DNA of 40,979 bases, from IMG/VR virus record IMGVR_UViG_3300031918_000064, positions 1 through 40,979 of that record; one strand, 5' to 3'. How positions within the stretch are numbered: the stretch's first letter is position 1; each line of letters starts with the position of its first letter. The notes under the pieces were generated by a model, which was given only the letters and a program-made list of their open reading frames with translations, made no database searches and had not been told where the DNA came from. The position numbers and the translations under genes were made by a program. Of this stretch, positions 1 through 40,979 are shown in pieces. The stretch comes from a virus.

Positions 1-10
1 GAGCCACGTC

Positions 11-112
11 ATGGCCAATCATACAGCCGGGCCCTGGCACGTTGACCGCACTGGGGATCATCCTATCGTTTACGACCGCGATGGCATGGCCAAGGCCGAA
101 GGTCGCAAGTAA
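11..112 (+). CDS. 33-aa phage micro-protein (TAGPW...VYD type)
   Basis: This short frame begins with ATG preceded by an AGGAG-like site at the start of the repeat and ends with TAA. The product has a 'HTAGPWHVD' segment followed by 'HPIVYDRDGMAKAEG'. That pattern recalls a common class of tiny phage proteins beginning with 'TPGPW' and having a short beta-rich core with a D-G turn. Their function is unknown. The same gene lies in the right-end copy, where codon 2 is Thr instead of Ala. It sits between the 27-aa and 60-aa frames of one operon. I am fairly confident it is translated, because of its ribosome binding site and its family resemblance. Confidence 0.6.
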   Translation: MANHTAGPWHVDRTGDHPIVYDRDGMAKAEGRK

Positions 113-116
113 TTCC

Positions 117-138
117 GGGGCCGCTCGCAGCGGTCCCC
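117..138 (+). other. GC-rich hairpin within the terminal repeat
   Basis: GGGGCCGCT and AGCGGTCCCC can pair around a CGC loop, with one bulged base. The hairpin lies just after the 33-aa stop and just before the ribosome binding site of the next gene. There is no T-run, so it is unlikely to be a strong terminator. It may stabilise or process the mRNA. Confidence 0.45.
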
Positions 139-160
139 TACTCTCTCAGGAGACTACCTC

Positions 161-343
161 ATGTCACAGTCCTACATCCCCAGTTCCCACGTCATCTCCC
201 ACGCTGTCCGCGACAGTCGGCTGGATGCCGTTTCCCTCGCAGCCACTGATCACCTCACGGCCCAGGCCCAGGCCGCCGCGATCCATCGTGCGTTCGTCGC
301 CCTGGCCCACCAGTCCCTTCTGTCCATCGGCGGGGAGGCCTAG
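161..343 (+). CDS. 60-aa small protein of unknown function
   Basis: The ATG at 161 has a clear AGGAGA site 8-13 bases upstream. The product is Ala/His-rich and probably helical, with 'DHLTAQAQAAAIHRAFVALAH' in its centre (an amphipathic helix by eye). I recognise no family. It ends 2 bases before the start of the 493-aa gene, whose GGGGAGG site lies inside this reading frame, so the two are probably translationally coupled. Its position early in the operon suggests an early or regulatory product, but that is inference. Confidence 0.55.
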   Translation: MSQSYIPSSHVISHAVRDSRLDAVSLAATDHLTAQAQAAAIHRAFVALAHQSLLSIGGEA

Positions 344-345
344 CG

Positions 346-1827
346 ATGTCCATCGAACCTGAGACCATCCAGCGCGCATTTGAACGCATCCCCGCCGTCT
401 CCGGCTTTGACCTGGCGTCCCGTTTAGAGGGTGCCATCGATATGGAGTTGGACGACCTTTCCCAGGGAATGCCCTGCATCCTCCCGATGCCCGCCTACCT
501 GCCCCGCGAGGCATCGGCCAATCCTGATATCGATCCCCGCGTGCTCAAGGCCTTTATCAAGGCCTATGGCAAGCAGATTGAGGAGAATTGGCCGTGCTGC
601 CAGTTCCACGCAATGCCCCTGATCTACCGCATCCCCGTATTTGATGTCCTGTGCCGTGAATGGCCGCACGCGTCCAGCACGCATGCCGGCTGGATCGCCT
701 ACACCCGCAATGTGGACAAAGGCATGGCGGACCGGCAAGAGGCCTGCAAGCCCGGGTCCTATCTCCAGCGTATTTTCGGGGGCGTTCTGCCCGGTCATGA
801 GATCGAAAAACTCTGCGCCCCGGTCGTGTTCCATGTGGAGGAACTACGTGATGAGGCCCTGGTCGAATCCATGCTGGACACCCGCGCCGTCTCCTGCATG
901 ACCAAGGGTGGCTGGACCACCCAGGGTCATCCGTATCGCGTCTATGCCTCCCAATACGGATGGTCCATGATCAGCCGGGTCGAGGATGATGTGCAGGCGG
1001 CACGCTGCCTGGTAAATGGTAAAAAATACGTGCGCATCTATGGCGTTCCCAGCCCCCGCGAGTATTCCCGGCCCGATGACCCGGCCCTGCGCCAATGGCT
1101 GGATGATAACGGTTACGAGAAAATCGATAGCTGGGCGGGTTTCAAGCTGGCCCGCATCCCATGGAATGGCTCCGAGTTCCTGGCCCCCTACCTGGACGGC
1201 CGCTGCAGCCATTGCACGGATCAGGGTGATCATTTCGCCATTGATGGCGGCGGTTATGAGTTCGACACTACGGATGGCCGAATCGACATTATCGAGGGTG
1301 ACCACGAACATGACGGGCAGGTTGAAACCATCGACGGCGACTGGATCGATGAAGATGATGCCTGCTATATCCATGACTCGGAGGAGACCGGATACCTGCC
1401 ATCGGAGGATGTTGGGGCCGATCTGTTCGATGAAGACCATCGTTGCTCCAATCTGGTTCGACTCAATGCAGACCATTACGGTAATAGGGCCTGGGGTTTC
1501 CGTCCTGATTGCCGGAAAATCTATGTTGGCCGCAATGAGGTTAGAACATGGTTCCTGGAAGACGATTGTGTTGAAACGGTTGTCTCACATCGTCTGAACG
1601 TCCCGCGCTGGCGGAGTGATTTTGAATACCGATTCAAAGCTGAGACCGTGCCTTTCTTCGGTGAAGATTGCCTGCGCTCTCAGTTGCCGCTCCAGATCGC
1701 GGCGGAGATCGCCATGAATCACAAACCCGTTCGGCATTGGGCCCTTCGCCGTGTCCGCCACCCCCACTTCTTTAACCCGTTCGCCAAGTTACGTTTCATC
1801 CCTGAAAGCGAGTCCGCTCATGCATAA
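346..1827 (+). CDS. 493-aa phage protein of unknown function with an acidic region
   Basis: This is a long frame with a start just after the previous stop and a GGGGAGG site 9-10 bases upstream. Residues about 180-290 ('CMTKGGWTTQGHPYRVYAS', then 'AARCLVNGKKYVRIYG', then 'WLDDNGYEK') resemble a segment I associate with uncharacterised phage proteins. Around residues 280-370 there is a strongly acidic stretch rich in D and E, with one CxxC (residues 'RCSHC') and further Cys and His residues. The C-terminal tail is basic and His/Arg-rich ('HWALRRVRHPHFFNP'). No catalytic motif is evident. An acidic domain next to a basic tail could suit nucleic-acid mimicry or a scaffold, but I cannot assign a role. 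It overlaps the next gene by 8 bases. Confidence 0.8.
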   Translation: MSIEPETIQRAFERIPAVSGFDLASRLEGAIDMELDDLSQGMPCILPMPAYLPREASANPDIDPRVLKAFIKAYGKQIEENWPCCQFHAMPLIYRIPVFDVLCREWPHASSTHAGWIAYTRNVDKGMADRQEACKPGSYLQRIFGGVLPGHEIEKLCAPVVFHVEELRDEALVESMLDTRAVSCMTKGGWTTQGHPYRVYASQYGWSMISRVEDDVQAARCLVNGKKYVRIYGVPSPREYSRPDDPALRQWLDDNGYEKIDSWAGFKLARIPWNGSEFLAPYLDGRCSHCTDQGDHFAIDGGGYEFDTTDGRIDIIEGDHEHDGQVETIDGDWIDEDDACYIHDSEETGYLPSEDVGADLFDEDHRCSNLVRLNADHYGNRAWGFRPDCRKIYVGRNEVRTWFLEDDCVETVVSHRLNVPRWRSDFEYRFKAETVPFFGEDCLRSQLPLQIAAEIAMNHKPVRHWALRRVRHPHFFNPFAKLRFIPESESAHA

Positions 1828-2782
1828 TTCTGCTCTCAACATCCTGGGGCTGGCCCTGCGCTTCAAACGCCCCGATGGCAGCCAGGCCATCAAGGACCTC
1901 ATCAAGGCCCTACTCGCCTTGGCCCCGGACGCATCCCAGACCTGCGTCGATCAGGGTGGCAACCTCTGGATCGATCACCGGCTGGGCACGTCCCGCACGC
2001 TGTTTACAGCGCATCTGGACACGGTCCACAAGGGGCCCGGTGAGTCCCGGCTGCTACTCCGGGACAATGTGCTCTCGACCGATGGCACGGATGTGCTCGG
2101 TGCCGATGACGGGGCCGGTGTGGCCATGCTCGCTGAGCTTCTGGTGTCCGGTGTCCCTGGCCTCTATCTGTTCACCCAAGGTGAGGAGATCGGGGGCATT
2201 GGTGCAACGAAAATCGTTGACCATGAGCCGGAACGCTTGGCCCACCTGGACCGGTGCATCGCTTTCGACCGCCGGGGGACCAAGGACATCTGCGGGGAAC
2301 AATTCATCGGCAACTGTGCCAGTGAGGCCTTTGTCGATGAATTGGCCGCCCGTTTGGATATGGGCCACACGTGGGCCGCCGGGAGCTATACCGACAATTG
2401 CGAATACCGGGGCATCATTCCCGAGATCGTCAATATCAGCGTCGGCTATGAGCGTGAGCACACGTGCAAGGAAACCCTGGACATGGATTATCTCAAGCGT
2501 CTAGCTGCCCAAGCGGTGCTGATCGACTGGGAGTCCCTGCCCGTGGTTGGCCCGGTCCCTGACCTTATTCCGGCCTATTCACACGGCTGGGGGAATTGGC
2601 CCACCGATCGTCGGCTCTATCCGCTGGACGTGGATGATGAGGAAACGACCGCTATCAATGAAACCGTGGCCGACATCTGCCACTATTTTGGCTCCAGCGC
2701 TGTAGGCCCTGATTCAGCCGCCATCCGGGACATGATCGAGACCCTCCTGGACGATATCGCTTTCACCAGGGAGAAGGTATGA
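1820..2782 (+). CDS. M20/M28-type zinc metallopeptidase homologue
   Basis: The 320-aa product carries the ordered zinc-ligand motifs of co-catalytic metallopeptidases: 'TAHLDTVH' (H65, D67), 'GADDGAG' (bridging D96), 'QGEEIGG' (general base E122 and ligand E123), 'FDRRG' (D150) and 'NISVGYEREHT' (H214). Such enzymes remove amino acids or acyl groups from peptides or amino-acid conjugates using two Zn ions. All ligands look intact, so it is probably active. There is no signal peptide, which suggests a cytoplasmic enzyme. It lacks a long lid domain, and the C-terminal 70 residues are unassigned. I chose the ATG at 1820, which overlaps the preceding stop. An in-frame upstream start at 1751 lies deep in the previous gene. 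Its substrate is unknown, and peptidases of this class are unusual in a small phage. Confidence 0.85.
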   Translation: MHNSALNILGLALRFKRPDGSQAIKDLIKALLALAPDASQTCVDQGGNLWIDHRLGTSRTLFTAHLDTVHKGPGESRLLLRDNVLSTDGTDVLGADDGAGVAMLAELLVSGVPGLYLFTQGEEIGGIGATKIVDHEPERLAHLDRCIAFDRRGTKDICGEQFIGNCASEAFVDELAARLDMGHTWAAGSYTDNCEYRGIIPEIVNISVGYEREHTCKETLDMDYLKRLAAQAVLIDWESLPVVGPVPDLIPAYSHGWGNWPTDRRLYPLDVDDEETTAINETVADICHYFGSSAVGPDSAAIRDMIETLLDDIAFTREKV

Positions 2783-2985
2783 GCCTCTGGATCTCATGGC
2801 TTTGCTCCCGCCGCCCCGTCGCCATTCTCCGGCCCCACGATGACCGCCAGCGTCTTCCTTTCGTCGTGGGGCCCGGCCCTACCTGCCCGGTCGCCTCCGG
2901 CTCCCTGAAGCGCTGCGAGGCCTGCGGACTGTGCTTCAATCCCCTGGCCCTGCTCAAGGCCATCCTGCCGAGGAAAGCCCCATGA
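2779..2985 (+). CDS. 68-aa small Cys-containing protein
   Basis: The start overlaps the peptidase stop by four bases (ATGA) and has an AGGGAGAAGG site, so coupling is likely. The product has a hydrophobic N-terminus ('MSLWISWLC') and a C-terminal 'RCEACGLCFNPLA' with three closely spaced cysteines. These might bind a metal together with the Cys at residue 36. I recognise no family. The neat ATGA junctions on both sides support it being a real gene. Confidence 0.55.
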   Translation: MSLWISWLCSRRPVAILRPHDDRQRLPFVVGPGPTCPVASGSLKRCEACGLCFNPLALLKAILPRKAP

Positions 2986-3053
2986 CACGGTTCCTGGTTT
3001 GCCTCCCGTGCCTCTTCCTGATCGTCTGGATCGATAGCAAGCTCACCGACTAG
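2982..3053 (+). CDS. 23-aa hydrophobic micro-peptide
   Basis: An ATG overlaps the previous stop in an ATGA arrangement, with a GAGGAAAG-like site upstream. The peptide is almost entirely one hydrophobic segment ('FLVCLPCLFLIVW') followed by a short charged tail, so it could be a single-span membrane micro-protein. It is the last frame before a strong terminator. Its size makes it uncertain. Confidence 0.4.
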   Translation: MTRFLVCLPCLFLIVWIDSKLTD

Positions 3054-3070
3054 CAGTGCAATCCTCCACA

Positions 3071-3106
3071 AAAGCCCCTGGGACACGTCCCAGGGGCTTT
3101 CTCTTT
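3071..3106 (+). terminator. Strong rho-independent terminator ending the first plus-strand operon
   Basis: AAAGCCCCTGGGA (from 3071) pairs perfectly with TCCCAGGGGCTTT (to 3100) around CACG, and CTCTTT follows. It lies 18 bases after the last stop of the operon. Confidence 0.9.
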
Positions 3107-3477
3107 GTCCCGGTGCCCATCCATACCGCCTTGATCGTTCCCCCACCTCTGGGGCCAGCCGGCGCCCGGGAATCGGCATCCCTGCCGGTGCTCTGGACCC
3201 CCGGGTGCAGTGCCTCGGATCCGGGCCGGCTGGCCCACGGGCTGATAATCCGGGCCCTGGGCCGACCGCCTGGTGCTCTGTGATCCTCGTCACACCATGC
3301 CCCTGGCCATGGATCCAGGACTCTGCCGGTTCACAGGCCACGGCGCTGGTTGAAATGGATTCGCCCTGGGAAAACTTTTCTCTTCCCGAAACATTTCTCT
3401 TGACCCAGTCCAGTCTTGCACTAATCTTACGTCATCACCTCGGCTGCACTCGCAGCCCTACACCGGAAGGCACTTCA
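3107..3477. other. Intergenic control region upstream of the DUF932 gene
   Basis: About 370 bases without a convincing gene. It contains a 9-bp direct repeat ATCCGGGCC at 3219-3227 and 3248-3256, several GGGCC/GGCCC blocks, and a small inverted repeat GTGATCCTCGTCAC at 3280-3293 that could be a protein-binding site. A sigma-70-like promoter lies at 3400-3427. An in-frame extension of the DUF932 gene reaches back to 3205, but I do not believe it is translated. Confidence 0.6.
3400..3427 (+). promoter_or_regulatory. Sigma-70-like promoter for the second plus-strand unit
   Basis: TTGACC (3400-3405), a 16-bp spacer and TAATCT (3422-3427) lie about 50 bases before the DUF932 start. The site is downstream of a terminator, so a promoter is expected here. 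Confidence 0.65.
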
Positions 3478-4446
3478 ATGGCTCACGATCTGGCACAAGA
3501 CGCGGAAGGAAACATCCGTATGGCCTACAGTGGCAACACCCCGTGGCATGCGCTCGGCACCAAGCTGGATGGGCCCATGACCTCGCTCCAGGCAATCCAG
3601 GCCGCCCACCTGGATTACGATGTGACCAAGGAAAAGCTCTACCTGTCCGATGGCCGGCAGGCCCCCGCCTACTGCACCATGACCAGCGACACCCATGCCA
3701 TGCTCGGCGTGGTCGGCGAACAATACACCCCGCTCCAGAACCGTGCGGCCTTCGAGTTCTTCGATGTGCTGGTGGGCGAGGGCCAAGCCCGTTTCGAGAC
3801 AGCGGGGGCGCTCGGCCAGGGTGAACGGGTATGGCTCCTGGCGCGCATGGAGGGTGGCACGTTCGAGGCAGTCAAGGGTGATCCCATCGCCACGTTCAAT
3901 CTGCTGTCAAACAGCCATGATGGCAGCTCCGGGGTGGAAGATCGGTTCACCTCCGAGCGTGTCGTCTGCGCGAATACGCTAGCGATGGCACTGCGCGGCT
4001 CCGCCGCCGTGGTCAAGATCCGGCACACCCAGAGCGTGGAGGCCCGTGTCAAGCTGGCGGCTGGCATCCTGGCGACCTACCAGCGACACTTCGCCCTGTT
4101 CAAGGATGCCATGTGCCACCTCGCCAAGGTGCGCATCACCGACGCCATGGTCGAGGAGTTCGAGCAGGGCATGTTCGGCAAGGTGGACGAGACGCCCGAA
4201 GGCCGGGGCCGGACCATCCTCATGAACAAGCTGGCCAAGTTCGAGGAGCTGCTTGTCAAGGGCGCAGGCACCGACATCCCTGGCGTGTGCGGCACGGCCT
4301 ATGGCATGGTCAACGCCTACACCGAATGGGCCGACTTCCATTCCCAGGTCAAGGGCACCACGGACCGGACCAGCGCCATCATTTTCGGCAACGCTGCCAA
4401 GGAAAAGGAACGGGCGCTGGAGCTGGCCCTGGTGCTGGCGAAATGA
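3478..4446 (+). CDS. DUF932 phage/plasmid-like protein
   Basis: The 322-aa product has the typical start of this family: 'MAYSGNTPWHALGTKLDGP', followed by a 'LGVVGEQYTPLQNRAAFEF' block. This matches DUF932, the phage/plasmid-like protein family often seen in large plasmids and phages, with no established biochemical role. The length is normal for the family. I chose the ATG at 3478 because GGAAGG lies 7 bases upstream and the family signature begins soon after. It is the first gene after its own promoter, so it is probably made early and in quantity. Four bases overlap an ATGA that could start a short extension of the next gene. Confidence 0.88.
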   Translation: MAHDLAQDAEGNIRMAYSGNTPWHALGTKLDGPMTSLQAIQAAHLDYDVTKEKLYLSDGRQAPAYCTMTSDTHAMLGVVGEQYTPLQNRAAFEFFDVLVGEGQARFETAGALGQGERVWLLARMEGGTFEAVKGDPIATFNLLSNSHDGSSGVEDRFTSERVVCANTLAMALRGSAAVVKIRHTQSVEARVKLAAGILATYQRHFALFKDAMCHLAKVRITDAMVEEFEQGMFGKVDETPEGRGRTILMNKLAKFEELLVKGAGTDIPGVCGTAYGMVNAYTEWADFHSQVKGTTDRTSAIIFGNAAKEKERALELALVLAK

Positions 4447-4487
4447 AGCAGACAAACGTTTTCCATAACACATTCCTGGAGGGACAA

Positions 4488-4805
4488 ATGGACAAGAAAG
4501 CAGTGGAAGATTTCAAGGATGCCATTGGGCTTCAAGGGGCCAGCAAGGCCCCCGCCCGTGTTCTTGAAGTGGAACAGGAAATGTCGGGCCTGGAAAAGGT
4601 CATCGAGCGTATCCAGGATCGGATCATGAACTTGGAGGGACACCTGATGGGTGTCCTGCCCGGTATGTATCCTGGGAGTCCCGCGTGTGGGGCTCCAATC
4701 CAGGAGTTGAATACCTCTCTTGCCAGGGACATCCGGGAACAGAGAGAACACCTCCAGACCATGTGCGACTGGCTCGACTACTGGATCGCTCACATCGAGA
4801 TCTAG
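4488..4805 (+). CDS. 105-aa helical protein of unknown function
   Basis: The ATG at 4488 follows a perfect GGAGGG site 5 bases away. An alternative ATG at 4443 overlaps the DUF932 stop but has no ribosome binding site of its own. The protein is mostly helical with heptad-like runs ('VLEVEQEMSGLEKVIERIQD' and 'SLARDIREQREHLQTMCDWL'), separated by a Gly/Pro-rich loop. It is probably a coiled-coil hairpin. I recognise no family. Confidence 0.7.
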   Translation: MDKKAVEDFKDAIGLQGASKAPARVLEVEQEMSGLEKVIERIQDRIMNLEGHLMGVLPGMYPGSPACGAPIQELNTSLARDIREQREHLQTMCDWLDYWIAHIEI

Positions 4806-4825
4806 TCCATGATCCATCTCCAATT

Positions 4826-4843
4826 GCCCCGGAAGGGGCTTTT
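4826..4843 (+). terminator. Small hairpin with T-run (weak terminator or attenuator)
   Basis: GCCCC-GGAA-GGGGC is followed by TTTT. The stem is only five pairs, so termination would be partial. It separates the DUF932 pair from the micro-gene cluster. Confidence 0.5.
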
Positions 4844-4862
4844 GGAGTATCAGGAGGCCCCT

Positions 4863-4937
4863 ATGCCCATCGTCTTTCTTTCAGCCGATGTTGACCGGGC
4901 TAAGCTTCCTGCTATTTCTCAGGATCCGAACCAATAA
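4863..4937 (+). CDS. 24-aa micro-protein
   Basis: This frame has a very good ribosome binding site (AGGAGG, 5 bases before the ATG) and ends in TAA at 4935-4937. The peptide begins 'MPIVFLSADVDRAKLPAIS'. The first 13 bases of the gene match the start of the 94-aa gene at 5574, so the two starts may be related by duplication or share a conserved translation start. The function is unknown. It may be a true micro-protein or a leader. Confidence 0.45.
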   Translation: MPIVFLSADVDRAKLPAISQDPNQ

Positions 4938-4980
4938 CCTAGCGGCCATGCTGCTTTTGTCCAAGATAAGGAACTTTGCC

Positions 4981-5253
4981 ATGGATGACCGACAGACCGG
5001 AAAGACCACCCGCCAAATGGAAAACCTGCCTCAACTGGCGGTCTACGTCTGGTGCAACTCGATCCTGGGCTATCCCAAAGACCTCGCCAAGAAGATCGGG
5101 CGCACGGACCTGGAGATCGTCGGCCCCCACTGGCTCACCGACCAGCGATGGCGCGGGCGGTCCCTCACCGGGCTGGAACTCGACCACGCTTGCCGCCTCG
5201 ACTCCAGGCAGTACGAAGCCTTTGAATCGGCACTCACCTGCATCAGCCGTTGA
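4981..5253 (+). CDS. 90-aa protein with a degenerate P-loop-like start
   Basis: The product begins 'MDDRQTGKTTRQMENLPQLA', followed by 'VYVWCNS', like the first strand-loop-helix of a P-loop NTPase. The leading Gly of a normal Walker A motif is missing, and 90 residues are too few for a full NTPase. I recall similar short phage proteins with 'TGKTT' near the N-terminus that remain uncharacterised. I used the ATG at 4981, where AAGGAA precedes it by about 8 bases. Upstream in-frame starts at 4888 and 4948 lack a good ribosome binding site. It probably binds a nucleotide or phosphate, but this is weakly supported. Confidence 0.65.
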   Translation: MDDRQTGKTTRQMENLPQLAVYVWCNSILGYPKDLAKKIGRTDLEIVGPHWLTDQRWRGRSLTGLELDHACRLDSRQYEAFESALTCISR

Positions 5254-5300
5254 TCTTGTCCATCCCCGGGAACCTCCCGCCCATCGCCCTGGAGGGCAAC

Positions 5301-5567
5301 GTGAATCTGGAAACCCTGAAGACACTGGAGGCCGCCAAGAATGTGGCATGGACCGAATACGAGCAGCGCAGCAAAGCGCGAGGGTGCGCAGACCTGACCC
5401 CGTTCATTGATGCCCGCTCCGCGTTCGAGGACCCATTCTGCGATCTCGCCCCCGAAATTCTGGCGGTGCTGGAAGCGGTTGAAGACCAGCGGCGATACGA
5501 AGGCGACCTCACCCTCAAGGTGGAAACCGCCTTGGTCGCTCTCGATGCCAAGTTGCGCGCCCTCTAA
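5301..5567 (+). CDS. 88-aa helical protein of unknown function
   Basis: I chose the GTG at 5301 because GGAGGG lies 4 bases upstream. A TTG at 5250 is in frame but has no such site. The product is acidic and helical ('EILAVLEAVEDQRRYEG', 'KVETALVALDAKLRAL') and has a short 'ADLTPFIDARSAFED' segment. I recognise no family. It lies in a run of closely spaced small genes transcribed together. Confidence 0.6.
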   Translation: MNLETLKTLEAAKNVAWTEYEQRSKARGCADLTPFIDARSAFEDPFCDLAPEILAVLEAVEDQRRYEGDLTLKVETALVALDAKLRAL

Positions 5568-5573
5568 CCCCTC

Positions 5574-5858
5574 ATGCCCATCGTCTGCCCTGAGTGCGGG
5601 TTCGAGACCTTCAAAACCGCGAAGGAAGCGGAGGCAGACGCCGAAGCCCACCTTGACCACTACAGGGATGATGCCCCCGATGGGTGGAACGATGAAGTGA
5701 CCGGGATCTGCTGGGGCGAGGTCAAGGCGTCCGTCGATGAAACCGAGCGCCGCCCCTTCGACCCCGCAACAGACTTCGGCATCGACCCCGACTGTGAGGC
5801 GGTGGTGGACTACGGACTCATCGCCTTCCCCGAACCTGAACCCACCCCGCAGGCTTGA
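5574..5858 (+). CDS. 94-aa protein with a C2H2-like N-terminus
   Basis: The start of the protein ('CPECGFETFKTAKEAEADAE' then 'AHLDH') has CxxC followed 19 residues later by HxxxH, which fits a single zinc finger. The rest is acidic and ends with a Pro/Glu-rich tail. Such fingers occur in small phage and archaeal-virus proteins that bind nucleic acid or act as adaptors. The start is 6 bases after the previous stop and has no strong ribosome binding site, so it probably depends on coupling. Confidence 0.65.
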   Translation: MPIVCPECGFETFKTAKEAEADAEAHLDHYRDDAPDGWNDEVTGICWGEVKASVDETERRPFDPATDFGIDPDCEAVVDYGLIAFPEPEPTPQA

Positions 5859-5876
5859 GCTTGTCCAGGAGCCTCA

Positions 5877-6962
5877 ATGATATCCCTCTGTTCCATTACC
5901 ATCACCTCGGAGACCAAAGCCGATATCATCGGCTCGGCTCTCCATTCCATCCGGGATATCGCTGATCACATGCTGCTGGTGCATCTGACTGACCCGGCGA
6001 TCGTCCCTGACAAGACCCTGAAAATTGCCTACAAGATCGCAGGCAAGAAGCTCCTGGTCTATCCAACCGCCATCGCCGGCACCAACATCGCCGGCTGGCG
6101 CAACTATGGCCTGATCAAGGCCGCCCGCACCGGAGCCGACTGGGCGGTGATGCTCGATACGGACGAACGTCTCATCCTCAATGGGGTGGATATCCACAAG
6201 ACACTGGAGGCTTTGCCTCCGGACGTGGATACGGTCAATGTCACCTCGGATGATGGGGCCTACCACAAGCCGCGCTTCTTCCGTCTGCCGGTGAAGCACG
6301 CCTTCAAACACGGCACCCATGAGGACTGGCCCGGCAAGATGCTGGTCTTGGACCGTGTCCGCTTCCATGAGCTGGAGAAGTCCCCGGAAGTCCTGAAGCA
6401 GCGTCTCCAGGGCGACGTGGAAGGGCTCAAGGCCCAGATGGAGAAGGAACCGGATAACCCGCGTTGGTCCTACCTCCTAGCCAAGACCTATGAAGAGCTT
6501 GACCCTGACCCCTTGCGGGCGATCCCCTACTACGCGGAAACCGTGAACCTCTACGGTAAGGACTTTGCCATGCGGGCCTGGTGCAGCTTCCGGCTGGCCT
6601 TCTGCCTGCGTCAGGTGAAGCAGCATGAAATCGCGCTCAAGGCCTGCCTCCAGGGGCTCAAGTTCGCGCCGCAGCACCCTGAGCTGTCCTGGCTGGCGGG
6701 CCTGCTCTGCTACGAGATGGGCATGAACAAGGAGGCGATTGCCTGGGAGCGAATGGCCTGCGCTCTCTCATGGGCCCTCTACCCTGCCACTGATCGGGTT
6801 GTCCCAATGTATTTGGCCGCTTACTTTGAGGCGCCTGTCGAGATCCTCTCTCTCGCCTATACCGAGCTTGGTCAAATGGAAAAGGCGAACAATGCTATTG
6901 ACCATGTGGATATCTTATCCAAAGCCCGTCAAACCTTTGCCACTACTGGCAGACTGGAGTAA
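5877..6962 (+). CDS. GT-A family 2-type glycosyltransferase with C-terminal TPR repeats
   Basis: Residues 1-165 look like a GT2-type nucleotide-sugar transferase: the N-terminal strand 'SLCSITITSETKADIIGSAL', the block 'RNYGLIKAARTGADWAVML', and the metal-binding DTD at residues 94-96. Then comes 'KPRFFRLP' and 'KHGTHED', the usual acceptor-side motifs. Residues about 195-350 hold helical pairs like TPRs ('WSYLLAKTYEELD', 'FRLAFCLRQVKQHEIALKA'). GT2-TPR fusions are known in bacteria for protein or cell-surface glycosylation. In a phage, the acceptor could be modified DNA bases, a host surface sugar or a protein. The gene lies in the early/replication operon, which slightly favours an intracellular target. 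The length (361 aa) is normal. Confidence 0.85.
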   Translation: MISLCSITITSETKADIIGSALHSIRDIADHMLLVHLTDPAIVPDKTLKIAYKIAGKKLLVYPTAIAGTNIAGWRNYGLIKAARTGADWAVMLDTDERLILNGVDIHKTLEALPPDVDTVNVTSDDGAYHKPRFFRLPVKHAFKHGTHEDWPGKMLVLDRVRFHELEKSPEVLKQRLQGDVEGLKAQMEKEPDNPRWSYLLAKTYEELDPDPLRAIPYYAETVNLYGKDFAMRAWCSFRLAFCLRQVKQHEIALKACLQGLKFAPQHPELSWLAGLLCYEMGMNKEAIAWERMACALSWALYPATDRVVPMYLAAYFEAPVEILSLAYTELGQMEKANNAIDHVDILSKARQTFATTGRLE

Positions 6963-6965
6963 ACC

Positions 6966-7214
6966 ATGCATCTTCCCCGCTTCGCTTCCATCCTGGTCGG
7001 CACTGATCTGCCGGCCTTCCAGGGCAAGCCCGTTGCCCGTCCCGTCCCCCAGCCCATCCCTCAGCCCGTGCTGGTCAAGAAGCCGGTCAGCAAGCGCACC
7101 TACTACCTCATGCCCGGTGGCGGTGTCACCTCTCATTCGAAAGGGGAGCATGTCAATTCCTGCCGGGCAACCTCCGTGGCTGACGCCAAGAAGCAATTTG
7201 GGAGTATCCTGTGA
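6966..7214 (+). CDS. 82-aa small protein with Pro-rich linker
   Basis: The ATG follows a GGAG site. The product has a hydrophobic start, then a repeated proline motif ('ARPVPQPIPQPVLVKKPV'), then a compact C-terminal part ('RTYYLMPGGGVTSHSKGEHVN'). The linker suggests two short binding regions. It overlaps the next gene by four bases (GTGA). The function is unknown. Confidence 0.55.
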   Translation: MHLPRFASILVGTDLPAFQGKPVARPVPQPIPQPVLVKKPVSKRTYYLMPGGGVTSHSKGEHVNSCRATSVADAKKQFGSIL

Positions 7215-7456
7215 GTTCCTCGCCTTTGACCCCGAACCAAGCTTCTGTCCTGGCCACGCTCAACACCCAAGACGAAATCACGGCCCAGCGGCTTGCTTTC
7301 CTCACGGACATCCCCTTGAACAGCGTTCGCAAGGCACTCTCCGTTCTCCGGCGCGAAGGTCTCGCCTTCCCAACGCGGGAAATGCAGTCGCCTTACCAGA
7401 GCTGGAGGCCGAAGGCGAAAGCTAATTGCTGTCCTACTTGTGGGAGGGAGCTGTAA
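7211..7456 (+). CDS. Winged-helix protein with C-terminal CxxC
   Basis: The GTG start at 7211 overlaps the previous stop and has GGGAG upstream. Residues 5-55 match a winged helix: helix 'PNQASVLATLNTQ', then 'ITAQRLAFLTDIPLNSVRKA' as the recognition region, then 'LSVLRREGLAFPT' as the wing. The C-terminus has 'CCPTCGREL', a CxxC that could be half of a zinc knuckle. It probably binds DNA and may regulate the phage operon or take part in replication. It lies three genes before the primase-helicase. Confidence 0.72.
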   Translation: MSSSPLTPNQASVLATLNTQDEITAQRLAFLTDIPLNSVRKALSVLRREGLAFPTREMQSPYQSWRPKAKANCCPTCGREL

Positions 7457-7587
7457 TGGACTTCGCCATCCTCATCGTCATTGGCCTTCTTTTCACCTGG
7501 GCCGCGTTCGGACCCGAAATTCAGATCAGGATGAACGAGCGCCGGATTCGCCGGGCAACCCAAAAGTCCCGCACAAATCCCCGCTGA
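7456..7587 (+). CDS. 43-aa single-span membrane micro-protein
   Basis: The ATG overlaps the previous TAA and has GGGAGGGAG upstream, so translation is very likely. Residues 2-18 form one membrane segment ('FAILIVIGLLFTWAAFG'). The rest is strongly basic ('RMNERRIRRATQKSR'), so the N-terminus is probably periplasmic with a positively charged cytoplasmic tail. The function is unknown. An early membrane peptide could act in superinfection exclusion or in tethering replication. Confidence 0.55.
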   Translation: MDFAILIVIGLLFTWAAFGPEIQIRMNERRIRRATQKSRTNPR

Positions 7588-7600
7588 TTCAGGAGTAGCT

Positions 7601-10108
7601 ATGGCTCGCAAGAAAAAAGTTGCTGAGGATGAGGCTGCGTCTGGACCAGTGGAGAGCGTGGATATTCCCTTCCAATGGGTCACGGTCAAGTCGGCCTTCG
7701 ACAAGAAGCCCGTTGCCTGCAAAGGCTTGTTCTCCGAGTTCGCCGAATGGCTGCTGGAAGGCAAGCATGAGCTGGCCAAGGGCAAAGAGAAGCCCAAGCT
7801 GCGCACCCCAGCTTTCTCACCCTGCACCCTGTTGCCCGGGGAAACGGAACTGGTCACGGCTGCCATCCTACAATGCACCGCCCTGGCCATCGACTTCGAT
7901 GCCACGGAAGCCCAGGCCGTTTGCAAGGGCACCCTGGGAGAGGCCAAGGTTCAGGTGGACCGGGCCCAGGTCAAGATCGATCTGCCGGCCCTGGTCAACG
8001 CGGTCACCTCATCCAACTACAGCGCGATCTTATACGAAACCGCGTCCAGCACGCCTGAGTTCCCCCGGGTGCGACTGGTGGTCCCCTTCGCCCTTCCGAT
8101 CGCTGCTGAGCTGCTGCCGAACGCCCTGGCCAGCTTCCTGGAGACCTTGGGCTTTTCCCAGTGGGTGGATATCCCCACCTCCACCCGGATCGCCGGCATC
8201 CACTTCGTGCCCATGGCCGAGCCCGGGACGATCTTCTACCTGTTCCAGCCCGGCATCCCCTTCCAGCCGCACTTGGACTGCGCTCCCTTGGACGTGCCGG
8301 CCCCGACCGGGCTGGACGAGGCCAGACACAAGATGCACGAAGAGTGGGACAAGGCCGGGGTCCAGGTCTTCGACTTCAAGGACCTGCAATCGGATGGCTG
8401 GATGCGCAGGTTCCCCATCGACTGGAAGGCCCTGGACATCGAGAAGCTTTTCCGGGAAGGCCTGGGTGTGGAAGTGGAGAAGCGCAGCCGGGTGCATAAG
8501 CGCACCGGCAAGAAGTGGCGCTGCCAGTGCCCGCTCTACCATGAGCATTCGAAGATCAACACCGCCCTGGATGCGGTGATCTTCACGGAGGAAGACGGAT
8601 ATCCTGGGTTCCATTGCCCACACCAGCACCTCATCTCCCTGCGGCATCTGGTGCTCGGCACCGAAGACGGATCACCGGCCGTGATCGACGAAGACATGCT
8701 CATGCAGTATGCAGAGAAGTGGGTCTCGCCCATGGCCAAGGAAGCCAAGGCCCGCAAGGTTGCCACGCCCGAAGTCTGGTATTACCGTCACGCTTCGGCC
8801 CCGGGCCAGCGCATGGCCAATGTGCAGCTCCTCTCCGGCAGGATCCTGAAATGGGCGGTGAAGCTGGACCGCAAAGGCAACGTCAAGGAACGCAAGCTGA
8901 TCAAGGATCAATACAATGTCGATAAGATTTTCCAGCACGATGATGTGTTCACTGATCTCCAATACGATCTGCTGAAGCAGGCTCCTGTATGGCGCGGCTA
9001 CAGCATCCCCGCCACATCCCTGGAAACGGTCATGAGTGATCTACGCTCCTATATCGTGGAGAATTACAATGGCATTTGCATCAATAACCTCTCCCTGCTG
9101 GAAGCTTTTCTGGCTGAGGCGAACCGCCGTCCATTCCACCCGGTCTTTGATTACCTATCCGGGCTTGCTTGGGATGGGATTTCCCGGATTGCAATGGTGC
9201 CTCAAAAGGTGCATGCCGTGCCTAACCCGCTGGTGCCGGAATATTTCCGGTGCTTCTTTGTCGGGTGTGTGGCTCGGGCGCTGCACAATCCAGGTCCCAA
9301 TAGTCAGAACGGAGCCAAGTTCGACACCGCCCTCATTCTGCAATCCGATCATCAAGGAACCAAAAAGACCACTTTCTTTCAAACGCTTGTCCCGCAGGAA
9401 GACTGGTTCGGCTCGGAAGCAGTAGGCGACCTGGAGCGGGATGCTCTTCTGATTGTTCACCGGCACTGGATCCATGAAATGGGTGAAATCGATGCCCTGC
9501 ATCGCAAGCACGAAGCCGAGAAGCTCAAGAACTTCATGAGCCAGACCCAGGACACGTTCCGCTTGCCCTATGGCCGCGCCACCGGCACCTTCCCGCGTCG
9601 GTTCGCCCTGGGCGGTTCCACCAATCGCACGGAGTTCCTGGAAGATGACACCGGGGCCCGGCGCTGGCACATCGTGATGATGGAAGATACCGAGATCGAT
9701 GTTGACTGGATCGAGGAGAACCGCGATCAGATCTGGGCTGAGGCCGTGGCCCTCTACCACCAGGGCGTTACCTGGTATCTGGATCGGACCATGTCCAGGA
9801 TCCATGAAGAGAATTCGGCCCTGCACATGAACGTGGATGCCGGCTTGGTGAGCGCCATTTCCAAATACTTCGCGTCCATGGATGACAATGCCCAGAAATT
9901 TTTCATGATGGAGGACATCTCGGCTTTTCTGAGGGATGAAATCCGGGAAGAGTTCGGCCGTTCATCCCAGGTGAAAGTAGGCATGGCCATCCAGAAAGTA
10001 AATGCCATGCGTCACGTTCAAGGTCTGTCGGGCTTTACCAAGAGCCGAAATAAGTTGGGGTGGTATTACCATCTTGACACGGTAGGGCAATCACCTAGTA
10101 TTGCTTAG
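7601..10108 (+). CDS. Primase-helicase, VapE-type ATPase with N-terminal primase-like domain
   Basis: The 835-aa protein begins after an AGGAG site. Residues about 90-215 resemble an archaeo-eukaryotic primase/polymerase fold: 'LAIDFD' (98-100, the DxD-like metal motif) and 'ILYETASSTPEFPRVRLVVP', where the usual His is replaced. Residues 308-343 hold Cys/His groups ('CQCPLYHEH', 'CPHQH') like a zinc ribbon. Residues about 510-720 are a Virulence-associated E-type helicase ('FDYLSGLAWDGISRI', 'WIHEMGEIDAL', 'PRRFALGGSTN', 'DDTGARRWHIV'). The Walker A at about 582-592 reads 'SDHQGTKKTT', with Asp and Lys in place of the two usual glycines. It probably primes and unwinds DNA at the phage origin and works with the polymerase encoded downstream. 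Confidence 0.85.
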   Translation: MARKKKVAEDEAASGPVESVDIPFQWVTVKSAFDKKPVACKGLFSEFAEWLLEGKHELAKGKEKPKLRTPAFSPCTLLPGETELVTAAILQCTALAIDFDATEAQAVCKGTLGEAKVQVDRAQVKIDLPALVNAVTSSNYSAILYETASSTPEFPRVRLVVPFALPIAAELLPNALASFLETLGFSQWVDIPTSTRIAGIHFVPMAEPGTIFYLFQPGIPFQPHLDCAPLDVPAPTGLDEARHKMHEEWDKAGVQVFDFKDLQSDGWMRRFPIDWKALDIEKLFREGLGVEVEKRSRVHKRTGKKWRCQCPLYHEHSKINTALDAVIFTEEDGYPGFHCPHQHLISLRHLVLGTEDGSPAVIDEDMLMQYAEKWVSPMAKEAKARKVATPEVWYYRHASAPGQRMANVQLLSGRILKWAVKLDRKGNVKERKLIKDQYNVDKIFQHDDVFTDLQYDLLKQAPVWRGYSIPATSLETVMSDLRSYIVENYNGICINNLSLLEAFLAEANRRPFHPVFDYLSGLAWDGISRIAMVPQKVHAVPNPLVPEYFRCFFVGCVARALHNPGPNSQNGAKFDTALILQSDHQGTKKTTFFQTLVPQEDWFGSEAVGDLERDALLIVHRHWIHEMGEIDALHRKHEAEKLKNFMSQTQDTFRLPYGRATGTFPRRFALGGSTNRTEFLEDDTGARRWHIVMMEDTEIDVDWIEENRDQIWAEAVALYHQGVTWYLDRTMSRIHEENSALHMNVDAGLVSAISKYFASMDDNAQKFFMMEDISAFLRDEIREEFGRSSQVKVGMAIQKVNAMRHVQGLSGFTKSRNKLGWYYHLDTVGQSPSIA

Positions 10109-10117
10109 GAGGAACCA

Positions 10118-10681
10118 ATGGATACAGGCTATTCCCAAACGCTGGAGACCGTGGGCCGATTGGCTCAGGAAATGCTCCAGCTTGATGCTGAGCTGGAGGC
10201 CCTATCTCGTTCGGTCGAAGAGAAGGCCAAGAAGCGGGAAGAGATCAGCTCCCAGCGCCTTCCCGAGCTTCTGGACGAGCTGGGGTATTCCGATCTCCGG
10301 CTTTCCGATGGCCGCCGGCTGGAGATGAAGTCCACGGTCCGGGCTTCCATCCCCACCGAATCGGGCATCGCACGGACCAAGGATGTCTTCAAGCAGCGGG
10401 AGATGCACCAGCGTCGCCTGAACGCCCTGGCGTGGCTGCGCGAGCATGACTTGGGCGATCTGATCAAGAACGAGATCGCTGTCCAGTTCTCCAGGGGTCA
10501 GGAAGACGAGGCCGCCGATCTCTACAATGAGCTGGAGGCCAAGGGCCTCAATGCCTCGCAGGATTCCACCGTCAATTCGCAGACCCTCTCCGCCCAGGTC
10601 AAAGAGCTGCTGGCCCAGGGCGAGGATGTCCCGCTCGAAGTTCTTGGCGTCCAGATCGTCCGGTCTGTCGTCGTCAAGTAG
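10118..10681 (+). CDS. 187-aa conserved phage replication-region protein
   Basis: The start has a perfect AGGAGGAACC site. Residues 1-55 form a coiled coil ('LQLDAELEALSRSVEEKAKK'). The middle has 'LPELLDELGYSDLRLSDGRR', then 'LEMKSTVRASIP', then 'ALAWLREHDLGDLIKNEIAV'. The end has 'TLSAQVKELLAQGEDVPLEV', then 'LGVQIVRS'. I have seen this layout in uncharacterised proteins next to replication genes in many phages. The biochemical role is unknown. A helicase-loading or DNA-protecting role is a guess from location only. It follows the primase-helicase by 9 bases. Confidence 0.72.
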   Translation: MDTGYSQTLETVGRLAQEMLQLDAELEALSRSVEEKAKKREEISSQRLPELLDELGYSDLRLSDGRRLEMKSTVRASIPTESGIARTKDVFKQREMHQRRLNALAWLREHDLGDLIKNEIAVQFSRGQEDEAADLYNELEAKGLNASQDSTVNSQTLSAQVKELLAQGEDVPLEVLGVQIVRSVVVK

Positions 10682-10704
10682 TCGCCCGCAAGGGCCTAAA
10701 CACT

Positions 10705-10721
10705 AGGGCAGATGCCCTGTT
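10705..10721 (+). other. Short hairpin in the replication operon
   Basis: AGGGC-AGAT-GCCCT is followed by GTTT. A five-pair stem with a weak T-run lies between two genes. It may attenuate transcription slightly or mark an mRNA processing site. Confidence 0.4.
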
Positions 10722-10735
10722 TCATGGAGGCCGAC

Positions 10736-11521
10736 ATGGCCCGTAAGAAAGAAGAGACCACCACCGCTGTCGAGACCATCGACAAGACCAAGCTGGCCCT
10801 GGCCAGCCGCGATGCGGCCCTGCTGGAGACCGTCCCGAGCAATGACTTCGACTCGCGCGACGTCTCGGTTCCCAGGATCAAGCTGCTCCAGGCCCTCAGC
10901 CCGGAATGCACCAAGGGCGAGGCCGTCTATATGAAGGACGCCAGGGCCGGTGACATCCTGCTGCCGGACGGCACCCTGATCGAAGGCGACTCCGGCTTCC
11001 AGTTCATCCCCGTCGCCTACAAGCGCGAGGGCCTAGTCTTCGGCCCCAATCGGGGCGGTTTCGTGGCCAACCTCGGCACCGGCTACGATGAAGTCCTGGT
11101 GAAGTGCAGTGCAGGGCCCAACGGTGAGCGCATGACCCCCGAAGGGAACGAGCTGGTGGAAACCGCCACCTACTTCGGCTTCGTGCTCCAGGATGGGGGC
11201 CCGATCCCGGCCGTCATCTGCATGAACAAGACCCAGTGGCGCAGTGCCAAGAAGCTCAACGGCCTGATCTCCCAGTTCCGGGAGAAGCTCTCGAACGGGA
11301 ACATCATCACCCCGCCCATCTACTGGCGGGTGTGGAAGTTCACCACTGACCCGACCAAGAACGAGAAGGGCAACTGGTTCCTCTACACCACCAAGCCGGA
11401 CGGCAACGTGGTCGATCTGCCCAATGGCCGTGACCTGTTCGAGACCTGCAAGGCCTTCCGCGAGGAGGTCATGCAGGGGACCAAGGTGGCCCGCTACGAG
11501 GACACCACCAGCGACAGCTAG
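10736..11521 (+). CDS. 261-aa conserved phage protein, candidate ssDNA-binding/replication accessory
   Basis: I chose the ATG at 10736, with GGAGG 5 bases upstream. An in-frame ATG at 10712 has no such site. After a charged N-terminus ('MARKKEETTTAVETIDKTK') comes 'VSVPRIKLLQALSPECTKGE', then 'AGDILLPDGTLIEGDSGFQF'. This start is typical of an uncharacterised phage family usually found beside polymerase and recombination genes. The rest is beta-rich with aromatic residues ('TPPIYWRVWKFTTDPTKNEK'), which would suit ssDNA binding, but no OB-fold motif is certain. No other SSB gene is visible in the genome, which makes it the best SSB candidate. Confidence 0.68.
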   Translation: MARKKEETTTAVETIDKTKLALASRDAALLETVPSNDFDSRDVSVPRIKLLQALSPECTKGEAVYMKDARAGDILLPDGTLIEGDSGFQFIPVAYKREGLVFGPNRGGFVANLGTGYDEVLVKCSAGPNGERMTPEGNELVETATYFGFVLQDGGPIPAVICMNKTQWRSAKKLNGLISQFREKLSNGNIITPPIYWRVWKFTTDPTKNEKGNWFLYTTKPDGNVVDLPNGRDLFETCKAFREEVMQGTKVARYEDTTSDS

Positions 11522-11539
11522 GCCCAGCGTTTCAACCTC

Positions 11540-11566
11540 AGCCCAGGGCTACGGCCCTGGGCTTTC
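11540..11566 (+). terminator. Perfect 10-bp hairpin with short T-run (partial terminator)
   Basis: AGCCCAGGGC and GCCCTGGGCT pair perfectly around TACG, followed by only TTT before Cs. It lies between the putative SSB gene and the exonuclease-polymerase group. It may lower polymerase expression relative to the abundant binding protein. Confidence 0.6.
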
Positions 11567-11580
11567 CCGAAGAGGGACTA

Positions 11581-12105
11581 ATGTATATCGCAATTGATTT
11601 CGAAACCACTGGGCTGCTTGCCCCTACTGCCGCACCGCTTGACGTTCAACCACACATCGTCCAGATCGCATTTCTTCTGCTGGATCCAGACTTTGCCGAG
11701 GTTACTTCATTCAATGAGCTAGTGCGCCCGCCCATTCACATTCCAGCCGAGGTCTCCCGTATCCATGGGATCACCGACGATCAGGTGAAGGACCGTAAGA
11801 CCTTTGCCGTGTTCGCCAAAGAGCTGCGCTCCCTTTCGAACGAAGCCACCTGGATTGGCCAGAACGTGCCATTCGACCAGGGTTGCCTCTATCATGAGCT
11901 GCGCCGGCTAGGGACCGACTGGAAGCCCACACCATCGCTCGATCTCATGGACTTCATCCGGGCCAAGTGGGGCAAGCGCAGGAAGCTGGGCGATGTCTAC
12001 CTGGACCTGTTCGGAGAGCGCTTTGCCGGGGCCCACGATGCCCTGGCCGATATCCGTGCGACCGTCAAATGCCTCGCGGCACTCAGAAAGGAATTCAATG
12101 TCTGA
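11581..12105 (+). CDS. DnaQ-like DEDDh 3'-5' exonuclease
   Basis: The 174-aa protein has all five residues of a DEDDh exonuclease: D6 and E8 in 'IAIDFETTG', D99 in 'WIGQNVPFDQG', and H152 with D157 in 'AHDALADI'. It should remove 3' terminal nucleotides. The next-but-one gene is a C-family polymerase, which in bacteria uses a separate DnaQ subunit, so this is probably the phage proofreading subunit. A GAGGGACTA site precedes the ATG. It overlaps the next frame by 8 bases. A stand-alone nuclease role is also possible. Confidence 0.9.
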   Translation: MYIAIDFETTGLLAPTAAPLDVQPHIVQIAFLLLDPDFAEVTSFNELVRPPIHIPAEVSRIHGITDDQVKDRKTFAVFAKELRSLSNEATWIGQNVPFDQGCLYHELRRLGTDWKPTPSLDLMDFIRAKWGKRRKLGDVYLDLFGERFAGAHDALADIRATVKCLAALRKEFNV

Positions 12106-12370
12106 CCCCAAGCTCTCTCCCTTCCCCGTGCGTTCCTTCATGCAGACCGTGCGCTCTACCTCCCAGCTGCACGGGGATGCTGGCGTGGTCCAGCTCCTCT
12201 CTGAGAACCTGCCCATGGTGCTGGGTATCCTTTCCGTCGCCAGTGAGATGGAGCTGACCCCGGAGTGGCAGGCAACACGCATGCGCATGCTGTCGAGCGT
12301 GAAGTTTGAACAGAAGATCATGGCCAAGAATCTGGCTAACGAAACCGCTTCCCGCTACGAGGCCGACTAA
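12098..12370 (+). CDS. 90-aa protein between exonuclease and polymerase
   Basis: The ATG overlaps the exonuclease end by 8 bases, and its stop overlaps the polymerase ATG by one base (TAATG). This tight packing suggests coupled synthesis and a common function. The product is helical ('FMQTVRSTSQLHGDAGVVQL', then 'EWQATRMRMLSSVKFEQKIM'). I recognise no family. A small linker subunit comparable in position to a theta-like factor is conceivable, but there is no sequence evidence for it. Confidence 0.65.
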   Translation: MSDPKLSPFPVRSFMQTVRSTSQLHGDAGVVQLLSENLPMVLGILSVASEMELTPEWQATRMRMLSSVKFEQKIMAKNLANETASRYEAD

Positions 12371-15015
12371 TGCTGCTCCCGCTGCGAACACGCACTGAAT
12401 TCTCCTGCAAGCAGGGGCTTGCCACGGTCAAGGATCTGGTGGCCCTGGCCGTGGCCGAAGGTAATACCCATCTCGCCATCACCGACTTCAATTGCTTTGG
12501 GCACGTGGCTTTTGAGAAGGAATGCAAGGCCGCTGGCATCGTGCCGATCTTTGGCCTGGAGACCAGGGATGAAGCAGACAGGCCCCTGATCCTTCTGGCC
12601 AAAAACGCCCAGGGCTTGGGCCAGATTTATGAGGCGGCTGGCCTGGAAAGGGTTCGCCATCCCATGACTGCCTTTGATGTTACCGTTCTCCATCACCCAC
12701 TTTGTGAATTCCAGGATGGCTTTTGCATGGTCGGACCAGGCTTCGTGGGGTCCAATGTCTCTGGGCATCCTGAAGTCGCCGTATCGGATCCGCTCTATCT
12801 CAAGCCTGGAGACCGGGCTCTGTTCGAGGTGCATAATTCCCGTGAGCCATTCTGCTTTGGGCACGAATGTCTAAAAGCAGATAAGTTTAAAATGGCTCAC
12901 CTTAATGCTCTCGACGTGGCCAGTTACTTCAAACCGTTCGATATCCCACGGGCCCAAGCCGTCGAAGTGCATGGCCTCTTCGATCTGCGCCAGGACTGCC
13001 TTGACGGGGCCGAATGTCTGGGACTGAAGATGGACGAAGTCTATACCCAACGGCTCAATCGTGAGCTTGGAGTGATCCATGACAAAGGCTTTGAAGGCTA
13101 CTTCCAGATGGTCAGTTCACTTACCGGATGGGCGAAGGAACAGAATATTTTCCTTGGCCCCGGTCGAGGATCGGCTGGCGGTTCGCTTGTTGCGTATCTG
13201 CTCGGCATTACGGAGGTCGATCCAATCCGTTTCGGCCTTCTCTTCGAGCGGTTCCTTGACCCTACCCGCTCCGACTTTCCGGATATCGATCTTGACTTTC
13301 CCGATGATCGGCGGGACGAGGCCTTTACCTATCTTGCCGAAACTTATGGTAAGGATCGCGTATCCAGGCTTGGCACTATCCTACGATATGGAGGTAAAAG
13401 CGCTCTCAAGGAAGGTGCCAAAGCTCTGCGCATCGAAGACGAGTCTCTGGAGCCGGTTGGGGAAACCATTTACACGCCTCTGGCCGGGGAAGTGAAAGAG
13501 GATTGCCTTCAGGATGTCTTCAATAGCGAAGCTGGCCAAGAGCTTCTGGCCCGTCATCCTGAGCTGGCCATCTGCGCCAAGCTGGAAGGCCGGGCCAAGG
13601 CATCCGGGAAACATGCGGCTGGCGTGGCCGTCTGTCCCTCCTCCAACGTGATGACCGACTTCGCCGCCGTAGTGGATGGCGTGGCTCAGATTGACATGCA
13701 TGACGCCGAAGCCCTGGGCATCGTGAAACTGGATTGTCTGGGCCTCCGAACCATGGCTATCCTGGAGCGGGCCTGTTCGCTGCTGGGGTGGAGCTATCAG
13801 CGCCTACTCGATGTGCCTCTGGACGACCAGGACACCCTCCAGGAATTTCTACAGCAGAACTACGCTGGAATCTTCCAGTGGGAAGGGGATACACTCCGTG
13901 GGCTCACTAGCCAAACGCCGCCCGAAAGCTTTGAGGATTTGGTTCTACTCACATCCATCGCTCGCCCCGGGCCCCTGCAAGCTGGGATGGGACGTGACTT
14001 TCAGCGGGTGCAGAAAGGCACTTACCTGGGAGCCGGTCCTATCTGGGGCTCCATTCTGGGGAATTCAAGGGGCATATTGGCTTATCAGGAACATGTTATG
14101 TCCTTGCTATATTCTTTGGACTTCAAGGATCGAGAGGTGGGCATCCTGCGCAAGGCCATGTCGAAGTCCAAGATTGATGTGCTGGCAGAGTATGAAGCCG
14201 AATTCATGCAGCGTGGTTTATCTAAGGGGTTCAATGCTGCACAGGTTTCGAAATGCTGGAACCAGATCAAGGGCGTAGGCGCCTACCTCTTCAACCGCAG
14301 CCACGCCGTCGCCTACACCATGGTCTCGTTCTGGTGCGCCTACCTGAAGCACCACCATCCGATGGAATTCTACTGCGCCGCCATGGACCGCGCGCCCACG
14401 CCCGAAGCCGGAGCGGAGATGCTGCGCGAAATGACCCGGCTCAAGATCCCCTTCACGGTCATCGACTCCGAACGGAGTATGGACGTGTGGACGATCCAGG
14501 ATGGCCGGATCATCGGGGCCCTGACCGCCATGCCCGGCTGGGGTGAGGCCAAGGCGAAGAACATCATCAAGCGGCGCAAGGAAGGGAACCTGACCGAGCT
14601 TCAGATCAGGCAGATGAATGCCGGCATCACGATCTACACCGCTTGCTTCCAGGATCCTGCCGTGCTGGCCAAGGTGCGTTCCATGCCGTCCGTTCCCCTG
14701 TGCTCGGTCGAAGAGTGCAAGGCGCATGGTGGCTGGGTCCTGGGGTTCATTGAAAGCCGCTTCGTGATCGACTACTCCTCGCCGAAGATGGTCCAGAAGT
14801 ATGGGGCCTGCAAGCCTGGGCGTGAGAAGTCCGTGGCCCTGACCATCGTGGACGAACAGGATTCGATCAAGGCCACGCTCACCGGGCGCAGCTACGCCGC
14901 CATTGGCGAGCGCATCGAGGCAGTGCCGGATAAGGTCTGGGGGCTCTTCAACCTCAGCCGGTGGGAGCAAAATGGGAAGCTCTACCTCAATGACTTCAGG
15001 GGGATCGAATGCTGA
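12370..15015 (+). CDS. dnaE-like: C-family DNA polymerase (DNA polymerase III alpha-like)
   Basis: The 881-aa protein replicates the phage genome by adding nucleotides to a primer. It has the C-family palm: 'GPGRGSAGGSLVAYLLGI' (263-280), 'FPDIDLDFPDD' with catalytic D305 and D307, 'KHAAGVAV', and 'KLDCLGLRTM' carrying the third Asp (D455). The fingers and HhH-like parts follow ('FNRSHAVAYTMVSFWCAYLK', 'MPGWGEAKAKNI'). The N-terminal PHP domain is degenerate: the usual HxH reads RTR ('LRTRTEFS'), so it is not expected to have nuclease activity. At 881 aa it is shorter than the approximately 1160-aa bacterial subunit and lacks an obvious full C-terminal tail region. An OB-like end may remain. 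Proofreading is presumably supplied by the upstream DnaQ-like protein. Confidence 0.93.
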   Translation: MLLPLRTRTEFSCKQGLATVKDLVALAVAEGNTHLAITDFNCFGHVAFEKECKAAGIVPIFGLETRDEADRPLILLAKNAQGLGQIYEAAGLERVRHPMTAFDVTVLHHPLCEFQDGFCMVGPGFVGSNVSGHPEVAVSDPLYLKPGDRALFEVHNSREPFCFGHECLKADKFKMAHLNALDVASYFKPFDIPRAQAVEVHGLFDLRQDCLDGAECLGLKMDEVYTQRLNRELGVIHDKGFEGYFQMVSSLTGWAKEQNIFLGPGRGSAGGSLVAYLLGITEVDPIRFGLLFERFLDPTRSDFPDIDLDFPDDRRDEAFTYLAETYGKDRVSRLGTILRYGGKSALKEGAKALRIEDESLEPVGETIYTPLAGEVKEDCLQDVFNSEAGQELLARHPELAICAKLEGRAKASGKHAAGVAVCPSSNVMTDFAAVVDGVAQIDMHDAEALGIVKLDCLGLRTMAILERACSLLGWSYQRLLDVPLDDQDTLQEFLQQNYAGIFQWEGDTLRGLTSQTPPESFEDLVLLTSIARPGPLQAGMGRDFQRVQKGTYLGAGPIWGSILGNSRGILAYQEHVMSLLYSLDFKDREVGILRKAMSKSKIDVLAEYEAEFMQRGLSKGFNAAQVSKCWNQIKGVGAYLFNRSHAVAYTMVSFWCAYLKHHHPMEFYCAAMDRAPTPEAGAEMLREMTRLKIPFTVIDSERSMDVWTIQDGRIIGALTAMPGWGEAKAKNIIKRRKEGNLTELQIRQMNAGITIYTACFQDPAVLAKVRSMPSVPLCSVEECKAHGGWVLGFIESRFVIDYSSPKMVQKYGACKPGREKSVALTIVDEQDSIKATLTGRSYAAIGERIEAVPDKVWGLFNLSRWEQNGKLYLNDFRGIEC

Positions 15016-16607
15016 ACGCACACATCGAAGGCAAGCTGATCATCCTCACCGGGGATCTCCGGGCTGACTACGATCAATACGCCGATCTCCCATTTGATTA
15101 CGATGGGCGCACCCGGATCCTGCTGCCCAACTCCCAGCCCCACCGAGAGCGCTTCGGCTTGGCTGAGGCGAAGCTGGCCCCGGTGGCTGCCCCGGCTCCC
15201 GTCACGGTGGACGACTACACCTTCGCCACGAACCCCCGGCCCTATCAGCTAGAGACCTGGCAGAAGTCGAAGAGCATGCCGGCCTACGCCTACCTCTTTG
15301 AACAGGGCACTGGCAAGACCAAGGTCACGATCGACAAGGCCGCCTATCTCTTCCAGGATGACAAGATCGATGCCCTGGTCGTCATCGCCCCGAACAATGT
15401 CCATGCGAACTGGATCAAGGAAGAGCTGCCGAAGCACGTCCCATGCCCCTGGGCCGGCATGATCTATTACGCCGATGGCATCGAGAACTTCGGAGATATG
15501 AATGCGCCTGGGCTCAAGGTCTTCTGCTTCAATGTGGAAGGTTTTGTCTCAGACAAGGCCAAGGAACTGATCCGGGCCACGCTCAAGAAATACCGGTGCC
15601 TGCTGGCAGTGGACGAGTCCAGCCGGATCAAGAACCACTCGGCCATGCGCACCAAGTTCGTGCTCTCCCTCCAGGCGGCCTACCGGTGCATCCTCTCCGG
15701 AACGCCCGTCACGCAGGGCATGGAAGACCTCTATACCCAATTCCAGTTCCTGGACCCGAAGATCCTGGCGTGTCGGACCTTCTACACTTTCCGGGCCCGC
15801 TACTGTCGGATGGGTGGGTTCAAGGGCAAACAGATCGTCGGCTACTTCAACATCGAAGAGCTTCAAGCGCGGATCGCTCCCTATTCGACCCGGGTCCTGA
15901 AGGCCGATGTCCTGAAGGATCTTCCGCCCAAGGTCTATCAGACGCTTCCCTTCAAGCTCACCGTGGAACAGCGCCGGCTCTACGATGCCCTGAAGCGGGA
16001 GAGCCTGGATGAATTGGAAGACATGCTTGGATCCGGCAAGACCATGCAGGTCGTCTCCGAGCTGGCCATGACGCGCATCCTGCGTCTCCAGCAAATCACT
16101 TCGGGGTTGATGCCTGAGACGGATGGCCTCCCGATCCCTGGGGCCAATGCTCGCATGGATGCCCTGCTGTCTAGGCTTGATGATCTCCAGGGCAAGGCTA
16201 TCATCTATGCAAGGTTCCGTGCTGACATCGAGAACATCGTCCGCAATCTCCCTAAAGATTCCTTTGTTACCCTGCATGGAGGCACGAAACAGAATGAGCG
16301 GATGGATGCTGTTCAATCATTCCAGAACGACCCTACAATTCGATATTTTGTTGGCAACCCTGCTGCCGCTGGCATTGGTATCACCCTTACTGCTGCTGAG
16401 GCTGTGCTGTATTACAGCCAGGATTTTAACCTTGAATATCGTCTCCAGTCTGAAGACCGTCCGCACCGCATTGGCCAAACGAAAAGCGTCCTGATCATTG
16501 ATCTCATTGCTGAGAAGACCGTGGATGAGAAGATCGTGAAAGCACTGCGGAGTAAGCATTCACTAGCCAAGCTGATCCTCAAGGATCCGGCTTCCTTCAT
16601 CGCGTGA
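15009..16607 (+). CDS. SNF2-type superfamily 2 helicase/translocase
   Basis: The 532-aa product carries helicase motifs in order: 'RPYQLETWQ' (Q-like), Walker A 'QGTGKT' (99-104), 'VIAPNNVHANWIKEEL' (Ia), 'VDESSRIKN' (DExx box, 201-209), 'LSGTPVTQG' (III), 'AIIYARF' (IV) and 'SEDRPHRIGQ' (VI). The last motif is a hallmark of SNF2-like enzymes. It hydrolyses ATP to move along double-stranded DNA. Short phage versions occur next to polymerase genes and probably act in replication or recombination. The first 70 residues are an unassigned beta-rich extension. It overlaps the polymerase end by 7 bases. Confidence 0.93.
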   Translation: MLNAHIEGKLIILTGDLRADYDQYADLPFDYDGRTRILLPNSQPHRERFGLAEAKLAPVAAPAPVTVDDYTFATNPRPYQLETWQKSKSMPAYAYLFEQGTGKTKVTIDKAAYLFQDDKIDALVVIAPNNVHANWIKEELPKHVPCPWAGMIYYADGIENFGDMNAPGLKVFCFNVEGFVSDKAKELIRATLKKYRCLLAVDESSRIKNHSAMRTKFVLSLQAAYRCILSGTPVTQGMEDLYTQFQFLDPKILACRTFYTFRARYCRMGGFKGKQIVGYFNIEELQARIAPYSTRVLKADVLKDLPPKVYQTLPFKLTVEQRRLYDALKRESLDELEDMLGSGKTMQVVSELAMTRILRLQQITSGLMPETDGLPIPGANARMDALLSRLDDLQGKAIIYARFRADIENIVRNLPKDSFVTLHGGTKQNERMDAVQSFQNDPTIRYFVGNPAAAGIGITLTAAEAVLYYSQDFNLEYRLQSEDRPHRIGQTKSVLIIDLIAEKTVDEKIVKALRSKHSLAKLILKDPASFIA

Positions 16608-16614
16608 GGTGACC

Positions 16615-17016
16615 ATGCTCGAAAAAGGCCCAAATGGGTTCAACGCCAAACTCAGGAAAGCATTGACCGATGCCGGTGCTTTCGTCACGCAGATCGAGAG
16701 TGAAACCGGGCGCGGCACCCCCGATTTCCATTACGTGAAACGCGGCCCGCGCTGGGTCGAGTGCAAGGTGAGCGCCACGGCCACGCTTACCCACGTGGCG
16801 CTGCGCCCCGACCAGATCGTGTGGCACACGCGCAATTACCAAGCCGGTGGCGCTCCCAGCTATGTGGCCGTTTACCAGAACCGCACAGGGCACGTCTTCA
16901 TCTTCGATGGTAAGTATGCCCGGATCATCTCTGGTCTTGGCGGGGCGAACGAAGTCCCATCCTACGAATTCCTTTCCATCACTGCCGCAGCCAATTGGCT
17001 TCTGGAGGTCGCATGA
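16615..17016 (+). CDS. PD-(D/E)XK nuclease, VRR-NUC-like
   Basis: The 133-aa protein has the nuclease core: 'GRGTPDFHYV' (D37), then 'RWVECKV' with E49 and K51. This is the compact layout of VRR-NUC and related phage nucleases that cut branched or structured DNA. A helix and strand follow ('LRPDQIVWHTRNYQAGGAPS'). I used the ATG at 16615, with GAGGTGA immediately upstream. A GTG at 16609 would add two residues. It directly follows the SNF2 helicase, so a joint role in resolving replication or recombination intermediates is plausible. Confidence 0.88.
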   Translation: MLEKGPNGFNAKLRKALTDAGAFVTQIESETGRGTPDFHYVKRGPRWVECKVSATATLTHVALRPDQIVWHTRNYQAGGAPSYVAVYQNRTGHVFIFDGKYARIISGLGGANEVPSYEFLSITAAANWLLEVA

Positions 17017-17483
17017 CACCCTATCACATCGCCGCAATCGCCTGGGAAATCGGGCGCATGTTCGAGTTCACCTTGGCCGGTGCCGAAGAAGCCCGGCCCA
17101 CCTGGGAAGACGCGCAGCCCTGGGAGCGCGACCAGATGCTCAAGTGGACCAAGGAAGTTCTTCTCCGGCCTGACGTGCTGCCCGACGAGTGGCACGAGAT
17201 CCAGGTGGAAGAGGACAAGAAAGCCGGCTGGGTATTCGGCTATGTCATGGACGCGGAGAAGAAGGAAGACCCGCTCATGGCCGAGTGGGATGAGCTTCCC
17301 CCGCACGTCCAGAACATGAAGTATGTGGTCTGGGGCACCATCATCGCCGTGGCCTCGAAGTCCAACATGCTGGACTATCCAGGCCTCGTCAAGCTGGACA
17401 AGAAGTTCAGCCCTGAAGCGGTGAAGGAAGCGATGGGCTCGATGGTGAAGGAGCTGGCCCCGGAGGCTTCCGATGGGGAATAG
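17013..17483 (+). CDS. RyR-domain protein
   Basis: Residues 1-110 match the RyR repeat found in ryanodine receptors and in scattered bacterial and phage proteins: 'IAAIAWEIGRMFEFTLA', then 'RPTWEDAQPWERDQMLKWTK', then 'WHEIQVEEDKKAGWVFGYVM', then 'KKEDPLMAEWDELPPHVQNM'. The start overlaps the nuclease stop (ATGA) and has GGAGGTC upstream. The domain is thought to bind small ligands, possibly nucleotides. The phage function is unknown. Its C-terminal 45 residues are helical and not part of the repeat. It lies at the end of the replication operon, where phages often carry host-interaction genes. Confidence 0.87.
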   Translation: MTPYHIAAIAWEIGRMFEFTLAGAEEARPTWEDAQPWERDQMLKWTKEVLLRPDVLPDEWHEIQVEEDKKAGWVFGYVMDAEKKEDPLMAEWDELPPHVQNMKYVVWGTIIAVASKSNMLDYPGLVKLDKKFSPEAVKEAMGSMVKELAPEASDGE

Positions 17484-17802
17484 GTTCTCGATCGTCTGGA
17501 AGCAATTGCGGGAAGTGGATAGCGTCTACCACAAGAACATCCAGCACTTCCCCAGGGATCCCCTGGACTCGCTCGCAGCCACGATTGGGGATCGCATCAT
17601 TGGCGTGATCTGGTTCAATACAAAGGGCGAGAACTACTACGCCCAGGCCATGTTCAACAATGAACAGCCACGCCGGATCATGCCCTATGACCGAACCCAG
17701 ATCGATGGCCCATTCGCGGATCAAGAGACGGCCAAGGCCTGGGTCGATACTGGATGGACGAAGTGCCTCGTGGACTATGGGAACCGGACCATTCCAGCCT
17801 AA
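17473..17802 (+). CDS. 109-aa protein of unknown function
   Basis: The ATG overlaps the RyR gene by 11 bases. The product looks like a small alpha/beta protein with strands 'IGVIWFNTKGENYYAQAMF' and a helix 'DQETAKAWVDTGWTKCLVDY'. I recognise no family. It is the last gene of the plus arm and ends 2 bases before the bidirectional terminator. Confidence 0.65.
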   Translation: MGNRFSIVWKQLREVDSVYHKNIQHFPRDPLDSLAATIGDRIIGVIWFNTKGENYYAQAMFNNEQPRRIMPYDRTQIDGPFADQETAKAWVDTGWTKCLVDYGNRTIPA

Positions 17803-17804
17803 TG

Positions 17805-17834
17805 AAAAGCCCCTCGCAAGAGGGGCTTTTCTTA
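17805..17834. terminator. Bidirectional terminator between the two arms
   Basis: AAAAGCCCCTC (17805-17815), a GCAA loop and GAGGGGCTTTT (17820-17830) form a perfect 11-bp stem with runs of A and T at both ends, so it can stop transcription from either strand. It sits where the plus and minus arms converge. Confidence 0.92.
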
Positions 17835-18191
17835 TCGACCCATGCCAGCGAGCTGGGACGCGATCTGGGAGTCGCCGCCGGGCGGGCCCTGCATACTGGG
17901 AGCCTGGGGCATCGTGCTCCCGCTCATGAGTTCGTGCAGCTTGGTGGCGATCTGCTCCGGGCTCATGCCCATGGCGGCCATCTTCTGGGCCAGGGCGGCA
18001 AGGGCAGCATCCTGCCCCTCCCCCGGCTCGCTGGCCTCGGAGTGGGGACCTATTCCGGCCTCTCCGGGCTCATACCGTTCCTGGTGCGTCGGGATCCCAC
18101 GATTGGCTTTCGGAGCCGGTGCGGCGGGTGCCGAGTGGTGGATGATCGTGGTGTGGACCATCTTGGGTGCTCGTGGTGCTTTCGGGTTCAT
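17832..18191 (-). CDS. 119-aa Pro/Ala-rich protein, last gene of the minus arm
   Basis: I chose the start at 18191 because AGGAGGT lies 6 bases upstream. A longer frame to 18266 has no such site. The N-terminal half is low-complexity, rich in Pro, Ala and His ('TIIHHSAPAAPAPKANRGIP'). The second half has one predicted helix ('ALAALAQKMAAMGMSPEQIA', then 'TKLHELM') and a Gly/Pro tail. There is no signal peptide. It is downstream of the lysis-like genes, and the function is unknown. Confidence 0.6.
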   Translation of the reverse strand: MNPKAPRAPKMVHTTIIHHSAPAAPAPKANRGIPTHQERYEPGEAGIGPHSEASEPGEGQDAALAALAQKMAAMGMSPEQIATKLHELMSGSTMPQAPSMQGPPGGDSQIASQLAGMGR

Positions 18192-18229
18192 CGGATACCT
18201 CCTGGTGAGATTGTAGAACAGATGCGCTG

Positions 18230-18928
18230 TTAGAACTTCACACCGAGCTTGATCCTGGTTTCCCACCCGGCCGGCACCGCGCTGAAGGTCTCCCGGGTCA
18301 GTTCGATCCCGGTGCGCAGGAAGGCGAAGTCCCGGTCGAAGAAGACGCCCACGCTCTTGCCGCCCCCAGACTTCAGTCCATAGACCCCGCCGGCCGCCCG
18401 CTTCAGTTCCCGGGGCTGCTCGGCCGATTCCACGGGGATGTCCAGACTTGATGCAAGGATATCCCCGTCAGGTGAAGAGGCGATCACTCGCCTCGTCTTG
18501 TCCGGCATCCTCACCAGCGTCATGTCGATCGTGACCGGAGGGCACGGGCTCCCGGTAGCAGGGAGGCCCTGGGTCGATGCAGCGCTTTGCTGGGCGTTCC
18601 CACTGGTTGCGCTCGTTTCCCCGGTGACAGGCCCAGGGATGCGAGCCCTGGGCTGCACCGTGGCCCTTTCGATCCTTTCCACCGTGGCCCCGTTCGGGAT
18701 CTCCTGTGCCGGTTTGGCCGTGGCATCGGGCTTCCGTTCGAGCATGAGACTTCCGTCGCTCTGCCGGGCCGCCTGGGCTACAGTTTCCACCGGCCCCGGA
18801 GCCGTCCTCCAGAACTTCCAGGCAAAGGCCAATCCGGCCCCCGCGCCGATCAGCGCCCCGATGCCCAGCGCGATCGTCAGGCCCTTCAGGCTGGATGCCT
18901 TTGCAATTTCTTCCTGGATCAGTGTCAT
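18230..18928 (-). CDS. 232-aa membrane-anchored protein with Pro/Ala linker (candidate spanin-like)
   Basis: Residues 15-37 are a Gly/Ala-rich membrane segment ('LTIALGIGALIGAGAGLAFA'). Residues 40-130 are Pro/Ala/Thr-rich and probably extended. The C-terminal 80 residues form alternating beta strands and end in 'WETRIKLGVKF'. A terminal aromatic residue after alternating hydrophobic positions looks like the end of an outer-membrane strand. A protein with this layout could span from inner to outer membrane and help lysis of a Gram-negative host, but I know of no certain homologue. The start overlaps the holin-like stop (ATGA) and has GGGGAG upstream, so the pair is co-translated. Confidence 0.6.
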   Translation of the reverse strand: MTLIQEEIAKASSLKGLTIALGIGALIGAGAGLAFAWKFWRTAPGPVETVAQAARQSDGSLMLERKPDATAKPAQEIPNGATVERIERATVQPRARIPGPVTGETSATSGNAQQSAASTQGLPATGSPCPPVTIDMTLVRMPDKTRRVIASSPDGDILASSLDIPVESAEQPRELKRAAGGVYGLKSGGGKSVGVFFDRDFAFLRTGIELTRETFSAVPAGWETRIKLGVKF

Positions 18929-19215
18929 GACTTCTCCCCGCTTTCAGGTGCATTGTTCCCTCGATTGAAGATGCTACCAATGGTCTTTGCGATGTAAGTC
19001 CCGCCCCCGCCCCCGCCAATGGTCCAGATCAACTTGGAGGCAATCTCGTTCATGTCTTTGAGACCGCAGGCATGGATGATGATCGAGGCAAACAGAGCGG
19101 AGCACAATGCCACGGAGCCGAGGATGAGGGCCAGCCGTGCGGCACTCCCGCGCTTGGTCGTATCGTCCTCGACCGCTTCCTGAAGACTCGTCCGTATCGA
19201 TTTGAGTTCCGCCAT
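18925..19215 (-). CDS. Holin-like small membrane protein
   Basis: The 96-aa protein has a cytoplasmic-looking charged N-terminus and a strong membrane helix at about residues 26-50 ('LALILGSVALCSALFASIII'). A second, Gly-rich weak segment lies at about 58-80, followed by a hydrophilic tail. This resembles small holins that make the inner-membrane lesion at lysis. It has a CCGGAGG site before the ATG. It lies between the DUF5675 gene and the TM/linker protein, which fits a lysis cassette. The family is not certain. Confidence 0.6.
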   Translation of the reverse strand: MAELKSIRTSLQEAVEDDTTKRGSAARLALILGSVALCSALFASIIIHACGLKDMNEIASKLIWTIGGGGGGTYIAKTIGSIFNRGNNAPESGEKS

Positions 19216-19280
19216 GGTCTGCCTCCGGGGCTTTGTCGTAGTAGTCCAGCTCTCCCAGGTAAGGGTCGGGAAGGTAGGGG

Positions 19281-19727
19281 TCAGGTGAGGAAGTCATTGG
19301 AGACCGTAATCCAGACTTCCTCACCGGCATCCAAGGCCTTTTGCACCTTGGCCTGGAGGATGGGCAGCTCAATCGAGCCTCCATGGATGTGATCGGGCCC
19401 GTCGATGGTCAGGCCCACCAGGATGCAGCCCTTGGTATCCACGTCATCGTTCCCGGAATGAATGAGAATGCCGTCGAAGCCAGGCACTCCCAGCAGGCGC
19501 ATCATCATTCGCTGGAGACGCGGCGACATGTTGATGATCACCCGGTAGCGGCCGGCGGGAATGGCCGTCTCGCCATAGACTTTGGCCCCTTCATCCTTCG
19601 AGGTATTGGGGTCGTCCAGTCGCACCACGTCTTCCAGCGTGATGCATTCGGCTTTGCCATTGACCATGAGCGTGCCGAGGGTGGCCTTGGCCCCTAGATT
19701 GGTTCGGTGGAGTTCAAGTTCCATCAT
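19281..19727 (-). CDS. DUF5675 family protein, candidate lysis enzyme
   Basis: The 148-aa protein has the family pattern: 'ECITLEDVVR', 'GETAIPAGRYRVIIN', 'SPRLQRMM', 'LLGVPGFDGILIHSGN', and 'DTKGCILVG'. H90 followed by C101 in 'IHSGN..VDTKGC' resembles the His-Cys core of L,D-transpeptidase-like enzymes, although that relationship is inference. DUF5675 proteins are common in phages near lysis genes. No classical lysozyme, amidase or transglycosylase is visible elsewhere in the genome, so this may be the murein-acting enzyme. There is no signal peptide, so it would need the holin to reach the wall. Confidence 0.8.
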   Translation of the reverse strand: MMELELHRTNLGAKATLGTLMVNGKAECITLEDVVRLDDPNTSKDEGAKVYGETAIPAGRYRVIINMSPRLQRMMMRLLGVPGFDGILIHSGNDDVDTKGCILVGLTIDGPDHIHGGSIELPILQAKVQKALDAGEEVWITVSNDFLT

Positions 19728-19732
19728 CTCTC

Positions 19733-20032
19733 CTATTGACGAAGAAGCCGGTTATACATGTCCTGGTGTTCCCTGCTGATCTGCCCGACGGCAGCACGAA
19801 CTTCGCTCACCTCGGTTTCCAGTCTGGCATCTTCCGCCTCATTGGCCCGCTGTAAAGCCTCAGTCCTGGCGATTTTGTCGGAGATAGTCTGGATGCGCTC
19901 ATTCATCGTCTTCAACTGATAGCCTACGAATGAGGCAATGATCGTGATCATTGCCAGGAAACCACGGTCAACCACATCTTGCCAGGTCATCCGGCGGCGC
20001 CCGCTCATCGTAGTTGGCATTTTGAACCCCAT
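19733..20032 (-). CDS. 99-aa TM plus coiled-coil protein (Rz/i-spanin-like or antiholin-like)
   Basis: I used the ATG at 20032 with GGGAGG 7 bases upstream. A GTG at 20080 lies inside the previous gene. A basic start ('SGRRRMTWQDVVDRG') leads to a membrane segment at about 24-40 ('FLAMITIIASFVGYQL'). A long coiled coil runs to the end ('NERIQTISDKIARTEALQRA', then 'EVSEVRAAVGQISREHQDMY'). This is the shape of an inner-membrane spanin subunit. It could also be a holin-like regulator. It starts the lysis-like cluster after the tail genes. Confidence 0.65.
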   Translation of the reverse strand: MGFKMPTTMSGRRRMTWQDVVDRGFLAMITIIASFVGYQLKTMNERIQTISDKIARTEALQRANEAEDARLETEVSEVRAAVGQISREHQDMYNRLLRQ

Positions 20033-20045
20033 AGGTGGCCTCCCT

Positions 20046-20828
20046 TCAGGAGGAAATGAGAGCGCTGGGATTGAAGCCACCCTTGTGGGAAAGCTCCAGA
20101 TAGACCCCGTAGATATCCACGATATTGGGCTGGGAAGCAGTCCCGTTTAGGTTCCTTGGGCAGATGAAAAGAGACCCACAAAGGGCATTCAAAAGCGCTA
20201 GAGATTTACCCGTGACATCGATTCGATACTCTTCAACAGTATTGATAGTTGAAACAAAATGACCATCAATCATATGTGACCAATAAGGATACGATCTTGA
20301 AGACAACAAAGGATCAAATACATAAGCACTAGCCCCAGGTCCAAAACTTTTGCCGTGGCTAGAATCACGAATGGCCCATGGCCCTGGGCTATAAGTTCCG
20401 CTTGTCGATGGAAAAATCTGGTGCTGGTCTCCATGCCATTCAAGATCGTCGCTATTATTGAGGAGCCTGACAGCAATGAAGTCATCCATCATCCACTGTT
20501 TAAAACGATATTTAAATACAATTTCGGCCTTGATGACATCGCTTGGGACATCCCCAGCGGCCAGCCCAAGGTTTGAGAATTCACTGAATCGAGCCATGCT
20601 CGCATCGCCAACTCCCCATACAAAAGAATGCTGGGTGGTCCGGCCAAACGTATCGGGATCGGCACTCTGGATGTTCGCTTGATCCGTTGATGTGTCACCA
20701 CACACATTGATCCGCTCATAACTGCCATCATCGGCAGCTTTGAGAAAGTATTCTGCCAGATAGAACCCCCCGGCAGGGTGTCTTGCCCACGTCTTGAAGG
20801 GAAACCGGGTGCGCTTGAAATCGCTCAT
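20046..20828 (-). CDS. 260-aa beta-rich virion protein, candidate receptor-binding or tail protein
   Basis: The start overlaps the upstream stop (ATGA). The product is rich in aromatic residues and beta strands ('YRIDVTGKSLALLNALCGSL', then 'FICPRNLNG'), like a small beta-sandwich. The DNA in the middle of the gene is visibly more AT-rich than its neighbours, which is common for exchangeable host-recognition genes. I find no catalytic motif and no named family. It lies just after the structural genes, so it is probably a late virion component. Confidence 0.65.
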   Translation of the reverse strand: MSDFKRTRFPFKTWARHPAGGFYLAEYFLKAADDGSYERINVCGDTSTDQANIQSADPDTFGRTTQHSFVWGVGDASMARFSEFSNLGLAAGDVPSDVIKAEIVFKYRFKQWMMDDFIAVRLLNNSDDLEWHGDQHQIFPSTSGTYSPGPWAIRDSSHGKSFGPGASAYVFDPLLSSRSYPYWSHMIDGHFVSTINTVEEYRIDVTGKSLALLNALCGSLFICPRNLNGTASQPNIVDIYGVYLELSHKGGFNPSALISS

Positions 20829-21487
20829 GCAAGCCTCACGATCTCTTCAAAGGGAAGCAGGATGGAGATATCGGCCGGGAACTGTCCGGTGGTGCCAAGC
20901 CCTGTCACCACAAGGCTGAGGTAATCACCCACGGCGAAGGCAACATCACCGGCAAATCCGGAGGTCGTGCTGATCCAGGTCTTGTCGGCACCCGACGAGC
21001 TGATCGTGATGACGCCCACTTCTGAGCCGTTCTTGCGCACGGAGACTGTGGCACTGCTGGCCGGAGGAGTCGTATTGTCCCGGAAATAGGCGGCTTTGGC
21101 AACGGAGAGTGTGCGCGCCTGCGTCATACGAATGACCGGTTGCATGTCGGTCAGGGTCATCGGGGTCTGGTAGTAATAGTAAACGTCCCGGTTCACCTTG
21201 AACCCAGTGAGGGTTTCCGCCGTGAAGGTGTAGGAGACGGCGGGCCATGTGCCCGTCTCCGTGCCGCCCATCTTCGTCGCCAGAGCTGTCAGATTGTCGC
21301 TGTTGTTCAAACCCCCCGTGAGTGCGGTATTGATCGCGCTCGCCAGGGTATTGACATCGGTGGTCAGGCTATTGGCGCGGTCAAAGACCGTGGTCAGTGG
21401 GTCATTGACCCCGGAAGCCAAGGTCTTCTTGCCAGCCACCAGAGGGGTGAACGTGATTGTTCCGGATGAAGATGGAGAGACGGCCAT
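20825..21487 (-). CDS. 220-aa structural protein with coiled stalk and beta domain
   Basis: A good AAGGAG site precedes the ATG. Residues 20-75 hold a helical repeat ('RANSLTTDVNTLASAINTAL', then 'LNNSDNLTALATKMGG'), like a short fibre stalk. Residues 85-220 form a beta-sandwich ('ARTLSVAKAAYFRDNTTPPA', then 'SSATVSVRKNGSEVGVITIS'). Such layouts occur in head-decoration fibres and small tail fibres. The exact location on the particle is not known. It forms a pair with the next gene. Confidence 0.62.
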   Translation of the reverse strand: MAVSPSSSGTITFTPLVAGKKTLASGVNDPLTTVFDRANSLTTDVNTLASAINTALTGGLNNSDNLTALATKMGGTETGTWPAVSYTFTAETLTGFKVNRDVYYYYQTPMTLTDMQPVIRMTQARTLSVAKAAYFRDNTTPPASSATVSVRKNGSEVGVITISSSGADKTWISTTSGFAGDVAFAVGDYLSLVVTGLGTTGQFPADISILLPFEEIVRLA

Positions 21488-21490
21488 GAC

Positions 21491-24400
21491 CTACTCCTTT
21501 TCGATGTCGGCTTCTGCCTCATCGGTGCCGCTGGTGCGGTCCTTGCGCATGGTCCGAATTGCATTCAACATGTCCTGGACATCCTGTGGTTGGAAGCCCC
21601 AATCGGAGCTGAGTTCGTGGCGAGACACCCGCTTCTGAAGTTCCTTGTAGAATTCTACGACATTCGGCAAGAGCTTGCCGCCCTCAGCTGCATCCTGGGC
21701 TTTTTGCAGCATCACCGGAAGAGCCGCTTCAAACTCCTGCGGATTCGCGGAGCTAATGACAGCCGTGGCCTTGTCCAGGGTGAGCTTGCTGATACGGTCG
21801 GCCAGCTTTTCTTCACGCGTCTTGGCCGCACCGGCAAGCATGGTGCCGTAGTCCTCAGGGGTGAGCCGCCCTTCGACTATCATCTTTTGCAGACCCTTGA
21901 AGTCGCCCTTGTTCAGAAGGGCCTTGGCGTCCAGCTTGGCGTCTCGCCGGTTGTCGCCCTCGATGCTGGTGTCATCGGCTGGCAGGAGGTTCTTCTGCTG
22001 GAGACCCATCCGGGCCTCAGCCATGGTTTTATCTGGAGAACCGCCCAGTAATTGCAGTGCAGCAGACCGGCCAAGGTCCCCGTGCCCTTCCGTAGCGTTC
22101 ATGAGGTCCTGGCCCCACATGAGAGGAGCCGCACCAGCGCGAACGGTCATCTTGCCCATGTTCTTCAGCAGAGCTGCCTTGTCCTCCGGATCTGCCCCAG
22201 GGAAGTTGTAGAGGTCTGAGAAGTTCCCCTTGGTCGTGCCCCGGGACATGATGTTGGCCAAGAGCTGAAGCTCCGGCCGAAGGATGCCCTGCCCCTGGAG
22301 GAAGTTGCTGGCATCGTAGGTCGTGCCCAGCTTCTCCAGCTGCTTGATGATGTGCGTGGGGCCGCCCCCACGATATTCGGTCTGATCATCCCCGCTCAGG
22401 GTGCGGATGATGGGTGTGGCCACGCCGGCTCCGGCCGCCATGGTGAGGCCCAGGGCTCCCAGCTTGTCGGCATGTTCGACTGGATGGGCCACGCTGTTCA
22501 AGAGCGACTGCCAGGCCCCGAAGCGATAGCGCATGAAGTTCAAGGCATCGCTGTTAGCGGCCTTCTGCATTAGGGCATTGGCTCCCATGCTCACCTTGTT
22601 ATTGCCCTGGAAGCGGAACAGGCTGTTCTTGTAGTCAGGATAGGTCTCGTTCACCGCGTCAATGGCCTTCTTCCAATTGGCTGGAGTCTCAGGCATTTTG
22701 TTCTTCTGCATGTGATCCAGCACCAGGGCCATGCGCATCTGGTCATCGACCTTCCAGGTCATGTTCTTGTTCATGCTGGCGATGGGCATCTGCACCAGGC
22801 CCTTGAGGAGCCCGTGTTGCTTCACGGCATCGACCACGCTTCCTTCAACATCGGCCATGTCGGGGCGATTGACACGCGATTGCTGGTCGTCCACAGCCAA
22901 GCCAGTGGGGGTTTCCACACCCTTGCGATTGCGGGTGGCGATGTCTTCCTGGCCTTCGAAGAGCTTGTCCCAGGACCGGGCCACGTCGCGCCGGGTCATG
23001 AGCGTCCCACCACCAGCCAGGAAGCTGCGCGTGTCGTCGTTCGGCTTCAGCACGGCCATGCGCGCCCGCTCCAGATTGCCGGCCATGCGATCTGCCCCTT
23101 CAGGAGTAAGGGTGCTGGCCCCGGCCGTCTTCACGAAATGCGCGACCATGTTGTGCCAGTGGACAGAAGGATTGGCAAAGCCCAGGTCCATGTAGAGGTC
23201 ACCCATGGACTTCAGGAAGCCCTCGGGCTTGGCGCCGTGAGCCATGGTTTCAAGAAGCTGATTGACCTTGGGTTCCAGAGCATAACCCCGGAGGCCAGGG
23301 GCCCGGCTGAGCACGTTCATGCTCGGCTGCACCCATCCTTCAGGCACCTCGTCTTGTCCAATCTTGCGGCTGAATTTCTGGTTGTTCTGCAATTCATTCA
23401 GGACTTGGGTTCCGCCATGCGCACCAAAGGTATCCACGGAGCCCTCGGCCATGTTGAGCAAAGGATCAGTCCGGTAACGGTTCTGCGGCATCTGGCCATG
23501 GATCTCGGCCGTGGTGGCATCGGTCATCTTGTGCAGGTTCTCGGACCAATCCCGACCAGCACCGACTTTACGCCATACCGGGGAACGCGACCAATGGGCC
23601 TCGTTTCCAGAACCAAAGTTTCGCTGCATCTGGCTCATGTTGCCAGCCGCCTGATTCCAGGCGTCTAGTGCTTTGGCCGCTTTCGGGTCATTGGCCAGAA
23701 GTTCTTTGGGATCCAGATTGCGATCGGCCAGCACACGGGAGACGTGGCTTTCCAGGCCGGTCAAGGCCGCGCTATGGAGCTGCTGGGCATCATCAAGTTT
23801 GATCCCAGTGTCCTGGTAATCAGACTTGGTCTTCTCGATCTTCAGGTCAAGTTGATTGCGAGCCTGGAGAAGCTGATTGCCAATAGTTTTCTCGTCGCTG
23901 GTGAATGCCTCAGCGGGCTTCGAAGTCTGAAGATCCTGAAGCTGGGCAGCGATCTCACCGCGCTGCTGCTGGAGATCCTGAAGCTGGATCTCCAGATCAT
24001 CCAGGGTGTTCATGTGCTTCTCGACCAGCACCCCCGCTTTGTCAACGTCCGCGCCGACGCGCGTCAGCTCGGCACTGGCGTTCTGATCCCGGCGGCCAAC
24101 CAGATCGGCCATGGTGCTCACCATCTTATTGATGACGGGCCGGGCCTCCATACCAAGCGTGGATTTGCGATACATGGAACTGGGCTCTCTGGTTTCAGGA
24201 TCGTAACTCAATGCAGTGCGGCCTTCGTGACTGACCACGGTTCGATCTCCGGCGGCATCTTCGACGGCCATGTAGGTGCGGGGCTTGAGCTGTCCGCTCA
24301 TGGTCTTGGCAATGCCGCCCCCAGTCATGGGCCCGTTGGGCATCTCGGCATGGGGAGACTGCATCAATGCACGGGGCACGTAATAGGGATCGTAGTCATT

Positions 24401-25864
24401 CGCACTATTCCCCTTCATGCCCTGGGTATCGGAATACATTTGCCAAAGCCGCTTGTGGAAGCCAGAGAAGTCGGGATCCTGAAGGATCTTTTCCATGGCC
24501 GCAGGGTCTACGCCCTCCGGAAGAGGGAGCTTGCTGCCTTGACCCTGGGCCCGCTTGGCATCCATGTAATCGAGCAATTGATTGAAGTCGGTGCCGGGGA
24601 ATTTGGACCGGATGGTGTTCACCCAATTCTCAGCCCCAAGCTTCTCGGAAAGGGTGCGCCCCTGGAGAGTCTGGAAGGCCCGCTCCAAGGTCTGAGGCGT
24701 TCGTCCCGTGGAAAGGTCTCCCGGGTCCGTCAACCCGGTGGGAGGGACCTGGGCAGCAGTCCCGCGCTTGAGGGATTCGTAGCCGCCATGCAACGCGCTC
24801 ATGCCTCCCATAAGAGCGAGATTGTGTAGAAAATCCTGACCACTGAATTCGGAAGCCGTGGGGTCCAGATATGTGCGGGCCCGGCCCTCCAGCGCGGTCT
24901 GTGCGGCAGCGTCCGCAGCAGTCAGGCCTCCCTGGGCCAGAGCTTGACCAGCCTCAGGCTCGAGACGAGTCAGGGCGGAGACCCCACGACCCAGGGCCCC
25001 GGATCCGAGGCGAGTCACGCCGAGCATCGGGAGCACGGCCTGGGAAACTGCCATTGTGGTTGCGTAGTTGTGCGCGGCCTGGGGCGTCACCTCAGGATTG
25101 GAACGAGCGGCAGCGTATGATTCAGGATACTGCTTGCCGCCAAAGAAAGCCCCCATCTTGCCCAAGCCGGAGAGCCCGGAGCTTGCGACCCCGGGCTGAA
25201 GGAAAGCTTTGCCGGCCAAGACATTCCAGGCCAGCGGCACCGCTTGATCAGCAGCCGCGCCGAGGGAGGTCTGGGGGCGAACGAGGCCGGTGGTATCACC
25301 GGAGACGGCCGGATCAATCTCAGGCTGGCCCGTGGCATAGACCTTGGTGTAGTCCGCACTGAGAGGATGACCGCCGGTCAAGGTATCAAAGACGGCCCCC
25401 AGGCGAGTAGCTGTGCTAGGGGTCTTGGCCGGAGCCTGGAGGCGACTGGAATAGATCTGGGCCACCTTCATCTCAGTGGCCGGGTCCAGGGAAAGCGTAG
25501 GCCGTCCATCGGCATCTGCAGTGATCTTCGAGGTCCCAGTGTCGATGGCTTTGGCCACGTGCTTCATGGCTTCATCCTTGGCATCGGCCTGGGCCTGGAA
25601 CTTGGCCTCCTGGTCCCCGATGTCCGGAGCATTCAGAGGATCAGGAGGTGTGCTGGCGAGATCTGCCGTGGCCATCGCCACGCCTTTCGGGATGGCGATG
25701 ATGGACTTGCCCAGGGCCTGGGGCCCACGCACGGCGAGCCCAGTGCCCACGTCCTTCCATGGGGTATTCTGGATAGCCTTGACGATGGGCTGAGCCGGCC
25801 GGTATTGACCGGTCATGAGACCAAAAGCCTTCATGATATTGTTGAGCGTGTCTCGGTAGGCCAT
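21491..25864 (-). CDS. 1457-aa giant virion protein, candidate internal/ejection protein
   Basis: This is the largest gene, immediately after two other likely ejection proteins. The N-terminus has 'MAYRDTLNNIMKAFGLMTGQ' and an Ala/Gly-rich region. A long coiled coil lies at about residues 590-705 ('DDLEIQLQDLQQQRGEIAAQ'). The C-terminal third contains 'RYRFGAWQSLLNSVAHPVE'-type helices that could be membrane-active ('LGALGLTMAAGAGVATPIIR'). Size, position and lack of enzyme motifs resemble T7 gp16-type internal core proteins, which form a channel through the cell envelope. No transglycosylase motif is visible, unlike T7 gp16. The assignment is by position and architecture. Confidence 0.7.
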   Translation of the reverse strand: MAYRDTLNNIMKAFGLMTGQYRPAQPIVKAIQNTPWKDVGTGLAVRGPQALGKSIIAIPKGVAMATADLASTPPDPLNAPDIGDQEAKFQAQADAKDEAMKHVAKAIDTGTSKITADADGRPTLSLDPATEMKVAQIYSSRLQAPAKTPSTATRLGAVFDTLTGGHPLSADYTKVYATGQPEIDPAVSGDTTGLVRPQTSLGAAADQAVPLAWNVLAGKAFLQPGVASSGLSGLGKMGAFFGGKQYPESYAAARSNPEVTPQAAHNYATTMAVSQAVLPMLGVTRLGSGALGRGVSALTRLEPEAGQALAQGGLTAADAAAQTALEGRARTYLDPTASEFSGQDFLHNLALMGGMSALHGGYESLKRGTAAQVPPTGLTDPGDLSTGRTPQTLERAFQTLQGRTLSEKLGAENWVNTIRSKFPGTDFNQLLDYMDAKRAQGQGSKLPLPEGVDPAAMEKILQDPDFSGFHKRLWQMYSDTQGMKGNSANDYDPYYVPRALMQSPHAEMPNGPMTGGGIAKTMSGQLKPRTYMAVEDAAGDRTVVSHEGRTALSYDPETREPSSMYRKSTLGMEARPVINKMVSTMADLVGRRDQNASAELTRVGADVDKAGVLVEKHMNTLDDLEIQLQDLQQQRGEIAAQLQDLQTSKPAEAFTSDEKTIGNQLLQARNQLDLKIEKTKSDYQDTGIKLDDAQQLHSAALTGLESHVSRVLADRNLDPKELLANDPKAAKALDAWNQAAGNMSQMQRNFGSGNEAHWSRSPVWRKVGAGRDWSENLHKMTDATTAEIHGQMPQNRYRTDPLLNMAEGSVDTFGAHGGTQVLNELQNNQKFSRKIGQDEVPEGWVQPSMNVLSRAPGLRGYALEPKVNQLLETMAHGAKPEGFLKSMGDLYMDLGFANPSVHWHNMVAHFVKTAGASTLTPEGADRMAGNLERARMAVLKPNDDTRSFLAGGGTLMTRRDVARSWDKLFEGQEDIATRNRKGVETPTGLAVDDQQSRVNRPDMADVEGSVVDAVKQHGLLKGLVQMPIASMNKNMTWKVDDQMRMALVLDHMQKNKMPETPANWKKAIDAVNETYPDYKNSLFRFQGNNKVSMGANALMQKAANSDALNFMRYRFGAWQSLLNSVAHPVEHADKLGALGLTMAAGAGVATPIIRTLSGDDQTEYRGGGPTHIIKQLEKLGTTYDASNFLQGQGILRPELQLLANIMSRGTTKGNFSDLYNFPGADPEDKAALLKNMGKMTVRAGAAPLMWGQDLMNATEGHGDLGRSAALQLLGGSPDKTMAEARMGLQQKNLLPADDTSIEGDNRRDAKLDAKALLNKGDFKGLQKMIVEGRLTPEDYGTMLAGAAKTREEKLADRISKLTLDKATAVISSANPQEFEAALPVMLQKAQDAAEGGKLLPNVVEFYKELQKRVSRHELSSDWGFQPQDVQDMLNAIRTMRKDRTSGTDEAEADIEKE

Positions 25865-25867
25865 GGC

Positions 25868-27010
25868 TTATTCCACCCCAGAGACAGTATCCATCTGGGC
25901 CTTGTAGGCGTCGAGCGCAGCATTGTAGGCGGTGATCTGGGCCTGGATCGGGGCAATGTTCGTGGCGGCCCAGGTCTTGCTGAAATGCATGGGGTCCTTC
26001 ATCTTGGCGGCGAGCTGAGTCTGAAGAGTCTTGATCTGGGCATTCGTGCTATCCATCTTGGCCTTGACCCCGGCCACCCGATGATCCACGGCCTTGGAAC
26101 CGGCACCGACAGAAGCACCAGCCCGTGCGACGTTGGTCGCATTCAGAGCGCGGCCTTCACCCACCGCCTCGGATCCCTTGTCCTTCAAGGTCTTCCGTTC
26201 CATTTCAGTCACAGCGGTATTGGCCTTGAAGCCATTCAGCAGGGCCGCCAGCTCAGACACGTTCATCTTGGAGAACTTCTGGTCAAGGGCAGAACTGAGC
26301 TGGTCCTGGGCCGAAGCCCAAGCGCGGCCGGCAATGGGTCCTGAGGTATTGGCCAAAACGTCCATGTTGGTATCCGGCCGAGATCCAATGTTGCTGGCGG
26401 CCTCGGCCACTGGGGCGGCCATGGGATTGTTCTTACCGAGAAGGGTATTCTGTGCAGCCTGCACCTTGCCCAGGGTGGGAATCATTCTGGCGAAGGGGCT
26501 CCCCTCAGAAGGCGTCGGGACAGCACCGGCCGCAGCCGCCAAGGTGGGCGAGACGGGGGCCGCCTGGGCAGGGCGAACAAGGCCCAGAGCCGTGGCAAGG
26601 TTGGAAGCCATCGGGGAACTGGGAGCTGCCTGGGGCTGCATGATGGCATTCCCAGCCGCCGTGATCTTGGCCGGATCGACCTGACTGGGATCACCTCCAA
26701 GAATGATGGGGGCCTGAGGATTCCTGGCCTCGCGGAGAATATCCGCTGCATGAGGAGCCTGGAATAGACCAGCCATGCGAGGGTTGCTGCCATAGATATC
26801 ACCAAGCGCAGAATAGAGTTCTGGCGAGGCCGTGTCCCGCATCATGGCAAGCTTTGTGGCCAAATCATTCTGGTGGTCCTGATACTGGGCCATCTCGTCA
26901 CTGAGGTCATGATTCGCACCTCGGACATCGTCAATGAAGCTGTAGGGACGGGGCTGGATTCCACCCCCGCCAGGGGCATAGGGCATACGAAAGAAATTGG
27001 ACGAAAGCAT
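25868..27010 (-). CDS. 380-aa Ala-rich virion protein, candidate internal/ejection protein
   Basis: I chose the ATG at 27010 with AGGGGGC upstream. An extension to 27112 overlaps the preceding gene and lacks a ribosome binding site. The protein has a short Pro/Gly-rich start ('FRMPYAPGGGGIQPRPYSFI'), helical Ala-rich segments, and a C-terminal coiled coil ('VKAKMDSTNAQIKTLQTQLA'). This is typical of internal virion proteins that are released with the DNA. It sits between two other candidates of the same type. There is no specific family match. Confidence 0.65.
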   Translation of the reverse strand: MLSSNFFRMPYAPGGGGIQPRPYSFIDDVRGANHDLSDEMAQYQDHQNDLATKLAMMRDTASPELYSALGDIYGSNPRMAGLFQAPHAADILREARNPQAPIILGGDPSQVDPAKITAAGNAIMQPQAAPSSPMASNLATALGLVRPAQAAPVSPTLAAAAGAVPTPSEGSPFARMIPTLGKVQAAQNTLLGKNNPMAAPVAEAASNIGSRPDTNMDVLANTSGPIAGRAWASAQDQLSSALDQKFSKMNVSELAALLNGFKANTAVTEMERKTLKDKGSEAVGEGRALNATNVARAGASVGAGSKAVDHRVAGVKAKMDSTNAQIKTLQTQLAAKMKDPMHFSKTWAATNIAPIQAQITAYNAALDAYKAQMDTVSGVE

Positions 27011-27018
27011 GGTGCCCC

Positions 27019-28059
27019 CTATCGCGTTCCATTGGGATTGCTGGAGCTGGCATAGGAACTGTTCGGATTCCCAGAGTTGGTATAGGTCTTGCCATTCCAG
27101 CCCGTGCCCCAATACTGCGGAGAGAACCCAAGAGCGGCAGTAGTCCCGCCATAATATCCGGCGGTGCCCATCTTGGCGGCACCGGCAAGGGTGCTCCAGA
27201 TGCTCTGGTTATTGGCATTAGCAACATTGGTCTTCTGCTGCTGCCAATTGGACTGGAGTTCATTGTTGTAGGAAGCGAGCTGCTGGGCTAGACTTTCCTG
27301 GGCCTGGGTCGCACTGTTCTGGCCGGCTGAGATGCTGGCACTGAGACCAAGGTTAGAGTTGGCCGCCGTGAGGATGCCCTGTTTGGCAGACTCGTCAGCC
27401 GCTTTGAGCTGGCGGTAATAATCCTCGCTCTGGACAGCTACCCCGGTTTTGTCGGTGGCATAGCGGCGGGCCATCTCGTCCTGGCCCCAATCGTTCATTG
27501 TGCTGCTGGCCATGCCGCGCTTGGCCATGGTCTGAGCATTCTGATCAGTAGCTTCCTTGTAGCCGGTATCCAGGGTATCGGTCAGGTATTTATTGACCGT
27601 GTCCGTGCCGCCCTGATAGCGCAGCAGATCGGTGGCAGAACTTTGGCCAATGGGCGAATACCCAAGATCAACGTCCTTCATGTTGTTCATTGTTGCGGTT
27701 AGATCCTTGATTCTGGAAAGGATCTCGGTATTGGCATCGCTGCTATAGGACGGATCGTATTGAGCCTGGAGAGCCTGGATCTGGGATTGAATACCTGCTT
27801 TGGCCGTATCCAGATTGCCGACACCCATGATCTTGTTCTGGATCAGCTTGTTACCATAATTGGACGCCAAATCATCGGCGGTCGTGCGACTGTCCAGAGT
27901 GATATAGCCATTCCGATTCGGGTCCCAGATTTGCATAGCCCCGTTCGACCCATAATAATTACTGGGCAGGCTAGGTTGGGCAGAGGTCTTCTGCTGCGAT
28001 CCAAAGTAATTGGCCGCCGCAGAACCAAGGAGCAACGCTGCATCATCCCATCCAAACAT
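27019..28059 (-). CDS. 346-aa virion protein, candidate DNA-ejection protein
   Basis: The ATG has ATGGAGG upstream and overlaps the GNAT-like stop. The N-terminus 'MFGWDDAALLLGSAAANYFG' then 'SQQ' is the typical start of podovirus ejection/internal proteins: a small hydrophobic helix followed by Gln/Ser. The rest is Gln/Ala/Asn-rich and helical ('AGIQSQIQALQAQYDPSYSS', 'ESLAQQLASYNNELQSNWQQ'), with a Gly/Ser/Asn-rich tail. It probably lies inside the head and is injected with the genome. Confidence 0.72.
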   Translation of the reverse strand: MFGWDDAALLLGSAAANYFGSQQKTSAQPSLPSNYYGSNGAMQIWDPNRNGYITLDSRTTADDLASNYGNKLIQNKIMGVGNLDTAKAGIQSQIQALQAQYDPSYSSDANTEILSRIKDLTATMNNMKDVDLGYSPIGQSSATDLLRYQGGTDTVNKYLTDTLDTGYKEATDQNAQTMAKRGMASSTMNDWGQDEMARRYATDKTGVAVQSEDYYRQLKAADESAKQGILTAANSNLGLSASISAGQNSATQAQESLAQQLASYNNELQSNWQQQKTNVANANNQSIWSTLAGAAKMGTAGYYGGTTAALGFSPQYWGTGWNGKTYTNSGNPNSSYASSSNPNGTR

Positions 28060-28587
28060 TTATGCCTCCATCGCCGTTTCCTTGGCCTTGTGCCACCAAA
28101 CAGGAAGATCCTCAGAGATCAACCCCAGGATAGCAAGATCCTGCCACTTCTCTCCGATTCGAATTCCTTTTCTACACCCACCGATTCGGGTTTCTTCCTT
28201 GAACCGCCAGGAAGAAAGGAGCTTGATATGCTTCAGCCGAGACAAGGGGATATTGGCTTGGATGCGCTCCAGCTCCAGCTCCTTGAACCAGAGGTTCCAG
28301 AGCACCTGACCAAATTCCCTGAATTCAGGCTTCAGGTCTTTGGTCTGGCCCTTGCGCTCCAGGAAGAGCCATACCGTTGCGGTCTTTGGCTGCGGACCCA
28401 CAAGCATGGCCAGGATGGCGAACGGCCCCGCTTCATCCTTGAGCATGAACCACTTGATCGCCTTGCCGATGGCTTCAAGAACAGGGTAGTTGTCCAGGTA
28501 ATCGGGCATGAAGCCGCTTTCAGTCAGCCCCTTGCGGAAGATCGCGGGATCCTGGTTGGTGCCGAGATATTCAATCGTCTGGCTCAT
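28060..28587 (-). CDS. GNAT-like acyltransferase-fold virion protein
   Basis: The 175-aa product ends with a segment close to the GNAT C-terminal pattern: 'IPLSRLKHIKLLSSWRFKEE', then 'GIRIGEKWQDLAILGLI'. This matches the helix that holds acetyl-CoA followed by the final strands. In T7-like and related podoviruses a GNAT-fold protein sits between the tail and internal proteins, as here. I do not see a clear R/QxxGxG/A pyrophosphate loop, so it may be structural rather than catalytic. It overlaps the nozzle gene by four bases. Confidence 0.72.
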   Translation of the reverse strand: MSQTIEYLGTNQDPAIFRKGLTESGFMPDYLDNYPVLEAIGKAIKWFMLKDEAGPFAILAMLVGPQPKTATVWLFLERKGQTKDLKPEFREFGQVLWNLWFKELELERIQANIPLSRLKHIKLLSSWRFKEETRIGGCRKGIRIGEKWQDLAILGLISEDLPVWWHKAKETAMEA

Positions 28588-30203
28588 CGAAGCCCCTTTT
28601 CACGCGGGCTGGTCCTCCAGCCCATGATTTCAACCGTGCCCTGTCCCTTCGAGATGAAAGCTAGCGAGAACAGTTTACCAATCCCGTAGATATCCACACG
28701 GTTTAATTGAGTCGTGATCTCAGCTCCCCACTGACCCGTGGTCTCATCGGACCCTGGTCCCCAGCGCATGACCAGAGGATCAAGATCAGCTTCGCTTTCT
28801 CCCCATTCGCCGCCATCTGTAATAACATCAAGAACTTGGGAGCCTTCGTAAGATCCATAGTCAAAGTCGTAATCAACCTCAAGAGTGTCAATATCATTGC
28901 GGCAAATGACATCGACATACGGAACAGTCTTCGACATATCAGGAGAACCGAAGTAATAAGGCATCGTCAAATAGACGGCTTCAATATCAGCACCGGCGTC
29001 AGAGCTACCTTGGTGCAGATTGACGAATGAAAAGCCTCCAGCAGGAAGCCTTACACTTGCATAGACCGTTCCATTTGGGGCGACGGAAACGCCCGTCACA
29101 GACCAATCTTTGTATCGATACCAGGCTTTGATATCGTATTGATAGATATAGCCCATATTGGGGGTTGAATCGCCAAGCATCGGAGCGAACCAGATCACTC
29201 GGCGGCGCTTCACATCATGATAGCCAACAATGTTTTGCCAAGCATCCCGGTTGATGTTCTTCATGATATGCGGCTGGACGGGAATGCCGACTAGATTACT
29301 GTTCATTTCAGTGGCATTCAAAAGCCGCATGAGATTCGCAGGCCCGTATTCACTCCAGAAATAGGTATCGCTCCCGACTTGGATCACGGAATCGGGGCCA
29401 CCAGGGCATCCAATAATCAGGATATAGGAAAGCGTGATCCCGGTAGTGGTCCCATCGGTGCTCCCAGGGCCATCCCCGCTGTAGACCAAGGTCCGTTCCG
29501 TAGTGAAAACGACCGTGTAGCCGAACTTCCCGATGACTGCTTGGATCGAATCGCCGTCAGCCGCACCGACAATGAACGCGCCAGCACCGGCAACGCCAGT
29601 GGTGAGCCAATTCGTTGGCGCTCCGAGTTCACAGAAATAGACCTTGGTCCGGTTCCAGGCAAACATCCGTTCGTCCTGACCACGGTTGACCACGGTGAAG
29701 CCGATCGGCGGAGAAGCCGACCATTCTGTCGGGAGTTTCGAGACGCCAGAATTGGCGTCCATCGAAACCTGGGTCATGGTCTTCACAACCGAAGGCGACC
29801 CCGGGATGATGACGATGGGCGGATTGAGCCCGTTGGCAAGCCAGAGCTTGCCCTGCCACTGCCAACCACGCCAACGCACCCCAGCCGTGATTACGCAGCC
29901 AGTTGCGGACAAAGCTGTCTTGGAGCCGCCTGTGATCTGGTAGACCACTCCTGCACTGATCGCGTATTCCTGCACCGTGCCGGTGTCAGTGACGAAGAGG
30001 AAAACCCCATCCATGGCAAGATCGAAAGGGCAAAGGGAAACGAACCCGGAACGTTTGATCAAAGACCCCTGAAGAGTTAGATCCCAGTTAAGATCCTCTC
30101 TGGCCCCATTCGGGTTCATATTGAGGTCAGACGACGTATCGCTTACCCCGCCAAAGTTCCGGATGCTGGGCGCAGGAGAAAGCTTTCCGAGATACTGGCT
30201 CAT
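28584..30203 (-). CDS. 539-aa beta-propeller tail/nozzle protein (P22 gp10-like)
   Basis: I chose the ATG at 30203, which overlaps the adaptor stop (TAATG). An upstream frame to 30314 is inside the adaptor gene. The protein is built of repeated beta blades with hallmark pieces: 'RMFAWNRTKVYFCELGAPTN', then 'GDSIQAVIGKFGYTVVFTTE', then 'RTLVYSGDGPGS'. These resemble the packaged-DNA stabilisation/nozzle proteins of short-tailed phages, which close the portal and form the tail tip. Gene order directly after the adaptor agrees. There is no enzyme motif. Confidence 0.82.
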   Translation of the reverse strand: MSQYLGKLSPAPSIRNFGGVSDTSSDLNMNPNGAREDLNWDLTLQGSLIKRSGFVSLCPFDLAMDGVFLFVTDTGTVQEYAISAGVVYQITGGSKTALSATGCVITAGVRWRGWQWQGKLWLANGLNPPIVIIPGSPSVVKTMTQVSMDANSGVSKLPTEWSASPPIGFTVVNRGQDERMFAWNRTKVYFCELGAPTNWLTTGVAGAGAFIVGAADGDSIQAVIGKFGYTVVFTTERTLVYSGDGPGSTDGTTTGITLSYILIIGCPGGPDSVIQVGSDTYFWSEYGPANLMRLLNATEMNSNLVGIPVQPHIMKNINRDAWQNIVGYHDVKRRRVIWFAPMLGDSTPNMGYIYQYDIKAWYRYKDWSVTGVSVAPNGTVYASVRLPAGGFSFVNLHQGSSDAGADIEAVYLTMPYYFGSPDMSKTVPYVDVICRNDIDTLEVDYDFDYGSYEGSQVLDVITDGGEWGESEADLDPLVMRWGPGSDETTGQWGAEITTQLNRVDIYGIGKLFSLAFISKGQGTVEIMGWRTSPREKGLR

Positions 30204-30904
30204 TAGAACCCCCTGTAGGAAGTCCGGCTTGGGATACCAGCGAGCTTCAGCCCTTGACGTTTCCCAGCCCGGCCAAGGTAAGAGGTGAGCTTGGTCGTAA
30301 AGAGTTGTTCCCAATGCTGTTGGTCATTCTGGATATCCATCGGGGAAAACTCATTCTGCTTCTTCCAGGTGATGATCCCCCGGAGCTTCAGCAGGTCCAG
30401 GAATTCCATGGGCAGGTTCGGGACATCAAGATCATTTACTACTAAAACTGGTCTTCGGTAGTAGTTGAGCATGAGCTGCGGGAGCTTGACCACGAAGGTA
30501 GCGTCAGGAGCTGGGCTGAAGCGAAGATGCCCAGGGTCAGCCATGGTGAAACAGGTTGGGCTGCCAGGCACGACAGGCTTGGAATTGAACCCAGCCGGGT
30601 CGATATAGAAGATCACCCCCGAAGGAATCTCGATGTCCTTCCAGATCGAGGCGAAGTCGGATGGCACCGGATAATCGGAGACCCCTTCTGCCATGGTGAT
30701 AGCCTGCGCGGCCTCACGGTGCTTCCATTTCCCGCGCACATAGATCTCGATGATCGCATCGTTGATTCCGTTCACGATGGCGTTGATGGTTGGCTTGGCA
30801 TTGGCGACCGTTTTGACACGCTGCTGCTTGCACTCGTCAAGGGCGAAATTCACCAATGCCAAGAGGTTCGGCATGTTCTGGACAATGGATTGAAGGATTG
30901 GCAT
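30203..30904 (-). CDS. Tail adaptor protein (gp4/gp11-like)
   Basis: The 233-aa protein has a helical start ('LLALVNFALDECKQQRV'), a beta middle ('YPVPSDFASIWKDIEIPSGV'), a 'LMLNYYRRPVLVVN' strand, and a helical end ('EFLDLLKLRGIITWKKQNEF', then 'QLFTTKLTSYLG'). This is the usual layout of the adaptor that sits under the portal ring in podoviruses. AAGGTG precedes the ATG. It is followed immediately by the nozzle gene, as in P22-like tails. Confidence 0.82.
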   Translation of the reverse strand: MPILQSIVQNMPNLLALVNFALDECKQQRVKTVANAKPTINAIVNGINDAIIEIYVRGKWKHREAAQAITMAEGVSDYPVPSDFASIWKDIEIPSGVIFYIDPAGFNSKPVVPGSPTCFTMADPGHLRFSPAPDATFVVKLPQLMLNYYRRPVLVVNDLDVPNLPMEFLDLLKLRGIITWKKQNEFSPMDIQNDQQHWEQLFTTKLTSYLGRAGKRQGLKLAGIPSRTSYRGF

Positions 30905-30930
30905 CGCATCACCTTTTGACTTGACGGTTG

Positions 30931-32904
30931 TTAGTTTGGCACGTCCAAAGTGGTCCGGCTCTCTTCAATCCAATATTGGCCATCGTAGCGGAAGGTGATG
31001 GACCGGGAACATGTGGAGGCCGGCTGGGTCCAGGCAGCCATCTTGAAAATGGCGTTCCAGGTGGCCGTTCCCAGAACACCGGCGCTGGTGTTTCGAATGC
31101 ACACCGTGATAGCCTGACCGCTGGCCGGATTGGACGGCGCATTGAGCGTGAAAGCCGTTGTATTATTAGCATTGATCTGGAAGCGCCGGCCAGCGGAAGC
31201 GTCGATGGTCACAGAAGCAGAGTAGGTGGGGAACACAAGCTTCTCCACCAGGGGGCCGTTCAGTGTGGCAACTCCATTTTGGTCGATGACAAAACGATCG
31301 GTAAGGCCCCCTCCGTCTATCTTTACCTGCATGGCCCACTTGCCCCCAGCAGTTCCGCTCCGGGTTGCGTTGCATCTGGCAACGTTGTCGTAGTTTACGT
31401 CCGCAATCCAATCAGTGGTGGCCGCCCCACCGGCTGCGGGATTGCACAGCACTAAGTGATTCTGTGCCACGCCGATGGAATTGTTGGGGTCCCGCCAGAT
31501 GATAAGATTACCCGCACCCGCATCGTTAGGAGTCTGTGGGTTGATTACACTGGAGGTGCCAAAGACTGTGTTGTAGTTGGCACCAGATTCCAGACGCACC
31601 CCACCGCTGCCATTGACCTCAGCATACGTAGACAGGAACTTGTGCCCACGGGCGCTGGTCTGAAGCCGGATACCATAACCATTGGTGATCGTGCCTGACC
31701 GATCCCGGCCATTGCTTTGCGCAACCACGTTTACAAAAACGCAATCAATGGCATTGCCGATCCTTAATCCATCACTGTAGTTCTGATAAAAGTCACCGTG
31801 GACTAGTATCCCAGCATTGACATCGGGCTCACCAAGGGGGAACGTTACTCCCGTGGTGGTATTGGTATTGTTTACCCACAATCCAATGCCTTGGTTATAG
31901 TAGCTATACAAGGCCTCGATACGCCAGCAGTTGGCATTGATTACGTGAGCACCCGACTCGGTTGCACCGATGTAGAAGCCATCTCCACCATGGTTTGTTA
32001 CGCTGATCGCCCCGCCATTAAACCGGCTACCAGTAACTTGGATACCTCCACCGGAGCGCCCAACCACGCAATCGTATTGGACCCCATCGGTTCCCGAGTC
32101 GTCGCCACTGAACAAGAATCCCAAGCCGTTGAAATCCTTGAGAAAGCAGGAGTGGCTCCGGCCGGTGGTCTGGTAGTCACTCGTGATTCCGTCTCCCTGG
32201 AGAATCACGTGGCTGGGAATGGTAATCTGGGCTGTATATCGGAATAACCCAACCACATAGAGGGGGCGTTTATTGGCCGATGCCGCAGTCACAGCGGCAA
32301 TAATTGCAGGCGTATCGTCCGCAACCCCATTGCCCACGCCTCCAAAATCCTGAATGCTGAGCCGCTCGGACAACTTGGCGGTTAGCACCTGACCTGTGGC
32401 CCCAGTGTAGGGCGCGAGATATCCAACCAGAGACGCCCCCTGCCCTGTGACGGGGGAAGCGAGATTAGAAAAGGGGATAAGATCGGGAAAATCAGAGGCA
32501 GTGAGGTGAAGATCAACACCGGATTTACCCTGAATCGATTGAATAACACCAGGAGTGCCAATGGATCCAGGATTCCCTTGGTCGCCCTTTTCACCTTTAA
32601 GCCCTTGTGGGCCTGGAGCCCCTGGGATCCCAGGGACCTGCCCCACGGCAACCCCGGGGATATCGACTTCGTAATACCCGGGACGGGTCACCTTTTCCGT
32701 CACGATCTGCGGAACCCCGCAGTAGGTATACTTGCCAGTCGAATCGGTGAAGAAAGGATTGGAGAGAGGGACCATCCCCGCTTCATCCTCAAAAATGGAA
32801 ACCGGAGCAAGCGTATCGTTGTTCAAGACAGCGATGCTTGCCCCGGAAATGCCGCGACCTTCGGTATCCAGAACCCATTCCGTGCGGCGGTAGTAGTTGG
32901 GCAT
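30931..32904 (-). CDS. Tailspike/fibre with collagen-like segment and pectate-lyase beta-helix
   Basis: The 657-aa protein starts after GGAGGGACCC. Residues 1-80 are an N-terminal beta domain ('YYRRTEWVLDTEGRGISGAS') that attaches to the virion. Residues 92-118 are nine Gly-X-Y triplets ('GIPGAPGPQGLKGEKGDQGN' and onward), which can form a collagen-like triple helix. From about 180 there is the pectate-lyase-type start 'LSIQDFGGVGNGVADDTPAI', followed by right-handed beta-helix repeats to about 500. The last 150 residues form a C-terminal domain probably for trimer locking. It should bind, and may cut, a surface polysaccharide of the host. Catalytic residues cannot be placed. Confidence 0.9.
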   Translation of the reverse strand: MPNYYRRTEWVLDTEGRGISGASIAVLNNDTLAPVSIFEDEAGMVPLSNPFFTDSTGKYTYCGVPQIVTEKVTRPGYYEVDIPGVAVGQVPGIPGAPGPQGLKGEKGDQGNPGSIGTPGVIQSIQGKSGVDLHLTASDFPDLIPFSNLASPVTGQGASLVGYLAPYTGATGQVLTAKLSERLSIQDFGGVGNGVADDTPAIIAAVTAASANKRPLYVVGLFRYTAQITIPSHVILQGDGITSDYQTTGRSHSCFLKDFNGLGFLFSGDDSGTDGVQYDCVVGRSGGGIQVTGSRFNGGAISVTNHGGDGFYIGATESGAHVINANCWRIEALYSYYNQGIGLWVNNTNTTTGVTFPLGEPDVNAGILVHGDFYQNYSDGLRIGNAIDCVFVNVVAQSNGRDRSGTITNGYGIRLQTSARGHKFLSTYAEVNGSGGVRLESGANYNTVFGTSSVINPQTPNDAGAGNLIIWRDPNNSIGVAQNHLVLCNPAAGGAATTDWIADVNYDNVARCNATRSGTAGGKWAMQVKIDGGGLTDRFVIDQNGVATLNGPLVEKLVFPTYSASVTIDASAGRRFQINANNTTAFTLNAPSNPASGQAITVCIRNTSAGVLGTATWNAIFKMAAWTQPASTCSRSITFRYDGQYWIEESRTTLDVPN

Positions 32905-32917
32905 GGGTCCCTCCGAT

Positions 32918-33343
32918 TTAGTTCACGATGCTATTTGCCCCTTCGCTCGGGCCCGGGAGAGTGCGATGCGCCTGCTCGTCACGGAACTTCGCGTAGTCCT
33001 GATATGATACCTCTTCGATCACTTCCGGGATATAGCGCCGGGTGATCCTGGGGAAGTAGGGAATGCTGCGCTGGAACGGGGCGAAGCGGGCGATCATCTG
33101 CCGGATCTTCGTGTCCTTCAGGGCTTCGATGGCCCATTCGGGAAGGATGATTTCCTGGTCCCGGTGAAAATGCAGGGCTGGGTGGATGGTATCGTTGACG
33201 TAGACCCAGGCCGACTCGTCCGGATGGGTGGAAACGGTGCAGCGGAAGTAGCGCTCCTGGGACTGGTCCGGACGCTTCAGGTCCGTGTAGAGGGTCTTGT
33301 CGTCCTTCAGGGCGATGGTGTGATGAACGGGCTGTTCGGCCAT
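32918..33343 (-). CDS. 141-aa protein after the capsid gene
   Basis: The ATG has GGGAGCC upstream. The product is beta-rich at the start ('QERYFRCTVSTHPDESAWVY', 'DTIHPALHFHRDQEIILPEW') and basic/helical later ('IRQMIARFAPFQRSIPYFPR'). I know of no family, though a small protein in this position is common in N4-gp56-type phages. It lies just past the capsid terminator, so expression depends on read-through or another promoter. Possible roles are head completion or decoration. Confidence 0.65.
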   Translation of the reverse strand: MAEQPVHHTIALKDDKTLYTDLKRPDQSQERYFRCTVSTHPDESAWVYVNDTIHPALHFHRDQEIILPEWAIEALKDTKIRQMIARFAPFQRSIPYFPRITRRYIPEVIEEVSYQDYAKFRDEQAHRTLPGPSEGANSIVN

Positions 33344-33353
33344 GTCAGGCTCC

Positions 33354-33386
33354 CATAAAAGGGGCCGGGGGCTTCATGCCCCCGGC
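33354..33386 (-). terminator. Terminator after the major capsid gene
   Basis: On the minus strand GCCGGGGGC-ATGAA-GCCCCCGGC forms a perfect 9-bp stem followed by CCCTTTT. It lies 15 bases after the capsid stop. Partial termination here would make capsid mRNA more abundant than the tail genes downstream. Confidence 0.85.
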
Positions 33387-33400
33387 GCATTGAACTTCGC

Positions 33401-34456
33401 TTACGCGGTCACCCCGTGCTCGACCCGCTTCATCCAGGCATCGTTGAGGATGCCGGAGCCGCAGGTGGCCTTCCAGCCCAGGGTCGTATACTGGCCCAGG
33501 GGATCGGCCTTGTCGCGCTGGCTGGCCGGGATGTAGATGGTCTCACCGCTGTTCGGGCCCAGCTTGACCACGGCGTAGGCTTCCTTCCCGACGACCAGCA
33601 GCGCATTCACGCTGGTAGCGCTACCAGAGGTCAGGAGGCCGGTCGCCGGGCTGGTGCTACCCACACCACCGAACTGCTTGCACTGGGTCGTGCTGACGAA
33701 GCGGATGGCCCGGAACGAGCCGACTTCACCAGGCAAAAGGTCATCGACGTGACCATAGCGCTCGACCGGGGTGTAGCCCTTGGCGGAACCGATGATGGTC
33801 TCCAGGTCGAACCGGCCATAGGCATTGGTGATGCCGATGTAGGCCGGGCGAACGGCGTTGGACCCGATGTCCGTGGATCCCTTGATCATGCCCTTGAAGA
33901 CCACGGCGTTGGCGTTCTCCAGGTCCCGGATAACCTTGCCCAGGGCCACATCGTTCAGGCGGCCGTTGACGAGGTTGCGGGAGGCGACCAGTGCACCCAC
34001 ATCGTCGCCGAGGCGAGCGAAGTTGGTGCCGGCAATGATGCCTTCGCGGTAGTAGGCATCCATGGTCTGGGCCATGTTCTCCGAGTTGCGCTTCATGAGG
34101 TTTTCGTCCACGTCCACTTCGTTGATCCATTCGGCGAGGTCCGAATACTGGAAATACTGGCCGAGCTGGACGGTGACGACCGAAACATCGGTGACGGTAG
34201 GCGCAGTGTTGTCAGGGACGACGCCTTCGACCAGGACACGAGAAGGTGTGGTGCCGGCCGGAGTATCCGCACCATCAAGCGGTGCGATGCGCTCATAGCG
34301 CCGAAACTTGATGGTCTTGGAGTTCTTGGCCGGAATGGTGAAGGGCTCACCGTAATTGGCGTGGACGCACAGGGGCTGCGCGACCGAAAGGCCCTTCCGA
34401 TTCACGTAGACCGTGATCGGAGCGACAGAACTAGTGGTAGTGGTAGCACGTGCCAT
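33401..34456 (-). CDS. Major capsid protein, N4-gp56 family
   Basis: The 351-aa protein has family features: an N-terminal arm ('ITVYVNRKGLSVAQPLC'), 'TIKFRRYERIAPL', 'LGQYFQYSDLAEWINEVDVD', 'RFVSTTQCKQFGGVG', and an end 'QYTTLGWKATCGSGILNDAW'. These belong to the HK97-fold capsid family named after N4 gp56. It builds the icosahedral shell. It follows the scaffold-like gene and is followed by a strong hairpin terminator, which fits a highly expressed product. AAAGGAA lies upstream of the ATG. Confidence 0.93.
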   Translation of the reverse strand: MARATTTTSSVAPITVYVNRKGLSVAQPLCVHANYGEPFTIPAKNSKTIKFRRYERIAPLDGADTPAGTTPSRVLVEGVVPDNTAPTVTDVSVVTVQLGQYFQYSDLAEWINEVDVDENLMKRNSENMAQTMDAYYREGIIAGTNFARLGDDVGALVASRNLVNGRLNDVALGKVIRDLENANAVVFKGMIKGSTDIGSNAVRPAYIGITNAYGRFDLETIIGSAKGYTPVERYGHVDDLLPGEVGSFRAIRFVSTTQCKQFGGVGSTSPATGLLTSGSATSVNALLVVGKEAYAVVKLGPNSGETIYIPASQRDKADPLGQYTTLGWKATCGSGILNDAWMKRVEHGVTA

Positions 34457-34473
34457 GGCGAATTTCCTTTGGG

Positions 34474-35199
34474 TTATCCCCGATTCCTGGCCATGCGCTG
34501 GGCAGCGATCTTTGCTTCTGCTTTGGCGAAGTCGGCGTCGGACATGGTGCTGTAATCAGGGCTCTGAACGACCGTTCCCAGAGGCGTTCCGGCTCCACGG
34601 CCTTCAAGAACCGAGCGATTGGCCAGTTCTTTCGAAGCAGGGATGGCGGAGACATCGGCCGGATGCGCTGTTCGAAGCGCATTGGCCGTCTGGACGACGG
34701 CAATGGGGGTAAAATAGGCGCGTCGAATGGCAGGATCACGCGGGACGCCCAGCTGATCCAGTTCTGCATGGATGGTTTCGGCGATCTGGCCCTTGATCTG
34801 CTCGAAATTGGGCACATGCTGCAAAATGTAGCCCTTTTCGACCTGATTCTGGGTGTGATTGACGATCCCATTCACTTGGGAGCGAAGGTTCTCGATTTCG
34901 GGGCCCAGAATGGCCTTCACGATGGGGGTTGCCCCTTCGAGAATGTCTTTCGGGATCTCCGGGCCAGTCTGGGCAGGGGCTTTGGCGGCGTCCTGACGAA
35001 GAATCTGGTTGAGAAGTTCGCGGCTGGCCGTTTCAGAGGCCATGAGGCGCTGTTCCAGGGGCGACGGGCCGGTGGGAACAGGGGTGGGAACTGCCGCAGG
35101 AACAGGCTGGACTTCTTCCGCAGAGGTTTCATCGGCCTCCGGGTTGGTGTCCTGGGCTTCAAGGGCTTCAGACTGCCCTAGTTCAAGATCGTCTGGCAT
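34474..35199 (-). CDS. Scaffold-like protein
   Basis: The 241-aa product has a very acidic, Pro-rich N-terminus ('DLELGQSEALEAQDTNPEAD', then 'AAVPTPVPTGPSPLEQRL'), a helical middle ('PIVKAILGPEIENLRSQVNG', then 'IVNHTQNQVEKGYILQHV'), and a basic C-terminal helix ('DADFAKAEAKIAAQRMARNR'). Together with its place just before the capsid gene, this is the normal look of a scaffolding protein whose C-terminus binds capsid. No protease motif is seen. GTGGAGG precedes the ATG. Confidence 0.78.
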   Translation of the reverse strand: MPDDLELGQSEALEAQDTNPEADETSAEEVQPVPAAVPTPVPTGPSPLEQRLMASETASRELLNQILRQDAAKAPAQTGPEIPKDILEGATPIVKAILGPEIENLRSQVNGIVNHTQNQVEKGYILQHVPNFEQIKGQIAETIHAELDQLGVPRDPAIRRAYFTPIAVVQTANALRTAHPADVSAIPASKELANRSVLEGRGAGTPLGTVVQSPDYSTMSDADFAKAEAKIAAQRMARNRG

Positions 35200-35225
35200 A
35201 AAGCCTCCACTAAGATGATAGAAGT

Positions 35226-35519
35226 TTAATCCTGATTGCCTTTGTCCGCACTCTTTTGTTTCCGCTCGTCAAGGATAAGCCTGGTCTCCATGGCCCGAAC
35301 GAATTCATCAAGAGCCCATTGGCCGCCGTCCTGGAAGGCTCTCCGGATTGCCCATCCCTCCACCGCCACCTCCGAGGGAAGGATGGGGCCCCTGAGCTTG
35401 GAGGCTTGGGACTCCAGGAAGGCTTTGCACACCACCCATGCCGGACTGGCCAGAAACTGACTGAGAAGGGCCCTGCCCTCCGGGGTTGCCCACATTTCCG
35501 TTTTGAATCGCTGCTGCAT
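35226..35519 (-). CDS. 97-aa protein overlapping the end of the portal gene
   Basis: A perfect AGGAGGCGATCG site precedes the ATG at 35519. The product looks like a real folded protein: 'KTEMWATPEGRALLSQFLAS', then 'PAWVVCKAFLESQASKLRG', then 'WALDEFVRAMETRLILDERK'. The first 212 bases of the gene (35308-35519) lie inside the portal gene in another frame. The portal there encodes a Gly/Pro/Ser-rich low-complexity tail, so the overlapping frame has probably shaped it. The function is unknown. It may be a head-assembly factor because of its position before the scaffold gene. Confidence 0.72.
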   Translation of the reverse strand: MQQRFKTEMWATPEGRALLSQFLASPAWVVCKAFLESQASKLRGPILPSEVAVEGWAIRRAFQDGGQWALDEFVRAMETRLILDERKQKSADKGNQD

Positions 35520-37266
35520 CGATCGCCTCCTGTCTGACCTGTTCATCCGATTTCCAGAACCTACTTGCCGCATCCTTCAGACCGGCCATCTCAAAAAGTT
35601 CCGACCCATATTTCACCGGGTCAAGCCGCTGCTGGCAAGCCGGAATGGCCAACAGAGACGATGTGATCTGGACCAGCTGGCCAAGCCGCTGGGTATTATT
35701 CATCATCTGGGAAGACCCGATGCAATAGATATCGAATTCCCCGGCAATGGAATCCCGATCAATCCGCTTCGAGGCAGGCCGATCAGTGGGATTGAGCGGA
35801 TGGGTAACCCGCACCCATACCGCTTCTCCAAGCAGCTGCTGGAGAAGACTGATCTCCTGCCGGACCACGGTATTAATGGTCTGTTCCAGCTCTTCCACCA
35901 TGTCCGTGCCCCGGGCATTGCCGTTGCTGGCCACAAGACTGGTCTCCGTGGCCGAACGCTCACCGCCCGTGTTCATATCGGTAATGGAACCGAATGCCTC
36001 ACTCACTTCTGCCTTGAGAAGTGCCACTTCATGGAAGCCATCCATGGCCTTGTCCGGCACCTCGAATGGTTCAGGCTTGGCCGTGGTGTAGGGGAAGAGC
36101 GCCCCCGGGAAGGCCTCGAATTCGTCGGGGTCGAACAAGCCATCCGGGTGATAGAACCACATGGGATTAACAGCCATGGCATGAGCCACGATGCTCTGGT
36201 TGAAGCGCTCCAGGATCGCATCATGCAGCCCCACACACCGCTCGACCAGCCCCGCTCCATACGGTTCACCCGGGCGCGGAAGCAGCTGGTAGAGGCCGCA
36301 GGGCATCATGCCATGTTCGAAGGGCAGGGGCTCCAGGCGCAGCAGCGTCGTGCGATTGGCAATGACTGCCACGTGATTGTAGAGGATCACCGGCTCGGTA
36401 TCGCCCTCGAACGTCACTGGAATATCCCCGTAGCATTCGATCACCTCGACCTTATCCTTGCCCTCGTAGTCGCCAGAGAGGCCCAGGGCGACCTTCTCCT
36501 GCTGCTTCATGGCATCGGAGGCCTCGGCATTGGACGCAGGGGTGATGTTCTCCGTGTTCTCGTAGACCTTGTATCCGGCCTCGTTCTCGTCACCCATGGC
36601 CTTGATATAACTGGGATCGCGGAAGAACCTACGCATACGCAGGCTCCGGTCCGGGTCCTCCGGCCAGGGATCGTGAATGTAGTCGTAGATCGAGGTCACA
36701 AAGAAGTCGGGCCCGGCATAGGTCACCATGGGCTTGGTCGGAATGAGCATGGGAGGCGGCTGAGTGCCAGCGTCCTGTGCAGCGATGATGCGTTGTTCCA
36801 GTTCGCCCAGGGCCTTCTGATCAGGAATGGAGGTCTTGCGCACCGTCCAGTTGACGGACCAGGGCGAGTTCCCGGTGATGATGGCCTGCTTCACCATCTT
36901 GCGCAGCTCGCGCTTGAAGTGGTTCTTCATGTGGGCCCAGCGCAGCAGCGCATTGGCGTCGTCCGCCTGCCCTTGGGAATCGGCATTGCGGGCGAGCACC
37001 GACACGAAACTATCGCTGGGCATCGCTGCTTTAATCAGGAGCGCAGATACCGTATCCACGGCATTCTCGATCACCGGATGGTAATAGCGCTCCATTGATC
37101 CAGTCCCCTGGTTGATCATGGCCCCACCGGGCCAACGGCTATAGGCGCGGAAGAAGCACTCCTGCCATAGCTTTTCCAGGTTGATACGATTCGCCTTCCA
37201 CCGCGTGTGATGATCCACGATGAATTGCACCACCTGATCCTGGGCCACACCTGGAAGGATGCTCAT
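35308..37266 (-). CDS. Portal (head-tail connector) protein
   Basis: The 652-aa protein starts after GGAGGCAGGC. Features of podovirus portals are seen: 'RINLEKLWQECFFRAYSRWP', 'VIENAVDTVSALLIKAAMPS', 'HFKRELRKMVKQAIITGNSP', 'YGDIPVTFEGD', 'LLRLEPLPFEHGMMPCGLYQ', and 'GAGLVERCVGLHDAILERFN'. It forms the ring for DNA entry and exit. The last 75 residues are Gly/Gln/Pro-rich and probably disordered. They overlap the next gene. It overlaps the terminase stop by four bases (ATGA), giving the usual terminase-portal order. Confidence 0.9.
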   Translation of the reverse strand: MSILPGVAQDQVVQFIVDHHTRWKANRINLEKLWQECFFRAYSRWPGGAMINQGTGSMERYYHPVIENAVDTVSALLIKAAMPSDSFVSVLARNADSQGQADDANALLRWAHMKNHFKRELRKMVKQAIITGNSPWSVNWTVRKTSIPDQKALGELEQRIIAAQDAGTQPPPMLIPTKPMVTYAGPDFFVTSIYDYIHDPWPEDPDRSLRMRRFFRDPSYIKAMGDENEAGYKVYENTENITPASNAEASDAMKQQEKVALGLSGDYEGKDKVEVIECYGDIPVTFEGDTEPVILYNHVAVIANRTTLLRLEPLPFEHGMMPCGLYQLLPRPGEPYGAGLVERCVGLHDAILERFNQSIVAHAMAVNPMWFYHPDGLFDPDEFEAFPGALFPYTTAKPEPFEVPDKAMDGFHEVALLKAEVSEAFGSITDMNTGGERSATETSLVASNGNARGTDMVEELEQTINTVVRQEISLLQQLLGEAVWVRVTHPLNPTDRPASKRIDRDSIAGEFDIYCIGSSQMMNNTQRLGQLVQITSSLLAIPACQQRLDPVKYGSELFEMAGLKDAASRFWKSDEQVRQEAIDAAAIQNGNVGNPGGQGPSQSVSGQSGMGGVQSLPGVPSLQAQGPHPSLGGGGGGMGNPESLPGRRPMGS

Positions 37267-38726
37267 GCCTGCCTCCGGCCCATGAATGCACGACGGGCTC
37301 TCTCATTACGATTATGCAGCTTATCCCTCATTTCGGCCAATTGCTTTGTTTCAAGAACGGTCAGGTTGCGGCAGAGCCGATACTTCAAGGCATCCAGCCC
37401 ATGGTCGGAACAGCGCTCGTCCCACACTTCACCATTCTTGGGATCGTGCTGGATGCTCTCGATCTCCTTGATCAGGAAGCGGCAATTGTCATGGATCTTC
37501 AAACGGGTGCGGCCATTCACCACTTTCAAGGCCTCCCGGATGATGAAGGACTTCTTCTCACCCTGCTTCATGGCCTTGGAGAAGGGCAACCCCTTCAGCT
37601 CAAAGATCCCCGCGATCGTGTCATCGTTCCCTTCATTGCTGAAGCAAGCTGAATCCAGATAGCGTTCCTGCACGAATTCCTGAGCCTCCCGCTCGATCCT
37701 CAGGATGCCATCGGCCACGGTCGATGCATTCTCCCCGGTTCCCAGGGTCCAGTCTTCCTCGTCTCTTCCTGTGTATTCGCGGTATACATGCAGCTCCCCG
37801 TTCGGCGCATCTGCCGTCCAGAGGAAGTGGTAGGGCCGATAGGTTCCCCAGTCCCCACCCATGGAGCGGGCCCAGTCGGGCGGGATCGGGAAGTGCTTGA
37901 CCACATGCACCCGGGCATCGAATTCGGTGAAGAACATGCCGTCCATGGAATCCCAGGACCCATAGAGAAGCGCTTTGCGCTCGGCCTCCGGCAGCATCAT
38001 CAGGTTACGCACATAGGCCGTATTCGAAAGGAACTGGTTGTCAGCCACGGTCGAAGGGATGTGCCGGCAGGACAGCACCGCTGTGCGATCCACACCCTTG
38101 TCATCCATGAATTGGACCTGCCTAGGGAATACCCCGCCATTGGGCGCGGGCGTCACGTAGCGCCCCTTGATCCATGCCATGCCGGGGCCCTTGGGATTGC
38201 TGGTATAGGCCTGCTGCAAAGGATAATCCTTGGGCGAACGGATGCGGCTCATGAGCCAATCGAACTGTCTGGCCGTGGGGTGGTGCTGCACTTCATCCCC
38301 GATCACCATGGCCCATGATCGGCCCTGATACTGGAGGTGATCGTCCATGCCCTCCATGTAGCCGATTTCCAGGCTGGACCCGGTGGGCAGGGTGATGCGC
38401 TTCTCTGATTCCTTCCACACCGCGCCGGCTGGAAGGAACATTTCCTTGGCCAGGGCCACGATCTCCCGGGCCTGGGGGAAGGTGCGCCGGATCGCCAGGG
38501 AATCGTAGCCTGGCATCACCGTGCCCCGGGCCGCCCAAGACAGCAGCGCGCCACGGGTCTTCCCCGAACCAGCACCCCCGCCTGAGAATACGATGTCCTC
38601 CATGGCTGAGATTTGCTCGACCTGCTTATCCAGCAGGATCCCACCGCTGTAGATGCGGGCGACCTCCAGCAGAGCCTGGATGCGCTGGGCCTCGGACAGG
38701 GTGGAGAGGCAGCCCCAGTTACTCAT
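37263..38726 (-). CDS. Terminase large subunit
   Basis: The 487-aa motor has an ATPase domain with Walker A 'GGAGSGKT' (50-57) and Walker B 'WAMVIGDEVQH' (D144, E145), with 'TSNPKGPG' as coupling motif III. The nuclease domain has 'MGGDWGTYRPYHFLW', then 'RYLDSACFSNEGND', and 'DHGLDALKYR' carrying the final acidic residue. It packages DNA into the head and cuts concatemers. Length and gene order (small subunit, large subunit, portal) are standard. It overlaps the small subunit by 8 bases. Confidence 0.95.
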   Translation of the reverse strand: MSNWGCLSTLSEAQRIQALLEVARIYSGGILLDKQVEQISAMEDIVFSGGGAGSGKTRGALLSWAARGTVMPGYDSLAIRRTFPQAREIVALAKEMFLPAGAVWKESEKRITLPTGSSLEIGYMEGMDDHLQYQGRSWAMVIGDEVQHHPTARQFDWLMSRIRSPKDYPLQQAYTSNPKGPGMAWIKGRYVTPAPNGGVFPRQVQFMDDKGVDRTAVLSCRHIPSTVADNQFLSNTAYVRNLMMLPEAERKALLYGSWDSMDGMFFTEFDARVHVVKHFPIPPDWARSMGGDWGTYRPYHFLWTADAPNGELHVYREYTGRDEEDWTLGTGENASTVADGILRIEREAQEFVQERYLDSACFSNEGNDDTIAGIFELKGLPFSKAMKQGEKKSFIIREALKVVNGRTRLKIHDNCRFLIKEIESIQHDPKNGEVWDERCSDHGLDALKYRLCRNLTVLETKQLAEMRDKLHNRNERARRAFMGRRQA

Positions 38727-39102
38727 CCCCGGCCTCGATCGTTTCCTGTTCGATCACCTTCATGTCCGGGGGCGGGGCACCCAAGGTGCCAAGCGCCACG
38801 ATGATTGCAGAGATGATGGGGTTGGAAGACATGTCCTGCTTCTTCACGCCGCCCAGACCACCGATCTTGGCGATGCGCTCGACACCCTGGGAACCGAGCG
38901 TCTTCACGTCCTCCGGGGTCAGGGAGTTCATCCAATGCTCGGTAATGATCTTGGACTTCTCTTCCAATGAAGCATTGGCCTTGCCAAGCGTTTGCAGCAG
39001 CGGCTTTCCGTCAGGCGGCTGCGCGGAACGATCCTTGTTAATCGACGAAAAGCCCAGGGCCTTCAGCCGATCAGGATCACCACCGAGCGAGATTGAGGAC
39101 AT
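38719..39102 (-). CDS. 127-aa protein, putative terminase small subunit
   Basis: I chose the ATG at 39102. Longer frames run through a terminator and look non-coding. The product has helices 'TLGKANASLEEKSKIITEHW', then 'MNSLTPEDVKTLGSQGVERI' and a short C-terminal acidic tail ('MKVIEQETIEAGDE'), which would suit binding to the large subunit. It directly precedes and overlaps the large terminase gene. I see no clear helix-turn-helix, so the assignment rests mostly on position. An AAAGGGGTT site precedes the start. Confidence 0.7.
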   Translation of the reverse strand: MSSISLGGDPDRLKALGFSSINKDRSAQPPDGKPLLQTLGKANASLEEKSKIITEHWMNSLTPEDVKTLGSQGVERIAKIGGLGGVKKQDMSSNPIISAIIVALGTLGAPPPDMKVIEQETIEAGDE

Positions 39103-39166
39103 GAGAGGAACCCCTTTGAAGATAAATATAAACGCATTCGGGCTGGAGGCAGATCCCTTTTCACAG

Positions 39167-39193
39167 AAAAAGAAAACCCCTCCGGAGAGGGGT
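39167..39193 (-). terminator. Terminator after the first minus-strand gene
   Basis: On the minus strand ACCCCTC-TCCG-GAGGGGT is followed by TTTCTTTTT. It lies between the leader gene and the terminase genes. Either expression of the structural operon involves read-through or a further promoter lies between 39103 and 39166. I saw no convincing promoter there. Confidence 0.85.
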
Positions 39194-39214
39194 CTTGGGA
39201 GGATGTGATCTGGA

Positions 39215-39520
39215 TCACAGAGCCGGACAGCCGTCCTCGGATTCCCGGACCAGGGGCCCGGCCTCGGCCGTGGCCAGGGCTCGCTCCGCGGTGTCCTCGA
39301 CTTCGGCGGCCTTCTTCGCCTCAGCAGCCTTGCGCTTGACCGTGGCGTCGGCGACTTCCTTGGAGGTGGCCTTGCGGACATCACGGGAGGGGAAGCTGGC
39401 CTTCTTGCCGACCACGGTGTAGGTGAAGCCACGGCCCTGCACCTTGCAGGTCTTCACGGGGAAGACGCCACGGATGCCGGCAATGACGACGTTGGTTCCA
39501 GGGTTGATCTTGTCAGCCAT
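39215..39520 (-). CDS. 101-aa protein, first gene of the minus arm
   Basis: AGGAGCC precedes the ATG. The N-terminal half is a small beta domain ('NPGTNVVIAGIRGVFPVKTC', then 'KVQGRGFTYTVVGKKASFPS'). The C-terminal half is a charged Ala/Lys/Glu helix ('DATVKRKAAEAKKAAEVEDT'). It is transcribed from a good promoter and bounded by a terminator, so it may be produced separately and in large amounts. It could be a nucleic-acid-binding or capsid-decoration protein. I recognise no family. Confidence 0.72.
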   Translation of the reverse strand: MADKINPGTNVVIAGIRGVFPVKTCKVQGRGFTYTVVGKKASFPSRDVRKATSKEVADATVKRKAAEAKKAAEVEDTAERALATAEAGPLVRESEDGCPAL

Positions 39521-39565
39521 GATTGGCTCCTTTGGGATAGGTGTGAGCAGTAGGGCTCAAGGAGA

Positions 39566-39594
39566 AGGGTAATGCAATGAGGCAGGAGTGTCAA
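39566..39594 (-). promoter_or_regulatory. Sigma-70-like promoter of the minus arm
   Basis: On the minus strand a perfect TTGACA (39589-39594) is followed, after 17 bases, by TACCCT (39566-39571). It lies about 50 bases before the first minus-strand gene and is the most convincing promoter of the late arm. Confidence 0.75.
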
Positions 39595-40242
39595 TGGAAT
39601 AAAGAATTGAGTATTTCGGCGGTATGCGTGTTGGACTTAGGTTTTGATGCGCCAGGGGGCTCCGGACGGCTGGGGCAGAAACACTCCCCGGGTGGGGCTG
39701 GGGGCTGAGACTGAGTCCATCTTGCCGTCTCAACTGGACTCGGTTTATGAATCTGAAAGCTGAAAAGATGAAAGGCAAATAGCATGTGCTGATTCTATTA
39801 GCTTTATTTCTATGAATAGGGTTACATAATGGTCGTTATCAGAAGCTGGAGACCATCTGAGGCCAGCAAACCCGCTCTGTCAATGGATCTAGGGACCGAT
39901 GACTGAATGGAGCATGCCTCATGCTGAGCATTGAGTAGCTTTGGCCATTGGGTTGGATGAGGCCCATACCTGACTCGGCGCACCACCGCTGCATCTCTCC
40001 GATCTTCCATCACCGCCAGTGAGATTGGAATGGGAGCAAACCCGCGCCAGCATTACCGCTTTCCTATCTTTCTTATAATATGATCATATGTATGTATGTA
40101 ATATGGTAATAAATGATATATGAATAGCTCATATATACGCGTACAAAACACGCGTAATGTAGAAAGTGTTAGAAACGCTGTTCGAAGGGAGAGTGGTTCG
40201 GAACGATTCACTGGTGGTGCGGCCATTCCATAGTGTTCTCTC
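39595..40242. other. Divergent control region between the two arms
   Basis: About 650 bases without a credible gene. Near 39709-39744 there are imperfect inverted pieces (ACTGAGTCC with GGACTCGGT, and GAGAC with GTCTC). At 39911-39925 AGCATG-CCT-CATGCT is a perfect small palindrome. From about 40060 to 40160 the DNA becomes very AT-rich with many palindromes. I see no tRNA. Confidence 0.6.
40078..40156. repeat. AT-rich cluster of inverted repeats, candidate replication origin
   Basis: Four elements lie in 79 bases: ATATGATCATAT (40078-40089, perfect palindrome); three TATG units (40087-40098); ATATATGA-ATAGC-TCATATAT (40116-40136, perfect 8-bp arms); and TACGCGT-ACAAAAC-ACGCGTA (40136-40156, perfect 7-bp arms). 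The surrounding genome is GC-rich, so this easily melted stretch stands out. It fits an origin or a multi-site operator between the arms. Confidence 0.6.
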
Positions 40243-40269
40243 TTGCACAGAGCCAGATTGCCGTATAAT
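40243..40269 (+). promoter_or_regulatory. Promoter of the 73-aa putative DNA-binding gene
   Basis: TTGCAC (40243-40248) and a perfect TATAAT (40264-40269) are separated by 15 bases, shorter than ideal. The site lies about 50 bases before the gene. Confidence 0.6.
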
Positions 40270-40274
40270 TCCCT

Positions 40275-40289
40275 TGACCATCACGGTCA
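40275..40289. promoter_or_regulatory. Operator-like inverted repeat at the transcription start
   Basis: TGACC-ATCAC-GGTCA is a perfect inverted repeat 6 bases after TATAAT, covering the expected transcription start. It is a likely binding site for a dimeric repressor, possibly the product of the next gene. Confidence 0.55.
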
Positions 40290-40320
40290 TCTAATCCATC
40301 TCTCCCTTTTTGGAGGCACC

Positions 40321-40542
40321 ATGCCGACCCACTCCGGTTACAACCCACTGCCCCGTCCATGGTCAACCCTGATCAGATTACTCGGAGGCTACGACGTCCT
40401 TCACTATCTCGTAAATGTTAACTATGGGTCATATTACAGATGGGCCCATGGCGGCGGACTGAAAAAAACTAACCGAAAAATTATGAAACAACTCTTCGAG
40501 AAATATAATTTACCAGTCCCCCGAAATGTGATCAAAAGATAA
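40321..40542 (+). CDS. 73-aa putative helix-turn-helix DNA-binding protein
   Basis: TTTTTGGAGG precedes the ATG at 40321. An in-frame extension to 40243 would run through the promoter. The middle of the protein ('LLGGYDVLHYLVNVNYGSYY', then 'RWAHGGGLKKTNRKIMKQLF') fits a short helix-turn-helix with a basic recognition part, like small Cro-type proteins. The C-terminus is basic. The gene is much more AT-rich than other genes here, which suggests recent acquisition or a different selection regime. An operator-like repeat overlaps its promoter, so it may regulate itself and the two arms. The fold assignment is tentative. Confidence 0.62.
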   Translation: MPTHSGYNPLPRPWSTLIRLLGGYDVLHYLVNVNYGSYYRWAHGGGLKKTNRKIMKQLFEKYNLPVPRNVIKR

Positions 40543-40627
40543 TATTATTAATCACCTATCATGATTTCCATCATCATCGTCACCAAGTTTTTGTAAGTCC
40601 TTTAAAGTCTCGAATCCCACGTTTCCC

Positions 40628-40645
40628 GGTAAGAAAGGTAAGAAG
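40628..40645. repeat. Two tandem 9-bp repeats
   Basis: GGTAAGAAA is followed directly by GGTAAGAAG. Two copies are few, but they could be binding sites for a regulator of the downstream operon. Confidence 0.5.
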
Positions 40646-40690
40646 CTCCAAAATATGAGCCTTTCAATCCTCAAATTTCGTGAATCTTTT

Positions 40691-40748
40691 CCTCTAGGAT
40701 TGGCCTATGACTGGCGTAACCTGTAACTAGGCCGCTGGCCTAGAGGAG
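40691..40748 (+). promoter_or_regulatory. Mutually exclusive hairpins around a ribosome binding site
   Basis: CTAGGCC-GCT-GGCCTAG (40727-40743) is a perfect hairpin that leaves AGGAG (40744-40748) largely open. CCTCTAGG (40691-40698) is instead exactly complementary to CCTAGAGG (40739-40746), which includes part of that site. The two structures compete, so the leader could switch translation of the 27-aa gene. Confidence 0.5.
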
Positions 40749-40754
40749 CACACC

Positions 40755-40838
40755 ATGCCATTCACCCTCACTGAAACCTATGAGCGCTGCTGGGACTTCG
40801 CTGGCATCATCTCCGGTTTCGACTACTACGGCGCATAA
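40755..40838 (+). CDS. 27-aa micro-protein, first frame of the left operon
   Basis: AGGAG precedes the ATG by 6 bases, and a TAA ends the frame 11 bases before the next start. The peptide 'MPFTLTETYERCWDFAGIIS' then 'GFDYYGA' is aromatic-rich. It may be a real micro-protein or a leader peptide whose translation influences the hairpins upstream or the genes beyond. It is the first frame of the operon that crosses the window ends. Confidence 0.5.
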   Translation: MPFTLTETYERCWDFAGIISGFDYYGA

Positions 40839-40839
40839 G

Positions 40840-40979
40840 GAGCCACGTCATGACCAATCATACAGCCGGGCCCTGGCACGTTGACCGCACTGGGGATCAT
40901 CCTATCGTTTACGACCGCGATGGCATGGCCAAGGCCGAAGGTCGCAAGTAATTCCGGGGCCGCTCGCAGCGGTCCCCTA
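40840..40979. repeat. Right copy of 140-bp terminal redundancy
   Basis: This is the same as 1-140 apart from A at 40853 in place of G at 14. The difference changes the second codon of the 33-aa gene from GCC to ACC. It is best treated as one locus when counting genes. Confidence 0.95.
40850..40951 (+). CDS. 33-aa phage micro-protein, right-end copy
   Basis: This copy is identical to the frame at 11-112 except Thr at residue 2. AGGAG lies 7-11 bases before the ATG, just after the stop of the 27-aa frame. It shows that the operon runs across the cut: 27 aa, 33 aa, 60 aa, 493 aa, peptidase. On a circular map these two copies are the same gene. Confidence 0.6.
   Translation: MTNHTAGPWHVDRTGDHPIVYDRDGMAKAEGRK

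Follow-up and report, generated by a model that had tools for sequence, protein, structure and literature searches.

We tentatively propose, with a probability of about 0.42, that a cluster of palindromes and inverted repeats at positions 40078 to 40156 is the core of a phage replication origin lying within a divergent control region. The window analyzed, 40,979 bases long, comprises a complete IMG/VR virus record. The sequence features described below, their rarity, the gap that contains them, and the helicase and polymerase genes carried by the phage are all directly observed. The genome's least stable stretch and its highest density of inverted repeats coincide within the only large noncoding gap, which makes an origin at this position plausible. 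The cluster most likely adds one more example to a familiar class of origins or cis-control regions, and these two functions are not mutually exclusive, because origins can double as control regions.

Genome layout and the noncoding gap

The last 140 bases of the record (40840 to 40979) are identical to the first 140 (1 to 140) except for one mismatch at position 14, and joining the ends yields a circle of 40,839 bp, although the record itself is classed as linear. The exact part of this overlap is 126 bases long and begins directly after the mismatch, as fits a graph assembler with a word length of 127 meeting a variant site; we therefore infer that the record ends are arbitrary, an assembly-graph effect. 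Because the ends join into a circle, the cluster is not terminal. Plus-strand genes (early arm) start at the ends and continue to about 18.2 kb, where minus-strand genes take over as far as 39,520 (late arm, which also carries tail genes). The stretch between the arms is the only one longer than 300 bp without a plausible gene. No tRNA was found in the window, and there was no Rfam match. The principal features of this layout are as follows:

39521 to 40320: 800-bp noncoding gap between the late (minus) and early (plus) arms, GC content 48% versus 58%
39215 to 39520, minus strand: first late-arm gene, 101 aa, unknown function
39566 to 39594, minus strand: promoter-like TTGACA-17-TACCCT, upstream of the first late-arm gene
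40243 to 40269, plus strand: promoter-like TTGCAC-15-TATAAT, followed by GGAGG and an ATG at 40321
40321 to 40542, plus strand: first early-arm gene, 73 aa, unknown function
15009 to 16607, plus strand: SNF2-type helicase gene, early arm
33401 to 34456, minus strand: capsid gene, late arm
35308 to 37266, minus strand: portal gene, late arm
37263 to 38726, minus strand: terminase gene, late arm

A sigma70-type matrix scan gave TTGACA-17-TACCCT, a consensus match only, the second best score in the genome; no promoter-like site of the late arm scored better, and it lies about 500 bp to the left of the cluster. TTGCAC-15-TATAAT ranked 33 in the genome. The hexamer TATAAT has only three genomic copies (40074, 40264, and 40504), all on the plus strand and all in this region; the copy at 40074 to 40079 overlaps the first palindrome of the cluster and has a poor −35 element. 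Promoter-like matches within the cluster were weak (ranks 73 to 114 in the same scan). Each arm has its best promoter-like site outside the cluster, which thus does not form the core of a main promoter but sits between the two sites, an arrangement that is plausible for an origin.

Several smaller features were seen around the gap. The 10-mer TCCATTGACA occurs twice on the minus strand (39589 to 39598 and 39878 to 39887), each time resembling a −35 element, and as judged from sequence the two copies suggest two tandem late promoters. Small genes with good ribosome sites (73, 27, 33, and 60 aa; 40321 to 40951 and 161 to 343) follow one another across the arbitrary record ends and probably form the start of the early operon.

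Repeat elements and stability of the cluster

The preliminary description had listed four repeat elements, three of them perfect palindromes or inverted repeats, within 79 AT-rich bases, and all four are present at their positions, coinciding with the least stable DNA of the genome:

40060 to 40138: AT peak and least stable stretch, candidate DNA unwinding element
40078 to 40089: perfect 12-bp palindrome ATATGATCATAT, with abutting half-sites ATATGA/TCATAT, unique in the genome
40087 to 40098, plus strand: three tandem TATG units, TATGTATGTATG
40116 to 40136: perfect inverted repeat ATATATGA-ATAGC-TCATATAT (N5 spacer)
40136 to 40156: perfect inverted repeat TACGCGT-ACAAAAC-ACGCGTA (N7 spacer), abutting the preceding repeat

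The half-site ATATGA/TCATAT is common to the palindrome at 40078 (spacing 0) and the inverted repeat at 40116 (spacing 5). Four of the 12 genomic copies of this hexamer, both strands counted, fall in the cluster, and ATATG is enriched there (p = 0.009); this sharing of one half-site by two AT-rich repeats is likewise plausible for an origin. The inverted repeats at 40116 and 40136 overlap by one base and thus form an abutting double hairpin, which when folded as DNA (40110 to 40160) outscored 200 of 200 shuffles (z = −3.8) and did so again as plus-strand RNA. The repeat centers are 42.5 and 20 bp apart, approximately four and two helical turns, a spacing that carries little weight. Nowhere in the genome is a 10-mer present three times within 400 bp, so iterons are absent by this measure; there is no tandem array at the cluster, and its only repeated 8- to 12-mers are the palindrome arms and the TATG tract. 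DnaA boxes (TTATNCACA, TTWTNCACA, and TTTTCCACA) are absent from both strands of the whole genome.

With an AT content of 78.5%, positions 40060 to 40138 are the AT-richest 79 bp in the window (42% AT overall), and the cluster itself is 72% AT. The least stable 60-, 80-, and 100-bp stretches of the genome all begin at 40059 to 40066 (z about −5.6). Perfect inverted-repeat arms of at least 6 bp cover 41 of the 79 bases of the cluster, the genome maximum, compared with a mean of 3. The preliminary description held that no other place was comparable, and this stands for the combination of features, but not for arm coverage taken singly: the next highest value, 31 arm bases, occurs in a window at 36003, outside the AT-rich stretches. 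When the 800-bp gap was shuffled with dinucleotide composition preserved, neither the arm coverage (0 of 600 shuffles) nor the AT peak (0 of 1,000) was matched. Shuffling only a 96-bp stretch gave p = 0.0025 for arm coverage and 0.03 to 0.05 for the repeat counts. All of these chance tests were chosen after the cluster had been seen. An AT-rich region at 20.2 to 20.5 kb was considered as a rival origin and set aside; it is less extreme and lies inside an open reading frame (20046 to 20828).

Replication genes and comparison with known origins

The early arm encodes the following replication proteins:

7601 to 10108, plus strand: VapE-type helicase, candidate initiator (VapE domain, residues 519 to 739)
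11581 to 12105, plus strand: exonuclease, RNase T/DnaQ-like
12370 to 15015, plus strand: DNA polymerase III alpha-like polymerase

The preliminary description stated that the genome encodes its own primase-helicase and polymerase; the proteins identified are the VapE-type helicase (Pfam PF05272, 1e-61) and the polymerase III alpha-like protein. The only solved relative of the helicase is PDB entry 7pds, described as "similar to D. nodosus vapE" (E = 6e-18), which we take to be a SaPI Rep. This predicted kinship with a VapE-family protein is a further plausible argument for an origin. The N-terminal part of the helicase appears primase-like by eye but had no Pfam match, and structure prediction for the C terminus gave no usable model (pLDDT 47). 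Only 9 bases separate the helicase stop (10108) from the following gene (10118), leaving no origin-like gap there.

SaPI Rep helicases are self-loading initiators that recognize their own origins (PMC7581432), which consist of iterons placed immediately after the rep gene (PMC7581432, PMC6092414); satellite origins have two iteron sets around an AT-rich melting site (PMC6092414). The present locus resembles these SaPI and PICI origins, served by Rep or pri-rep with a VapE- or D5-type helicase, in the presence of a related helicase family, and where they combine an AT-rich melting site between repeats with a self-loading initiator, an AT-rich stretch with repeats is found here too. It differs in having palindromes without iterons and in its position: instead of following rep directly, it precedes the entire early arm, at a distance of about 8 kb from the helicase gene when the map is drawn as a circle.

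Other systems offer partial parallels. The SV40 origin contains an AT tract flanked by early and late units that run in opposite directions. SV40-type replication by the large T antigen helicase uses head-to-head initiator sites and self-loading hexamers (PMC3401641). The likeness of our locus to this type is a layout analogy only. The primary origin of T7-type phages is a short AT-rich stretch near promoters and needs promoters of the phage RNA polymerase. The cluster is likewise a short AT-rich stretch near promoter-like sites, but no match to a phage RNA polymerase was recognized among the proteins scanned. Lytic podoviruses (Saffermanviridae and similar) share the two arms with a noncoding gap between them, as well as a distant portal similarity; unlike the gap described here, their early/late control regions have no comparable AT-rich palindrome cluster. 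No origin of this phage type turned up in literature searches.

On the origin reading, the initiator, most simply the VapE-type helicase of the phage, would bind the head-to-head ATATGA/TCATAT half-sites flanking the AT tract and perhaps also the TACGCGT repeat. The AT tract, predicted to open more readily than any other part of the genome, would then melt, helicase rings would load, and the phage polymerase would copy outward along both arms. We infer every one of these steps, from binding through melting to the start of synthesis. If the cluster is an origin, phages in which a VapE-type helicase is combined with a polymerase III-like enzyme would have a compact, testable start site, and such helicases would not need to rely on iterons beside their own gene. 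That it represents an undescribed kind of lytic-phage origin for such helicases, with paired palindromes around an AT tract, no iterons, and an SV40-like layout in a divergent early/late control region that lies apart from the helicase gene, seems to us unlikely.

GC skew and relatives

An inflection of GC skew at the cluster, proposed in the preliminary description as support for an origin, did not materialize: the cumulative skew is lowest at 20.8 kb and, after detrending, highest at 35.2 kb, with no inflection at 40.1 kb. By the usual convention the skew minimum marks the origin, which here would be 20.8 kb. Measured per coding strand, third-position skew differs little between the arms (−0.097 and −0.082), and thus the skew tracks transcription or the coding strand. 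Because it follows the coding strand, GC skew is uninformative as an origin test here. The alike coding-strand skew of the two arms is compatible with two forks leaving the gap. The earlier suggestion of an origin is upheld in part, by the only large gap, the genome-minimum stability, and the VapE-type helicase, and not by the skew.

Viral contigs were searched for relatives with the terminase, polymerase, portal, and capsid proteins, and genome contigs with the portal and capsid proteins. The best relative, L036, is 19.5 kb long (capsid 78%, portal 66%) and spans the portal to the tail end, a region that excludes the gap. A more distant relative, L033 (terminase 35%, capsid 50%), includes its own region upstream of the terminase; its two noncoding gaps have no such cluster and neither ATATGA nor ACGCGT. 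Nothing comparable was seen in the divergent gaps of Pf-WMP3, A-4L, TR020, and VA-RY-3, which are too distant for absence to count. Polymerase relatives shared 30 to 40% and had no close structural genes. The portal is distantly like those of Saffermanviridae freshwater cyanophages (20 to 24%), and the capsid had no match in Saffermanviridae cyanophages. The phage has a mosaic appearance, combining a VapE helicase, a polymerase III alpha-like protein, and an exonuclease with a distantly Saffermanviridae-like portal and an unlike capsid. Neither the right end, searched as DNA against phages, nor the gap, searched against phages and plasmids, returned anything useful; one match of 65 bases to an Enterococcus phage (E = 0.2) was taken as chance.

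Alternative explanations

Against an origin stand the lack of iterons, the distance from the helicase gene, the skew without inflection at 40.1 kb, and the absence of the cluster from the distant L033 and from phages of similar layout. A control site is nearly as likely as an origin and accounts for the same anatomy, palindromes as operators of the early promoter being an equally simple explanation. Here the palindromes would bind a phage or host regulator of the early promoter, which lies some 90 bp rightward of the cluster, the regulator perhaps governing also the weak promoters within the cluster, and the AT-rich DNA would help promoter opening or bending. Dimeric regulators typically bind paired half-sites, TTGCAC-15-TATAAT has the cluster on its upstream side, and, in a region that holds every genomic TATAAT, the first copy overlaps the first palindrome in the fashion of an operator. 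The palindromes are nevertheless not overlapped by the best promoter-like sites, and the first of them, being single-copy, does not point to a regulon; no gene could be recognized as encoding a regulator, although many genes are unassigned. A control site would mark the early switch in a poorly known podovirus-like group. Either reading concerns a single locus in a single uncultured phage.

We consider it improbable that the gap instead holds the genome ends or the start site of the terminase, as in podoviruses of similar layout. The records of Pf-WMP3 and A-4L share the two-arm layout and begin and finish between the arms, and the gap adjoins the terminase genes; yet the repeated ends of our record lie outside the cluster and look like the assembly effect described above, and a palindromic AT-rich cluster is not a defining feature of such sites. 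Similarly doubtful is an absence of function, in which chance inverted repeats would have arisen in an AT-rich noncoding stretch under little constraint. Palindromes form easily in AT-rich sequence, the 96-bp shuffles reach the observed repeat counts in 3 to 5% of cases, and the test was chosen post hoc. Arm coverage unmatched in shuffles of the whole gap, AT richness that is not spread through the gap, and a double hairpin that exceeded every shuffle all argue against this explanation.

GTAC avoidance and other observations

The tetramer GTAC is nearly eliminated from the window (2 sites, at 5211 and 40141, versus 69 expected). L036 has 1 site versus 26 expected, and the lack is weaker in more distant relatives; judged by these counts, the loss common to the window and L036 points to shared restriction pressure. 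Among nontemperate phages, loss of restriction sites is an established means of countering restriction (PMC6286503). The site at 40141 lies within the TACGCGT inverted repeat (40136 to 40156), and the chance that a given 79 bp holds one of the two sites is about 0.4%. With this one site as the basis, GTAC may have been kept at 40141 through a need for its repeat.

Where the first late-arm gene ends, TGTGATCTGGATCACA (39204 to 39219) has the look of a CRP-type palindrome; it lies beside a terminator-like hairpin (39176 to 39193) that follows this gene.
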